This document shows positions 1 through 48,070 of a stretch of 48,070 bases of DNA, piece after piece. The stretch is from an uncultured Dehalococcoidia bacterium (GTDB lineage: Bacteria; Chloroflexota; Dehalococcoidia; Lucifugimonadales; Lucifugimonadaceae), in assembly GCA_913048295.1 (NCBI GenBank), contig CAJWWK010000013.1, forward strand, positions 1 through 48,070. The letters run 5' to 3'. Positions within the stretch are counted from its first letter, which is position 1. Each line of letters starts with the position of its first letter. The notes below the pieces were generated by a model. The model was not told the origin of the DNA, ran no database searches, and saw only the letters and a list, made by a program, of their open reading frames with translations. The translations under genes were made by a program, and so were the position numbers.

Positions 1-316
1 CGGAGTTCACTGCGAAGGCGATTCGGGACTGGTTGCCGCGTGTCGGTGTACGGACCCTGTTTATTCAGCCAGGGAGTCCGTGGGAAAACGGCTACAACGA
101 GAGCTTCAACGGGAAACTCAGGGATGAACTGCTGAACGGCGAGATCTTTTATTCGCTGAAGGAGGTGCAGATACTGACAGAACGGTGGAGACGGGAGTAC
201 AACACGATCCGACCGCTTAGCTCACTCGGATACCGGTCGCCAGCACCGGAGACAATAAGGCTGGAACAGGCCGTCGGACCAACATAACGAGTGGTACAGG
301 TTTATGGGGCAGGTCA
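1..316 (+). mobile_element. IS3-family insertion sequence, right-hand part
   Basis: The transposase tail in this stretch is followed 29 bases later by GGGGCAGGTCA, which ends at 316. The GGGGCAGGTCA form resembles the terminal inverted repeat of many IS3-family elements, so I place the right end near 316. The left end lies outside the window, so the paired inverted repeat and the target duplication cannot be checked. Immediately beyond 316, opposite-strand membrane-protein coding sequence begins in mid-gene, which is what an insertion boundary would look like. The exact boundary is an inference and could be off by a few bases. Confidence 0.6.
3..287 (+). CDS. IS3-family transposase OrfB, C-terminal part
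   Basis: This is the last 94 residues of the rve-type (DDE) integrase core of an IS3-family transposase. The open frame runs in from the window edge, beginning with [11 protein letters not shown], so the gene is cut by the window and is not necessarily truncated in the genome. The segment [20 protein letters not shown] carries the glutamate of the DDE triad in NESF. It ends with the usual [15 protein letters not shown] tail of the family. The first two catalytic aspartates would lie upstream of the window. In this family OrfB is normally made by programmed frameshifting from OrfA, which is not visible here. Confidence 0.93.
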
Positions 317-661
317 TATCGGTGAGCTTCAGGACACCGGTAATCGCACCGATGTCGACGGCACTCGCCCCGTACACAATCCATTTCGTGATGGGTCTTT
401 CGCGGTTCACTTCCACCTGTAAGAAGAAGTTACCTATCGCCAGGACCAGAATAATCAGGACCTAAACCAGGGCTTCGACAAAGTTTGCCGAGTTCCAAAG
501 GGTCAGTCCCGACCGGCAATGACCAGCACCCACCGGGCGTAAATAATTACCGGCAACCCTACCCTGATGTCGTCGTCGAGAACGTCGTCCAGATTGATAC
601 CGAACGATCCCGCACCGCTATCGTCAGGCGGTTTTCGTCTCGTAGCTGTCGATTGAGTCAT
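317..661 (-). pseudogene. Decayed N-terminal membrane domain of an unidentified protein, truncated by the IS
   Basis: The start is ATG at 659-661, behind a GAGGGA ribosome site. The protein opens MTQSTATRRKPPDDSG and reaches a first hydrophobic helix ending ARWVLVIAG. The frame then closes at 503-505. The coding sense continues in the +1 frame as LTLWNSANFVEALV, a TAG stop near 465, then a second helix VLIILVLAIGNFFLQVEVNR and a third hydrophobic stretch with the motif YGASAVDIGAITGVL. At about 316 it runs into the insertion sequence. One frameshift, one nonsense codon and the IS truncation are therefore visible. A short charged N-terminus followed by paired helices is common in sensor kinases and cyclases, but nothing catalytic remains, so the original function is unknown. 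Confidence 0.65.
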
Positions 662-744
662 GTCTTGTTCCCTCTCGGTTGAACTGTGCCGGCCAGGCGA
701 TAGGCCCAATCAGCCAGCTCAACATGTGAATGGCTAATTGGTGT

Positions 745-1284
745 TCAGGCCCGCTTGATCTCTTTAGCCGTGAGAATGGCGTCTTTTGCCCTCCGGTAAC
801 CGGTGCCCCTCCTTGCCCTCACGTCAAGCTCGTCAACGTGGAGTAACTCGGCGATCTTGTTGACGTCGAACTGGGCTTCCTTGCGCTCGGCAGCAAAGAC
901 TTCCAACTGCTCCTGCAGCCGTTCTTCGTCCATGCCCGCAATCACCTTCCAGACGCCCTTCTTTTCCAGATCTTTGCGCTGTTCAAAGATGTCGACTGTT
1001 GAGTCGATGACCTGGATTCGCGTTATCACCTGCTGCAGGTGGTTTTCTGCCGCGGCCTTGCGCTTCATTACGCGGTCCATCTTGTACGCCGAAACCTCGA
1101 TCTCCGCGTCTCCTGCATAAGGCTCGGAAGCGGCATCAAGATAGCCGTCATACTCGTCCTGCGCCCGCCGGATTCGAGAGATCATCTTGTCTTGCTCGAC
1201 TTCCTGGCGAATTCGCTCCTTGCCGAGGTCCTTGACGTTCAGATCTTCGAGCGTCCGTGCCCGGCCAAACCAAAGAATTCCCAT
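745..1284 (-). CDS. Conserved-looking coiled-coil protein of unknown function
   Basis: A 179-residue soluble protein with no signal peptide or membrane segment. The start ATG at 1282-1284 has a strong GGGAGG ribosome site six bases upstream. After the N-terminal MGILWFGRARTLEDLN the chain is almost entirely charged helix. Two long heptad-like stretches, roughly residues 20-115 and 115-160, suggest a helical hairpin or filament-like dimer. The C-terminal part (HVDELDVRARRGTG) may form a short helical module. I do not recognise the family. It diverges from the lipoprotein gene at 1525, and the 240-base gap between them carries a good inverted repeat that could control both. There is no direct evidence of function. 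Confidence 0.75.
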   Translation of the reverse strand: MGILWFGRARTLEDLNVKDLGKERIRQEVEQDKMISRIRRAQDEYDGYLDAASEPYAGDAEIEVSAYKMDRVMKRKAAAENHLQQVITRIQVIDSTVDIFEQRKDLEKKGVWKVIAGMDEERLQEQLEVFAAERKEAQFDVNKIAELLHVDELDVRARRGTGYRRAKDAILTAKEIKRA

Positions 1285-1408
1285 CGTTTACCTCCCTTGA
1301 TCCCAGTTCTGACGGCGATACAACCGCGCTTGCAGTCGTACTCGTTCATCAATCTGGTGGGCTCTGGGAACAAAGATGGAATAGAGCGGACCTGCAGAAC
1401 AGCAACGA

Positions 1409-1431
1409 CTGTACTGTTAGCGCTAGTACAG
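1409..1431. promoter_or_regulatory. Inverted repeat in divergent promoter region (possible operator)
   Basis: CTGTACT at 1409-1415 and AGTACAG at 1425-1431 form a perfect 7-base inverted repeat separated by nine bases. It lies in the 240-base gap between the divergent coiled-coil gene and the lipoprotein gene. Arm length and spacing suit a dimeric helix-turn-helix repressor. No regulator is encoded next to it, so its binding protein is unknown. Confidence 0.35.
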
Positions 1432-1524
1432 GTGTGCCGGTTCGGTTGCATCGGCCAACTCGGTGCGCCCTCGAGCGCATTGGGCTATGGTTACCGCGCC
1501 TTGGACTTCAGAGAGGAAACTACG

Positions 1525-2007
1525 ATGACATCGAGGGCGTTGCCGCTGATATTGGTCTCGACGCTTGCCGTGCTGCTCATCGCAGCCTGCGGTACCGATG
1601 ACGCGGCAGACACAGCGCACGCCTCGGGCGGGGATGAATCGCCCTTAATCACTCGCACCGATCAGCTCTTCACTCCGGAGTCCTTCACGCAGGCTGGATG
1701 GAAAAAGTCGAAACAGTACGACACCGCCACTGTCCCTGGATCGACCGAGATCTGGTACGGCTTTTTCAACCAGAAAAATGTCGAGATCAGGTTTTACAAA
1801 GACCACCAGGACGCCCTGGGATTCGGGGTTTCGGCGGCAGTAGGTTCAATCGAGGGCGCGGTGAAAAGATCTAAAGGCGGCCGACTGCTTGATTTCAGTG
1901 GCGGGTCATTTTCCGCATACGCCGACTACGTTGTGACAGGAAACACGGTGTTGCTCTGCGAACTCGACCGAACGCCCTGCGAACTGCTGGTCGAGCGACT
2001 CGAGTAA
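1525..2007 (+). CDS. Small secreted lipoprotein of unknown function
   Basis: A 160-residue lipoprotein. The chosen ATG at 1525 follows GAGAGGAAAC and opens with a typical signal: MTSRA, a hydrophobic stretch PLILVSTLAVLLIAAC, and a lipobox (IAAC) with the acylated cysteine at residue 20. A longer upstream frame exists but has no signal or ribosome site. The mature part begins with an acidic linker rich in D, A and G, then a compact domain of about 120 residues rich in aromatic residues (TQAGWKKSKQYD, EIWYGFFNQKNVEIRFYK). It contains two cysteines close together near the end (CELDRTPC), probably a disulfide. I do not recognise the fold. The protein is expected on the outer face of the cytoplasmic membrane. 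Confidence 0.8.
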   Translation: MTSRALPLILVSTLAVLLIAACGTDDAADTAHASGGDESPLITRTDQLFTPESFTQAGWKKSKQYDTATVPGSTEIWYGFFNQKNVEIRFYKDHQDALGFGVSAAVGSIEGAVKRSKGGRLLDFSGGSFSAYADYVVTGNTVLLCELDRTPCELLVERLE

Positions 2008-2022
2008 GGCCTACCCCATCGT

Positions 2023-3225
2023 TCAGGACAGAACGTCCTTCAGCGCGGCGAACACTATTTTGTTCTCCGGCTCCGTACGTATAGCGACTCGAATGAACTC
2101 ACCGTCGAGCCCGATCTTGTCGCCGCAGGCCCGCACATAAACCCCGTGCCTGATAAGCAGCAAAGTGGTCACAACGTCTGCCGAAATACCGTTGGGCAAC
2201 TGCATCAGCTGGAAGTTTGCGCTCGTCGGGTATGCCCGTACAAAGCTGGCCCCTGCAGTCATCGATGTAAACCGGTCGATATAGCCCCGGTATGTGTCCA
2301 GCACCGTTCGGTATTCATTCAGGAAGATAGGTCGTGCGAACAATGAGAAGAAATACTCGGCCATCCCACTGGTATTCCACAGGTAACCATGGTCTAGCAG
2401 ACGGTTTACCCGCGACTTCTTCATGATCGCGTAGCCGGCGCGTATACCCGCGATGCCAAAATCCTTCGACATGCTCTTGATTACCGTCACGTTGTCGAAT
2501 CGGTCAGTTAGACCGACTAGCGTAGGCAAGCCATTAACTTCGCCCCCTGCACCTGATCCAGCACGGTCCGCAAAGTGAACAAAGCTCTCATCGACTATCA
2601 CCGTTCTGAGCCCCGACAAACGGGAGAGTATCCAGCTCAGGTCATCGTCGGGAATCAGATAGCCATCGGGGTTGTTAGGTGAAATCAATACCGCGGTATC
2701 GGCGCCACTACGCAAGACCGACTGCACGTACTGCTCGGGGTCGAGCACGAACTCCTTTTCAACATCCACCTGGAACTTGGTGACACGGTGATCAGTGCCT
2801 GCGAACTCGTAGTAGGGCGAAAAGGTCGGGATGTTGATGTGGATGTGCGATGAGAAGTTGTGGATTATCGCCTGTATCGCTTCCGTTGCTCCATTGGCGA
2901 TAAACAAACGACCCGGATCGACCCCGATGGCCGAAGACAGTTCTTCGGCGATGACCCTGTTTTGTGATGGGTACGCCTCGAGCATGCGTTTGAACAACTG
3001 TTGATCGGCCAGCACATCGGCGTTGAAATAACTCCAGAACAGTTCGGTTGCAAGCGGGTTGGAAAGGAAGCAGGCGTCGATATCGATTTGGATTTCGGGC
3101 AGCGACTGTTGCATTGTCGCAAGGCTTGGCGAGTGTGAACCCGAGTTCGAGCTCAACCGCTCAAGATTTTCCATAAGAGCTCGTTCTTGTGTCGATATTC
3201 GTACAACACCCAGTTCGTTTAACAT
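2023..3225 (-). CDS. PLP-dependent class I/II aminotransferase, HisC-like
   Basis: A 400-residue fold-type I aminotransferase. The start ATG at 3223-3225 is preceded by AAGGAG; an open frame continues upstream but lacks a ribosome site. The motif NNPDG (residues 184-188) is present. An aspartate that contacts the pyridine nitrogen lies in VDES (D212), and the Schiff-base lysine is K254 in IKSMSKDFG. After that comes the family's GIAGIRAGY segment. It resembles histidinol-phosphate aminotransferases and the HisC-like domain found fused or adjacent to nucleotidyltransferases in surface-polysaccharide and aminophosphonate pathways. It diverges from a LicD-like gene that is followed by a nucleotidyltransferase, which favours that role over histidine synthesis. 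The amino acceptor (for example phosphonoacetaldehyde) is inference only. Confidence 0.85.
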   Translation of the reverse strand: MLNELGVVRISTQERALMENLERLSSNSGSHSPSLATMQQSLPEIQIDIDACFLSNPLATELFWSYFNADVLADQQLFKRMLEAYPSQNRVIAEELSSAIGVDPGRLFIANGATEAIQAIIHNFSSHIHINIPTFSPYYEFAGTDHRVTKFQVDVEKEFVLDPEQYVQSVLRSGADTAVLISPNNPDGYLIPDDDLSWILSRLSGLRTVIVDESFVHFADRAGSGAGGEVNGLPTLVGLTDRFDNVTVIKSMSKDFGIAGIRAGYAIMKKSRVNRLLDHGYLWNTSGMAEYFFSLFARPIFLNEYRTVLDTYRGYIDRFTSMTAGASFVRAYPTSANFQLMQLPNGISADVVTTLLLIRHGVYVRACGDKIGLDGEFIRVAIRTEPENKIVFAALKDVLS

Positions 3226-3441
3226 CAAGGCTCCTTGCCCTAGTAAAAGTGCCAAACGCATGAACCTGACAATTCGACAGGTACGTGCAATTCTTGATTG
3301 CACGGAACACACGCCATTGCGGAACAACCCGCGTGGCAACCGCGCCCGTAGGGTCGAATTACCCGCCCTGAAACACAAAAGTGCCGGGTTGTTAAACACC
3401 GATACCCGCGTCGCGTCAGGGCAAAAGCCTCGACCGCTATA

Positions 3442-3479
3442 TCATTGGTGCCTGCTCGTCTCCTTAAGCAGACCAATGA
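3442..3479. promoter_or_regulatory. Hairpin in the intergenic region upstream of the LicD-like gene
   Basis: TCATTGGT (3442-3449) pairs with ACCAATGA (3472-3479), and CTGCT (3452-3456) pairs with AGCAG (3467-3471), leaving a two-base bulge and a ten-base loop CGTCTCCTTA. It lies in the 371-base divergent gap between the aminotransferase and the LicD-like gene, about 117 bases before the LicD start. It has no T tract, so it is not a typical terminator. A structured leader or an operator are both possible. I see nothing else definite in this gap apart from two copies of the short string AAAAGTGCC. Confidence 0.35.
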
Positions 3480-3596
3480 AGCGCTACCGTACTCTGTACG
3501 TTAACGCTCAGCCCAATCCCTCTGATGCTGGTGGCCCGTTTCGGGCTCCACGTTGAAGCCTCTGATAAAACGACCACACAGGAGCCAGTCCACACA

Positions 3597-4496
3597 ATGC
3601 AATCAACAGTGTTCGAACCAATGGACATGTCCACTGCCGAATCGGTGCTGAAGGAAGCGAAACTGATCCTGGATCAACTCGGATTGGTCTTCTTCTTGCG
3701 TCATGGTACATGTTTGGGCGCAGTCAGGGACAATTCATTCATTCCGTGGGACGACGACCTGGATATCGGATCGGTAATCGGACTGCACGGACTGACCGAA
3801 GAACTCGTGCACAGCACCGCGGCGGTTTTCGAGGAGCGGGGTTTCAGCGTTAGTGTCAAGATAAACGAACTTAACCTGAGCGTTGATATGCAGAAATCCG
3901 GTATTCAACTGGACTGGACCTGCTACCGAATTATCGATGACAGCATCTACCAGTGGCCGGTCGTCAAAATTCCGGCAAACCTGCATGACGACCTGAAAGA
4001 AATCGAATTTCTCGGTGAAAAGTTCATGGTGCCCAACCCACCGGAGGAATACTTCAGGCTCAAGTACGGTCCCGATTGGATGACACCGAAAGAGGCAGGT
4101 GGATTTGAGCAGGAAGTTCTCGACCTCATGGCCGAAACCACCGAAGAATCGGACTCCGAGGGGGTTATGCAACTGTCGAGCGAACATGACCCCCAGCAGC
4201 ACACCGGCAGCCTGAAAGTCCTGGACGTTGAAGGTTTAGCTGTCGGAGGGGCCGAGGTCATGTTGGCGGCGACTTCGGTGTTGACAGGACTGCACCGGGC
4301 GAAAACCAACGGCAGTGGATTTGTATACTTCAAACTGCCGGTTACCGCCGGATATGTCCTCTCGGTCAAAGTTGGAGACCAGAGTGAGATTCTCTATCTT
4401 GAGAATCTCAAGCCTGGTGTCGATTACGTCTACAGACCCGATCCTGAAATTCACTCGGGCCGGGCCTATGCCCTGGTTCCGGTACCTTCCGAATAA
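3597..4496 (+). CDS. LicD-family phosphotransferase with C-terminal beta-sandwich-like domain
   Basis: A 299-residue protein. Residues about 15-200 match the LicD/nucleotidyltransferase fold: an FFLRHGTCLGAVRDNSFIPW segment is followed by the metal-binding DDDLD (residues 52-56). LicD enzymes transfer phosphocholine or similar groups from a CDP-activated donor to sugars of surface polymers. After an acidic linker (AETTEESDSEG), residues about 215-299 form a second domain. It has the VLDVEGLAVGGAEVML...TNGSGFVYFKLP pattern of carboxypeptidase-regulatory-like/CnaB-type beta sandwiches, an unusual partner for LicD. No signal peptide or membrane helix is present. AGGAG lies 12 bases before the chosen ATG, which is a long spacing. 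The next gene is a nucleotidyltransferase, consistent with supplying a CDP-linked donor. Confidence 0.75.
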   Translation: MQSTVFEPMDMSTAESVLKEAKLILDQLGLVFFLRHGTCLGAVRDNSFIPWDDDLDIGSVIGLHGLTEELVHSTAAVFEERGFSVSVKINELNLSVDMQKSGIQLDWTCYRIIDDSIYQWPVVKIPANLHDDLKEIEFLGEKFMVPNPPEEYFRLKYGPDWMTPKEAGGFEQEVLDLMAETTEESDSEGVMQLSSEHDPQQHTGSLKVLDVEGLAVGGAEVMLAATSVLTGLHRAKTNGSGFVYFKLPVTAGYVLSVKVGDQSEILYLENLKPGVDYVYRPDPEIHSGRAYALVPVPSE

Positions 4497-4532
4497 ACGT
4501 GGACGACGCCGAGCGTGCGTGAACAGACTCAG

Positions 4533-4552
4533 TCGAGCTTCATTCGGCTCGA
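4533..4552. other. Hairpin followed by an A tract, upstream of the nucleotidyltransferase
   Basis: TCGAGC (4533-4538) and GCTCGA (4547-4552) form a perfect six-base stem with an eight-base loop, followed by seven A residues. The A tract is on the wrong strand for a forward terminator. The hairpin sits 28 bases before the apparent AUC start and could affect its translation, but this is speculative. Confidence 0.3.
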
Positions 4553-4579
4553 AAAAAATATCAGCCAGGAGAACCTAAA

Positions 4580-4993
4580 ATCACACGCGTCTATGTCGAT
4601 ATGGTGGCCGATCTCTTTCACTATGGCCATGTTAACTTCCTGAAACAGGCCCGTCAGCAGGGCGATTTTCTACTGGTAGGAGTTCATGCCGACGAAGCAG
4701 TGATGGTCTACAAGCGTCGCCCCATTTTTTCCATGGAAGAACGTGTCGCCTCCGTTGAGGGCTGCCGTTACGTAGACGAAGTAGTGCCAAATGCACCGCT
4801 AACCATCGACCGTGAATGGATCGAAAAACACGGCATCGACCTGATTCTTCACGGAGACGATTTCTCAAGCGATCTCGAAAGACTCTGTTATCAGATCCCT
4901 ATGGAAATGGGTATTTACCGGACGATTGGCTACACCGAAGGTATCTCCACAAGTGAAATTATCGCCCGGATCAAAGCCGTCAAAAACGAGTAA
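4580..4993 (+). CDS. CTP-type nucleotidyltransferase (ethanolamine-phosphate/glycerol-3-phosphate cytidylyltransferase-like), apparent ATC start
   Basis: A 137-residue single-domain cytidylyltransferase. The first strand and loop ITRVYVDMVADLFHYGHVNF carry the HxGH nucleotide-binding motif (HYGH). The C-terminal signature GYTEGISTSEIIARI matches the RTxGISTT-type motif of the family. Such enzymes form CDP-ethanolamine, CDP-choline or CDP-glycerol from CTP and the phosphorylated alcohol. The only in-frame ATG (4601) would remove the first beta strand. No ATG, GTG or TTG exists between the upstream in-frame stop at 4520-4522 and 4601. AGGAG at 4567-4571 is ideally spaced from ATC at 4580, exactly where homologues begin. 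I therefore place the start at this noncanonical codon. A recent ATG-to-ATC mutation or a sequence error remain alternatives. It lies between the LicD-like and ThDP genes. Confidence 0.8.
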   Translation: MTRVYVDMVADLFHYGHVNFLKQARQQGDFLLVGVHADEAVMVYKRRPIFSMEERVASVEGCRYVDEVVPNAPLTIDREWIEKHGIDLILHGDDFSSDLERLCYQIPMEMGIYRTIGYTEGISTSEIIARIKAVKNE

Positions 4994-5053
4994 CGGGAGC
5001 TGTCCGGATGACCACCAGTCGTGTCCGTCAGACTAGCCAGAACAAGTCCCGTC

Positions 5054-5081
5054 GGAGGAAACGTGCTTATAGCACGCTGAA
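5054..5081 (+). promoter_or_regulatory. Ribosome site and five-codon minicistron directly before the ThDP gene
   Basis: GGAGG at 5054-5058 is the best ribosome site before the ThDP gene but is 23 bases from its ATG. It is well placed for GTG at 5063, which reads five codons (GTG CTT ATA GCA CGC) to TGA at 5078-5080. One base later the ThDP gene starts at ATG 5082. This arrangement would allow translational coupling. Chance is possible. Confidence 0.35.
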
Positions 5082-6704
5082 ATGCAATTCGCTGACTTGC
5101 TGATGCAGGATGCCGCCCGTCGCGGGCTAAAACACGTATTTGGGATTCCCGGGTCAGGGTTTCCTATGGACGCCATGGAGGCCGGACGAAAAGCCGGTGT
5201 GGATTTCGTCCACATGGCGCACGAATCGTCCGTCGCGATTGCCGCGGCCTATTACGGCGCTGCTCTCGACACCGCGGGACTGGCGATCGGAGTCAAGGGC
5301 GTCGGCGCGGGAAATATGGTCGGAGGTATCGCCAACGCCCACTTCGAACGAATGCCACTGGTTTGCGTCTTCGAGGCCGGGCCGACCGACTCGGACACCG
5401 ACATGGTGCAGGTTACCGATCACAGTGCGATGTTCGATTCGGTCGCAAAATCATTCGGTTCTCTTGATCGGAGTACGGCTAACGACATGCTGCGCGACGC
5501 CGTGGCGAATGCCCTCGACGGCAGGCGAGGGCCGGTCGTGCTCGACTATCCCGCCAACTTCGACGATGGCGATTGTGGCGATCTGCAGGAACCAACACCC
5601 GGTTACAGGGAATCTTCACCCGGTCGGCCCGCACTGGAGCAGGTAAGTCGGCTGCTCGCAGGCGCTAAACGGCCGATGGTGGTTGTCGGGGCCGATGTCG
5701 CGGCCACCGGCGCCCAGGCCGACCTGCTGCGATTTGTCGAGGCCACAGGTGGGGCGGTACTCGTCAACATGGACGCCCGCGGCGTCTTTCCCGAATCCCA
5801 TCCACGCTGGGCCGGAGTCATGACCGGCAACTACATCCCCAACACGGTCGAAGGTGATCTGGCTGAACTCTGCGATCTCGTCATCCTTGTTGGCGCAGAT
5901 TCATTGATGACCCACGCCCCGTGGGCGTTTGAAATGCCCGCAATCGAACTGGTATCTCGACCCGAGCACCGGACGACGGTACCGAACCCCGAAGTGCGAA
6001 TCGACGGCTCGCTCGCCGAATCGCTGCGCGCACTTGCGAGCGTCTCAAAGCCTGGCGTGCCCGTCGAAAGCATCGATGCCGTAAAGCAAAACGTCCTCAA
6101 GTATTTCGTGCGGCCACCAAAGGCCGATTTTGCGATCCAGGATATCGTTGCCAGTTGCCGGGATTCCCTTCCCCAGGAAGGCATAGTGATCTCCGAGACC
6201 GGGGCGTTTGTGCGCATGCTGGAACACCTGTGGCCCATCGATCGCTATGGCGGATACCTGGGTACGTCGGGCGGTCGGACTATGGGTCTGATGATCCCGG
6301 CGGCGTTTGGTACTAAGATGGCACTGCCCGACGTACCGATGATCGGCATCGGTGCCGACGGCTCGGCTCTTATGCGGCTGGGCGAGCTCGAAGTTTTTGC
6401 ACGGATGAACGTGGCGATGCCGCTTGTGATCGTCAACGACCGCGCTCTCGGGACGATGAAATCTCGACAGGCGTCAAGGGGTTTGCCGGAGTTCGGACTC
6501 GACCTCACACCGGTCGATTACGCTGCCGTCGCCCGGGCTTCCGGAATTAATGGTGTTGTGGCGAACTCGCCCGAGGAATTCGATTCGGCCCTGGCCAATG
6601 CAATGACCGCCGACGTCGCTACAGTCATTGATGCCCGCATTGACCAGCAGCCCTACTGGGACGGCTTCGCACTCTCCATCGGAGCCATTCCTGAGGATTA
6701 CTGA
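5082..6704 (+). CDS. ThDP-dependent acetolactate-synthase-like enzyme
   Basis: A 540-residue thiamine-diphosphate enzyme with the three-domain pyruvate-oxidase/acetolactate-synthase layout. Residues about 1-165 form the Pyr domain, including the proton-relay glutamate E48 in AHESSVAIAAA. Residues about 185-300 form the central domain (RPMVVVGADVAATGAQADLL). Residues about 350-530 form the PP domain, with the Mg/ThDP motif GADGS at residues 424-428 in place of GDGS, ending in ND (452-453) instead of the usual NN. Such enzymes decarboxylate 2-oxo acids and may ligate the product to an acceptor. Substrate cannot be read from sequence. It lies downstream of the LicD-like and nucleotidyltransferase genes and could share their pathway, or belong with the catabolic genes that follow. 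Its ATG directly follows a minicistron stop. Confidence 0.85.
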   Translation: MQFADLLMQDAARRGLKHVFGIPGSGFPMDAMEAGRKAGVDFVHMAHESSVAIAAAYYGAALDTAGLAIGVKGVGAGNMVGGIANAHFERMPLVCVFEAGPTDSDTDMVQVTDHSAMFDSVAKSFGSLDRSTANDMLRDAVANALDGRRGPVVLDYPANFDDGDCGDLQEPTPGYRESSPGRPALEQVSRLLAGAKRPMVVVGADVAATGAQADLLRFVEATGGAVLVNMDARGVFPESHPRWAGVMTGNYIPNTVEGDLAELCDLVILVGADSLMTHAPWAFEMPAIELVSRPEHRTTVPNPEVRIDGSLAESLRALASVSKPGVPVESIDAVKQNVLKYFVRPPKADFAIQDIVASCRDSLPQEGIVISETGAFVRMLEHLWPIDRYGGYLGTSGGRTMGLMIPAAFGTKMALPDVPMIGIGADGSALMRLGELEVFARMNVAMPLVIVNDRALGTMKSRQASRGLPEFGLDLTPVDYAAVARASGINGVVANSPEEFDSALANAMTADVATVIDARIDQQPYWDGFALSIGAIPEDY

Positions 6705-6726
6705 GGGTCGATGCCACGCTCGACCC
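6705..6726 (+). terminator. Hairpin directly after the ThDP gene
   Basis: GGGTCGA (6705-6711) and TCGACCC (6720-6726) form a perfect seven-base stem with an eight-base loop starting one base after the TGA stop. There is no T tract, so it is a weak or factor-assisted terminator at best, or an mRNA 3' stabilising hairpin. Confidence 0.45.
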
Positions 6727-6780
6727 GACCGCGCTTGTGACCGCGACCCTGACCCGGTCTAAACCGCGTACCCTTGATCA

Positions 6781-8215
6781 CTATTGGTCGAGTTGTGGAA
6801 CCGGTTCAGAGTAGACTCAGGCGTTGAAAAACTCACCCAGATTTTGCTGGCTTATCTCTTCGGAAATAGACATGGAATCAGCAGTTGAAGCGGTGCCGTA
6901 CTTGAATCGTGAGGTATACGTTCTCAGGATTTCAAAGAAATCGTCGTCGCCCAGTTCGAGTCGTAGCGCGTGAAGCGTCAGAACACCCCGAAGGTATGCG
7001 GACTGATCGATTACCTCGGCTGGTGAATTGACTACTGCAGGGGGGCGAGTGTTCTCCCCTATTCTCCTCCTGATTGAGCGGATACTCTCGGCAACTGAGT
7101 CAACACCCCCGATATGGCCAGCCCACAGGATCTCAGCGTAGGTGACGAACCCCTCAGCGAGCCAATTATCGGCTGGCGAGGCGGGCGAGACGCTACCCCC
7201 GAACCACTGGTGCGAAATCTCATGGGCGATGAGGCGTTCGTCGCTCAACATCAGAAATACTCGCTGGGGTGGACCAAAACCCCGGAAAGGCAGATTCCCC
7301 CGGAGGAACGTTATGCCGAACGAGTCAAACGGGAACGGACCAAACAGCCCGGTGAATAGTGCGATCACGTCCGGGACGATATCGAACCTGTCGATGGAGA
7401 TTTGAGTGAAATCGGAAGGGAAGTAGTTGTTGATCGTCAAACCGTCCGGACCGACGATCGAATCGAGTACCGGATCTGGGGCAGCGAACGAAACTCCGCT
7501 GACGGGAATCGAGACCTCCCAGACGTAGGTTGACGTATCGCCATTATTGATCGTAGCGGTAAGCTCGCCGGTCGCAGTTGCAGTCATGGGTTCAGGCACG
7601 GTCAGGCTGATGGTGTAAGTGGCTTTGTCGAGGGGGGTCTGATTGATCGGATACCACGCCAACCCGAATCCGTGCACGATGACCGATTCCACGAAGAGAG
7701 TCCAACCATTGGGAAAGGAAATTCCGGCACAACGAGAGGCTCGGACGTGCCACCGTACGTGATACGAACTATGAACTCCGAACCGCCCGGGATCACTGCC
7801 GCGGGTTCGATGATCAGTTAGTTTTCTGTGCGCGTGAAGATCGCCGGTTCGCCGTTCACCCGCACCTCGCTCACCTTTGGCCCTACGAAGTCGAAATTGA
7901 ACGCCGCGAGATTTGCAGTCACTTTCACCCGGATAGTCGCCACCCCGGTGAGAGTGTTTGCACCGGGGTCAATGATCAGGTCGAGATCGTAGTGAGAGAC
8001 GTCGTATCCGCCGTTGCCGAACGATGGGAACACCGGGTTGCCCAATTGGGCTGCACCGCGGATGCCGACAATTGGCTCCGGCGTCGCTGTCGGCGTTGGT
8101 GCAGCGGCCGGAGTGTCATTGACCGTTATGTGGAATGGGCAGAATCCGCCGCACACGCCACAATCGCGATGAGCGCGATTGACAGGAAGACCACTCGTGA
8201 TGCAGGGATCAGCAT
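6781..8215 (-). pseudogene. M1-family (gluzincin) aminopeptidase-like lipoprotein, broken by four lesions
   Basis: Reading from ATG 8213-8215, a lipoprotein signal (MLIPASRVVFLSIALIAIVAC) is followed by a frameshift near 8140. A TP-rich linker and the M1 N-terminal beta domain (YDVSHYDLDLIIDPGANTLTG) come next. An in-frame TAA follows at 7818-7820, where a glutamine codon CAA would restore the frame, and then a frameshift near 7707. The catalytic domain keeps HEISHQWFGG and the downstream glutamate of NWLAEGF, the HExxH-x18-E zinc site. A final TGA at 6820-6822 replaces what is usually tryptophan in FFNAW, after which VYSEPVPQLDQ reads on to a natural stop. The ancestor was a secreted, membrane-anchored zinc aminopeptidase of about 475 residues. 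Four independent lesions make a functional product unlikely. Confidence 0.85.
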
Positions 8216-8458
8216 ATCCGCTTACTTTCCTTTATCTTTCTTTGCGGACGGCCAGAGGTGATTGCCGCATGCTGAACCGTTACGCCGTAATGCTCCCGGC
8301 GAAGTTTGCAAAATGATAACTGCGTGCCGGACAACGCATCGGATATTTGCCCTCTCCCGAAACGGCGATCTCCGACACGTGCAGAATGCGGTGTCGACAA
8401 TGGTGCAGGCCTGTGCGCTCCGATTTGCGGGCATAAGCGCGTTGGAAAAAGGAATGTG

Positions 8459-9454
8459 ATGGCAACCACAAAAAATATCTTCGAGCAGGCGATAATTATC
8501 GACGGCCTCGACACCAGCAAGTGGGGCCGGAAAAGCGTGTACCGCTCGTTGCGCGACGGCGGCGTTACCGCGATCAACGCGACAATCGCAGTCTGGGACG
8601 ATTACCAAACGGTCCTTCACAAGATCACCCACTACCTGGAATGGTTCGACCAGTTCTCGGACTTGATTCGGCCCGTGCACACGGTCGACGACATACGGGC
8701 AGCAAAGGCCGAGAACCGCACAGGCATCATCCTCGGCTGGCAGAACGCGGCGCCAATCGGGAACGACCTGCGGCGGCTCAGGCTGTTTCACGAACTGGGT
8801 GTGCGGATCATTCAACTTACGTACAACGAGCGGAACCTGCTCGGGAACGGCTGCTACGAACGGTTGGACGACGGATTGAGCAGGTTCGGGCTCGCTGCCG
8901 TGGCAGAGATGAACCGGCTCGGAATCCTGATCGACCTCTCGCATGTGGGTGACCGTACGACACTGGACGCCATCGAGAACTCGAACACACCAGTCGCGAT
9001 CACGCACGCCAACGCGCGGTCGCATATCGATCACCCCCGTAACAAGACTGACGAAGCAATAAAGCTGCTCGTCGAGAGAGGCGGTGTGATCGGCGCGAAC
9101 GCGTTCCCCATGTTCTTCGAGCGTGGCTTCGAGACCGGACTGGGCGAATACATCGACGCCATCGATTACCTGGTCCAGATGACAGGCATCGACCACGTCG
9201 CCATTGGCACCGACTTCTGTATGGAACAGCCAAGATCGTGGTTCGAGTGGCTGTTTGCATCGCAGGGCAAGGTCCCGGCCAAAACAGTCGACTTCACGCC
9301 CGAGCCGTACCGACATTTGAAACACTTTGAAAGCCCGGCCGATTGGGTGAACGTCGCTGAGGAACTATCGGTCCGTAACTATTCAGAGTCCGACATACGA
9401 AAGATTCTCGGCGAGAACTGGTTGCGGCTTTTTGAGCGGGTGTGGACACCCTGA
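8459..9454 (+). CDS. Membrane-dipeptidase-like (peptidase M19) amidohydrolase, HxD motif absent
   Basis: A 331-residue TIM-barrel protein of the renal-dipeptidase (M19) family, which hydrolyses dipeptides or similar amides. The ATG at 8459 follows AAAAAGGA; the frame is open further upstream without a ribosome site. Retained motifs are DLSHVG and ITHANARS, which carry the two later metal-ligand histidines, and HVAIGTDFCM with the active-site aspartate. The first motif, usually DxHxD at the end of strand 1, reads DGLDTSKW here. The region around the bridging glutamate reads LGWQNAAP. One metal may thus be missing, pointing to a divergent subgroup with an unknown substrate. No signal peptide is seen, so a cytoplasmic location is expected. 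It starts a run of catabolic genes. Confidence 0.82.
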   Translation: MATTKNIFEQAIIIDGLDTSKWGRKSVYRSLRDGGVTAINATIAVWDDYQTVLHKITHYLEWFDQFSDLIRPVHTVDDIRAAKAENRTGIILGWQNAAPIGNDLRRLRLFHELGVRIIQLTYNERNLLGNGCYERLDDGLSRFGLAAVAEMNRLGILIDLSHVGDRTTLDAIENSNTPVAITHANARSHIDHPRNKTDEAIKLLVERGGVIGANAFPMFFERGFETGLGEYIDAIDYLVQMTGIDHVAIGTDFCMEQPRSWFEWLFASQGKVPAKTVDFTPEPYRHLKHFESPADWVNVAEELSVRNYSESDIRKILGENWLRLFERVWTP

Positions 9455-9497
9455 ACGCCCCTGGCGCATCGTACCGAATTTCCTGCGGCCACCTGGT

Positions 9498-10451
9498 CTA
9501 GTCCTCGAGGTTAAGCCAGCGTATGTCGGCAGGCGATAGTGCAACATCCAGCGCCGCCAGAGAGGTACGCGTCTCTTCGGGCAAAAGCGGGCCGATTATC
9601 GGGAACGTCGGAAACGGCAGATTCAGCACGTAAGCAAGCGCAATGCCGATCGCCGTTACACCTCGCTCGTCGGCCATCTGCCGTGCTCGTTCCAACCGCT
9701 TGAAGTTAGCTTCGCTGTACCAGCACCTGACAAGTTCGGGCTCGGAGCGATTTGCAGGGTCGGCACGACCGTCGGCGAAAAAACCACGCGCCTGGCTCGA
9801 CCACGGGAAAAGCGGCATGTTTTGTTCGGCCAGCCAACCTCGAGATGCCGCGTCCGATGCCGCAAGGCAGCCCGCCCACGGAGGTTCCACCATTCGAGCG
9901 AGACTCAGGTGGTTGCTGAGTACGGTAAACCCGGTTAGCCCGTTCTTCTCAGCATATTCGTTGGCCGCAGCTACTCGCGCAAGACTCCAGTTTGAGCCAC
10001 CGAATACGCTTACCTGCCCCGATTCTTGGTGCCGGTTCAACACGTCCACGAAATCACCGACCGGCACATCGAGATTGTCCCGGTGCAGAAAGTAAATGTC
10101 GACAGAGTCGGTCTGGAGTCTTTCCAGACTTTCTCCGAGTTCTTTGGTCACGGTTTCGGGATTGCAGTTCGGGGTGTGGGCACCTTTGGTAATTACTATC
10201 GTTTCGTCACGGACGCCCCGGTTTTTCATCCATTGCCCGAGGACGAGTTCGGCCGCGCCGTAATGCCGCGCGGTGTCGAAACAGTTCCCACCGGCTGCGA
10301 CAAACTCGTCAAACATCACCGACGCAGAACCCAGTTCCTGTGATCCCAGCGTCCCCATGACGATTCGAGAGACCCCCGCTTCGACTCCCGAAACGCGACC
10401 GTAGGGCATTAGAGGGGCGGCCGAATGGACGCCCTGGACGTTGTTACTCAT
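9498..10451 (-). CDS. Aldo/keto reductase
   Basis: A 317-residue NAD(P)H-dependent aldo/keto reductase. The catalytic tetrad is visible: Asp in CFDTARHYG, Tyr in the same motif, Lys in VITKGAH and His in IYFLHRDN. The cofactor-binding end reads AYVLNLPFPTFPIIGPLLPEE. ATG at 10449-10451 gives a family-like N-terminus (VSRIVMGTLGSQELG follows after about 25 residues). Its ribosome site is weak. The family reduces aldehydes and ketones or oxidises sugars. It lies 43 bases downstream of an alpha/beta-hydrolase gene on the same strand, with the FAH-family gene before that, so the three are probably cotranscribed. Substrate is unknown. Confidence 0.87.
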   Translation of the reverse strand: MSNNVQGVHSAAPLMPYGRVSGVEAGVSRIVMGTLGSQELGSASVMFDEFVAAGGNCFDTARHYGAAELVLGQWMKNRGVRDETIVITKGAHTPNCNPETVTKELGESLERLQTDSVDIYFLHRDNLDVPVGDFVDVLNRHQESGQVSVFGGSNWSLARVAAANEYAEKNGLTGFTVLSNHLSLARMVEPPWAGCLAASDAASRGWLAEQNMPLFPWSSQARGFFADGRADPANRSEPELVRCWYSEANFKRLERARQMADERGVTAIGIALAYVLNLPFPTFPIIGPLLPEETRTSLAALDVALSPADIRWLNLED

Positions 10452-10494
10452 TGTTGAAACCTGATGGCATCGAACGCGTACCGGGCGACAGTCC

Positions 10495-11271
10495 TTAAAA
10501 CATCTTCTCCAGCGCCTCGCCCAACAGCTGGTTAAACGTTTCGGGGTCCTCATTCATCACGAAATGGCCCTCCGTTGTCACAAATCTTAGACTTATTCCA
10601 AGCTCGCCCGCACCATCCATATCCACCGACGAACCATGCGAAATGATCAAAACTATTGGAATCTCGAGACCCTCAATCAGCCCCGGCAAATCATCGTCGT
10701 TCATCATTCCGGTCATGGCGCCAATTCCGACTGCGGCAGGAACGCCGATCATTCCCTCGGCAATGGTCGACCGGACGGATTCGGGCGTATCGCCAGTAAA
10801 CATTGATTCGACGAAATTTCGGACTGCCCTGTCGTAATCGCTTTCCAGGGCTCGAATTATCTTTGCATATCCGTCCTTGGAGTGGCTTCGCGGGAACTTC
10901 AGAGTATCGGCACCAACAAGGCCGACAACCCGCCGCCCCAGTTGGTGTGCTACGTGTCCGATCACCCGTCCGCCCATGGAGTGCCCCACCACGACGGCCC
11001 GGTCGACGTTTTCCCGATCCAGCACCGCGGCGACGTCTTCGGCGAACGAAGGCATAGTCCAGTCGGTCCGCTCCAATCCCGATTCACCGTGCCCGCCCAG
11101 GTCAACGGCAATCGTCCGGTAAATGTTGGAAAAAGCCTGCACCTGGGCGTCCCAGTGCGACCGGTTACATGTCCAACCGTGGACGAACACCACAGTGTCC
11201 GGACCGTCACCCTGAACGTCGTAAACGATCGGCACCCCGTCCGATGATATGGCGGTGCGGGCCATCGTCAT
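10495..11271 (-). CDS. Alpha/beta-fold hydrolase
   Basis: A 258-residue alpha/beta hydrolase. The oxyanion region is VFVHGWTCNRSHW. The nucleophile elbow is GHSMGG, and the catalytic histidine sits in TEGHFVMNEDPETFN near the C-terminus. An aspartate in the SSVDMDGAGELG region or the preceding strand may complete the triad. GAGGAT lies eight bases before the ATG. No secretion signal is present. Family members include esterases, haloperoxidase-like enzymes and ring-cleavage-product hydrolases, so the reaction is not specified. It lies 34 bases from the FAH-family gene on the same strand, suggesting one operon with that gene and the aldo/keto reductase. Confidence 0.85.
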   Translation of the reverse strand: MTMARTAISSDGVPIVYDVQGDGPDTVVFVHGWTCNRSHWDAQVQAFSNIYRTIAVDLGGHGESGLERTDWTMPSFAEDVAAVLDRENVDRAVVVGHSMGGRVIGHVAHQLGRRVVGLVGADTLKFPRSHSKDGYAKIIRALESDYDRAVRNFVESMFTGDTPESVRSTIAEGMIGVPAAVGIGAMTGMMNDDDLPGLIEGLEIPIVLIISHGSSVDMDGAGELGISLRFVTTEGHFVMNEDPETFNQLLGEALEKMF

Positions 11272-11305
11272 CGATACATCCTCTTTGCGCGCCCATGCAT
11301 GGTGC

Positions 11306-12226
11306 TCAAACGTACTTGCCGGTCAATTGCGGCGTTGAATCTTCCAGCCCCCGCTCCTGCCGATCAAGCCGCGTCTCCCGGCTCCAGGACCGCTTCAAGT
11401 CGTCCCTCACGTTGATGCGAAGTCGCCCCAGACCTTCGCATTCCAATTCGACCACATCGCCGTCCTGGAACGAATTCAGTCCCCGGTGATTTGTCCCAGT
11501 GGCCACGATGTCGCCAGCTTCGAGCGTGTGAATAGCGGTGATGTACTCGATGCAGCGGCCGATCTTGTGCGCCATATCGTCGGAGTTGAAGTTCTGTTTC
11601 AGATCGCCGTTGTTCCAGAGTTTAATCTGTAGGTTCTGCGGATTTGGGACTTCATCGGCCGTTACGATGTACGGCCCGATAGGGGCGAAGGTGTCGCGCG
11701 ATTTCATGGCGTGAAAAACACTGGAACCACCCAGACCCCGGGCCGAGCCGTCGATGAAGTTGGTGTAGCCGAAAATATAGTCGGCTGCATCGGCCTCAGC
11801 TACGTTGGTCGCCGTCTTGCCAATCACGATTGCAAGCTCGGCCTCTCCCTCGAATATGGTCGCCGGCACGTCGGGCAGCACCATCGTGTCATCGGGCCCG
11901 ATAATCGCATGAGGTGTCTTTTGAAAGACGTTGATGGGTGCGGGCTCGTCACGCGTGCCATCTTCCATATAGTTCACGGCCATGCAATCGATGTTGGCCG
12001 GTTTTGGTAGCGGCGGGCGAACTCTCACACCGGTGATCGGGTACCCGTCAGAACCTTTCACGCCGTGTTCGATTTTATCCCGGTAGTCTTCGAAATTTTC
12101 GATCAGACCGGCAATCAGCTGCTGTGGGTGCGTGTGCGGAATGTTCTCCACAAGGTGAGTTATGCCGACCACGTTGTCGTCCTTGAGCACACCCAACTTG
12201 AAATCGTCAAAGAAAAGCAGCTTCAT
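11306..12226 (-). CDS. Fumarylacetoacetate hydrolase (FAH) family protein
   Basis: A 306-residue FAH-family enzyme. The core contains IFEGEAELAIVIG with the metal-binding glutamates, then GYTNFIDGSARG and KSRDTFAPIGPYIV, the usual substrate-loop motif. It ends with the AGDIVATGTNHRG segment typical of the fold. GGAGTG precedes the ATG by six bases. FAH-family enzymes cleave or hydrate diketo acids with Mg or Mn, for example fumarylpyruvate, acylpyruvates, or 2,4-diketo-3-deoxy sugar acids. With rhamnonate-, mannonate- and galactonate-dehydratase-like genes nearby, cleavage of a 2,4-diketo-3-deoxy acid is an attractive role, but that is inference. It leads the three-gene minus-strand group that ends with the aldo/keto reductase. 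Confidence 0.87.
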   Translation of the reverse strand: MKLLFFDDFKLGVLKDDNVVGITHLVENIPHTHPQQLIAGLIENFEDYRDKIEHGVKGSDGYPITGVRVRPPLPKPANIDCMAVNYMEDGTRDEPAPINVFQKTPHAIIGPDDTMVLPDVPATIFEGEAELAIVIGKTATNVAEADAADYIFGYTNFIDGSARGLGGSSVFHAMKSRDTFAPIGPYIVTADEVPNPQNLQIKLWNNGDLKQNFNSDDMAHKIGRCIEYITAIHTLEAGDIVATGTNHRGLNSFQDGDVVELECEGLGRLRINVRDDLKRSWSRETRLDRQERGLEDSTPQLTGKYV

Positions 12227-12252
12227 CGTTCACTCCATGCTTGTTAATCTAC

Positions 12253-12273
12253 GCTCCCGCTTGAACCGGGAGC
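12253..12273. other. Perfect hairpin in the region between the FAH gene and the nnrE fragment
   Basis: GCTCCCG (12253-12259) and CGGGAGC (12267-12273) form a perfect seven-base stem with a seven-base loop, 27 bases upstream of the FAH-family start. It could be an operator or a leader structure. I see no T tract. Confidence 0.35.
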
Positions 12274-12429
12274 ATACTCCATGATTTACCTCCACGCGGA
12301 GTCGTCTCCACGGCGTAGGGCGCGGTTCGATTGATATAGCTATCAGGACACGGCGGGTGGGTCGATCTACGACAATCCGTCGTTCGCATTAACCTGTAAC
12401 CGAGGCTTCAGTCGTTTCCAATATCTTCA

Positions 12430-12640
12430 CCAGGAATCCCATCCGTAACTGCTAATCAAATGCGTGAAATTGACCGCGTGATGATTAGCGATTTGGGCAT
12501 AACGTTACTCCAGATGATGGAGAACGCAGGTCGAAATCTTGCGGATGTAATCATCCACACGGCGACAGTCGGTAACACAATTGGCGATCGGGTTGTGGTG
12601 ACGGCGGGACCGGGTGGAAACGGGGGTGGTGGAAAGTTAC
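12430..12640 (+). pseudogene. nnrE: N-terminal fragment of NAD(P)H-hydrate epimerase (YjeF_N domain)
   Basis: The sequence reads IPSVTANQMREIDRVMISD, then GITLLQMMENAGRNLADV and GDRVVVTAGPGGNGGGG. These are the opening helix and first strand with the GPGNNGGD-like loop of YjeF/NnrE, which epimerises damaged NAD(P)H hydrate. Homology stops at about 12640 where the open frame runs into sequence antisense to the VOC gene. No canonical start fits the beginning of the domain: the first ATG (12460) falls inside it. Only about 65 of roughly 220 residues remain, and the partner kinase domain is absent. This is a remnant left by a deletion or rearrangement whose right boundary lies next to the VOC stop at 12651. 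Confidence 0.8.
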
Positions 12641-12650
12641 GAACGGCCGA

Positions 12651-13040
12651 CTATCCGGGCCACTGGATCAGCTCGACCCGAACGTTGTCAGGTGCGCTCA
12701 CCCAGCAAAAACGCGTGCCATCCGGCAGTTCGTTCGGGCCGTCCACGAGCGGTGCGCCGACCGCGCCGAGCCTCTCGATTTCAGCGTCGATGTCGTCCAC
12801 GTCGAACCCGAAGTGCTCAAGGCCGAGATTCGAGCCAGAATCGCTCTCCGGTAGTGTCTGGCCATCGAGCGGCCCCGAAATGTTCACCGGGATACCGTTT
12901 GCCGAACGACATTTCACAAAACGGTCGCCGGTGTGCCTTGTCGAATCGTCGACGATCTCGAATCCGAAGTTTTCGACCCACCATTCGGCCGTTTTTCTCG
13001 GGTCGTTGGATTTCAGATGAATATGGTTCAGGTTGTACAT
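12651..13040 (-). CDS. VOC-superfamily (glyoxalase/bleomycin-resistance fold) protein
   Basis: A 129-residue single VOC module built from two beta-alpha-beta-beta-beta repeats. The N-terminus MYNLNHIHLKSNDPRKTAEW contains the first metal-site histidine. LGLEHFGFDVDDIDAEIERL opens the second half with another histidine, and VELIQWPG at the end supplies the usual glutamate. Members include glyoxalase I, dioxygenases, epimerases and fosfomycin or bleomycin resistance proteins, so the substrate cannot be assigned. It lies 87 bases downstream of the mannonate dehydratase gene on the same strand and is likely cotranscribed. Its 3' end abuts the truncated nnrE fragment. Confidence 0.85.
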   Translation of the reverse strand: MYNLNHIHLKSNDPRKTAEWWVENFGFEIVDDSTRHTGDRFVKCRSANGIPVNISGPLDGQTLPESDSGSNLGLEHFGFDVDDIDAEIERLGAVGAPLVDGPNELPDGTRFCWVSAPDNVRVELIQWPG

Positions 13041-13127
13041 GGCGTAGTCTCCGATGGCGGTGTGAAGTCGGTTGAAGCGGGAGTTGGCGTGATACTAATG
13101 CCCTCGGGGGCGATCGACAAATCGAGT

Positions 13128-14147
13128 TCACTTTTCGGCCAGTGCCGCCTGCAGCATGGCCCGTGCGTAGCCGACTGTATAAGCGAAGCCGGTATACCCT
13201 GCGCCGATCCCATCGAGGGGATGTTCCCTGTCGTGGTCCAACGCCGGCGGGTGCTCGGGATACACGAGGCGAGGGTATCCCTGCCGCACCAGCTCCTTCA
13301 TAACCGCCAGCATGTCGACTTCGCCCTCGTCCAGGAACACCTCGGTGTACTTTTCGCCGGGGATTTCGGTGATCACGTTGCGCCAGTGAACATGGTTTAT
13401 CCTGTCGAGACCTCCGAAGTAGCGTGCGGTTTCCACCGGATCGCCGCCCATCTCGCGTGTAACTCCACAGTCGAACGTTATGCCGTTCGCGGTGCTGTCG
13501 AACAGGCCGACCAGCTTCTTCCACCCATCAATGCTCCCCATGATCTGCTCCGACCCCCGGCTGATCGGCGCAGGCGGGTCGTTGGGGTGCAGCGCCATCC
13601 TCACCCCGGCCTCTTCTGCGGCGGGGATAACAGCATTCAGGAAATAAGTGATGTTGTCCCACATTTCGTCCAACGTGTGCGCACCTTCGTCGGGTAATGG
13701 TGGCAGGTCTTTCACCCTCTCGTAGTCGAACGCGCGATACCCGGCACCGCCCCGGCCTTCCACGTTGTAATAACCCTCGATAATCCGGTGGGCGTACCAG
13801 TTGTATTCGACCACCGGGATCTCAAGCCGACCGGCGACCCTCACCGATTCAATAACCCTGTCGATTTCTTCATCACGACCGGGTCGGCCGTAGATGGCGT
13901 TCGGGAACCCCGTAATCATCTTGATCGCCAGCTTTATGCCGTGTGCTGCGAGCGCATTTACATCGGCACCGAGCGATTCCTCGGTCCACGGCAACTGGTC
14001 TTCACGGCCGAAGTTGGAATCGGAGCTTCCGGCCCCGCCACTCGAATGGATGTTGGTGATGCCAAGCTGGCGAACACGCCGCAGCGTTGAATCGCTGAAA
14101 TCACTTATCGAAATGGCCAGTTTTGGCCCGTCAGCTGTGTCGGTCAT
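13128..14147 (-). CDS. uxuA: Mannonate dehydratase (UxuA family)
   Basis: A 339-residue TIM-barrel enzyme of the UxuA family, which converts D-mannonate to 2-keto-3-deoxy-D-gluconate with a divalent metal. Family motifs visible are MALHPNDPP, GITFDCGVTREMGGDP, the NHVHWRNV segment with its conserved histidine and arginine, and VYPEHPPALDHD near the C-terminus. Length is slightly below that of E. coli UxuA, as is common for shorter bacterial members. The ATG at 14145-14147 gives MTDTADGPKLAIS. It is 39 bases downstream of the ceramidase-like gene and upstream of the VOC gene, all on the minus strand, which suggests one transcript. The product would feed the same keto-deoxy-acid pool as the enolase-type dehydratases nearby. 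Confidence 0.85.
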   Translation of the reverse strand: MTDTADGPKLAISISDFSDSTLRRVRQLGITNIHSSGGAGSSDSNFGREDQLPWTEESLGADVNALAAHGIKLAIKMITGFPNAIYGRPGRDEEIDRVIESVRVAGRLEIPVVEYNWYAHRIIEGYYNVEGRGGAGYRAFDYERVKDLPPLPDEGAHTLDEMWDNITYFLNAVIPAAEEAGVRMALHPNDPPAPISRGSEQIMGSIDGWKKLVGLFDSTANGITFDCGVTREMGGDPVETARYFGGLDRINHVHWRNVITEIPGEKYTEVFLDEGEVDMLAVMKELVRQGYPRLVYPEHPPALDHDREHPLDGIGAGYTGFAYTVGYARAMLQAALAEK

Positions 14148-14186
14148 ATTGTGTCTTTTCAGTTTCCAGTTTCGCTTGAACGCGCT

Positions 14187-15590
14187 CTAACTCCAGAGCT
14201 TTTGAATGGCTTCCAGGCAATCCTCGATCATCTGCTCGGCCGCCCCGGCCTCGAACGGAGCAGTCGGGCCGACCTCGTAGCCGCCCTCCGGGTACGCATA
14301 CGCCATCGGCAGGTAGCCGTAGTAACCGTTTGAGTAACCCGAAAACAACGTCCAGTCGGCGGGCGATCTCTCTTTCACCGCGGTCCCTATCTCGGCGAAC
14401 GGCTCCACCGGAATCGCAACCAGCGCCGTATTGCCGAGCCTGATCACCTGAATCGGGATGTCTCGCTTTTCACCGCCCCGGCCAAACGTCTGCGTATGAC
14501 GCAACAGCAGGGTTTCGCGTTTTGCCGGGAACGCTGCCTGCTTAATCTCCTCGACCGAGCCACCGCTTTTCCTGACGTGTTCCAAATTTGCCTGGATCCG
14601 GTCGAAGTTATCCTGCACTTCCGACTCAGGCGGCATCTCCTTGATCGGCAGCGAGGCAGCAGACTCGATCACCGCAAGAGTGCTGTCCGACTCGCCCGCC
14701 TGGTTGAACGAGTACATACCCAGGTCGGCCCCCGAAGACACAATCTCATCGAGTACTTCCTCGCGCGGCACCGGGTCGATGCCCAGGCGTATTCTCGCGG
14801 CCTCGATTCCAAGTTGCTTGCCGAGTCGCCGGTAAACGGACGTATCGCCGGTAAACCCCTCTACAGGCCCCTGGTTGCCCGCTGCTCCCTGCAGGAACAG
14901 GCAGGTGCCACCGATGATGCTCTCCACCGTCTCTCGCACCGGCCCCGGGAAGTCGGGAGTGATAAGTCGGTTGTCTGGCCCCATGATCGTTGGATGGCAC
15001 GCGTAGTTGACCAGGGTCGCAACGGGATTTCCATCGAGGTCGTCGATAGCCGTTATCAGCACCTCGTGATCGACGAAACCGCCCGCATTTCGACCCGTAA
15101 ACACAGTTCCATCATGACTCACAGGCCGCCGGTTGATGTTGATCTCGCAGTGCCCCGAGCCCGAATCAACCCGCACCGGAGTGAGCCCGGTGATCGCATC
15201 GGAAACCGCCTGCGCCGAAGCCGGTCCCATCGAAGCGAACCACGGACCGATCATCTCGGCACCCTTGACGATCCACGAAAGCCCCTCGATCGGTCCCGAG
15301 TGAGTATGGGTGTACGAAACCCGCTGATTCGAAGGCGGAATCCCGTTCGCTTCGGTTACGGCCTCCCGTATGGCACGGTCGTAACCCTGGGCCAGCATGC
15401 AGGTGTCAATATCGAGAATGGCGATGCGTGCAGCCGGGTCAGTGTTACCGTCTGGTTCGATCACCAGAGCGGTGATCGTTAGAGGCATATCGACGCCCTC
15501 CGCGCCCTCATGCGACTGTGCGCCCCAGCCAGCATGGGCGATACCCAGTGGCGGTGTTATATCGGCCCTTCCGGTGCCAGCAGCGAGCAT
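14187..15590 (-). CDS. Neutral/alkaline ceramidase-like hydrolase (N-terminal domain type)
   Basis: A 467-residue protein of the neutral/alkaline non-lysosomal ceramidase N-terminal-domain family, in its short form without the C-terminal immunoglobulin-like domain. It starts MLAAGTGRADITPPLG. Zinc-site motifs are THTHSGP and NYACHPTIMG; the region that holds the ceramidase nucleophile reads LQGAAGNQGPVEG. The tyrosine-rich segment GYSNGYYGYLPMAYAYPEGG matches the distal metal site. ATG at 15588-15590 has GGGGA upstream; ATG at 15600-15602 would add four residues. True ceramidases are secreted, but this protein has no signal peptide. Short members in environmental bacteria have unknown substrates. 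Its place before uxuA and after a ThDP gene suggests a catabolic role on an amide or ester. Confidence 0.8.
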   Translation of the reverse strand: MLAAGTGRADITPPLGIAHAGWGAQSHEGAEGVDMPLTITALVIEPDGNTDPAARIAILDIDTCMLAQGYDRAIREAVTEANGIPPSNQRVSYTHTHSGPIEGLSWIVKGAEMIGPWFASMGPASAQAVSDAITGLTPVRVDSGSGHCEININRRPVSHDGTVFTGRNAGGFVDHEVLITAIDDLDGNPVATLVNYACHPTIMGPDNRLITPDFPGPVRETVESIIGGTCLFLQGAAGNQGPVEGFTGDTSVYRRLGKQLGIEAARIRLGIDPVPREEVLDEIVSSGADLGMYSFNQAGESDSTLAVIESAASLPIKEMPPESEVQDNFDRIQANLEHVRKSGGSVEEIKQAAFPAKRETLLLRHTQTFGRGGEKRDIPIQVIRLGNTALVAIPVEPFAEIGTAVKERSPADWTLFSGYSNGYYGYLPMAYAYPEGGYEVGPTAPFEAGAAEQMIEDCLEAIQKLWS

Positions 15591-15722
15591 ATTTATCCCC
15601 ATAGTTGGCCCCGAACATCTGGACCATTGTCTGGCCCGTTCGAAAGCGTGTAAAAAGCTAAAAGTCACACGGCTAGTTACTGGGTCAGATCAGCAAAACG
15701 GCCTTGGTCAACGATCTTGGGC

Positions 15723-17411
15723 TCAACCGTCCCATGCCGCTGGAGCGATGCTGTCGATGTTGGTTTTTACGTCGATCACCGCGGGCTTACCGGCGTTCAG
15801 TGCCTGGTCGAGAGCGCCTTCGAAATCGCGAGGTTTTTTAACCGTGATTCCGAACCCGCCCATCTGCTCGGCCATTGCTGCAAAATCCGTTTCAGTCAAT
15901 TTCCACAGCTCGTCTGATCCGGGCAGGGGACCGCCGTAGTTGCGTTCGTTGAGGCCCCGCTCCTGGTTGAGTGAAGCGTTGTTGTTCACCACGGTTACGG
16001 TGTTCAACCCGTAGCGTACACCAGTGTCCAGTTCCATGAAGTGGTACCAGAGCGCTCCGTCACCAGCGAAGGTAATAACCGGTCGGTCAGGCGCTGCTGC
16101 CTTCGCACCAAACGCCGCCGGGAACGCCCAGCCCAGCGAGCCAGCGCACCTGATGAAAGATTGGTCGGGACTTGTGAAGTCGATCATCGTGCCGGTCCAG
16201 ATACCCGAGTGGCCCGTGTCAGAAAGAAGAATCGCGTCGCTCGGCATGTGATCGCTGAGTTCTTTGCTGAGTCGTTCGGTTCTCATCGGCATGTCGTTAG
16301 AGTTCCACAGGTGATCGACGCTTGCCTTCCAATCGGCAACAAGCTGCTGGGTACGGGCGACCCACGTCGCACGCTGCTTCTCATCGCCCGGTGAGCCAAC
16401 CTCGCTGCTCGCATCGAGCATTTTCTGGAGCCCGGCGCGGACGTCGGACTGTAGGCCAACAGAAATCGGGAAGGAACGACCTAGTTCGGCGGCGTTGATA
16501 TCCATTTGAACGACTCGCGTTCCGGGTCGTGGGAGCTTCCAGTCGTTGGTCACCTGGCCGCCCGTGTGGCTTCCAATGAAGAACACAAGATCGGATTCGG
16601 CCAGCACCTGGTTGGCGCAAGCCCGTGAGTAGGCACCCGGTACGCCAACCGCGAGCGGGTGGTCGGGCGGGAACATGTGTTTCGCGTTCAGCGCGGTGGC
16701 GACAGGGACGTTGAGTCGTTCAGCGAGGGCGATCAGTTCCTTGCTTGCGTCTGAGGCGGTAACACCACCACCGGCAACTATCACCGGTCGTTCCGCTCGA
16801 GAAATTTCGCCCAGCGCGGCGTTTACCGAACTTGAGTCGGGTTCGGGTCGGAACGGTGGCAGGCTGCTGAACTGGCTTTCGATCACGATCTCAAGGTCGG
16901 CTTCCCCTGTTGAAATATTGCCGCCTGCGATTCCTGCAAGATCGAGATGCGCGGGTCCGGGAGTCCCGGTTGTCGCCTCCCGAATCGCCTGCCTCAAATA
17001 CATTGGAAATTGTTCGGTGGTATTCACCTGACTGCTGAACTTGGTAACTGCGTTGAATGGATTCGAGTGGTCGACTTCCTGGTACGCCCACCGGTCCTGC
17101 AGTTCCTGCGGCAATCGTCCTGTAAGGGCGATCACCGGCGAGCTGGCGAGATAGGCGTCCTGCAAGCCAGCGGCCAGGTTGTTTGCACCAACCGACTGCG
17201 CCCCGCAGAACGCAACTGAACGACTCGCCCGGGCATAGCCGTCGGCCATGTAGGCCGCGGGTTTTTCGCTGTGAGCCATCACCCGTGTAATGCCCAGTCG
17301 TTCCATTTCCGGCATGGCATCAGCGACGATCACCGGCATAAAGAAAAAGTGTGAAACGCCATATCCGTGGAGGGTTTCAGCAAGAAATCGAGCGCCGGAC
17401 ATCTTCGGCAT
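15723..17411 (-). CDS. ThDP-dependent acetolactate-synthase-like enzyme (second copy)
   Basis: About 562 residues, three-domain ThDP enzyme. The Pyr domain carries the proton-relay glutamate in MAHSEKPAAYMADGYAR. The central domain includes RPVIVAGGGVTASDAS, and the PP domain has the classic FAGDGALWYHF...VVNNN Mg/ThDP motif. It is only distantly related to the ThDP protein at 5082, so they are not recent duplicates. Many such proteins are annotated as acetolactate synthase but act as benzoylformate, oxalyl-CoA or other 2-oxoacid decarboxylases; no regulatory small subunit is present here. The start is uncertain: ATG 17409-17411 (MPKMSGARFL) is chosen, with TTG 17423 an alternative, both with weak ribosome sites. 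It heads the minus-strand group continuing to the ceramidase-like gene. Confidence 0.85.
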   Translation of the reverse strand: MPKMSGARFLAETLHGYGVSHFFFMPVIVADAMPEMERLGITRVMAHSEKPAAYMADGYARASRSVAFCGAQSVGANNLAAGLQDAYLASSPVIALTGRLPQELQDRWAYQEVDHSNPFNAVTKFSSQVNTTEQFPMYLRQAIREATTGTPGPAHLDLAGIAGGNISTGEADLEIVIESQFSSLPPFRPEPDSSSVNAALGEISRAERPVIVAGGGVTASDASKELIALAERLNVPVATALNAKHMFPPDHPLAVGVPGAYSRACANQVLAESDLVFFIGSHTGGQVTNDWKLPRPGTRVVQMDINAAELGRSFPISVGLQSDVRAGLQKMLDASSEVGSPGDEKQRATWVARTQQLVADWKASVDHLWNSNDMPMRTERLSKELSDHMPSDAILLSDTGHSGIWTGTMIDFTSPDQSFIRCAGSLGWAFPAAFGAKAAAPDRPVITFAGDGALWYHFMELDTGVRYGLNTVTVVNNNASLNQERGLNERNYGGPLPGSDELWKLTETDFAAMAEQMGGFGITVKKPRDFEGALDQALNAGKPAVIDVKTNIDSIAPAAWDG

Positions 17412-17948
17412 AGGTTCAGCCAATCTTCAGAAAATTGGAATACGTGATTTGCGGAGCACTCTACATCAGGAATCACCATCATCGCGGCAGCATCGCCCCA
17501 ACGGACGCCGCGATGGTAATGATTCGCGGTGCAGACGACCTGGCTCTGCTTGAAGATCTCAACGGCAAGGGTCATTCCACGAAGTTTCCCGAAAGTACCT
17601 AAGAAAACTTGATTCTGGTCACGAAGCTACCGGATAACGACTGATCTGGACTTTCCTGTACGTTGCGTGCCGACACAACCCTGCAAACACGGACATTTTC
17701 GTCAACTGTGGCCTGGCTGTGAGCAAATTCGCACCAAAAATACCCCTTGGTGGGGATTCAAATGCAGACGCAACCGACTAGATTGCCTGTTGAGTCGACC
17801 AATCGCATAGTATGGTTTGGCTCATTTTGCTGATTACATACCAGAAAGCGTGATTTTCGTCACGCATGGGCGTACTACCTGCACTGTGATAGCAAAAAAA
17901 CATCTCGGGCGATTTCAGAAAATCGCCGTCGGAACCGTGTAGATAGAG
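17412..17948. promoter_or_regulatory. Divergent intergenic region with two hairpins before the MMPL exporter
   Basis: This 537-base gap separates the second ThDP gene from the exporter. Two perfect inverted repeats lie near the exporter: GCGTGA/TCACGC at 17848-17853 and 17860-17865, and GCGATTT/AAATCGC at 17909-17915 and 17920-17926, the latter ending 22 bases before the exporter ATG. MMPL exporters are often controlled by TetR-type repressors, so one could be an operator; no regulator gene is nearby. A short open frame at about 17440-17600 has no recognisable similarity and is not called. Nothing else was identified. Confidence 0.4.
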
Positions 17949-20408
17949 ATGAAACTTTCTGTAGAGGGAATTGCCAGCTTCAGCGGACGTCGTCCCTGGT
18001 GGACGCTGCTCGGATGGGTACTGGTGCTGGTCGCAGCAGGCGCGTTGTCGAGTACGTTGCTGGAAAGTGCGCTGGATGGGGAGCAGGGACCGACGCAGGA
18101 ACTTGAATTTAAACGTGCCGAGAACCTGATAAATTATCGCTTCGGGCCGCTGGATGGCAACGATCAACAGGGCGCAAGCGAAGGGCCCGAAACATCATCT
18201 GAACTCATTCTGATTGTCGCCGAAGACCTCGGAATCGGCCCGGGCGATCCGGTCTTCGATCAGCATGTAACGGAGTACGGCGATGCACTCGCCGCAGTCC
18301 AGGCTGCAGAGGTGCTCGAAGAAGGCGACCTTCCGATCATGCGAGGCCATTTCCGCGATTATGAGGGGCAGGTTTCGGAAGACGGCACAACTCTGCTTAC
18401 CTCTATTGACGTCTATGAAGATTCAGCGGGTCGGATAGACGCGTTCCTCCAGATTCGCGAGGAATTTAGCAGGGACGGTTTCGAGGTCTACATGCTGGGC
18501 AACGCCAGCGTAAACCAGGTGTTCAGCGAACTTGCAGAAAGCGATCTGGTGACCGGTGAAACTATCGGTGTCGGCATCGCGATAATCATTCTGGCATTGG
18601 TGTTCGGAGCAGTCGTTTCGGCCTTCATTCCGATCATCCTCGCCATTGTCGCTATTTTCCTTGCCATAGGACTGACCTCGATCGTGGGGCAGTTTATGGA
18701 ACTCAACGAGTTCGTTCCAAACATCATCTCCATGATGGGTCTGGCGGTCGGAATCGACTACTCGCTGTTCATCCTCTCACGCTACAAAGAAGAGCGGGAA
18801 AACATGCTTGAAAAACAGCAGGCAATCGAGGCTGCAGGGGGCTCGGCGGGTACGGCCGTGGTATTCAGTGGATTGACCGTGGTGCTGGCCCTGCTCGGCA
18901 TGTTGATCATCCCGGAACGTACATTCCAGGCTTTTGGAATAGGCGCAATTCTCGTTGTGTTTGCAGCAGTCATAACCGCTAGCACGCTGCTCCCGGCGAT
19001 TATCGGAATCCTTGGCGATAAAGTGTCGGCCGTGCGGGCGCCGCTTCCGCTCACGCTGGGCCTCTTCATCCTGGGAGGGGCCGTCCTGACCCTCACCATA
19101 GGTTTTGGAACCGAAATCATCATGGTCTCAGCAGGGGTGATGTTGATACTCACGGTGTTGACACTTGCACGCCGATTCAGCAAATCGAACCGTTCGTTTG
19201 GCCTCGGGAACCCAACGATTTCAGACCCCGATTCTCCGACGGGTTTCTGGAACGCAATCACCGTTTCGGTGATGAAACGCCCGGTCATCAGCATGATCCT
19301 GGCTGCGGGCATCCTGCTGGTGCTTTCTTACTTCTACCTCGATCTGAAAAAGGGCACTAGCGGCATTTCAGTACTGCCCGACGAAGAACCGGTAAAGATC
19401 GGATTCGAACTGCTTGATGCCAAGTTCGGATTCGGTTCAGACGCCCCGGCAATTATCGTGATCGAAGGCGACGTTGGTTCTTCAAATATCGCAGCGGCAA
19501 TCACGAAACTTGAAGGGTTGATCGACGCAGACTCGGGGTTGCAACCACCTGAAGTGCGCATTGAACCAAGTGTGAACCTGGCGAGATTGCAGGCGAAGAT
19601 CCCCGGCGATCCCCAGAAACAGGCCGCGCTGAACACCATCAGACGCCTGAGGGGAGAGCTCATCCCGGAAGCATTCGAAGATGTGCCAGCGGGTTCCTAC
19701 GAAGCGCTGGTGGGAGGCGATACGGCTGAAGTCGTCGATTCGGTAAAAATCACCGATGAGTACCTCCCGATCATATTTGCGGCCGTGCTCAGCCTCAGTT
19801 TCGTGCTGCTACTGTTTGCCTTCCGCTCGATCACGATCTCGATCGCTTCGATCATGATGAACCTGTTGTCGGTGGGCGCATCCTATGGACTGCTGGTGCT
19901 GGTATTCCAGAAAGGGTTCCTGATCGATCTGTTTGGTTTCAAGCAGGTCGACCAGATCGAATTCTGGTTACCCCTGTTCATGTTCAGCATCCTCTTCGGA
20001 CTGTCCATGGACTATCACGTGTTCATGCTCAGCAGGATAAAGGAACGCTATGACGAAACCGGTCTCGCAGCCGAATCCGTAGCCTTCGGCCTCCGAAAAA
20101 CTGCCAGTATCATCACCGGCGCTGCGCTCATCATGGTCGCGGTGTTCGGCGGGTTCGCACTCGGCGACATCGCCTTCTTCCAATCGATGGGATTCGGTCT
20201 TGGGGCAGCAGTGCTGATCGATGCAACGATCGTTCGGTCTGTGCTGGTGCCAAGCGTTCTGCGGATTCTTGGCACAAAGGCCTGGTACTTCCCGAGCTGG
20301 CTCGAATGGCTGCCGAACATCTCAATCGAGGGTCGGAAGCCGACGGCGTCACCGCTTGAGACTGCAAGCCCGGCAACAGGACCTGTGCCGACCGGGGCCG
20401 ACGACTAG
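17949..20408 (+). CDS. MMPL/RND-superfamily transporter
   Basis: An 819-residue exporter with the duplicated MMPL architecture. An N-terminal helix (RPWWTLLGWVLVLVAAGAL) is followed by a periplasmic loop, a bundle of about five helices, a second helix and periplasmic loop, and a second bundle. Each bundle carries the proton-relay GxxxDY motif: GLAVGIDYSLFILSRYKEER near residue 265 and FGLSMDYHVFMLSRIKER in the second half. MMPL proteins use the proton gradient to export lipids, hopanoids or glycolipids. The C-terminus is a short soluble tail rich in proline and alanine. The ATG at 17949 follows a weak AGATAGAG site. Two inverted repeats lie just upstream. The cargo is unknown. Confidence 0.92.
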   Translation: MKLSVEGIASFSGRRPWWTLLGWVLVLVAAGALSSTLLESALDGEQGPTQELEFKRAENLINYRFGPLDGNDQQGASEGPETSSELILIVAEDLGIGPGDPVFDQHVTEYGDALAAVQAAEVLEEGDLPIMRGHFRDYEGQVSEDGTTLLTSIDVYEDSAGRIDAFLQIREEFSRDGFEVYMLGNASVNQVFSELAESDLVTGETIGVGIAIIILALVFGAVVSAFIPIILAIVAIFLAIGLTSIVGQFMELNEFVPNIISMMGLAVGIDYSLFILSRYKEERENMLEKQQAIEAAGGSAGTAVVFSGLTVVLALLGMLIIPERTFQAFGIGAILVVFAAVITASTLLPAIIGILGDKVSAVRAPLPLTLGLFILGGAVLTLTIGFGTEIIMVSAGVMLILTVLTLARRFSKSNRSFGLGNPTISDPDSPTGFWNAITVSVMKRPVISMILAAGILLVLSYFYLDLKKGTSGISVLPDEEPVKIGFELLDAKFGFGSDAPAIIVIEGDVGSSNIAAAITKLEGLIDADSGLQPPEVRIEPSVNLARLQAKIPGDPQKQAALNTIRRLRGELIPEAFEDVPAGSYEALVGGDTAEVVDSVKITDEYLPIIFAAVLSLSFVLLLFAFRSITISIASIMMNLLSVGASYGLLVLVFQKGFLIDLFGFKQVDQIEFWLPLFMFSILFGLSMDYHVFMLSRIKERYDETGLAAESVAFGLRKTASIITGAALIMVAVFGGFALGDIAFFQSMGFGLGAAVLIDATIVRSVLVPSVLRILGTKAWYFPSWLEWLPNISIEGRKPTASPLETASPATGPVPTGADD

Positions 20409-20431
20409 GTCGAACAACTCGAATCCATGTG

Positions 20432-20471
20432 ACCGCCCGCATCCGTTCAGTCGGAGCGGGCGGTTTGCTTT
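20432..20471. terminator. Rho-independent-type terminator between convergent genes
   Basis: ACCGCCCGC (20432-20440) and GCGGGCGGT (20456-20464) form a perfect nine-base GC-rich stem with a 15-base loop, followed by TTGCTTT. It lies 24 bases after the exporter stop and 29 bases beyond the stop of the convergent monooxygenase gene. It fits a forward terminator. Confidence 0.7.
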
Positions 20472-20499
20472 GGCCGACCGCGAGGGCCGACCATCGCAG

Positions 20500-21888
20500 C
20501 TACCCGAACCGTTCGGCGATGTGTCCCGCCACGTATTCGGCGTCTTCGCCAACACCGATGAACTGCGCCGATTTCGCCCCGAACATCCATTGCAAACCCA
20601 TGAAATACAGACCCGCAAAATCCGTCACGCCACGATGTTGGACAGGAAAATTACGCTCGCCTGTCACAGGTAGCCTGATCCAGTCGAAGTCATACTGAAA
20701 CCCCGTCGCCCAGATAATCGTCGAAATACCTGCCTCCACCAGGTTCAGCGAAGCGGGGCTTTCTTCTTTCGGCCAGTTGCCGATCCCCGGGGGCTCGAAC
20801 CCATCATCAGGAGGTACCTGTATCCCATTCTGTTCGACGTACGCGTCGACTATTTGTTTCCACCTGACCGGATACTCATCCACCTTTCGCAGAATCTCGA
20901 GCAGGTCAGTCCGAAACGCCAGTACTTCACCGCCCCCGCCGATCACAGGCCCCAGTAAAATCGCGCCGTCCATTGCCATCTTGCGCAGGTAAATGTCGTG
21001 GCCTCCGGCAGCGCCGCTGGTGTGGGCTGAGGAGCCGAAGCGGGCGGCCTCGACCGACTCAACGTTCTCAATTGTTCTATCGAAGTTACCCATCGTGTAG
21101 TTCCACCACGACGAGTCCCGACCCCGATACCGTCGAGGACGTCGGCCGGCACTGCCCACAGATAAAAACACCCGGCGACCGGAATCGAGAAGTTCTTCTG
21201 CTATCTGTGCCCCGGATTGTCCGGAGCCAACGACAAGCACCGCGCCTTCGGCAAGTGCCGCTTCGTTGCTGTGCTCCGCCGAATGCATCTGGTCAATGGA
21301 ACCCGGAATCCCCGGACTGAACGAAGGAATCTTCGGTATGCCGAACGCACCGGTCGCAACCACAACGCATCGAGCCGCCACCTCTTCACCGTTCGTCGTA
21401 GAAAGCACATATTGGTCTCCGTCACAGGCGAGCGACGTAATTTCCGCGCCGGTCCGCACGGGGGCGCTGAAACTCCGGGCGTAGTTGCGCAGATATTCGA
21501 TCGTCTCGTTTTTCGACAGGTATCCGCCGGGGTCGGTTCCGGTGTAGTGGAACCCCGGCAACCGGACCGCCCAGTTCGGGTTCACGAGGTGGAATTCGTC
21601 CCACCGTTCGGTGATCCAGGTATTGGCGATCTCGCCCCGCTCCAGAATGACGTGCTCGATGCCAAGCTTGCCGAGAAAATAACTTGTAGCCAGCCCGGCG
21701 GATCCGGCACCAATGACCACAACGTTAAGCGACTCACGAGCTCCGGTCCTCGACACTGGATTGAGCTTCCCTTTTTCTGATTTTCGTACGCCCGCCAGAC
21801 GCCCGATTTCGTTGAGCCTACCGGTGAGACGCCCCATGGGGCTACCGCTCCGGGACGAAATTGCAACATCAATTTCTCCCGCGTTCAT
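20500..21888 (-). CDS. FAD/NAD(P)-dependent flavin monooxygenase-like protein (CzcO/FMO type)
   Basis: A 462-residue two-dinucleotide-domain flavoprotein. The FAD-binding GxGxxG is VVVIGAGSAGLATSYFLG at about residue 57. The second Rossmann motif for NAD(P)H is VLVVGSGQSGAQIAEEL. The segment WDEFHLVNPNWAVRLPG and the closing IIWATGFQYDFDW are typical of class B-like FMO/CzcO proteins. It has about 50 residues before the FAD motif, so the true start may be later than ATG 21886-21888. These enzymes insert oxygen into S, N or carbonyl substrates, or act as simple oxidoreductases. Expansion of flavin monooxygenases is a reported feature of SAR202 bacteria. It diverges from the galactonate-dehydratase-like gene at 21986. 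Confidence 0.83.
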   Translation of the reverse strand: MNAGEIDVAISSRSGSPMGRLTGRLNEIGRLAGVRKSEKGKLNPVSRTGARESLNVVVIGAGSAGLATSYFLGKLGIEHVILERGEIANTWITERWDEFHLVNPNWAVRLPGFHYTGTDPGGYLSKNETIEYLRNYARSFSAPVRTGAEITSLACDGDQYVLSTTNGEEVAARCVVVATGAFGIPKIPSFSPGIPGSIDQMHSAEHSNEAALAEGAVLVVGSGQSGAQIAEELLDSGRRVFLSVGSAGRRPRRYRGRDSSWWNYTMGNFDRTIENVESVEAARFGSSAHTSGAAGGHDIYLRKMAMDGAILLGPVIGGGGEVLAFRTDLLEILRKVDEYPVRWKQIVDAYVEQNGIQVPPDDGFEPPGIGNWPKEESPASLNLVEAGISTIIWATGFQYDFDWIRLPVTGERNFPVQHRGVTDFAGLYFMGLQWMFGAKSAQFIGVGEDAEYVAGHIAERFG

Positions 21889-21985
21889 TCCCGAATCGCC
21901 CTTGTGGCCCTTCTGAAATGCGCTGAAAATACACCCGCATTCGGCATCTTTCCATTCAGCTGCAGGTCAGGTTCAACTCCCCCTC

Positions 21986-23140
21986 ATGAAGATCACAAAA
22001 GTCACTCCCTGGTTGTTGCACGCAAGGGCCGCCTACTACTTCGGTCGCCCGGGCGAGTACATATTTGTTGAAGTGAAGACCGACGAGGGCATTACCGGTT
22101 GGGGAGAAGTGACCACTACGCACCCGGTGGCCAACCGGGCAGTCTGCGCCATTCTCCGGGAACTGGGACCCATGATCGAAGGCGACGACCCGATCCAGAT
22201 CGAGAAAATCTGGAACAAGATCTTCCGAAGATTCACCTACATGGGATCGCGGGGTGCATCGACCAACGCCATCAGTGGTATCGACATTGCGCTGTGGGAC
22301 ATCCGTGGCAAAGCTCTTAACCAACCGATCTACAACCTGCTCGGCGGCGCGGTCAGGGACAGCATCGAACTGTACACACACCCCGACCCTAACATCGGGC
22401 CCGATGAAGCCCGCAAACAGGGCAAAGAGATAGCCGATTCGGGCCACAAGGCGTTGAAATTCGATCCCTACCCATCAATGGCTGAGGAGCAAAACGGCTA
22501 TCTCAGCGGGAAGATGGACGCCCGCGGCGAAGCTGAAGGAAACGAAATCACCGCCGCTTTTCGCGAGGGCGCAGGACCCGACATGGAACTGCTGATCGAC
22601 GCGCATGGCAGGTTTGACGTACCGACCGCGGTCCGCCTATCACGGAGCGTCAGCAGCTCGAACATCCACTGGTGGGAAGAGCCGGTGCCGGTCGAAAGCA
22701 CCCATGCCCTTAAAAATGTCAGGGCCCAGATAGAACTCCCGATCAGCGTGGGCGAACGCCTGCACACCCGCTGGGAATTCGTCGCCGTCCTCGAACAGGA
22801 CCTCACCGATTTCCTGATGCCCGATGTCACCTGGACAGGCGGTATCTCTGAACTGAAGAAAATCTCGACGATGGCCGAGGCATACTACGTGCCGATCTCG
22901 CCACACGATGCCAGCGGGCCGATCAACGTGCTCGCCGGCGCACATGTCATGATGAGTGTCCCCAACTTCTACAAGCTCGAGACCGCGCGCCACCGGCTCG
23001 ATGCCTACGACGTCTTTATCGAAACCCCCATCGATGTGCGAGAGGGCAGCCTGCACGTCCCCGACGCCCCCGGACTGGGGATCGAGATCAACATGGACTT
23101 CCTCAGGGCCAACGCCGACGAGAATTACCGAGGAGACTAG
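21986..23140 (+). CDS. Mandelate racemase/enolase-superfamily dehydratase, galactonate-dehydratase-like
   Basis: A 384-residue enolase-superfamily protein with capping domain and TIM barrel. The metal ligands are the Asp of LIDAHGRFD, the Glu of WWEEPVP and the Glu of SVGERLH. The histidine in IDAHGR and the one in ISPHDASGP are placed like the acid/base pair of D-galactonate dehydratases. The dehydration product of such enzymes is a 2-keto-3-deoxy acid. The ATG at 21986 has little ribosome-site complementarity, but the MKITKVTPW start matches homologues. It is followed after 225 bases by a second enolase of a different subgroup, with a dispersed repeat between them, so one long transcript is possible but not shown. 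Confidence 0.85.
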   Translation: MKITKVTPWLLHARAAYYFGRPGEYIFVEVKTDEGITGWGEVTTTHPVANRAVCAILRELGPMIEGDDPIQIEKIWNKIFRRFTYMGSRGASTNAISGIDIALWDIRGKALNQPIYNLLGGAVRDSIELYTHPDPNIGPDEARKQGKEIADSGHKALKFDPYPSMAEEQNGYLSGKMDARGEAEGNEITAAFREGAGPDMELLIDAHGRFDVPTAVRLSRSVSSSNIHWWEEPVPVESTHALKNVRAQIELPISVGERLHTRWEFVAVLEQDLTDFLMPDVTWTGGISELKKISTMAEAYYVPISPHDASGPINVLAGAHVMMSVPNFYKLETARHRLDAYDVFIETPIDVREGSLHVPDAPGLGIEINMDFLRANADENYRGD

Positions 23141-23149
23141 CCGGAGTGC

Positions 23150-23359
23150 GCCCCGTACGCCCGGAGCCTTGCGCGTCTCCCCCTCCTTCGGGAGGGGTTA
23201 GGGGAGGGTGGATTGCAGCCGCGACCAAGCAGGAATGTGCGCCCGGAGCAAAACGACGACGCCCGGAACGAACGCCTGGGTTATCCTGCTCGCCTACAGG
23301 CTCTGGCGTGCCCCGCGGAGCTTCCTGCGCGACCTAGTCGTCCGATGACGCCCGGAGCA
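23150..23359. repeat. Dispersed GC-rich intergenic repeat, copy A
   Basis: The core at 23180-23197 is CCCCTCC, a TTCG loop and GGAGGGG, a perfect hairpin closed by the stable C(UUCG)G tetraloop. It is followed by GGGGAGGGTGGATTGC, then GCGACCAAG and several copies of GCCCGGAGC or close variants at about 23159, 23240 and 23351. The same ordered blocks recur at 43670-43745 with base changes. The last GCCCGGAGC lies just before the following enolase start and may supply its GGAG ribosome site. This is REP- or MITE-like, but no coding capacity or terminal repeats were identified. Confidence 0.65.
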
Positions 23360-23365
23360 AATCAC

Positions 23366-24544
23366 ATGAACATCAGGTCAGTTAAAGCCATAGAAGTCGA
23401 CGTATCGCCCCAGATTAACACCCGGCCGCGGGTTCCGAAAATCGAAACCGATGGCTTCGTCAGCCCGATGCAGCGTTACCCCGAACTCAAACGTTCCGAC
23501 TGGGGCAATCCGTGGAAACGGACGGCATGTGTGGTCACCGCGGACGATGGCACTTGGGGCTTCGGCCTGACACTCCACAGCGGGGTGACCGTGCCGCTCA
23601 TCAACGATCATCTCGGACCGCTGATCGAGGGTGCGAACTGCATGGCCACTGAGCGGCTTTGGGACCTGATGCAGAAGGCCGTTTCGCCATACGGGGCCGG
23701 CGGGGTGACCAGCTTCGCCATAAGCGCGGTCGACAACGCCCTGTGGGATCTGAAAGGGAAACTACTCGGCGTACCAGTTTACGAACTGATCGGTGGTCCG
23801 CAGAAAGAGAAAATCTTCTGCTACGCCAGCAATACAGATATCTCGTACCGCACGGAAAACTCCATTGAGTGGTTCCTCGAGCTTGGCTTCAAAGCGGTCA
23901 AACTTTTTCTGCGAGAAGGACCCGACGCCGGGCTCGCTGGAATCAACCGCAGCGAAGAGTTGGTCGCCGGAACCCGGGAGCAGGTGGGTGATGACATCGA
24001 GATTGCAGTCGATGGCTGGATGTCGCTGAACACCGACTATACGGTGCGTCTTTCCGAGGCACTCCGCCCGTACCGGATCAAGTGGCTTGAGGACTACATG
24101 CTGCCCGATGACATGGACAGCTACTTTAATCTACGCCAGCGTATTCCCTATCAGACGCTCGCCACCGGAGAGCACTGGTACGGAATTCACCCGTTCGCGC
24201 TCGCAGCGAGCCACGGCCTCGTAGATATCTTCCAGCCAGATCTCCAGTGGGTGGGTGGAATGACCGCAGGTATCAAGATCTGCCATCTGGCGGAGGCATA
24301 CGGACTCACCGTGATCCCGCATGCCAGCACGAACTACCCGTACGGCCAGCACCTCGCCTACGCGATGCCGGCCGTAATGTGGGCCGAACGGTCTGAGGGG
24401 GTATCGCCACCCGGAGTCCCGCTGGAAGAAATGGTCGTGCTTCCGGGGACGCCGGTCATCAAGGACGGCTACCTGAAACCCTCTGATGCGCCCGGCTTCG
24501 GATTCGAGTTCGACCTTGACTGGGTAGAGAGCAAAGCTATTTAG
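23366..24544 (+). CDS. Enolase-superfamily dehydratase, L-rhamnonate-dehydratase-like
   Basis: A 392-residue enolase-superfamily protein. Metal ligands are the Asp of AVDGWMSLNTDY, the Glu of KWLEDYMLPDD and the Glu of ATGEHWYG. QPDLQWVGGMTAG and the catalytic His of VIPHASTNYP follow. The DGWMS, WLEDYxxPDD and PHASS-like motifs are those of the L-rhamnonate dehydratase subgroup, which gives 2-keto-3-deoxy-L-rhamnonate. The preceding long open frame has no ribosome site before 23366, where GGAG lies about 10 bases upstream. With an FAH-family enzyme and several SDRs in the window, a non-phosphorylative rhamnose-type pathway is conceivable. Related sugar acids such as lyxonate or mannonate are alternatives. 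Confidence 0.82.
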   Translation: MNIRSVKAIEVDVSPQINTRPRVPKIETDGFVSPMQRYPELKRSDWGNPWKRTACVVTADDGTWGFGLTLHSGVTVPLINDHLGPLIEGANCMATERLWDLMQKAVSPYGAGGVTSFAISAVDNALWDLKGKLLGVPVYELIGGPQKEKIFCYASNTDISYRTENSIEWFLELGFKAVKLFLREGPDAGLAGINRSEELVAGTREQVGDDIEIAVDGWMSLNTDYTVRLSEALRPYRIKWLEDYMLPDDMDSYFNLRQRIPYQTLATGEHWYGIHPFALAASHGLVDIFQPDLQWVGGMTAGIKICHLAEAYGLTVIPHASTNYPYGQHLAYAMPAVMWAERSEGVSPPGVPLEEMVVLPGTPVIKDGYLKPSDAPGFGFEFDLDWVESKAI

Positions 24545-24587
24545 ACCGAAGCGATCTCTTTGAGCTCCGGGCATCGTCTCACGACTT

Positions 24588-24601
24588 GCCAGAAGACTGG
24601 C
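24588..24601 (+). terminator. Short hairpin after the rhamnonate-dehydratase-like gene
   Basis: GCCAG (24588-24592) and CTGGC (24597-24601) with an AAGA loop lie 44 bases past the stop, flanked by ACTTGC and GCAAGT that extend the pairing imperfectly. No T tract follows. A weak terminator is possible. The rest of the 172-base gap to the MFS gene shows nothing else definite. Confidence 0.3.
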
Positions 24602-24716
24602 GTAAGCAAGTTGCCGCGACTTCTCCCGAAGTCAATACTCATTCACCTCGGGGCGGGAGTAGTATGGCGCCGATGTCCAACCTGAACGCTTCCGTAGCAC
24701 GCCTTTCTGCCGCTCT

Positions 24717-26243
24717 GTGTCACACCGACGACCCCGCTTGACCGACTCGTCCAGAGTTTCCGGCACGGAGCCCCCGGCCCCACGGTCGACCAGGCCGACA
24801 AGCCCAGACGATTCCTACAAATGGAAAGCCTTCGCGGCGATCGCAATCTCGTTCGTCACCATGGTCGCCAGCATGTCGATGGTCTTCGTCGGACTATCGC
24901 AAATTGCCGACCACTTCGATGTCACTCTCCGCTCAGTTTCCTGGGTAGTCATCGCTCAGGGTCTGACCATCAGCGCCCTGATGATGCCGATGGGCAGGCT
25001 GGCAGACATCATCGGACGCCGCAAAGTTCACCTGATCGGGTTGGTCCTCTTCGGCGGCGGTGCGGTCTTTACAGCACTGGCGCCGACCTTCGGTCTACTG
25101 ATCACGGCTCGAGTTGTAACGGCCATCGGGAACTCGATGGGTCAATCAGTCGGAACCGCCATGGTGATTTCCGTATTCCCTGCCCGTGAGCGGGGTAAGG
25201 CCATTGGAAGCCAGACCACTGCCGTGGCGCTCGGTGGTGCATCGGGTCCAATCATCGCCGGGTTGATGTTGCAATGGCTACCCTGGCAGGCGATGTTCTG
25301 GGCCCTGACGATTCCCATTGGAATCGCGTTCGTGGCCGGCTACTTCATTCTCGATGAGAATCGGGTTAGCCCGAACCGACCGCAGCAGCGGCCCTCGTTC
25401 GACTGGCTGGGTGCAATCCTGTCGGGTGCAACCGTCATCATCGCCGTAATTCTCATCAACAACCCGTTCGGTGTCCCCGTCCTTTCCCCGCTGATCCTCG
25501 GTGGCACGGTGACGGCCGTGATGCTGTTCACCGTGTTCGTCTGGTGGGAGATCAAGACAGATTCGCCGATGCTGGAACTGCGTTTGTTCCGGAACCTCAT
25601 TTTCACCATGGCGGTGGCGACCCGGTTCCTGGGATTTCTTGGCACGACGGCAGTCCGGTTCCTGATGCCGATCTACCTGATCAGCCTGCGAAGTCTCGAA
25701 GAGGCGGCCGCAGGCGGAGTGTTGTTCCTTACATCGCTTGGAATGGGGATTGCCGCCCAGAGTTCAGGACGCCTCGGCGATAAATTCGGCGAGCGCCCGT
25801 TCGCGATATTCGGTTTCGTGATGCTGGTTGTCACCGCGGTTGCGTTCATGACCTTCACATCCGATACCGAAATGTGGAAAGTGATGGTCGTAATGCTGGT
25901 CAACGGCCTTGCCATGGGACTGTGGAATGTGCCGAACAACAGCATCATCATGGGCGCGGTGCCGCGGGGTTCGCTCGGGGTGGTCGGCGCATTGACCAAC
26001 CTGACCCGAAACGTCGGGAACGTAACCGGGCAGGCGATCGGGTCGGCTACCATCGTGGGAGTTATGGTCTCGGAGGGATTTGACATTCCGCTAAGCGAAA
26101 TCGGGGGCGACCAGGCGGCTGGCCGGTCGTTCATGAACGGCTGGCGATTGGCCTACGTATTCGTTACGGCCTTTTCGTTGCTCGGGTTGCTGCTGTCGAT
26201 ACTGACGAAGCCTGTTCGCGCCGAGCAAACAGAGCCAGATTAG
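24717..26243 (+). CDS. MFS transporter, 14-helix DHA2 (EmrB/QacA-like) type
   Basis: About 508 residues with a hydrophilic N-terminal tail of roughly 35 residues, then about 14 predicted membrane helices. The loop 2-3 signature GRLADIIGRRKVHLIG is MFS motif A. The long hydrophobic middle, with extra helices around WLGAILSGATVIIAVILINN, supports the DHA2 family of proton-driven drug or solute exporters. The start is unsure: GTG 24717 is the longest, and TTG 24738 would also keep all helices; neither has a convincing ribosome site. The gene converges on the permease-propeller gene with only three bases between stop codons. Substrate is unknown; these genes commonly confer efflux of toxic organics. 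Confidence 0.85.
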   Translation: MSHRRPRLTDSSRVSGTEPPAPRSTRPTSPDDSYKWKAFAAIAISFVTMVASMSMVFVGLSQIADHFDVTLRSVSWVVIAQGLTISALMMPMGRLADIIGRRKVHLIGLVLFGGGAVFTALAPTFGLLITARVVTAIGNSMGQSVGTAMVISVFPARERGKAIGSQTTAVALGGASGPIIAGLMLQWLPWQAMFWALTIPIGIAFVAGYFILDENRVSPNRPQQRPSFDWLGAILSGATVIIAVILINNPFGVPVLSPLILGGTVTAVMLFTVFVWWEIKTDSPMLELRLFRNLIFTMAVATRFLGFLGTTAVRFLMPIYLISLRSLEEAAAGGVLFLTSLGMGIAAQSSGRLGDKFGERPFAIFGFVMLVVTAVAFMTFTSDTEMWKVMVVMLVNGLAMGLWNVPNNSIIMGAVPRGSLGVVGALTNLTRNVGNVTGQAIGSATIVGVMVSEGFDIPLSEIGGDQAAGRSFMNGWRLAYVFVTAFSLLGLLLSILTKPVRAEQTEPD

Positions 26244-26246
26244 TCG

Positions 26247-29200
26247 CTACCCTGCCGGTTCGACCAGATCGTGCAGCCGGTTCAGGTCCACATCATTCAG
26301 GTTCGTTTCAACGCCGCTCGGCCATTCGATGGCCACGTCCACTCTGCTGGCATCCCCGAGCCCGAAATTAAGTTCGGTCGAACTCATTGAGAGGAAGCTC
26401 GACGAAGCCAGGACTTCCCTGACCTGGGTAATCGGTGTGCCGTTCGGCCCGATGTGGGTAACCATGATTCTGGTACCTATCGCATCGGCATTCGACCCGC
26501 TCCCGTCAATCGCCATGCGCCCGGTCAGGCGGAACGAAATCCAGTTGTTGTCGTTACTCGAGTTCATCCACACGAATAACGGACCGCCAACGACTATCGG
26601 GTCGCCACCCGCATCAAAGGTCTCGCCGTTGCTGTTCGTCGCGATAACGTCCACCGCTCCGTCGCCGTTAAGGTCTCCGACCGCCACACCTTTACCGTTT
26701 TCGTGGAATTCGATGCCCAGCCGCTGTTTTGCCGCGCTGAAATCGGGGTCGTCTGTATCGAGAATCGAATAGTCCACGCCAAGCGAATCGACCAGCTGTG
26801 CCTCAACGGTGACATCTCTGAAGCCACCACTGCCGGTGTTCTGCAGCATGCGCCCGATTCCCGGGGCTAAATTGCCGTTCGGTCCTTCCCCGCGTGATGC
26901 CAGGGAGCCCAGCCAGTAGAGGTCCTGGTCGGCGTCGTTGTCCATGTCGAAGAAGACCGTGCCGAAGCCGAACTCGTAAGCTTCAAGTCCTGAAATGGGG
27001 CCATCGTCGGCTGCCTTGAATTCACCCGTCAGCGAAGTGGGAGGCAGGACCGCACTCGGCTCGACCTCGGTGCTTCCTGTCACGATTTGCCACGCACCGC
27101 GGCGATCGGGGTCGGCTCCTTCATTTACCCGGTTCTCGATCAGCGCATGGAAGCAAGTACCCGATTCCGAGGCATGGTAGTAGACACAATCGGCCGAAGG
27201 GACGCCGTTCCAGGGTCGGGCAAGGGGTTGGAACCCCATGTTGGTGACGAACACATCAAGATCGCCATCGCCGTCATAGTCGCCCAGTGCAAACCCCATC
27301 CACTGGCCCATCTGGTCGATATCCAGCTGCTCTTCGATGCTCGTAAACGCCAGACCTGCGGCCGTCGAGTCGTTGCGGTAAACCTTCAACCTGTCGCCAT
27401 CGTCGGCAATCCACAAGTCGAGGTCGCCGTCAGAGTCATGGTCGAAAAACATCGTCGCCCATGTCTGCCCCGCAGGATCGCCCACAACATTGCCGTTTGC
27501 ATCGACAAAGCTAATGTCGAATCCTTCGATCGGTTCTCCACCCGGACCGGAGAAGGTAATCGGATTGCCGTCGGTGTCCCGCATCCGGATCGGTGGCGAG
27601 ACGAGGCCCGCCTCTTCCGTCATATCCGAGAAGGTCAGATCTCCGTTGTCGTCTACACCGTTGTTGCTGAACAGCGTGTTGTAGTTGCCATGATGACGGG
27701 AGGTGTCGAAACGTACGAAGTCCTGATCGGCCCTGTTTCCAACGTAGATATCAGTCCAGCCGTCGTTGTCAACGTCCCCGCATGCAACGCTGGCCGTCGA
27801 ACGAATGTTGACGTGTTCTGCGAAGGCGGTAGCGGTGATATCGGTAAATGTTCCATCGCCGTTGTTATGGAAGAGCCGGTCCTGCACCACAACGGCCAGC
27901 TCGAGGTCCTGTGCGGCAGACCGATAGTCGAGGTTGTCGCCAATGCGCCCCTGCGCCCCGACATACAAGTCCTGGTAGCCGTCATTGTCGAAATCGCAGG
28001 CTGCGACAGCAGTCGAGTTTTGCGTGTCTGCAGTAACACCGGCGATTGCTGCGACATCAATAAAACGCCCATCGCCTTCGTTTCTGAACAACCTGTTCGG
28101 CCCACCGCGAGTTATCTGGAACACTGCGTTTGTCTCAGCCGAAGTTACATAGAAGTCGAGGTCGCCATCTCTGTCGAAGTCGAAGATCGCCACTCCCGGG
28201 TACCGGTTTTCGATCAGCGCATCCGTCCCGATCAAGGGTGCGACGTTGCGGAACGGGGCGAATTCGTCGCTGGTGGGAATGCCGTCGAAAACCCCTGGGT
28301 AATCGGCGGGGTCGACCGGGTCTCCGGTCGACGCGACGAAAAGTTCTTCGACCGTTGGCGTCCCAGCCGCCTTCGCCACCCTGTCGCTGAGGCCCGCGTC
28401 TTCCCAGAAATACGCCCCGCCAAGCAACACCAGCAACCCGCCGGCCGCTCCAACCGCCCAGGTCGCAGTGGCGAATGTGGCGATGGCCTTGCGCGGCATT
28501 AGCCGGGCCAGCCCCCAGAAGGTCACCGGCCCCCCGGCCGCCGCCGCAAACAACAGCGTCGCTGCTGGTGCTGTGCCCATGCCCAGCAAAAGCAAAAGTG
28601 CAACCAGCGGTATTTCAAACAGCAACGGTACGTTGATCAACACGCCGAACGTTGCCGCGATCAAAACCCCCTGTACGTCGTTGCCAAGATATGTCGCAAC
28701 GACTTCCGGACTCAGCCACTGGATCACCAGGCCACTGGCGAATCCGGCAAGAATCATGATTGGCGAGAGGCGGATGGCATATCCGATACTCGATTTCGCC
28801 CATTGCCTGAAGGCCGGCAGCAAGACCTGTCTCCAGCCCAGAAGATCGGCTGGGTCCTTGAACGTATCGGGAATCTCAACGGGCTGCACCCTGTCCCGTC
28901 GTACGCTCATCACGACGATCGGCCCGATTATCAGCGCACCGACAATCGCGAAGATCAGGCGGCTGAACCCGAGAACGGGGCTGAACACGAAAAACACCAT
29001 CGCCAGCGCCGGAATATTCAGCGTGGTCGAGCCCTGGACCATCGCGACCGCGCCTTCGATGCTCGCCCGCCGGTGGAAAGCCGACGAAACGGGGACGATG
29101 CAGGCCGAACACAGATTCATCATCCCGCCGGCTGCTGCACCCTGGACCGTCCGCCGGAACATTCCGGCTGTAGGCAGGCCCCTGCCGACAGATTTCGAAA

Positions 29201-29492
29201 ACAGAAACGCCTCAGCAAGCCCGGCAGTGATGAAAGCGAACGTCATGCCGACGGTGACAAGCCTCAAATACGAAATTGAAAACTTGACCCACCGGGTGAT
29301 AAAACTCGTTCCGGGGTCACGGTCGATACAGAAACCCTGGAAACACTGGCGTCCGGGCGAGCTGACCGCATCGAGGTCTTCGCCCACGATGCCGATCTTC
29401 GGCAGGCGATTGAACGCAAGAAACATCCCCATGATGATGATCAGCAGCACAAGGCCGACGAGAAGTCGTTTGCGATCGGCGGTTGCAAACAT
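26247..29492 (-). CDS. Fusion of a COG0701/ArsP-type permease with an FG-GAP/VCBS beta-propeller and ASPIC/UnbV domain
   Basis: A 1081-residue protein. Residues about 1-375 form a multi-helix permease of the DUF318/COG0701 type, with a CSAC motif (C128, C131) in MMNLCSACIVPV. This matches the CSC region of ArsP-like organoarsenical permeases. After the last helix (about 350-375) comes a soluble region. It holds seven calcium-type DxDxDGxxD loops between about residues 434 and 945: DFDRDGDLD, DFDNDGYQD, DVDNDGWTD, DHDSDGDLD, DYDGDGDLD, DMDNDADQD and DLNGDGAVD. That fits a seven-bladed FG-GAP/VCBS propeller. The final 100 residues (ISFRLTGRMAIDGSGSNADAIG... to LNFGLGDAS) match the ASPIC/UnbV domain of CRTAC1-like proteins. 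The propeller is expected outside the membrane. The ATG overlaps the stop of a small membrane-peptide gene. No internal stop or frameshift suggests an artefact. Confidence 0.88.
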   Translation of the reverse strand: MFATADRKRLLVGLVLLIIIMGMFLAFNRLPKIGIVGEDLDAVSSPGRQCFQGFCIDRDPGTSFITRWVKFSISYLRLVTVGMTFAFITAGLAEAFLFSKSVGRGLPTAGMFRRTVQGAAAGGMMNLCSACIVPVSSAFHRRASIEGAVAMVQGSTTLNIPALAMVFFVFSPVLGFSRLIFAIVGALIIGPIVVMSVRRDRVQPVEIPDTFKDPADLLGWRQVLLPAFRQWAKSSIGYAIRLSPIMILAGFASGLVIQWLSPEVVATYLGNDVQGVLIAATFGVLINVPLLFEIPLVALLLLLGMGTAPAATLLFAAAAGGPVTFWGLARLMPRKAIATFATATWAVGAAGGLLVLLGGAYFWEDAGLSDRVAKAAGTPTVEELFVASTGDPVDPADYPGVFDGIPTSDEFAPFRNVAPLIGTDALIENRYPGVAIFDFDRDGDLDFYVTSAETNAVFQITRGGPNRLFRNEGDGRFIDVAAIAGVTADTQNSTAVAACDFDNDGYQDLYVGAQGRIGDNLDYRSAAQDLELAVVVQDRLFHNNGDGTFTDITATAFAEHVNIRSTASVACGDVDNDGWTDIYVGNRADQDFVRFDTSRHHGNYNTLFSNNGVDDNGDLTFSDMTEEAGLVSPPIRMRDTDGNPITFSGPGGEPIEGFDISFVDANGNVVGDPAGQTWATMFFDHDSDGDLDLWIADDGDRLKVYRNDSTAAGLAFTSIEEQLDIDQMGQWMGFALGDYDGDGDLDVFVTNMGFQPLARPWNGVPSADCVYYHASESGTCFHALIENRVNEGADPDRRGAWQIVTGSTEVEPSAVLPPTSLTGEFKAADDGPISGLEAYEFGFGTVFFDMDNDADQDLYWLGSLASRGEGPNGNLAPGIGRMLQNTGSGGFRDVTVEAQLVDSLGVDYSILDTDDPDFSAAKQRLGIEFHENGKGVAVGDLNGDGAVDVIATNSNGETFDAGGDPIVVGGPLFVWMNSSNDNNWISFRLTGRMAIDGSGSNADAIGTRIMVTHIGPNGTPITQVREVLASSSFLSMSSTELNFGLGDASRVDVAIEWPSGVETNLNDVDLNRLHDLVEPAG

Positions 29493-29626
29493 TATTTACG
29501 GAACCTGTCGCGCAGCCGACTGGCGAAGTCCGACTCACCCTCTGGGGCCGGAATCGTGATCCACATGATGAGCAGCCCGCCGAACACCACGGAAGGGAGC
29601 ATCACTTCAAGTAACCACTCAGGCAT
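29492..29626 (-). CDS. 44-residue single-helix membrane peptide coupled to the permease fusion
   Basis: ATG at 29624-29626 opens MPEWLLEVMLPSVVFGGLLI, followed by MWITIPAPEGESDFASRLRD and RFRK. The hydrophobic helix spans roughly residues 7-26, followed by an amphipathic basic tail. Its TAA shares one base with the downstream ATG (TAATG), so the two genes should be translationally coupled. Upstream is only a modest ribosome-like sequence (GAGTGG). It is too short for most gene finders. An accessory subunit of the transporter is the natural guess from position and topology, but I know of no described family. Confidence 0.6.
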   Translation of the reverse strand: MPEWLLEVMLPSVVFGGLLIMWITIPAPEGESDFASRLRDRFRK

Positions 29627-29961
29627 TTACCACTCGATTCTCACTGCTCGTTAGCGGCCACCCGGTCAACCAGTCTGCGATTCGGCCATTTTGCAACCGG
29701 GCAATCCGTCATACGGACCACTTGAAAAAAGCGACTGCATAACGATACCTCGAACCAGCTTCACTACCGGTCTGCTTTCAGAGCGCGTTGTCAACTTATT
29801 TCGATTCCCGGTTCAGGCAACCGCCACCTGAAGGGGCTCGACGGGCTGAAGTTGCCGGTCGTACTCAAAATGTGGGGATATTGAGCGAGGGTCATACTAT
29901 CGGCTTGCGAACGTTACGGCCCGTGGTTGGTCGAACAACATCTGTATTCAGGGTCGAAATC

Positions 29962-31188
29962 TTGATCAAGTTGGTTGACGTTTTTCTGATCGCCCTGCGG
30001 TTGGGGCTGACTTCTTTCGGTGGACCGATAGCGCACATCGGTTATTTCCGGGAAGAGTACGTGGCCCGCCGCGGCTGGCTCGACGACAGGTCGTTCAGTG
30101 ACCTTGTGGCACTCTGTCAGCTATTGCCCGGACCCGCCAGCAGCCAGCTCGGTATTGCGATAGGCACACTGCGCGCCGGGCATGCCGGTGGATTTGCAGC
30201 ATGGCTCGGTTTCACCATGCCGTCGGCAATCGTCCTGATAGCTTTCGCTTATGGCGTATCCGAAGTCGAAAATGTTGCCGAATCCCCCTGGTTATCCGGG
30301 CTGAAACTGGCAGTGGTTGCAGTCGTTGCGCTCGCGGTCTGGAGCATGGCGGGAACGCTCTGGTCGGACCGCCGCCGTATCACGATTGGAATCGCTGCGA
30401 CTGTATTCATGCTGCTTGTGCCAGGAGCTCTATGGCAGGTCGCGGTGATAGTTTTTGGCGGGATTCTCGGACTACTACTCTTCCGGGGAGCCGGGCGCGA
30501 TTCCAACCCAGAACAGGACGGCGCTGACAGTTCGCCATCGGTCAGTTCAGGACCCAGAAAACTGGCGCTCGCGGTTCTCGTCGGGTTTTTCGTGCTCCTC
30601 GTCGGACTCCCTGCACTTGCCGAAACGACAGGTCGGGACGAAATTGATGTCACCGAAAATTTCTACCGTTCAGGCTCGCTTGTATTTGGCGGAGGCCACG
30701 TTGTGCTGCCACTGCTGCACTCGGAAACGGTCGAAGCCGGATACATAGACAACGATCAGTTTGTCGCTGGGTACGGCGCAGCGCAGGCCGTTCCGGGGCC
30801 GCTGTTCGCATTCGCTGCCTTCCTCGGCACTTCGATCAGCAACCCAGACGATGGCGACGGCTTATTTTCACAGCCGTGGATAGGCGGTCTTGTCGCCCTG
30901 GCAGCGATTTATGTGCCTTCGTTCTTGCTCGTATGGGGTGTTTTGCCGTTCTGGAAACATCTCGGCCAAAGCAACCGGGTGCGGGGCGCCATCGCGGGGG
31001 TGAATGCGGTCGTCGTAGGTTTGCTGTTATCGGCTCTCTACAGTCCGATATGGACCGGCAGCGTGCGCAATGCAGAAGATTTCGGACTCGTAATCGTGTT
31101 GTTCGGGTTGCTGGCAATCTGGAAACTGCCGCCCTGGTCAGTTGTCGTTGTTGCCGCAGCAGGCGGGTTTGTGCTGGAATTGCTTTAG
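29962..31188 (+). CDS. chrA: Chromate transporter ChrA-family protein (two CHR domains)
   Basis: A long-chain CHR protein of about 408 residues. The first CHR domain has the signature SFGGPIAHIGYF...YVARRGWL and ALCQLLPGPASSQL. The second repeats it as VFGGGHVVLPLL and FVAGYGAAQAVPGPLF. The family exports chromate by proton symport, or a related oxyanion. About ten helices are predicted, with a charged linker (SNPEQDGADSSPSVSSG) between the halves. The start is chosen at TTG 29962 because LIKLVDVFLIALRLGL is where homologues begin. The frame is open back to 29788 with alternative GTG 29872, none with a good ribosome site. The 335-base gap to the small peptide gene shows nothing else that I can call. 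Confidence 0.85.
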   Translation: MIKLVDVFLIALRLGLTSFGGPIAHIGYFREEYVARRGWLDDRSFSDLVALCQLLPGPASSQLGIAIGTLRAGHAGGFAAWLGFTMPSAIVLIAFAYGVSEVENVAESPWLSGLKLAVVAVVALAVWSMAGTLWSDRRRITIGIAATVFMLLVPGALWQVAVIVFGGILGLLLFRGAGRDSNPEQDGADSSPSVSSGPRKLALAVLVGFFVLLVGLPALAETTGRDEIDVTENFYRSGSLVFGGGHVVLPLLHSETVEAGYIDNDQFVAGYGAAQAVPGPLFAFAAFLGTSISNPDDGDGLFSQPWIGGLVALAAIYVPSFLLVWGVLPFWKHLGQSNRVRGAIAGVNAVVVGLLLSALYSPIWTGSVRNAEDFGLVIVLFGLLAIWKLPPWSVVVVAAAGGFVLELL

Positions 31189-31291
31189 CCGCGTTTGGGA
31201 GGGAGAAGGAAATCGACGATTGATTCTGCTCGAACGTTGCTGGGGGCGATATCCTCCATGCCTGCCTGCGTGATAAACCCATTCGCAACCA

Positions 31292-31645
31292 ATGTCTCTA
31301 AGCCACTTTCCTGACCTCGACCTGCCCGAATTACGCGATGCCCGGCTGCGGGAAGATGTGCTGGTCGTCCCCGCTGTCGTGGTCGATGCTTACGGACTTG
31401 GCGGCGCAGCAATATCACCTCTCGACACCGGTTCGTACAACATTCATTTCAGGGTAGAGCGGGCAGGGGAAGCGTTCGATCTCAGGAGGACCAACCGGCC
31501 CAACGCTCCCGGTAATCTTGCCTGCGAATCGGCGATTCTTGTGCACATGCGGCAAAACGGCTTCAATCTCGCGCCGGAGATTGCCCCGGCCAGATCCGGT
31601 GAATCGAACGTATGGCGGGACGGCGCAGGATGGACGATGTTTCGG
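31292..31645 (+). pseudogene. N-terminal fragment of an aminoglycoside-phosphotransferase-family kinase
   Basis: About 118 residues of an APH/choline-kinase-family N-lobe: PLDTGSYNIHFRVERAGEAF, then DLRRTNRPNAPGNLACESAI and LVHMRQNGFNLAPEIAPARS, ending GWTMFR. This is the small-lobe ATP-binding part. The catalytic HGDxxxxN and DxD motifs of the C-lobe are missing. After MFR the frame reads only LAQIT before a TGA, because the sequence has passed into the downstream dehydrogenase fragment in another frame. The ancestor would have been about 330 residues. The N-terminal ATG at 31292 has no clear ribosome site. Confidence 0.75.
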
Positions 31646-32037
31646 TTGGCGCAGATCACGTGATCGATTACACCCGGGAAGACTTCACCCGAAACGGCGA
31701 GCAGTACGACCTGATAATCGACGTCGCGACGCACCGTTCAGTCTTCGATTACAAGCGGGCGCTAAGTCCCGGCGGAGCCTACTGTGTGATCGGTGGCTCC
31801 CAGGTCAGGTTTTTCCAGACGATGTTCCTGGGCATCTGGATTTCGATATTCAGCGGCAAGAAAATGGGCACGGGTGGGGCAAAACCGAACGAGGGCCTGG
31901 ATTTCATACTGGAACTCTTTGAAGTCGGCAAGGTAGTACCGGTTATCGACAGAACTTACCCGCTAAGCGAAGTTGCCGAGGCATTTCGGTACTTCGGGGA
32001 CGGACACGTCAAGGGCAAGATCGTCATCACCATGTGA
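31640..32037 (+). pseudogene. C-terminal fragment of a zinc-type medium-chain dehydrogenase/reductase
   Basis: From about 31642 the frame reads SVGADHVIDYTREDFTRNG, then YDLIIDVATHRSVFDYKRAL, SPGGAYCVIGGS and finally YPLSEVAEAFRYFGDGHVKG. This is the last 130 or so residues of an MDR/quinone-reductase-like enzyme, covering the second half of the Rossmann domain and the C-terminal helices. The catalytic N-terminal half is absent. The break coincides with the end of the kinase fragment in the same direction, so a single deletion probably fused the two. No separate promoter or start was found; ATG 31630 is in frame but has no ribosome site. Confidence 0.8.
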
Positions 32038-32081
32038 GGGGACCCCGGTCAACGGTCCGAGAATTCCCACCGGGCCCCTCA
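32035..32081. terminator. Bidirectional terminator containing both convergent stop codons
   Basis: TGAGGGG (32035-32041) pairs with CCCCTCA (32075-32081), and CCCGGT (32044-32049) pairs with ACCGGG (32069-32074), giving a 13-pair stem with a two-base bulge. The first TGA is the stop of the dehydrogenase fragment. TCA at the far end is the complement of the TGA that ends the CocE-type gene on the other strand. There is no T tract, so termination efficiency is uncertain. Confidence 0.6.
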
Positions 32082-33770
32082 CCCACCCGGTATAACCGGC
32101 AGGATGAGCTGCGACGGATACTCAGCAGAGTGAAAAACGGCCTGGCGGGCCACCCTCATATCGGTTTCGCTGTACAGATCGCCACCAGTGTTGAGGTTGC
32201 GGTCGTACCTCGGGAAGTTTGACGATGAAACTTCGAGACGAATCCGGTGTCCCTTTTTGAACACGTTGCTCGTTACGCCAACCTTGATTTCGTACTCGTA
32301 GACCGCACCGGCTTCCAGCAGCACGGCCTTGTCGAAGCCCTGGCGATAGCGCGCCCTGATGATCCCGTCGCACAGGTTCTTCGCATATCCCGTTGGCGAA
32401 ACGTCGACCAACTTGGCGGTCCAGTCGGTGTCGAGGCCGTCGGTGGCGGCGAAGAGTTGCAGGCGTATCGGCCCTGTCACCTCCAGATCGTCGGTCAGCA
32501 CATCGGTCGTGTAGCAGAGCACGTCGCGGCGCGCCTCGGCCGGACGCTGGTCGTACGGCCCCCACGGGACGATGTCGGGAGAACAGCAGTTGTTGCCCCC
32601 GAGGGTTTGTACTGGGAACTCGGGATCGTAGGTGAAGCGATCGACTTGATCGTCTGCGCCCGACCCTTCGCTGAACGATTCTGTCGATAGCCTGCCGTCT
32701 CCCCTCGCCGAGTTCGCTCCGTCGGCCGATTGCAGGTTCCATGATTGCCAGTCGGTCCGCGCCAGCGGCCATTCCTGTTCGTCACGCCACCTGTTGACGC
32801 CCATAACGAACAGCCTGATCGGTGCATCTTCGGTACCGGAATCGTTGTTCTTCAGCCATCTGTCGAACCACGCCAGTTCGATGGAATCGAGGTCAAGTCT
32901 GGACCCTGCGCCGAAGTCGATATCACCCGTCTTGGTCGATACGCTCAGCGCGTGTGGCCATGGCCCCACGATCAGTTTCGAGCCGCGTGCCGCCTCGCTG
33001 CCTCCCCGTTCCCTGAGCCCGGTGAAGTTGTCGAAAGTATCGATGGCGTAGAGGTCGTACCAGCCGCCCATGATCAGCGATGGAACCTCGATCTCGTCGA
33101 ACCGACGGTCGGTGTTGACCTCGTTCCAGTACTCGTCGTCGTCCGGGTGAACGAGCCAGTCCTGCCAGAACGGCAGGTCTCTTCCCGCGTTTCCGGCGAG
33201 GTTGGTGAGTGGCAGCGACCGAAACGCCTCGGTCCAGTTGTGAAAATCGATACTCTGGCCGGTGCGGCCGTTGGTCCGCATCCCCCAGGTCATCATCACG
33301 TTGAGTTGAAAGGCCCCGCCGGGGTGCATCAGGCCCTGGTAGTAGTCGGTGCACATCACCCGGGGCACCATCGTCTTGAGGTACTGGCTCTTCAGGGGAG
33401 CGCTGAGCCACTGGACACAGCCACCGTAAGAACCGCCCGCCGTGCCGATGTTTCCATCGCACCAGTCCTGCTGGCCGACCCACTCCTGGGTGTCGAACCC
33501 ATCATCGATCTCTTGGTGAAAGGCGTAGTACTCGCCCTGTGAGTCCCACCTGCCCCTGACATCCTGCATAACGCACACGTAACCGCGGTTTGCCAGGCCC
33601 CTCGCCTTCATGATGACCGGGTCCATGTTGTTGCTGTAGGGCGTACGCATCAGGACTACCGGGAACGGCCCGGCCGCCTCAGGAAGATAGATATCTGCCG
33701 AAAGTTCAATGCCGTCACGCATCGGAACTTTTACGTCCAGCCGCATCTCGACTTCAAAGTTGTCACTCAT
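32079..33770 (-). CDS. CocE/NonD-family (peptidase S15-like) hydrolase
   Basis: A 563-residue hydrolase of the X-Pro dipeptidyl-peptidase/cocaine-esterase family. The alpha/beta domain opens VPMRDGIELSADIYLPE and has the nucleophile elbow GTAGGSYGG. An aspartate lies in the MGGWYDLYAID segment and the catalytic histidine is probably in IVGPWPHA. The C-terminal jelly-roll domain begins near the PVQTLGGNNCC segment and includes LEVTGPIRLQLFAATDGLDT. Family members act on acyl esters and peptides such as cocaine, alpha-amino esters and glutaryl-7-ACA. No signal peptide is visible, so cytoplasmic action is expected. It converges with the dehydrogenase fragment at a shared hairpin and follows the SDR gene after 48 bases on the same strand. 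Confidence 0.9.
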   Translation of the reverse strand: MSDNFEVEMRLDVKVPMRDGIELSADIYLPEAAGPFPVVLMRTPYSNNMDPVIMKARGLANRGYVCVMQDVRGRWDSQGEYYAFHQEIDDGFDTQEWVGQQDWCDGNIGTAGGSYGGCVQWLSAPLKSQYLKTMVPRVMCTDYYQGLMHPGGAFQLNVMMTWGMRTNGRTGQSIDFHNWTEAFRSLPLTNLAGNAGRDLPFWQDWLVHPDDDEYWNEVNTDRRFDEIEVPSLIMGGWYDLYAIDTFDNFTGLRERGGSEAARGSKLIVGPWPHALSVSTKTGDIDFGAGSRLDLDSIELAWFDRWLKNNDSGTEDAPIRLFVMGVNRWRDEQEWPLARTDWQSWNLQSADGANSARGDGRLSTESFSEGSGADDQVDRFTYDPEFPVQTLGGNNCCSPDIVPWGPYDQRPAEARRDVLCYTTDVLTDDLEVTGPIRLQLFAATDGLDTDWTAKLVDVSPTGYAKNLCDGIIRARYRQGFDKAVLLEAGAVYEYEIKVGVTSNVFKKGHRIRLEVSSSNFPRYDRNLNTGGDLYSETDMRVARQAVFHSAEYPSQLILPVIPGG

Positions 33771-33818
33771 ACCTGTCGTTGCTCCAATCGAATTTCCGCG
33801 CAGCAGTCAGATGCCGGA

Positions 33819-34622
33819 TCAGATCTTGGCCGCCACGCCCCCATCGATGTTGATGATCTCGCTTGTGATGAACCGTGACTCGTCCGAGACGAGGAACAGC
33901 ACCAGGTTCGCCACGTCGACCGGGTAACCCGGTCCTTCAACGATCTGCATCAGGTCGAACAGTTTCTCGAACGCGTGGTGTCCGCCGTCGGGATCCGTGA
34001 TGGTCCCGCGTGTCGCTCCGGGCGTCATGATCTGGCCGGGACGAATGCCGTTGACCCTGATGTTGTGCGCCCCACCGACCCCGGCCATGTAGCGGGTGAG
34101 GGCATCGACCCCGGCCTTGGCTGCCCAGTACGAAGCTGAAGTTGAGCCGAACATTTCGTGCATTTTCGGGCTGGCACCCCGCTGGGCCGCGAGCGACGAC
34201 ATGTTTACCACCGCCCCACCACCGGCGGCAACGATGTGCGGCCATGCGGCCCGGCTGACGTAAAACGTGCCGTTCAGGTTCACGTTGATTACGCGGCTGA
34301 ACTCTTCGGTCGGTTCATCCGGAAAATGGCCCCTGCCACCGCCACCGGCGTTGTTGAACAGAATGTGGATCGCACCGTACGTTCCGGCAGCTTCTGCGAT
34401 GGCCGACTCGACCGAGTCTTCATCTCCAACGTCGCACGAGATGAACGTAACTTCACCGCCTTCATCCCTGATAGCTGACGCTACGGCCTGCCCCTGTTCT
34501 TCGCGGCGGGCCAACAGGATCACTCTGGCCCCTTCTTTCGCCAACAGGTGCGCCGTGCCCTCACCGATACCGCTGTTCCCGCCGGTGATGATCGCAACTT
34601 TGCTGTCGAGTCGTTTTGCCAA
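33819..34622 (-). CDS. Short-chain dehydrogenase/reductase
   Basis: A 267-residue classical SDR. Cofactor motif VAIITGGNSGIGEG, the NNAG motif in FNNAGGGGRG, the catalytic serine in VVNMSSLAAQ and YWAAK (Y-x3-K) are all intact. The acidic-residue position after strand 2 is replaced by an arginine pair (LLARREE), suggesting NADP preference. It starts at TTG 34620-34622, eight bases after AGGGAG. The C-terminus ends IINIDGGVAAKI as in the family. It lies between the M24 gene and the CocE-type gene, all minus strand and closely spaced, so the three likely form an operon. The substrate is unknown. Confidence 0.9.
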   Translation of the reverse strand: MAKRLDSKVAIITGGNSGIGEGTAHLLAKEGARVILLARREEQGQAVASAIRDEGGEVTFISCDVGDEDSVESAIAEAAGTYGAIHILFNNAGGGGRGHFPDEPTEEFSRVINVNLNGTFYVSRAAWPHIVAAGGGAVVNMSSLAAQRGASPKMHEMFGSTSASYWAAKAGVDALTRYMAGVGGAHNIRVNGIRPGQIMTPGATRGTITDPDGGHHAFEKLFDLMQIVEGPGYPVDVANLVLFLVSDESRFITSEIINIDGGVAAKI

Positions 34623-34701
34623 AATTTTTCTCCCTGGATACTGAACCGGCCATTCTAGGCGACATAATTACCGGCCGGTCCGTCCGGCGGGTCTACGGGG
34701 A

Positions 34702-35880
34702 TCAACTGGCAGACCCGGCACTGACAGGCTGAATACCGGACGGGACTGCCCCGGTCAGGGTTTCGACGCCGTTTTCATTGACCAGCACCGTGTCGCTGCA
34801 CCCGATCGCCCCGACACCCCTGAGTCGCATCGTCGTGATCAGGTGGAACGACATTCCGGCCTGAAGAGGGCGCTGCTCGTCTTTGTTGATCGAGAAAATT
34901 TCACCTTCGTCCCACCCGGGCGGGAAGGCTATTCCGATGCCGTAGGCGATGCGTCGGCCCTGCCGGTAGCCTATGTCCGCGCCATCGATTACCGCTCGCC
35001 CCGCTTCGAACACTTCGTTTGCTGCAACACCCGGCCGCATCATGCTTTTGGCCGTTTCGAGCGCCGTCTTCGCAATCTCGCCGGCGCGCTGGACGAGATC
35101 GGGTGGATCCCCGACGAAAACACTTCTCGAGTGGGCGGTGTGGTACCGGTTCGAGGAGCCGGGAATTTCGAGAAAGACCAGTTCGCCGTGGGCGATTTCT
35201 CTGGGCGACCATGTCGCGTGCACAAGCTCGGTGCGGGGACCGGAAGTGATGAAGGCAGGGAGCCCCGTGTACTCGGAGCCTGCCAGGTCGAGGGCCGTGT
35301 GAACCGCGGCCGCTATCTCGAGTTCGGTAGCACTGGCACTGATCGCGGCCATCCCGGCCTGCATTCCCAGTTCAGAAAATCCGGCTGCCTTTCGCAGATA
35401 GTCCTGTTCCAGTGGTGACTTGATCAGGCGGCACGACTCGATTAAGCCCGCACCCCCGGGCAAGGTCGCACCGGGCAGTCTAGCGGCAAGACCGTCCCGC
35501 AGCTCGACGGTGAGGAACCACGACCGGGTTTCCAGACCCACGCGTGCCGAGGCGAGTCCCATTTCTTCGAGCAATCCGGCCGTGACCTCTGCCCAGTCGG
35601 AGGTGTCGGGGTAGAGCCGCACATCGTTCACCCAGCAGAATTCAGGGACCAGCGACGCTTCGTGGGGCGGCGCAATGAAGACGGGTTCGGAATCCAGCGG
35701 CAGGACCAGCGCCTGGTGCCAGTAGTAGCCGGGCGTCTGGTAGCCGGTCAGGTAAAAGATGTTCTCCGGTGTGTGTACGAGGAGGGCGTCCAGCCCGGTC
35801 CGTTCCATGAGGACCCTGACATTGCGAAGTCTCTGTTCGTACTCTTCAATCGGAAATAACCGGGTGCGTGGCGGTTTCAT
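34702..35880 (-). CDS. M24-family (pita-bread fold) hydrolase, creatinase-like, metal ligands not conserved
   Basis: A 392-residue protein of the creatinase/Xaa-Pro aminopeptidase family. The creatinase-type N-domain opens RLFPIEEYEQRLRNVRVLME and includes NIFYLTGYQTPGYYW. The pita-bread domain starts near residue 155. In metallo-members the ligands are D, D, H, E, E. Here the first region reads ELVFLEIPG and the second RYHTAHSRS. The usual GHGIG motif is RIAYGIGIAFPPGWDEG. These resemble creatinase and ectoine-hydrolase-type members rather than metallopeptidases. Substrate could be an amide or a compatible solute, but this is inference. The start is ATG 35878-35880, with ATG 35902 an alternative. 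Confidence 0.83.
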   Translation of the reverse strand: MKPPRTRLFPIEEYEQRLRNVRVLMERTGLDALLVHTPENIFYLTGYQTPGYYWHQALVLPLDSEPVFIAPPHEASLVPEFCWVNDVRLYPDTSDWAEVTAGLLEEMGLASARVGLETRSWFLTVELRDGLAARLPGATLPGGAGLIESCRLIKSPLEQDYLRKAAGFSELGMQAGMAAISASATELEIAAAVHTALDLAGSEYTGLPAFITSGPRTELVHATWSPREIAHGELVFLEIPGSSNRYHTAHSRSVFVGDPPDLVQRAGEIAKTALETAKSMMRPGVAANEVFEAGRAVIDGADIGYRQGRRIAYGIGIAFPPGWDEGEIFSINKDEQRPLQAGMSFHLITTMRLRGVGAIGCSDTVLVNENGVETLTGAVPSGIQPVSAGSAS

Positions 35881-36111
35881 CTTTATGGTTGGCCCTCGCA
35901 TCACAGAATTCAGGCGCGCAACGGGCGAAATTCGCTCCCGGTGGGTGATGCGGCAAGTTTATCGGAACGAGTGCCCACCACGGGCGATTCAGGCTGGTGT
36001 ACGTTCAATCAGTATTGCCGGTTCAGCCAGAGACCGGCATTATCGGGTAAAACGTGGCGTGCCCCGTTAAATACCGGACGCCGCCCGATGGTGCAGCAAG
36101 GAGAACCAGGA

Positions 36112-36924
36112 ATGTCCCACCCGCTGTTCGATTTATCAGGGCGAGTCGCGATGGTCTCGGGTGCTGCGAGTGGAATGGGCAGGCAGATGGCGCTCGGGTT
36201 TGCCGAGGTGGGGGCAGATGTCGTACTCGCCGATATTAACCTGCCAGGCGCAGAGCAGACCGCAGACGATATCGATTCGATTGGTCGGCGCGCGCTGGCA
36301 GTACGGTGCAACGTTTCGGAAATCGAGCAGGTCCGCTCTCTCTATCAGACGATCGACTCTGAATTCGGTCGAATAGATATTGTTGGGAATGTGGCCGGTG
36401 AGGGCCTGATGGGACGGCCCGAAGAGCTGCCTGTCGAGACGCTGCAGGAGGTGATGCAGAACCTCGTCGTTGGGCGGTTCACTTCGTGCCAGGAGGCGGG
36501 TCGGCGAATGCTGGCGCAGGGCAAGGGCTCGATCATCAATTTTGGCTCGATCGGCGGCTGGAACTCGCTTGGCAGGGGTCACACCCCGTACGGCATGGCG
36601 ATGGGCGCGGGGATTCAGATGACTCGTGAGCTATCGACCGAGTGGGCCTCGCGGGGCGTACGCGTGAACGCCATTCTGCCGGCGCAGGTGTGGAACGACG
36701 GACTCCGGAAGCGGATCGCCAGCACACCCGAGTTGGAGGACACGTTCAAGGGCGGCATCCCGATGGGACGGCTCGGAAATCCAGAGGAGATCAAGGGTCC
36801 GGCGATCTTCCTGGCATCCGATGCTTCGAGCTTCGTGACGGGCGCAATTCTGCCGATGGACGGCGGAAACCTGGCCATGAACGCCGGAGGTACGTACCCG
36901 GGGAGTCCGAGGGCTTACGCGTAG
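36112..36924 (+). CDS. SDR-family protein with catalytic lysine replaced by methionine
   Basis: A 270-residue protein with the SDR fold: cofactor motif MVSGAASGMGRQMALG, acidic LADIN after strand 2 suggesting NAD, a VAGEG version of the NNAG motif and FGSIGG with a candidate serine. The active-site region reads PYGMAMGAG. The tyrosine is present but the fourth residue after it is Met where the family has Lys, which is needed for normal dehydrogenase chemistry. AAGGAG precedes the ATG at 36112. The gene is otherwise intact and ends ILPMDGGNLAMNAGG. It may be a catalytically altered or structural SDR, or newly inactivated. It diverges from the M24 gene. Confidence 0.88.
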   Translation: MSHPLFDLSGRVAMVSGAASGMGRQMALGFAEVGADVVLADINLPGAEQTADDIDSIGRRALAVRCNVSEIEQVRSLYQTIDSEFGRIDIVGNVAGEGLMGRPEELPVETLQEVMQNLVVGRFTSCQEAGRRMLAQGKGSIINFGSIGGWNSLGRGHTPYGMAMGAGIQMTRELSTEWASRGVRVNAILPAQVWNDGLRKRIASTPELEDTFKGGIPMGRLGNPEEIKGPAIFLASDASSFVTGAILPMDGGNLAMNAGGTYPGSPRAYA

Positions 36925-37175
36925 GCCGATGTCTTGTGCCAGACCGGCACTCTACCCCTCGGATGACAACGATTGGTGATCACGATCGTCTGTTACCCGT
37001 TCAGCACCCGGTGCAGCCGGTGGTACCGCCTGCACATCGTAAACACCATGCTCATGCTGGTTACGTCATACCGGTATTTGTCCAGAGCGGCCTGTGGATC
37101 GGCCTGTAGTGTTCGTCCAAAGGATCCAGTTGACCGTTATTCCGGACAGGCTCTGTGCTGCCAGGGAGGCACACA

Positions 37176-37996
37176 ATGTCGTCGATTGAAGAACGGAACG
37201 TGACGGCTCTCGAAAGATGGATGCACGAGGTATTCGAAGAGGGGAACCTCGACCTTGCCGTAGAACTCATTGCTCCTTCTTACGTGGGCCATGGTCCTGC
37301 GGGGACAGTTACCCACACGCCAGAGTCGTACCTGGCGGTTATCGAGAAGATGCGATCGAACGCGCCGGGGGAACGGTACGAGGCCCATGATTTGATCGCC
37401 AGGGGGACAGGGTCGCCCTTCGATAATCGACCAGCGCGACGAATCCGCAGACGGGGAAGCGAGAGCATCGTTTAACCACGATCGGAATATGGCGTTTCGA
37501 GGACGGCAGGCTCACAGAGTACTGGGTGGCTAACCGCAAACCCGATGCTGAGCCGTGGCCGAGCAGCCCGCGGCCGCGCGAGCAGTGGTCGATCGCTTCC
37601 GTTGCAACACTTTCGGTGGACGAGGAGGCGAACCTGAAGACTTTGACCCGATGGGCCGATCTTTATCAGAATCGGAGCGACGACTTTGAAGCGGTCGCGG
37701 AGTTAACGACCGATCCCTACGTCACCCACGGAGGAGGGGGGACGAGTTCCGAGCGGCCCGAGGAGGTGGCGCCTTTTCTGATCGGGTTCCGCAAACTCTC
37801 TCCCGGCTACGAGGGCCAGTTCGACGATGTGTTCGTTGTCGGCGATCTCGCAGCTCGGCGCCTCAGCTACCGCTATCCGGAGCCGTTGCCAAACCGTGGA
37901 AGCCTGCAGAGCGGTGTCGCCATCTACCGCTTCGAGGACCACCGTATTGCCGAGTACTGGAACATCTACCTGCCGATCGATCAGGGCTGGGACTGA
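37176..37996 (+). pseudogene. Tandem SnoaL-like (NTF2-fold) protein, broken by a frameshift and a stop
   Basis: ATG 37176, behind GGGAGG, starts MSSIEERNVTALERWMHEVF, the first SnoaL-like domain. The frame breaks in a run of five G residues (37402-37406); restoring a sixth G gives IARGDRVALR, which then meets TAA at 37424-37426. Beyond it the same frame runs through WRFEDGRLTEYWVANRKPD to the end of domain 1. It then continues into a second SnoaL-like domain (LKTLTRWADLYQ... to IYRFEDHRIAEYWNIYLP) ending at 37996. Both domains keep the C-terminal RFEDxRIxEYW strand. NTF2-fold proteins of this kind include polyketide cyclases and dehydratases. The second half might still be expressed alone, but no good start was seen. 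Confidence 0.75.
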
Positions 37997-38015
37997 GGTG
38001 GGGCGGAAACAAAGG

Positions 38016-40310
38016 CTAAGACTGAAATTCGTCGTTTTCGGAGTTTTCGAATTGCCTTCGCATCTGCATCCGCACCAGCCTGATTTCCCCGAAGGAAAAA
38101 TCGTCGCCGAGTTCCTCTTTGACCGGGGTCAAAAATCCGTTCTCATGGGAACGGAGCGCCGCACTGATCGTCTCGACACGATCGGGTGCCGGCATGAGGC
38201 TGCTGAGGTCGATCGTTGGGTCGGTCTGGCCGATTTTCTCAAGGTGGCTGAATATCGTGTTTACGGCGAGACCCCGCTCGCGGGCGATCTCGCCGACGGT
38301 GTAGTTTTCCGAGAACAGTCGCTTAGTTTCGCTAAGACTTGCGCTGAGAGGCTTGCGGGCCGGTGAAGAGTTCCCCGGCTGCGTTGCAGTGGGATTGCGC
38401 CTCGACGCCCCACGGCGCGTCGTAGGTTGGTCACGCGGTGAAAGTCCCTTCTCTGCCGAGTAATCGACGATGACGGGCAGGAACTCGTCGGCCAGCTGGT
38501 CCAGCTTGGTTGCCCCAACGCCGGAGATCGCACCGAACGCATCGCGATCATGGGGCAGGTAATAGGCCATCTGCCGAAGTGACGTGTCGCCGAAAATAAC
38601 AAAAGCAGGCACATTCTTTTCATCGGCAATTCGCTTCCGGAGACTGCGGAGCTTCTTGAACAGATCGTAGTCATATTCGAGATCGCTTTCTCTACCGTTT
38701 CTGGAACCGTTGCGTGAACGCGAACGCGTGGATTTGGACCGCGGTTGAGACTGCGGCACCCGGGCCAGCGTGAGGGCAGTGCCGTCGCGGAGAAACGTAC
38801 GGCCTTCGGGAGTGACCGAGATAGTGCGGTACTCACCCGGCGAGGTGGCCAGCAGACCTTCATCCTGGAGTAGGCCTAGCAGTTCGCGCAGTTCATCGGC
38901 CGGGGTATCCGAGGCTATCCCGTGGACCGAAAGCTGATCGTGCCCCGTTTCGAGTACTTTTCTTGCCCGCGACCCGCGCAGGACATCGATCACATGTTTG
39001 GCACCGAATCGCTGGCCGGTGCGAATTACTGCCGAGAGAATTTTCTGGGCGATTTCGGTCGCATCGAACTCCTCTCTTACCGATACACACACGTCACAGG
39101 CACCGCATCCGTCGTCGGCATCGTCGGTCCCGGCTGTCCACTCCTCGCCGAAGTAGGCCAGAATGAACGGCCGCCGACAGGTGCGGAGCTCGCTGTACTC
39201 CACCATCTTCGCCAGCTTGTCGGCCGCGTGCTTGCGTTCCCTGGAATCCTCGATCCGCCTGATGAAAATATCCTGCTTGACACTGTCGCCATACGAGTAG
39301 AACAGCACGCAGTCGCTGGGGAGGCCATCCCGCCCGGCGCGCCCTGTTTCCTGGTAGTAGCCCTCGAGCGTTCTCGGAAGGCTGTAGTGCACGACCAACC
39401 GCACGTCGGGCTTGTCGATTCCCATCCCGAAGGCGATCGTCGCCACGATGACCGATGTTTCGTCTTTGATGAACCGGTCCTGCGTTGCCCGACGGAGCGT
39501 CGGCTCGAGACCGGCGTGGTAGGGCAGGGCATCGATGCCGCGGGACGACAGATCGGCAGCCAGGTTCTCGGTTTCTTTCCTTGAAAAACAGTAGACGATT
39601 GCGGACTCGTTCTCGTGGCGGCGCAGGAGGTCGAGTAGCTCATCGAACGCCTGTTGTTTCGGCCTGACGGTGTAGGTGAGGTTGGGCCGGTTGAAGCTCG
39701 ATATGTACGACCCGCCGCCTTCTCCGTTGCTCCTGATGTGGAGCTGGTCGACGATATCGTTCCGTACTTCCTCGGTGGCGGTTGCCGTGAGCGCGATTAC
39801 CGGCACACCGGGAAGCCGGTCGCGGAGCATCTTCAGGTTGCGGTAATCGGGACGAAAGTCGTGTCCCCACTCGGAAATGCAGTGAGCCTCGTCGATCGCA
39901 ATGAGGCTGGGAGCGGCCAGGTTCAGGAAGTCCTGGAAGCGCCGTGTTGCCAGTCGTTCGGGAGCGACGTAGAGGATTTTGAGTTCGCCGCGGCCCGCAC
40001 GGGACAGGACGTTTTCGTTTTCGCCGGGGGAGAGCGTGCTGTTGACGAATGCTGCGGGTATGCCGTTGACGCGGAGGGCGTCGACCTGATCTTTCATTAA
40101 GGCGATAAGGGGCGAAACGACCATCGTGTAGCCGTCCATGCACAGTGCGGGGAGCTGGTAGCAGAGCGATTTTCCGCCGCCAGTTGGCATGAGCACCAAC
40201 GAGTCGTTTCCGGCAAGGACGTTGATTACGATTTCTTCTTGCAGCAGAAGAAAGTTATCGAAACCGAACCGGGATTTGAGGATAGACAGGATTTCAGGGG
40301 CAGCAGTCAT
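38016..40310 (-). CDS. recQ: ATP-dependent DNA helicase RecQ
   Basis: A 764-residue RecQ-family 3'-5' helicase for recombination and replication-fork repair. Motif I is [16 protein letters not shown] and motif II is [15 protein letters not shown]. Motifs V-VI lie in [16 protein letters not shown] and [12 protein letters not shown]. The zinc module has C in RTCRRPF and CGACDVC. It is followed by the RQC winged helix, then an HRDC domain ([16 protein letters not shown]) and a C-terminal helix-turn-helix segment ([19 protein letters not shown]) of the HTH_40 type. ATG 40308-40310 is chosen; an in-frame extension of 18 residues is possible. The linker between RQC and HRDC is rich in S, R and N. 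It is a single gene, convergent with the SnoaL pseudogene. Confidence 0.95.
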
Positions 40311-40470
40311 ACGTTCAGTCAGAAGGTCCTTTTGCCACAGGAGAAGTGAAGCCGCGCGAGGCAACTTGAGCAGGGATTACGACTGGCCAGACTAATTGTG
40401 AACTAACTCAACCTCATAGCCAAAACCCGAATGGCGGGACGGTGTGCGCGAGTGGGCAGGCGGGCAGGCG

Positions 40471-40869
40471 TCAGATCCGCGAATCGATGCTGTCGGGCGC
40501 AATCTTCAGGATCACCCTCGGTTTGTCGGGGTTGTGCGCCCGGTACGGTCGGACGCCGTTATATTTCTCCGACAGATCGTCAATATTTTGCGCGGCCCCC
40601 TCGGCGGTTATCTCGACTACCCGCCCGCGAACGTTGAGGACGCGTGAGTATGTGTTCTCGGGGTCGTAGATGCCGACCGCCACCCTGGGATCGCGCCTGA
40701 CATTGCGGACCTTCACCCGGCCCTCTTCGCTGTTAACGATGATGTGCTCTCCGTCGGTGTCGACCCAGACCGGTGTGATCTGCGGTGAGCCGTCCTTCAT
40801 GAGGGTCACGAATTCGGCGATATAGGGCTCTTTGAGGAATTCGATCTGCCTGTCGGTGAGTTTGGCCAT
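40471..40869 (-). CDS. PPOX-class flavin/F420-binding split-barrel protein
   Basis: A 132-residue protein of the pyridoxamine-phosphate-oxidase-like split-barrel family. FVTLMKDGSPQITPVWVDTD leads to the IIVNSEEGRVKVRNVRRDPR segment, the usual binding region for the phosphate of FMN or F420. Motif order and length fit the group annotated as PPOX-class F420-dependent proteins, which are reductases or oxidases of uncertain substrate. Cofactor choice cannot be decided from sequence. The ATG at 40867-40869 has no obvious ribosome site. It stands alone between recQ and a 378-base intergenic region. Confidence 0.85.
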   Translation of the reverse strand: MAKLTDRQIEFLKEPYIAEFVTLMKDGSPQITPVWVDTDGEHIIVNSEEGRVKVRNVRRDPRVAVGIYDPENTYSRVLNVRGRVVEITAEGAAQNIDDLSEKYNGVRPYRAHNPDKPRVILKIAPDSIDSRI

Positions 40870-41090
40870 TGGAGTGGGTTTCCCTGCGTGGTGGGGTATA
40901 AAGCCGACGGTCGATCTCGCAATGTTACCCCGTGCACGCCAACCGCCTCTTCGGCATGTTTGAGCGAACTCTAACTATCGACGATTAAGGGTTAAGTCCG
41001 ATTTACCGTTGCCTTGTGCACCGGGGATCCTTTTTCACGATCGGTCGGTGGTGGTAGACAAAACGTTAATACAAGGTTATGAGCAGACTT

Positions 41091-41104
41091 GTATTCGCGA
41101 ATAC
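41091..41104. promoter_or_regulatory. 14-base perfect palindrome in an intergenic region
   Basis: GTATTCGCGAATAC is a perfect palindrome with no spacer, in the 378-base region between the PPOX gene (upstream side of its start) and the end of the ferredoxin-reductase-like gene. It lies 222 bases upstream of the PPOX ATG, so it could be an operator for that gene. The remainder of this gap (40870-41247) shows no gene that I can support. Confidence 0.35.
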
Positions 41105-41247
41105 GTGAAAACACAGGTATTGGTGCAAGCAATCCACACTCTGGATTGTGTGTCTGCCATCCCTGCCTTAAATCCTGCGAGTGCCAGCGCTTGTGTGCAG
41201 GCCGTTGTACGAGGGATTGCTCTCACCATTTCGCCGGGGTCTCGGGA

Positions 41248-42042
41248 TTACGGCCCGAAGCGTTCGGTGCGGATGTCGTCGTAGTCCATCCCCGTTTCGA
41301 GAAGGTAGCTGGCTATCGATTCAACAAATCCCGTACCGCCGCATATGTATGCCCGCCCGAAGGGTTGCCCCGCTGGATTTGGCGCGGCCTTAGCCGCCTC
41401 GGGCGTGCCTGTGCCTGCTTCGCGAAGTCGGGTTTTTCCGGTAGCGGCATCGAATGCGGTATCGATCATCTGAGCATCTATGCGGCGGGTCTCTCCCGTC
41501 CAGCCTTCTGGCACCGCCCGTGTCAGCGTGATTGTCAGGTCGAAATCGGCGTCTTCGTGTGCCATCCGTTCCAGTTCTTGCCGGAACAGGATGTCGTGTT
41601 CTGTCCGCACACTGAACATGAGCAGCATTCTGGGAGAGCTATCCAGCGTCGCCCGGCGTCTAATGATTGACATCAGGGGAGCAATGCCCGAGCCGCCCGC
41701 CACCAGCAGAAGGGGTTTAATGTAATTTGGGGTCCAGGTGAAGTGGCCGCCAATCGGTCCCCTGAGTTCGATTCGTTCACCCGGAACTACTGCCTCATGG
41801 AAATATGACGAGACTTCACCGCCGGGAATGAGTTCGATGACAAGCTCGATCACGCCAGGTTTTTCCGGGGACGACGATATCGAGTAGCTCCTCTGCGCCT
41901 GGTAACCGTCGGGGGCGGTGAGGCGGATGTCGTAATACTGGCCCGCGCTGAATTTCTGCCCTGCCGGTAGTTTTAGTCGGAACAGTTTTACGCGTGGCGA
42001 TTCAGCGTGTACCGATTCGACAGTTGCGATCTGCCAGTCCAT
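41248..42042 (-). CDS. Ferredoxin-reductase-type FAD/NAD(P)H oxidoreductase
   Basis: A 264-residue FNR-family flavoprotein. The FAD-binding motif is RSYSISS (RxYS), and EVSSYFHEAVVPGERIELRGP leads to the phosphate loop. The NAD(P) site contains VAGGSGIAPLMS and the C-terminal ICGGTGFVESI. It has no plant-type ferredoxin domain. ATG 42040-42042 follows GGAAGAA; a longer open frame upstream overlaps the neighbouring gene and is not used. It lies 44 bases downstream of a sulfite-oxidase-like molybdoenzyme, a pairing seen in other bacteria, so it probably passes electrons between NAD(P)H and that enzyme. The direction and physiological partner are not known. Confidence 0.88.
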   Translation of the reverse strand: MDWQIATVESVHAESPRVKLFRLKLPAGQKFSAGQYYDIRLTAPDGYQAQRSYSISSSPEKPGVIELVIELIPGGEVSSYFHEAVVPGERIELRGPIGGHFTWTPNYIKPLLLVAGGSGIAPLMSIIRRRATLDSSPRMLLMFSVRTEHDILFRQELERMAHEDADFDLTITLTRAVPEGWTGETRRIDAQMIDTAFDAATGKTRLREAGTGTPEAAKAAPNPAGQPFGRAYICGGTGFVESIASYLLETGMDYDDIRTERFGP

Positions 42043-42086
42043 CGTTCTTCCGGGTCCGGCACCTGGCCCCGTTGCTGCAGCCACGA

Positions 42087-42713
42087 TCAGTCGTTCGTGT
42101 AGCGCTGTTCTCGCCACGGGTCGCCGTACATGTGGTAGCCGTATCCCTCCCAGAAACCGGGCGAGTCTTGCTCCATCAGCTTCAGTCCGCGTACCCATTT
42201 GGCCGACTTCCAGAGATAGAGGTGGGGCACAAGTAGTCGAACCGGCCCACCGTGCTCGGGTGCGAGTGGTTCACCATCGTACGTATGCACCAGCAGTCCC
42301 TTGCCATCGACGATGTCTTCGACCGGCAGGTTGGTGGTGTAGCCGCCGTCGCAAAAAGCCATTACAAATCCGCCGGGTCGTGCGATACCTGCATCTTCAA
42401 AGAGTGTATCTATCGTGACGCCGCGCCAGTCGGTATCGAGCTTCGACCACTTGGTAACACAGTGGAGATCGGTGTGCAGCTCGGTCTGCGGGAGTGCATT
42501 TAGCGCGCTCCAGTCCCAACTGCCCAGGGTTTCGGTGCCGCTATCGTTCCCATTTCCGCCTGGGCCATGAATAGTGAACTCCCAGGTGGCAGTGTCGACC
42601 GGTGGGGTGGGACCTGCCGACAGGACCGGGAAACCGTCTTCGAGGTACTGTCCCGGAGGTATCGGCCTGGGTGGTGCGGGTCTGCGTCGTCCGAAAAATC
42701 GGTTATTGATCAT
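42087..42713 (-). CDS. Molybdopterin-dependent sulfite-oxidase-like oxidoreductase
   Basis: A 208-residue protein of the sulfite-oxidase/YedY molybdopterin family. The Moco-ligand cysteine is in DLHCVTKWSKLD, followed by WRGVTIDTLFEDAG. GGPVRLLVPHLYLWKSAKWVRG is another conserved family segment. PPGQYLEDGFPVLSAGPTP near the N-terminus marks the short cytoplasmic subgroup, which lacks heme and a Tat signal. ATG 42711-42713 (MINNRFFGRRRP) matches this subgroup; the frame is open 61 codons further but without family similarity. It is cotranscribed with the flavin reductase downstream. Substrate is unknown; sulfoxides and sulfite are family precedents. Confidence 0.87.
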   Translation of the reverse strand: MINNRFFGRRRPAPPRPIPPGQYLEDGFPVLSAGPTPPVDTATWEFTIHGPGGNGNDSGTETLGSWDWSALNALPQTELHTDLHCVTKWSKLDTDWRGVTIDTLFEDAGIARPGGFVMAFCDGGYTTNLPVEDIVDGKGLLVHTYDGEPLAPEHGGPVRLLVPHLYLWKSAKWVRGLKLMEQDSPGFWEGYGYHMYGDPWREQRYTND

Positions 42714-42871
42714 GTTCCAACTGGAATCGAGCGTTTTGGGTGGTATCGATACGAGCGTTTTTCGCGCGTCTGCGATCTTTGCAGTTCGCAGTATATTGAC
42801 TGTACCGGGGGACAGCCCGCGATAAAACTCCATATTCACACGGTCATAGCTCACAAGAAAGAAACGCTCAC

Positions 42872-43636
42872 ATGAGATTGGAAAACAGAAACGCAATAGT
42901 CACTGGCAGTGGGAACGGAATCGGGCGGGCGATTGCCCGGAGGTTTGCATCCGAAGGCGCAAAGGTAACCGTGGCCGAGCTGGAGGAGGATTCGGGCCGG
43001 GAGACCGTCGAATTAATCAGGCAGACCGGAGGAGAAGCCGTGTTTGTCGAAACCGACACTTCCGATTCGATGTCTGTGAAATCGGCTGTTGCCGCCGCGA
43101 TCTCCGCCCACGGCGATATCGACCTGCTCGTGAACAATGCCGCCGCGTTCGTGTTTGGCAAAGTAGAGGATGTGACACAGGACGACTGGATGAGAGTGTT
43201 CGGTGTGAACGTGATCGGCTATGCAAACTGCGTACGGGAGATCCTGCCCTCGATGCGCCGAGCAAGTGGTGGGGCGATCGTAAACATCGCGTCGGTCTCG
43301 TCGTTCGTCGCACAGCCGGAGTTCATACCGTACAACGCCTCCAAAGGTGCCGTTGCGCAGCTCACGCGGTGCCTTGCGATGGACCTTGCTGTAGACAACA
43401 TCCGTGTCAACGCAGTGTGCCCGGGTGCGATCAGGACCAGGGCGACAGATAATCACATAGCCTCGCTGGGCCTCGACCCGGAAGAGGCGGTGAAGGAGTT
43501 CGGCCAGGATTCGATACTGAAGCGGATGGGCGAGCCTGAAGAGATCGCCTCGGGGGTTCTGTTTCTGGCATCTGACGAAGCGTCTTTCATGACCGGTGCG
43601 CACATAGTCATCGATGGCGGTGCAAGCATCGACTGA
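42872..43636 (+). CDS. Short-chain dehydrogenase/reductase
   Basis: A 254-residue classical SDR. The cofactor loop is AIVTGSGNGIGRA, with NNAA in LLVNNAAAFV, the catalytic Ser in IVNIASVSSF and Y-x3-K in IPYNASKGA, all intact. It ends with the GAHIVIDGG segment. The ATG at 42872 follows AAGAAACGC, a weak ribosome site. It diverges from the molybdoenzyme gene with a 158-base gap and is followed by copy B of the dispersed repeat. A sugar or alcohol dehydrogenase role is plausible given the sugar-acid genes in the window, but the substrate cannot be read from sequence. Confidence 0.9.
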   Translation: MRLENRNAIVTGSGNGIGRAIARRFASEGAKVTVAELEEDSGRETVELIRQTGGEAVFVETDTSDSMSVKSAVAAAISAHGDIDLLVNNAAAFVFGKVEDVTQDDWMRVFGVNVIGYANCVREILPSMRRASGGAIVNIASVSSFVAQPEFIPYNASKGAVAQLTRCLAMDLAVDNIRVNAVCPGAIRTRATDNHIASLGLDPEEAVKEFGQDSILKRMGEPEEIASGVLFLASDEASFMTGAHIVIDGGASID

Positions 43637-43659
43637 GTGTTGTTACATCGCGCGCCCGA

Positions 43660-43770
43660 AGCCTGCCCTGCTTCCCTCCTTTGGGAGGGACTGAGGGAGC
43701 GTAGATTGCGATGCGCGACCAAGGAGGCCGCCGACGCCCGGAGCTAACGAGATTGCGCCCGGCCCATAAC
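43660..43770. repeat. Dispersed GC-rich intergenic repeat, copy B
   Basis: TCCCTCC (43673-43679) and GGAGGGA (43684-43690) form the hairpin with a TTTG loop. Then come GAGGGAGCGTAGATTGC, GCGACCAAGGAGG and GACGCCCGGAGC. These blocks are in the same order and orientation as copy A at 23150-23359, with scattered substitutions. The compensating changes in the stem (outer C-G in A, T-A in B) suggest the hairpin is maintained. The rest of the 222-base gap up to the archaellin-like gene shows no gene. Confidence 0.65.
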
Positions 43771-43858
43771 GCCACGCAGCGCTATGTAGGAACTACACGC
43801 AGCCGGGGATACGCGCAACTCGACACAGGTGGCTTTACCGGCGTCAGAATCTGAGGGG

Positions 43859-44503
43859 ATGCAGCAGATATATCGCCCCGGTCACCCGGACCGCCAGCGT
43901 GGCGCGGTCGCCATCGAGCTTGCGATCGTGGCAATTGCGGGTTTTATTGTCGCCGTCATGGGTACCAGGGCCATGCTCGGGTCGTCGTTTTTTGTAACGG
44001 CAAATGGCGAGATCGACGTCGATGGCAACGACACGATTCTGCTTAGTGGAATCGACGAACTCGCGGTTGCGAAGCTTAAGTTCATGGTCGAAGTGACCAC
44101 CGATGCGCTGGTCGACCTCACGCCGCCAAACACCGTTGACGACAAGCAGACCGACCCCGATTCGAGCGGGCTGAGTCCCCGGACTTTTATCAGTATCAGT
44201 TGGGACGAGTTCACGACCAATTCCGCACAGTGGACAGTCGTGTTCATGGGTGATTCGAACGGCGATTATCTGCTGGAAAAAGGCGAGCGGGCGGAGATCA
44301 CGATCTGGCTGCACCAGTATGACGGGACAAACGTGCTGTATGACCTCGGTGCCGGCACATCGGACGGCTTCGTTCACACCGCGACTGAACTGCTTCAGCA
44401 ACGCGGCTTTTTCGTGATCGAGATCATCGTCGGCGGCTCAACTTCGCTCGTGCTCGGACGCACACTGCCACTTGAGCTCGGAACCTCCGATCTGCTGGAC
44501 TGA
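43859..44503 (+). CDS. Archaellin-like (archaeal-type flagellin/type IV pilin superfamily) protein
   Basis: A 214-residue protein with a class III signal peptide. The basic leader ends RQRG and is followed by AVAIELAIVAIAGFIVAVMG, with Glu at +5 after the predicted prepilin-peptidase cleavage. The mature part has the archaellin pattern: a beta-rich domain beginning with a VDG-type turn, LSGIDELAVAKLKFMVEV, VDLTPP, and FMGDSNGDYLLEKGERAEIT. It finishes with FFVIEIIVGGSTSLVLGRTLP, like the IEI-x-P-G...RTxP ending of archaellins. Archaella have been reported in some Chloroflexota. No arl motor genes lie in this window. ATG 43859 has GAGGGG directly before it; GTG 43829 is an alternative. Pilin-like function remains possible. 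Confidence 0.7.
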   Translation: MQQIYRPGHPDRQRGAVAIELAIVAIAGFIVAVMGTRAMLGSSFFVTANGEIDVDGNDTILLSGIDELAVAKLKFMVEVTTDALVDLTPPNTVDDKQTDPDSSGLSPRTFISISWDEFTTNSAQWTVVFMGDSNGDYLLEKGERAEITIWLHQYDGTNVLYDLGAGTSDGFVHTATELLQQRGFFVIEIIVGGSTSLVLGRTLPLELGTSDLLD

Positions 44504-44712
44504 TCGACTGATAGGACGTGGCAGGTTACACCAGCGTTGTATTTGGTGCACCACGGTCTTTAGTGGGGGCAGGCCGGTAGTCATTAACTCCTACTGACAA
44601 TCAATATGGATGAAGAACCGGATGCAGGCACTCGCAACGATGTCGACGCGGCAGGATTGAATATATGGCACGCAGAATAATTCGACGATGACGACCGGTG
44701 ATGTAGCGTCGC

Positions 44713-45533
44713 GTGGTTTCTCGTAAGCCTGCTGCGGGCGGTCCCTCGAAAGCCGCTCCGCTGCCGAAGCCGTCAATACCGCAGGGTTCTCCGATACTGG
44801 TTGCTACCACGAACCAGATGCGGAACCTTGTACTGCCCAAGCTGGCAACATTCGACGATATATCACTTGTCGGGCTTGCCAACTCTCCCGAAAACGCGCT
44901 GAAAATGCTTGTCCATGGGCATCCTGACGCAGTGATCATCGACAGTGATTTCGGAGGCCCGCTATAGGCCTTGATACAGCCAAGTTGATGTAGAAAACTC
45001 TTTCTCAGTCGGCGATCATAATGCTGGTTCCCGAACTTGATACCCAGAATCACTTCGCTGAAGCCCGCCGGTTTGGAAGCTCGTGGAACTACATAAAGAG
45101 AACGACGGCCATCCGAGAGAATTTACTGGATGTCGCCATTAAATCGTCAGTGCGCGGTGTTCAATGGATTGAGCCCGCGCTCAGAAGGCCCCTTGCCGAC
45201 CTCTGGAAGATTGGCGCCGAGGCACGCGACCTCGAGGCGAGACGCTCGGAAATCGAGATCACCCCGGTTCCAACCGCACTCGGCCGCAAGGCCATGACAA
45301 ACTCTGTCGAATCTTCGTCTATCGCTAACTCTGCGCCCGCACCGGTCGATGCCGAACAGGTTGAGAAGGCGTTCGGTCTCAGGCCCGATGACGATTACAA
45401 GGAGGAGATAGCTCCTGGCATCGACTTGAAATCGACCAACGACCCCGAAGCAGACGGGTTTGAGGTTACCTCGATCTCAGTTGGGCAGGGCGGCATCGGC
45501 AAAGACGTGAAAAAGGTGCGTCGGACCGGGTAG
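44713..45533 (+). pseudogene. Receiver-like (CheY-fold) domain protein, broken by a frameshift and a stop
   Basis: GTG 44713 begins MVSRKPAAGGPSKAAPLPKP, then ILVATTNQMRNLVLPKLATF and HPDAVIIDSDFGGP, a degenerate receiver domain in which IIDSD marks the phosphorylation strand. The frame ends in TAG at 44965-44967. In another frame the fold continues GLDTAKLM, then TAG at 44991-44993 where a CAG glutamine is likely, then KTLSQSAIIMLVPELD and GSSWNYIKRT, with the receiver's conserved lysine. After the domain comes a charged tail of about 110 residues ending VKKVRRTG. No DNA-binding or ATPase domain remains. A 24-residue frame (44606-44680) sits just upstream and may be chance. Proximity to the archaellin-like gene hints at surface-appendage control, as inference. 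Confidence 0.65.
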
Positions 45534-45542
45534 CAGGGCCGA

Positions 45543-45797
45543 TTAGCCGATCTCAGGCAGATGTTCTATCAGGAACAGGACCATGCCGACCGCGAGCAGT
45601 GCGAGTGCCAGCAGGTTCAGCATCCTGAGCACCAGGAATTTTGGCAGGTGTTTCAGCAGGAACGCCGCCCCGAACAACGCCCACATCGCGGTGTTGAGCC
45701 AGTCGATCGGCTCGGCGTTAAGGGATATCAGGGCGAGAATCAGGAAGATCAGCGCGCCTGCGAACCCGTACAGCGATGGCGTATAAATAAAGGGCAT
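45543..45797 (-). CDS. Small membrane protein, three helices, unknown function
   Basis: An 84-residue protein with three predicted helices: YGFAGALIFLILALISLN, NTAMWALFGAAFLLKHL and LLALALLAVGMVLFLI. Short loops contain charged residues (EPIDW, PKFLVLRM), and the tail is HLPEIG. The ATG at 45795-45797 has no strong ribosome site. I do not recognise a family. It stands between the broken receiver gene, with which it converges at a distance of nine bases, and the enolase gene at 45879-47042, upstream on the same strand. Its composition is that of a real membrane protein and the opposite-strand frames are weaker. Confidence 0.7.
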   Translation of the reverse strand: MPFIYTPSLYGFAGALIFLILALISLNAEPIDWLNTAMWALFGAAFLLKHLPKFLVLRMLNLLALALLAVGMVLFLIEHLPEIG

Positions 45798-45878
45798 GAT
45801 CGCAACTTTCGCTTTCTGTTGGCTTTCTAACTTGTTTACAGTATTGCCTGATCCGGGCCCCGGTTTCTATGTACCGGC

Positions 45879-47042
45879 CTACCAGTTTGTCAACGCACCG
45901 TCGTTTCTACGCAGTCGTGGCATGGATCCCCCTGGATCGATAGCTGCGTGCTCGGCTGCTTCAATGTCGAACTCGACGCCCAGCCCCGGTGCATCGGGAC
46001 ACCACGAATAGCCGTCGGCCCACTCGAGTTGCTGTGGAAACAGCTCGGTGGCGTACGAGCCGGGGCGTCTGGGCATCTCCTGCACACCGACGTTGGTCGA
46101 GGCCATACACAGTGCGACGCACGCGGCTGCCGAAACCGGCCCGAGCGGGTTGTGGGGGACGATATCGATGTAGTGGGTTTCGGCCCAGTGGGTGATTTTC
46201 AGTGCCTCGGTGATGCCGCCGACGATGCAGAGGTCGATGCGGGCGTAGTCGATCAGGTCTTCTTCGATAACCTCTCTGAACGGCCACTTGGTCGCCCACT
46301 GTTCCCCGGCAGCTATTGGCAGGTTTATCTGCCTTCGTAAATTTCGGTAGCTGCCCTGGTTTTCAGAACGAATAGGGTCTTCGATGAAGAACGGCTTGAA
46401 CTGTTCAAGTTCCTTGCACATCTGGACCACGTGGGCGGTGTCGAGTCGTGTGTGGACATCGAATGTCATCTGTATCTCGGGCCCGACGGCCTCCCGCACA
46501 CGGCCCATCTGCTCGATCGCGATGCGCATCGATTCGACTGGCTCAAGGGTCGAGATGCCACCGGCTTCGAACTGCCCACCGGTTTCAGGCTGGCCCCACC
46601 TGACGAACTTCCACCCGGCCTCAACGGCCGCAACCGAATTGGCAACCAGCTCGTCGATGGTTCTGCCCTGGGTGTGGGGGTAGCAGACGACCTTGTTGCG
46701 GACGGGCCCGCCCAGCAGCTTGTAAACCGGCATATCGACTGACTTGCCCTTGATGTCCCACAGTGCGATATCGATAGCTGAAATCGCGCACGTGTACACC
46801 TTGTCGGCGGGGAAGAACCCCGACCTGAACATCTCCTGCCACAGCTTTTCGGTCGACCACGGGTCGGCACCGATTACGAACTCGGAAAGATGTTCGATCG
46901 CTTCGTTGATGGCACGGCCCCAGTTGCGAATGCCGACTTCACCAAGACCGTGATGCCCGGCATCTGTGTCGACGCGCACGATCATGTAGCCGCGACCATC
47001 CTCGTCTTGAACCGAAAAACTTCTGATCTGTGTGATTTTCAT
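45879..47042 (-). CDS. Enolase-superfamily dehydratase, galactonate/mannonate-dehydratase-like
   Basis: A 387-residue enolase-superfamily protein. Ligands and catalytic residues visible are Asp and His in MTFDVHTRLD, Glu in FFIEDP, Glu in AAGEQW and His in VPHNPLGPVS. These match D-galactonate dehydratase-type active sites. The N-terminal capping domain starts MKITQIRSFSVQDEDG and includes the substrate-contacting loops. It would give a 2-keto-3-deoxy acid. A paralogue begins 45 bases upstream on the same strand and the two share nearly identical stretches, so they are a tandem duplication. The C-terminal tail ends RNDGALTNW in this copy and RPDGAITNW in the other. Confidence 0.86.
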   Translation of the reverse strand: MKITQIRSFSVQDEDGRGYMIVRVDTDAGHHGLGEVGIRNWGRAINEAIEHLSEFVIGADPWSTEKLWQEMFRSGFFPADKVYTCAISAIDIALWDIKGKSVDMPVYKLLGGPVRNKVVCYPHTQGRTIDELVANSVAAVEAGWKFVRWGQPETGGQFEAGGISTLEPVESMRIAIEQMGRVREAVGPEIQMTFDVHTRLDTAHVVQMCKELEQFKPFFIEDPIRSENQGSYRNLRRQINLPIAAGEQWATKWPFREVIEEDLIDYARIDLCIVGGITEALKITHWAETHYIDIVPHNPLGPVSAAACVALCMASTNVGVQEMPRRPGSYATELFPQQLEWADGYSWCPDAPGLGVEFDIEAAEHAAIDPGGSMPRLRRNDGALTNW

Positions 47043-47087
47043 CGAATTGGAATCTCTGGATTTATCTGTTGACTTGCAGGGGTGGAA

Positions 47088-48069
47088 TTACCAGTTCGTG
47101 ATTGCGCCATCGGGCCTGCGGAACCTTCTGCCGACAGCCGACGGCTTGATGTAGGCACGTTCGGCGACGTCGATATCGAATTCGACTCCCAGTCCGGGGA
47201 CATCCGCACACCACGAATAGCCTTCATCCCACTCGATCTGGCGGGGGAACAGTTCTGAATCGGTTGTGCCCGGCTGACGTGGCATTTCCTGGACGCCGAC
47301 GTTTGTTGAGGCCATGCAGAGTGAAACGCACGCCGCCGCCGAGACGGGCCCAAGCGGGTTGTGGGGGACGATATCGATATAGTGGGTTTCGGCCCAGTGG
47401 GTGATTTTCAATGCCTCGGTGATTCCGCCGACAATGCAGAGGTCGATCCGGGCGTAGTCGATCAGGTCCTCTTCTATCACCTGCCGGAAAGGCCATTTCG
47501 AGCCCCACTGTTCACCTGCGGCTATCGGAAGGTTTATCTGGCGTCGCAGGTTCCGGTAGGTCCCCGGGTTTTCCGACCTTGCAGGGTCCTCGATGAAATA
47601 CGGCTTGAACTCCTCGAGTTCCCTGCACATCTGCACCGTCAGGGCCGGGTCGAGCCGGGTGTGGACATCCAAAAGAAGCTGAACCTCCCAGCCCACGGCA
47701 TCGCGTACGGCGGCGAACGATTCGATCGTTTTGCGAGCGGATGCAAGCGGATCGAACACCGTGTTCATGTCGGGCGAATACGGCGAGGTCTCAAGGTTGT
47801 GCCAGCGGAGGAACTTCCAGCCCTGGCCAACGAGTCCCTTTGCACTATCGACGACGTCGGGAATTTCCGAGCCCTGCACATGCGGGTAACAGACGACCTT
47901 GTTCCGCACCGGGCCGCCCAGCAGCCTGTAGACAGGCTTGTCGATTGACTTGCCCTTGATGTCCCACAGTGCGATATCGATGGCCGAGATGGCACATGAA
48001 TAAACTGTGTCGGCGGGGAAGAACCCCGATCTGAACATCTCCTGCCACAGCCGTTCGGTCTCCCAGGGA
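47088..48069 (-). CDS. Enolase-superfamily dehydratase, tandem paralogue, 5' end beyond the window
   Basis: A partial gene of about 327 residues; the N-terminal part lies past the window edge and the frame enters as PWETERLWQEMFRSGFF. Catalytic elements match the neighbouring copy: LLDVHTRLD, YFIEDP, AAGEQW and VPHNPLGPVS. The barrel core from about INLPIAAGEQW to NVGVQEMP is almost identical to the downstream copy. The loop region around residues EIPDVVDSAKGLVG and DMNTVFDPLASARKTI is clearly different. Same-strand spacing of 45 bases suggests cotranscription. Different loops may mean different sugar-acid substrates. The true start cannot be seen. Confidence 0.86.
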   Translation of the reverse strand, partial: PWETERLWQEMFRSGFFPADTVYSCAISAIDIALWDIKGKSIDKPVYRLLGGPVRNKVVCYPHVQGSEIPDVVDSAKGLVGQGWKFLRWHNLETSPYSPDMNTVFDPLASARKTIESFAAVRDAVGWEVQLLLDVHTRLDPALTVQMCRELEEFKPYFIEDPARSENPGTYRNLRRQINLPIAAGEQWGSKWPFRQVIEEDLIDYARIDLCIVGGITEALKITHWAETHYIDIVPHNPLGPVSAAACVSLCMASTNVGVQEMPRQPGTTDSELFPRQIEWDEGYSWCADVPGLGVEFDIDVAERAYIKPSAVGRRFRRPDGAITNW

Positions 48070-48070
48070 T

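Follow-up and report, generated by a model that had tools for sequence, protein, structure and literature searches.

A YraQ/ArsP_1-kind permease fused to a CRTAC1-like propeller and UnbV domain in SAR202 and some other bacteria

We asked whether a single gene of an uncultured Dehalococcoidia bacterium truly joins a membrane permease to a calcium-type propeller, two kinds of protein described as normally separate, and what such a union might do. The gene lies in a 48,070-nucleotide stretch of DNA, here called the window, from a 2.43-Mb, 110-contig draft assembly with a stated completeness of 89%. The uninterrupted frame reported in a preliminary description was recovered on the minus strand, with its ATG at 29492, its stop codon at 26247–26249 and no internal stop; the plus-strand reading of the same interval contains stops and hence no open frame. 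Domain analyses support one chain comprising a YraQ/ArsP_1-kind permease, a CRTAC1-like propeller and a UnbV domain (Table 1). Across the whole assembly, the sole ArsP_1 and the sole UnbV match to Pfam both lie in this gene.

Table 1. Positions in the window of the fusion gene, its parts and the adjoining peptide gene
Feature	Residues	Position	Strand	Basis or remark
Whole fusion gene	1081 aa + stop	26247..29492	-	Frame, Pfam, homologues
ArsP_1/YraQ-type membrane permease domain	5-366	28395..29480	-	Pfam, AlphaFold, hhalign
CFQGFC	50-55	29328..29345	-	Predicted beta-hairpin, first loop
CSAC	128-131	29100..29111	-	At break of broken helix (predicted); aligns with YraQ CTCC
INVPLLFEIP	286-295	28608..28637	-	Equivalent helix break (predicted), second half of permease
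Linker	367-408	28269..28394	-	Confidence low at linker start
Beta-propeller, integrin/CRTAC1 type	409-982	26547..28268	-	Bounds by structure comparison
Calcium-type loop 1, DFDRDGDLD	438-446	28155..28181	-	Motif reading
Calcium-type loop 2, DFDNDGYQD	500-508	27969..27995	-	Motif reading
Calcium-type loop 3, DVDNDGWTD	573-581	27750..27776	-	Motif reading
Calcium-type loop 4, DHDSDGDLD	684-692	27417..27443	-	Motif reading
Calcium-type loop 5, DYDGDGDLD	738-746	27255..27281	-	Motif reading
Calcium-type loop 6, variant DMDNDADQD	849-857	26922..26948	-	DxDxDAxxD, A for G
Calcium-type loop 7, variant DLNGDGAVD	940-948	26649..26675	-	DxNxDGxxD, N for second D
ASPIC/UnbV domain	1004-1073	26274..26483	-	Pfam
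44-aa peptide gene, MPEWLLEVML...RDRFRK		29492..29626	-	One hydrophobic stretch; conserved; TAATG overlap

A whole-protein search of 60 genomes (the source and 59 relatives) gave matches at E ≤1e-10 in 32. By our own count from the match table, 16 of the 60 (the source and 15 others, the latter at 39–86% identity) encode the protein at near full length in a single open frame; the remaining genomes contain only a free-standing propeller, a fragment at the edge of a contig, a different fusion or no match. In alignment A2 (53 rows, one a free propeller), the 52 other rows are 34–86% identical to the window's protein; alignment A4 comprises 81 rows, with L130 and L114 excluded. Repetition of the domain order in other genomes places the fusion far beyond chance, and conservation in several lineages, which the preliminary description had named as supporting evidence, was thereby found. 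SAR202 bacteria occur widely in the ocean, and their growth in culture is slow. The fusion is present in one of them from the same genus, ‘Candidatus Lucifugimonas marina’ JH1073, whose genome is a single contig (CP046147, our L063). The main text of PMC10444878 presents JH1073 as a cultured strain with a closed PacBio genome, and describes a monoderm envelope with peptidoglycan biosynthesis genes absent and an S-layer-like layer in strain JH545; the words ‘ASPIC’, ‘propeller’ and ‘permease’ do not occur in that main text. Our literature searches on CRTAC1/UnbV, ArsP/COG0701/yraQ and SAR202 yielded no prior report of the fusion.

To map the family, one genome per species was scanned with permease alignment A1, giving the best 80 of 90 relatives at 78 loci. 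The 80 permease frames comprise 67 fusions (one of them, L095, with a UnbV remnant only), eight scored as permease only, three others and two cut at contig ends. In 66 of the 80 frames, three or more calcium loops follow the permease, and three of these 66 leave the contig before UnbV. L101, scored as permease only, enters the first blade and then stops, with the remainder in the next frame; we treated it as a broken fusion frame and read its pieces separately. In L114, a locus with some unread bases, the propeller occupies a separate frame that follows and overlaps the permease frame and begins with a hydrophobic stretch of its own. Six permease-only frames have no UnbV-bearing frame in the examined locus, and L086 carries a choice-of-anchor Q beta-helix in place of the propeller (89.8 bits versus a cut-off of 25). 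In L115 (4866–6569) and L119 (4818–6569), from bins labelled Acidobacteria and Acidimicrobiia, a ~150-residue domain without assignment follows the permease. Most of these best 80 of 90 relatives have record titles naming SAR202, Dehalococcoidia or Chloroflexi; a handful carry the labels Spirochaetia, Spirochaetaceae, Acidobacteria, Acidimicrobiia, Deltaproteobacteria, Alphaproteobacteria or Acidiferrobacteraceae, labels that on short contigs may reflect mis-binning. One Spirochaetia-labelled genome has two copies, on contigs >1 Mb. Ten pattern matches on viral contigs included zero relatives. Plasmids gave 11 records with the whole protein, all below 60% identity and the 10 listed being propeller-side matches, and two weak Klebsiella permease matches with the permease alone.

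The permease exceeds the curated Pfam cut-off for ArsP_1 (PF03773) across the domain, scoring 65.2 bits against 32.3 over residues 73–354 (profile positions 10–291 of 294). Its AlphaFold model has a pTM of 0.82, and hhalign matched it to E. coli YraQ (probability 98.3, E 1.4e-14). By a feature list of our own, drawn from one comparison protein (E. coli YraQ, with CTCC) and no curated YraQ model, it belongs to the YraQ-like COG0701 branch, as it combines a CxxC site with the second-half motifs EIP and GMGTAPA. The earlier assignment to COG0701/ArsP permeases therefore held for the ArsP_1 kind, but the protein is nearer YraQ than the CSC-type ArsP of relatives. The CSC motif marks ArsP, and the top two ArsP_1 scorers among the relatives (L132 and L133) carry it; the fusion family has CSAC, and by this motif it does not match the ArsP methylarsenite exporters. 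Two further candidates fell far below their equivalog cut-offs, namely the SaoE efflux transporter (NF040736; 30.2 bits versus 325) and the SO_0444 Cu/Zn efflux transporter (NF033936; 20 bits versus 300). The predicted structure has two similar halves with broken helices, an arrangement reminiscent of elevator-type ion transporters.

The CSAC motif noted earlier, with Cys 128 and Cys 131, is present in 80 of 80 family frames, partly by construction because LCSACIVP was one of the two search patterns. CFQGxC, never a genome-search pattern, occurs in 79 of 80, the exception being L089. Conservation reaches at least 97% in 68 of 375 columns of the 79-row permease alignment, and, leaving aside the CSAC-less frames described below, FEIPLV and many positions in the membrane region show almost no variation.

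For the outer part, both FG-GAP repeats (FG-GAP_3, 115.5 bits over five stretches) and the UnbV_ASPIC domain (54.4 bits versus a cut-off of 23.4) exceeded their Pfam cut-offs, and the predicted fold resembles solved CRTAC1, which stands ahead of integrin headpieces in the Foldseek list. The CRTAC1-like propeller and C-terminal ASPIC/UnbV segment of the preliminary description were thus confirmed. Its seven DxDxDGxxD loops were correct in number, but strict only at 438, 500, 573, 684 and 738; by motif, all seven are putative calcium sites. The propeller also has two cysteines, Cys 769 and Cys 780. Predicted confidence falls below pLDDT 50 at residues 364–377. The propeller and UnbV domain are very probably extracytoplasmic, as suggested before: the permease charge distribution fits an N-in, C-out topology, a lipobox is found by pattern in six of 15 separate propeller frames, and L086 has the beta-helix as its alternative.

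Tree comparisons indicate an exchangeable outer module rather than one fixed fusion, with outer modules that differ on the same permease. The propeller tree, with 82 rows, contains a 41-row group (SH-aLRT 100) that unites 27 fused, 12 separate and two CSAC-less propellers. When the 64 fusion rows are arranged by permease, those 27 require seven changes, and their monophyly is rejected (log-likelihood 274 lower, AU p 1e-72; this permease tree was a quick one and had some long branches, and the tested group had been defined from propeller data). L079 encodes tandem fusions on one contig (1985–4729 and 4947–8039) that share a 914-base block, 98.9% identical, spanning most of the permease and stopping near the last helix; at the DNA level their propellers align only over 207 bases (70.5%). 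This single case may reflect module exchange or a recent gene conversion, or else an error of assembly. Five SAR202 propeller-less members (L084, L087, L092, L094 and L122) sit among fusions in a quick permease tree that excludes the cut frames L060 and L066 and three CSAC-less frames. A free tree, further excluding L091 and L108_1588, did not recover this grouping; the tree constrained to it had the higher likelihood (AU p 0.73). Propeller loss in the five is likely secondary, and an ancestral permease-only clade is disfavoured by their nesting in the quick tree, from which the free tree differs. Separately, two frames of L041 (5449–8700 and 8820–11996) and one of L050 (4759–7428) are propeller frames in which a membrane region shows a CxQGxC-like motif, no CSAC and no Pfam match to ArsP_1; by motif and position they may be decayed permeases.

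A link missed by the preliminary description concerns a 44-aa hydrophobic peptide, whose TAA stop overlaps the fusion ATG by one base and which has no family match in Pfam or NCBIfam. A model built from eight such peptides, so that recovery within the genus is partly by construction, found the peptide beside 29 of 80 permease frames at E ≤7.5e-13, with 1.6 as the next score and no peptide at the other 51; the 29 include five propeller-less permeases. Among 16 peptides of 44 codons, nonsynonymous changes per site were fewer than synonymous ones in 120 of 120 pairs (medians 0.16 and 0.72, from pairs that are not independent). Strong matches occurred in 20 of 60 genomes, all within the 23 permease-family carriers identified by our reading of the genome searches (source included), and in none of the 37 others. 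A strong peptide match is lacking in three carriers, G041 (E 2.6e-4), G053 and G058, and G046 has a peptide copy distant from its permeases. A copy in L161 (5678–5815, minus strand), away from any permease, adjoins a frame named by eye as leucyl-tRNA synthetase-like. Because the peptide tracks the permease and not the propeller, we read it as probably a small permease subunit in one clade.

Neighbouring genes gave no substrate hint, either in the window or at the family loci. Scanned neighbours in the window belong to enolase-superfamily, MFS, chromate-transporter, peptidase and oxidoreductase families, and an arsenic or metal operon around the fusion was rejected on these neighbours. Any given neighbour cluster appears at 14 of the 78 loci at most, and several clusters resemble antisense frames. 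One cluster (number 14, five loci, one member seen) is a downstream, opposite-strand, lipoprotein-like gene of IWGSG.DDIWVVG type in L084, L087, L092, L094 and L122, by eye perhaps another propeller. In L045 (8169–10394, plus strand), a 742-aa frame adjoining the fusion has an FG-GAP/UnbV part preceded by a long N-terminal region without Pfam match.

The reading we prefer, at about even confidence, is a functional transporter bearing an outer docking or ligand module. The YraQ/ArsP_1-kind permease would work as a membrane transporter, its C-terminus leaving the membrane on the outside, where a short linker would carry the seven-loop propeller and UnbV domain. The two halves with broken helices are predicted to be built like those of elevator-type ion transporters, and CSAC at one helix break would be where a small thiophilic substrate, whether metalloid, soft metal or thiol, is likely accommodated. 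Characterised relatives of the permease export arsenicals or metals; by analogy, cargo would probably be exported. The outer module may dock the transporter to a surface layer, exopolymer or ligand or, alternatively, gather cargo or hand it over, and in one clade the peptide encoded just ahead of the permease is probably a small subunit. The sensor, substrate collector and anchor named in the preliminary description are candidate roles for the propeller. Gene architecture, conservation, conflict between the two trees, linkage of the peptide and its deficit of nonsynonymous changes are shown directly; folds and outside location are predictions, and transport, substrate class, direction, docking and the subunit role are inferred. 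Transport is argued from the conserved membrane core. Since the outer part is exchanged or lost, we regard it as accessory, setting what the transporter meets outside; retention of the permease through exchange and loss would follow because the module is accessory. A broader version is tentative and, taken whole, somewhat doubtful: the family would be modular receptor-transporters, in which exchangeable outer modules (a beta-helix, a ~150-residue domain or CRTAC1-type propellers of varying size) plug into an elevator-type permease with a conserved Cys hairpin on its outer side and set capture or docking, with a 44-aa microprotein subunit in one clade.

Alternatively, the permease fold may no longer transport and may display the propeller in lieu of a lipoprotein anchor. 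We consider this unlikely: anchoring by a multi-helix permease is costly, variation is almost absent at CSAC, FEIPLV and many membrane positions outside the CSAC-less forms, and six permeases, five with the peptide, lack a UnbV frame in the locus. In its favour, separate propeller frames begin lipoprotein-like or hydrophobic, the L041 and L050 frames retain a membrane region without CSAC or ArsP_1, and one propeller pool is common to fused, separate and CSAC-less forms. A lineage-specific, functionally uncoupled fusion is distinctly improbable. The family is real but patchy, as judged from even samples (11 of 393 class and three of 301 phylum genomes, source included in both), which suits such a fusion; against it, the same permease is repeatedly found with varied outer modules, and the unfused pair in L114 is still side by side. 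Two near-invariant Cys pairs, at the predicted outer hairpin and a helix break, together with Cys 769 and Cys 780, could also indicate a thiol-redox relay, in which CFQGFC and in-membrane CSAC pass electrons or persulfide across the membrane and the propeller is the recipient or holds the recipient. This is very improbable, as CFQGFC may be a plain structural disulfide of the hairpin, the outer pair is kept in CSAC-less forms, and the scanned window neighbours contain no redox domain save flavin-type oxidoreductase matches ~4 kb away. Finally, a missed stop or assembly join near residue 400 uniting two genes, conceivable in a 110-contig draft and named at the outset as the outcome that would undo the fusion, is scarcely credible given the same uninterrupted frame in 15 of 59 other genomes, propeller fusions in 66 of 80 family frames and, ruling it out, the closed PacBio genome of JH1073 (main text of PMC10444878).

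If the transporter reading is true, the fusion would represent a new way to join surface recognition with transport in monoderm cells: an integrin-like propeller on the transporter would replace reliance on a separate binding protein, with the outer part swapped like a cassette, and the permease-linked microprotein would be a concrete candidate subunit. Because JH1073 is cultured, expression, topology and proteomics are directly testable.

Among known systems, YraQ/COG0701 shares with the fusion permease the whole-domain ArsP_1 profile, the CxxC site, EIP and GMGTAPA. The fusion has CSAC, in contrast to CTCC in YraQ, CSCC in L137 and L152, and CSC in L132 and L133, and differs from YraQ by the extra CFQGFC hairpin, the C-terminal ectodomain and, in one clade, the linked peptide. 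With ArsB/INDY-type ion transporters the likeness is of arrangement only: by sequence the PDB offered no credible solved structure for the permease (best E 0.11), and Foldseek reached no firm fold family (ArsB/INDY-type, E 0.23). CRTAC1 is an exported protein in its own right, as are the relatives' separate propeller homologues, whereas here the propeller and UnbV domain sit at the permease C-terminus. Integrin alpha-type propellers, which followed CRTAC1 in the structural comparison, share the calcium-loop propeller. According to PMC3192720, the bacterial seven-repeat sequences retrieved there lack a membrane helix, whereas here a whole permease is attached.
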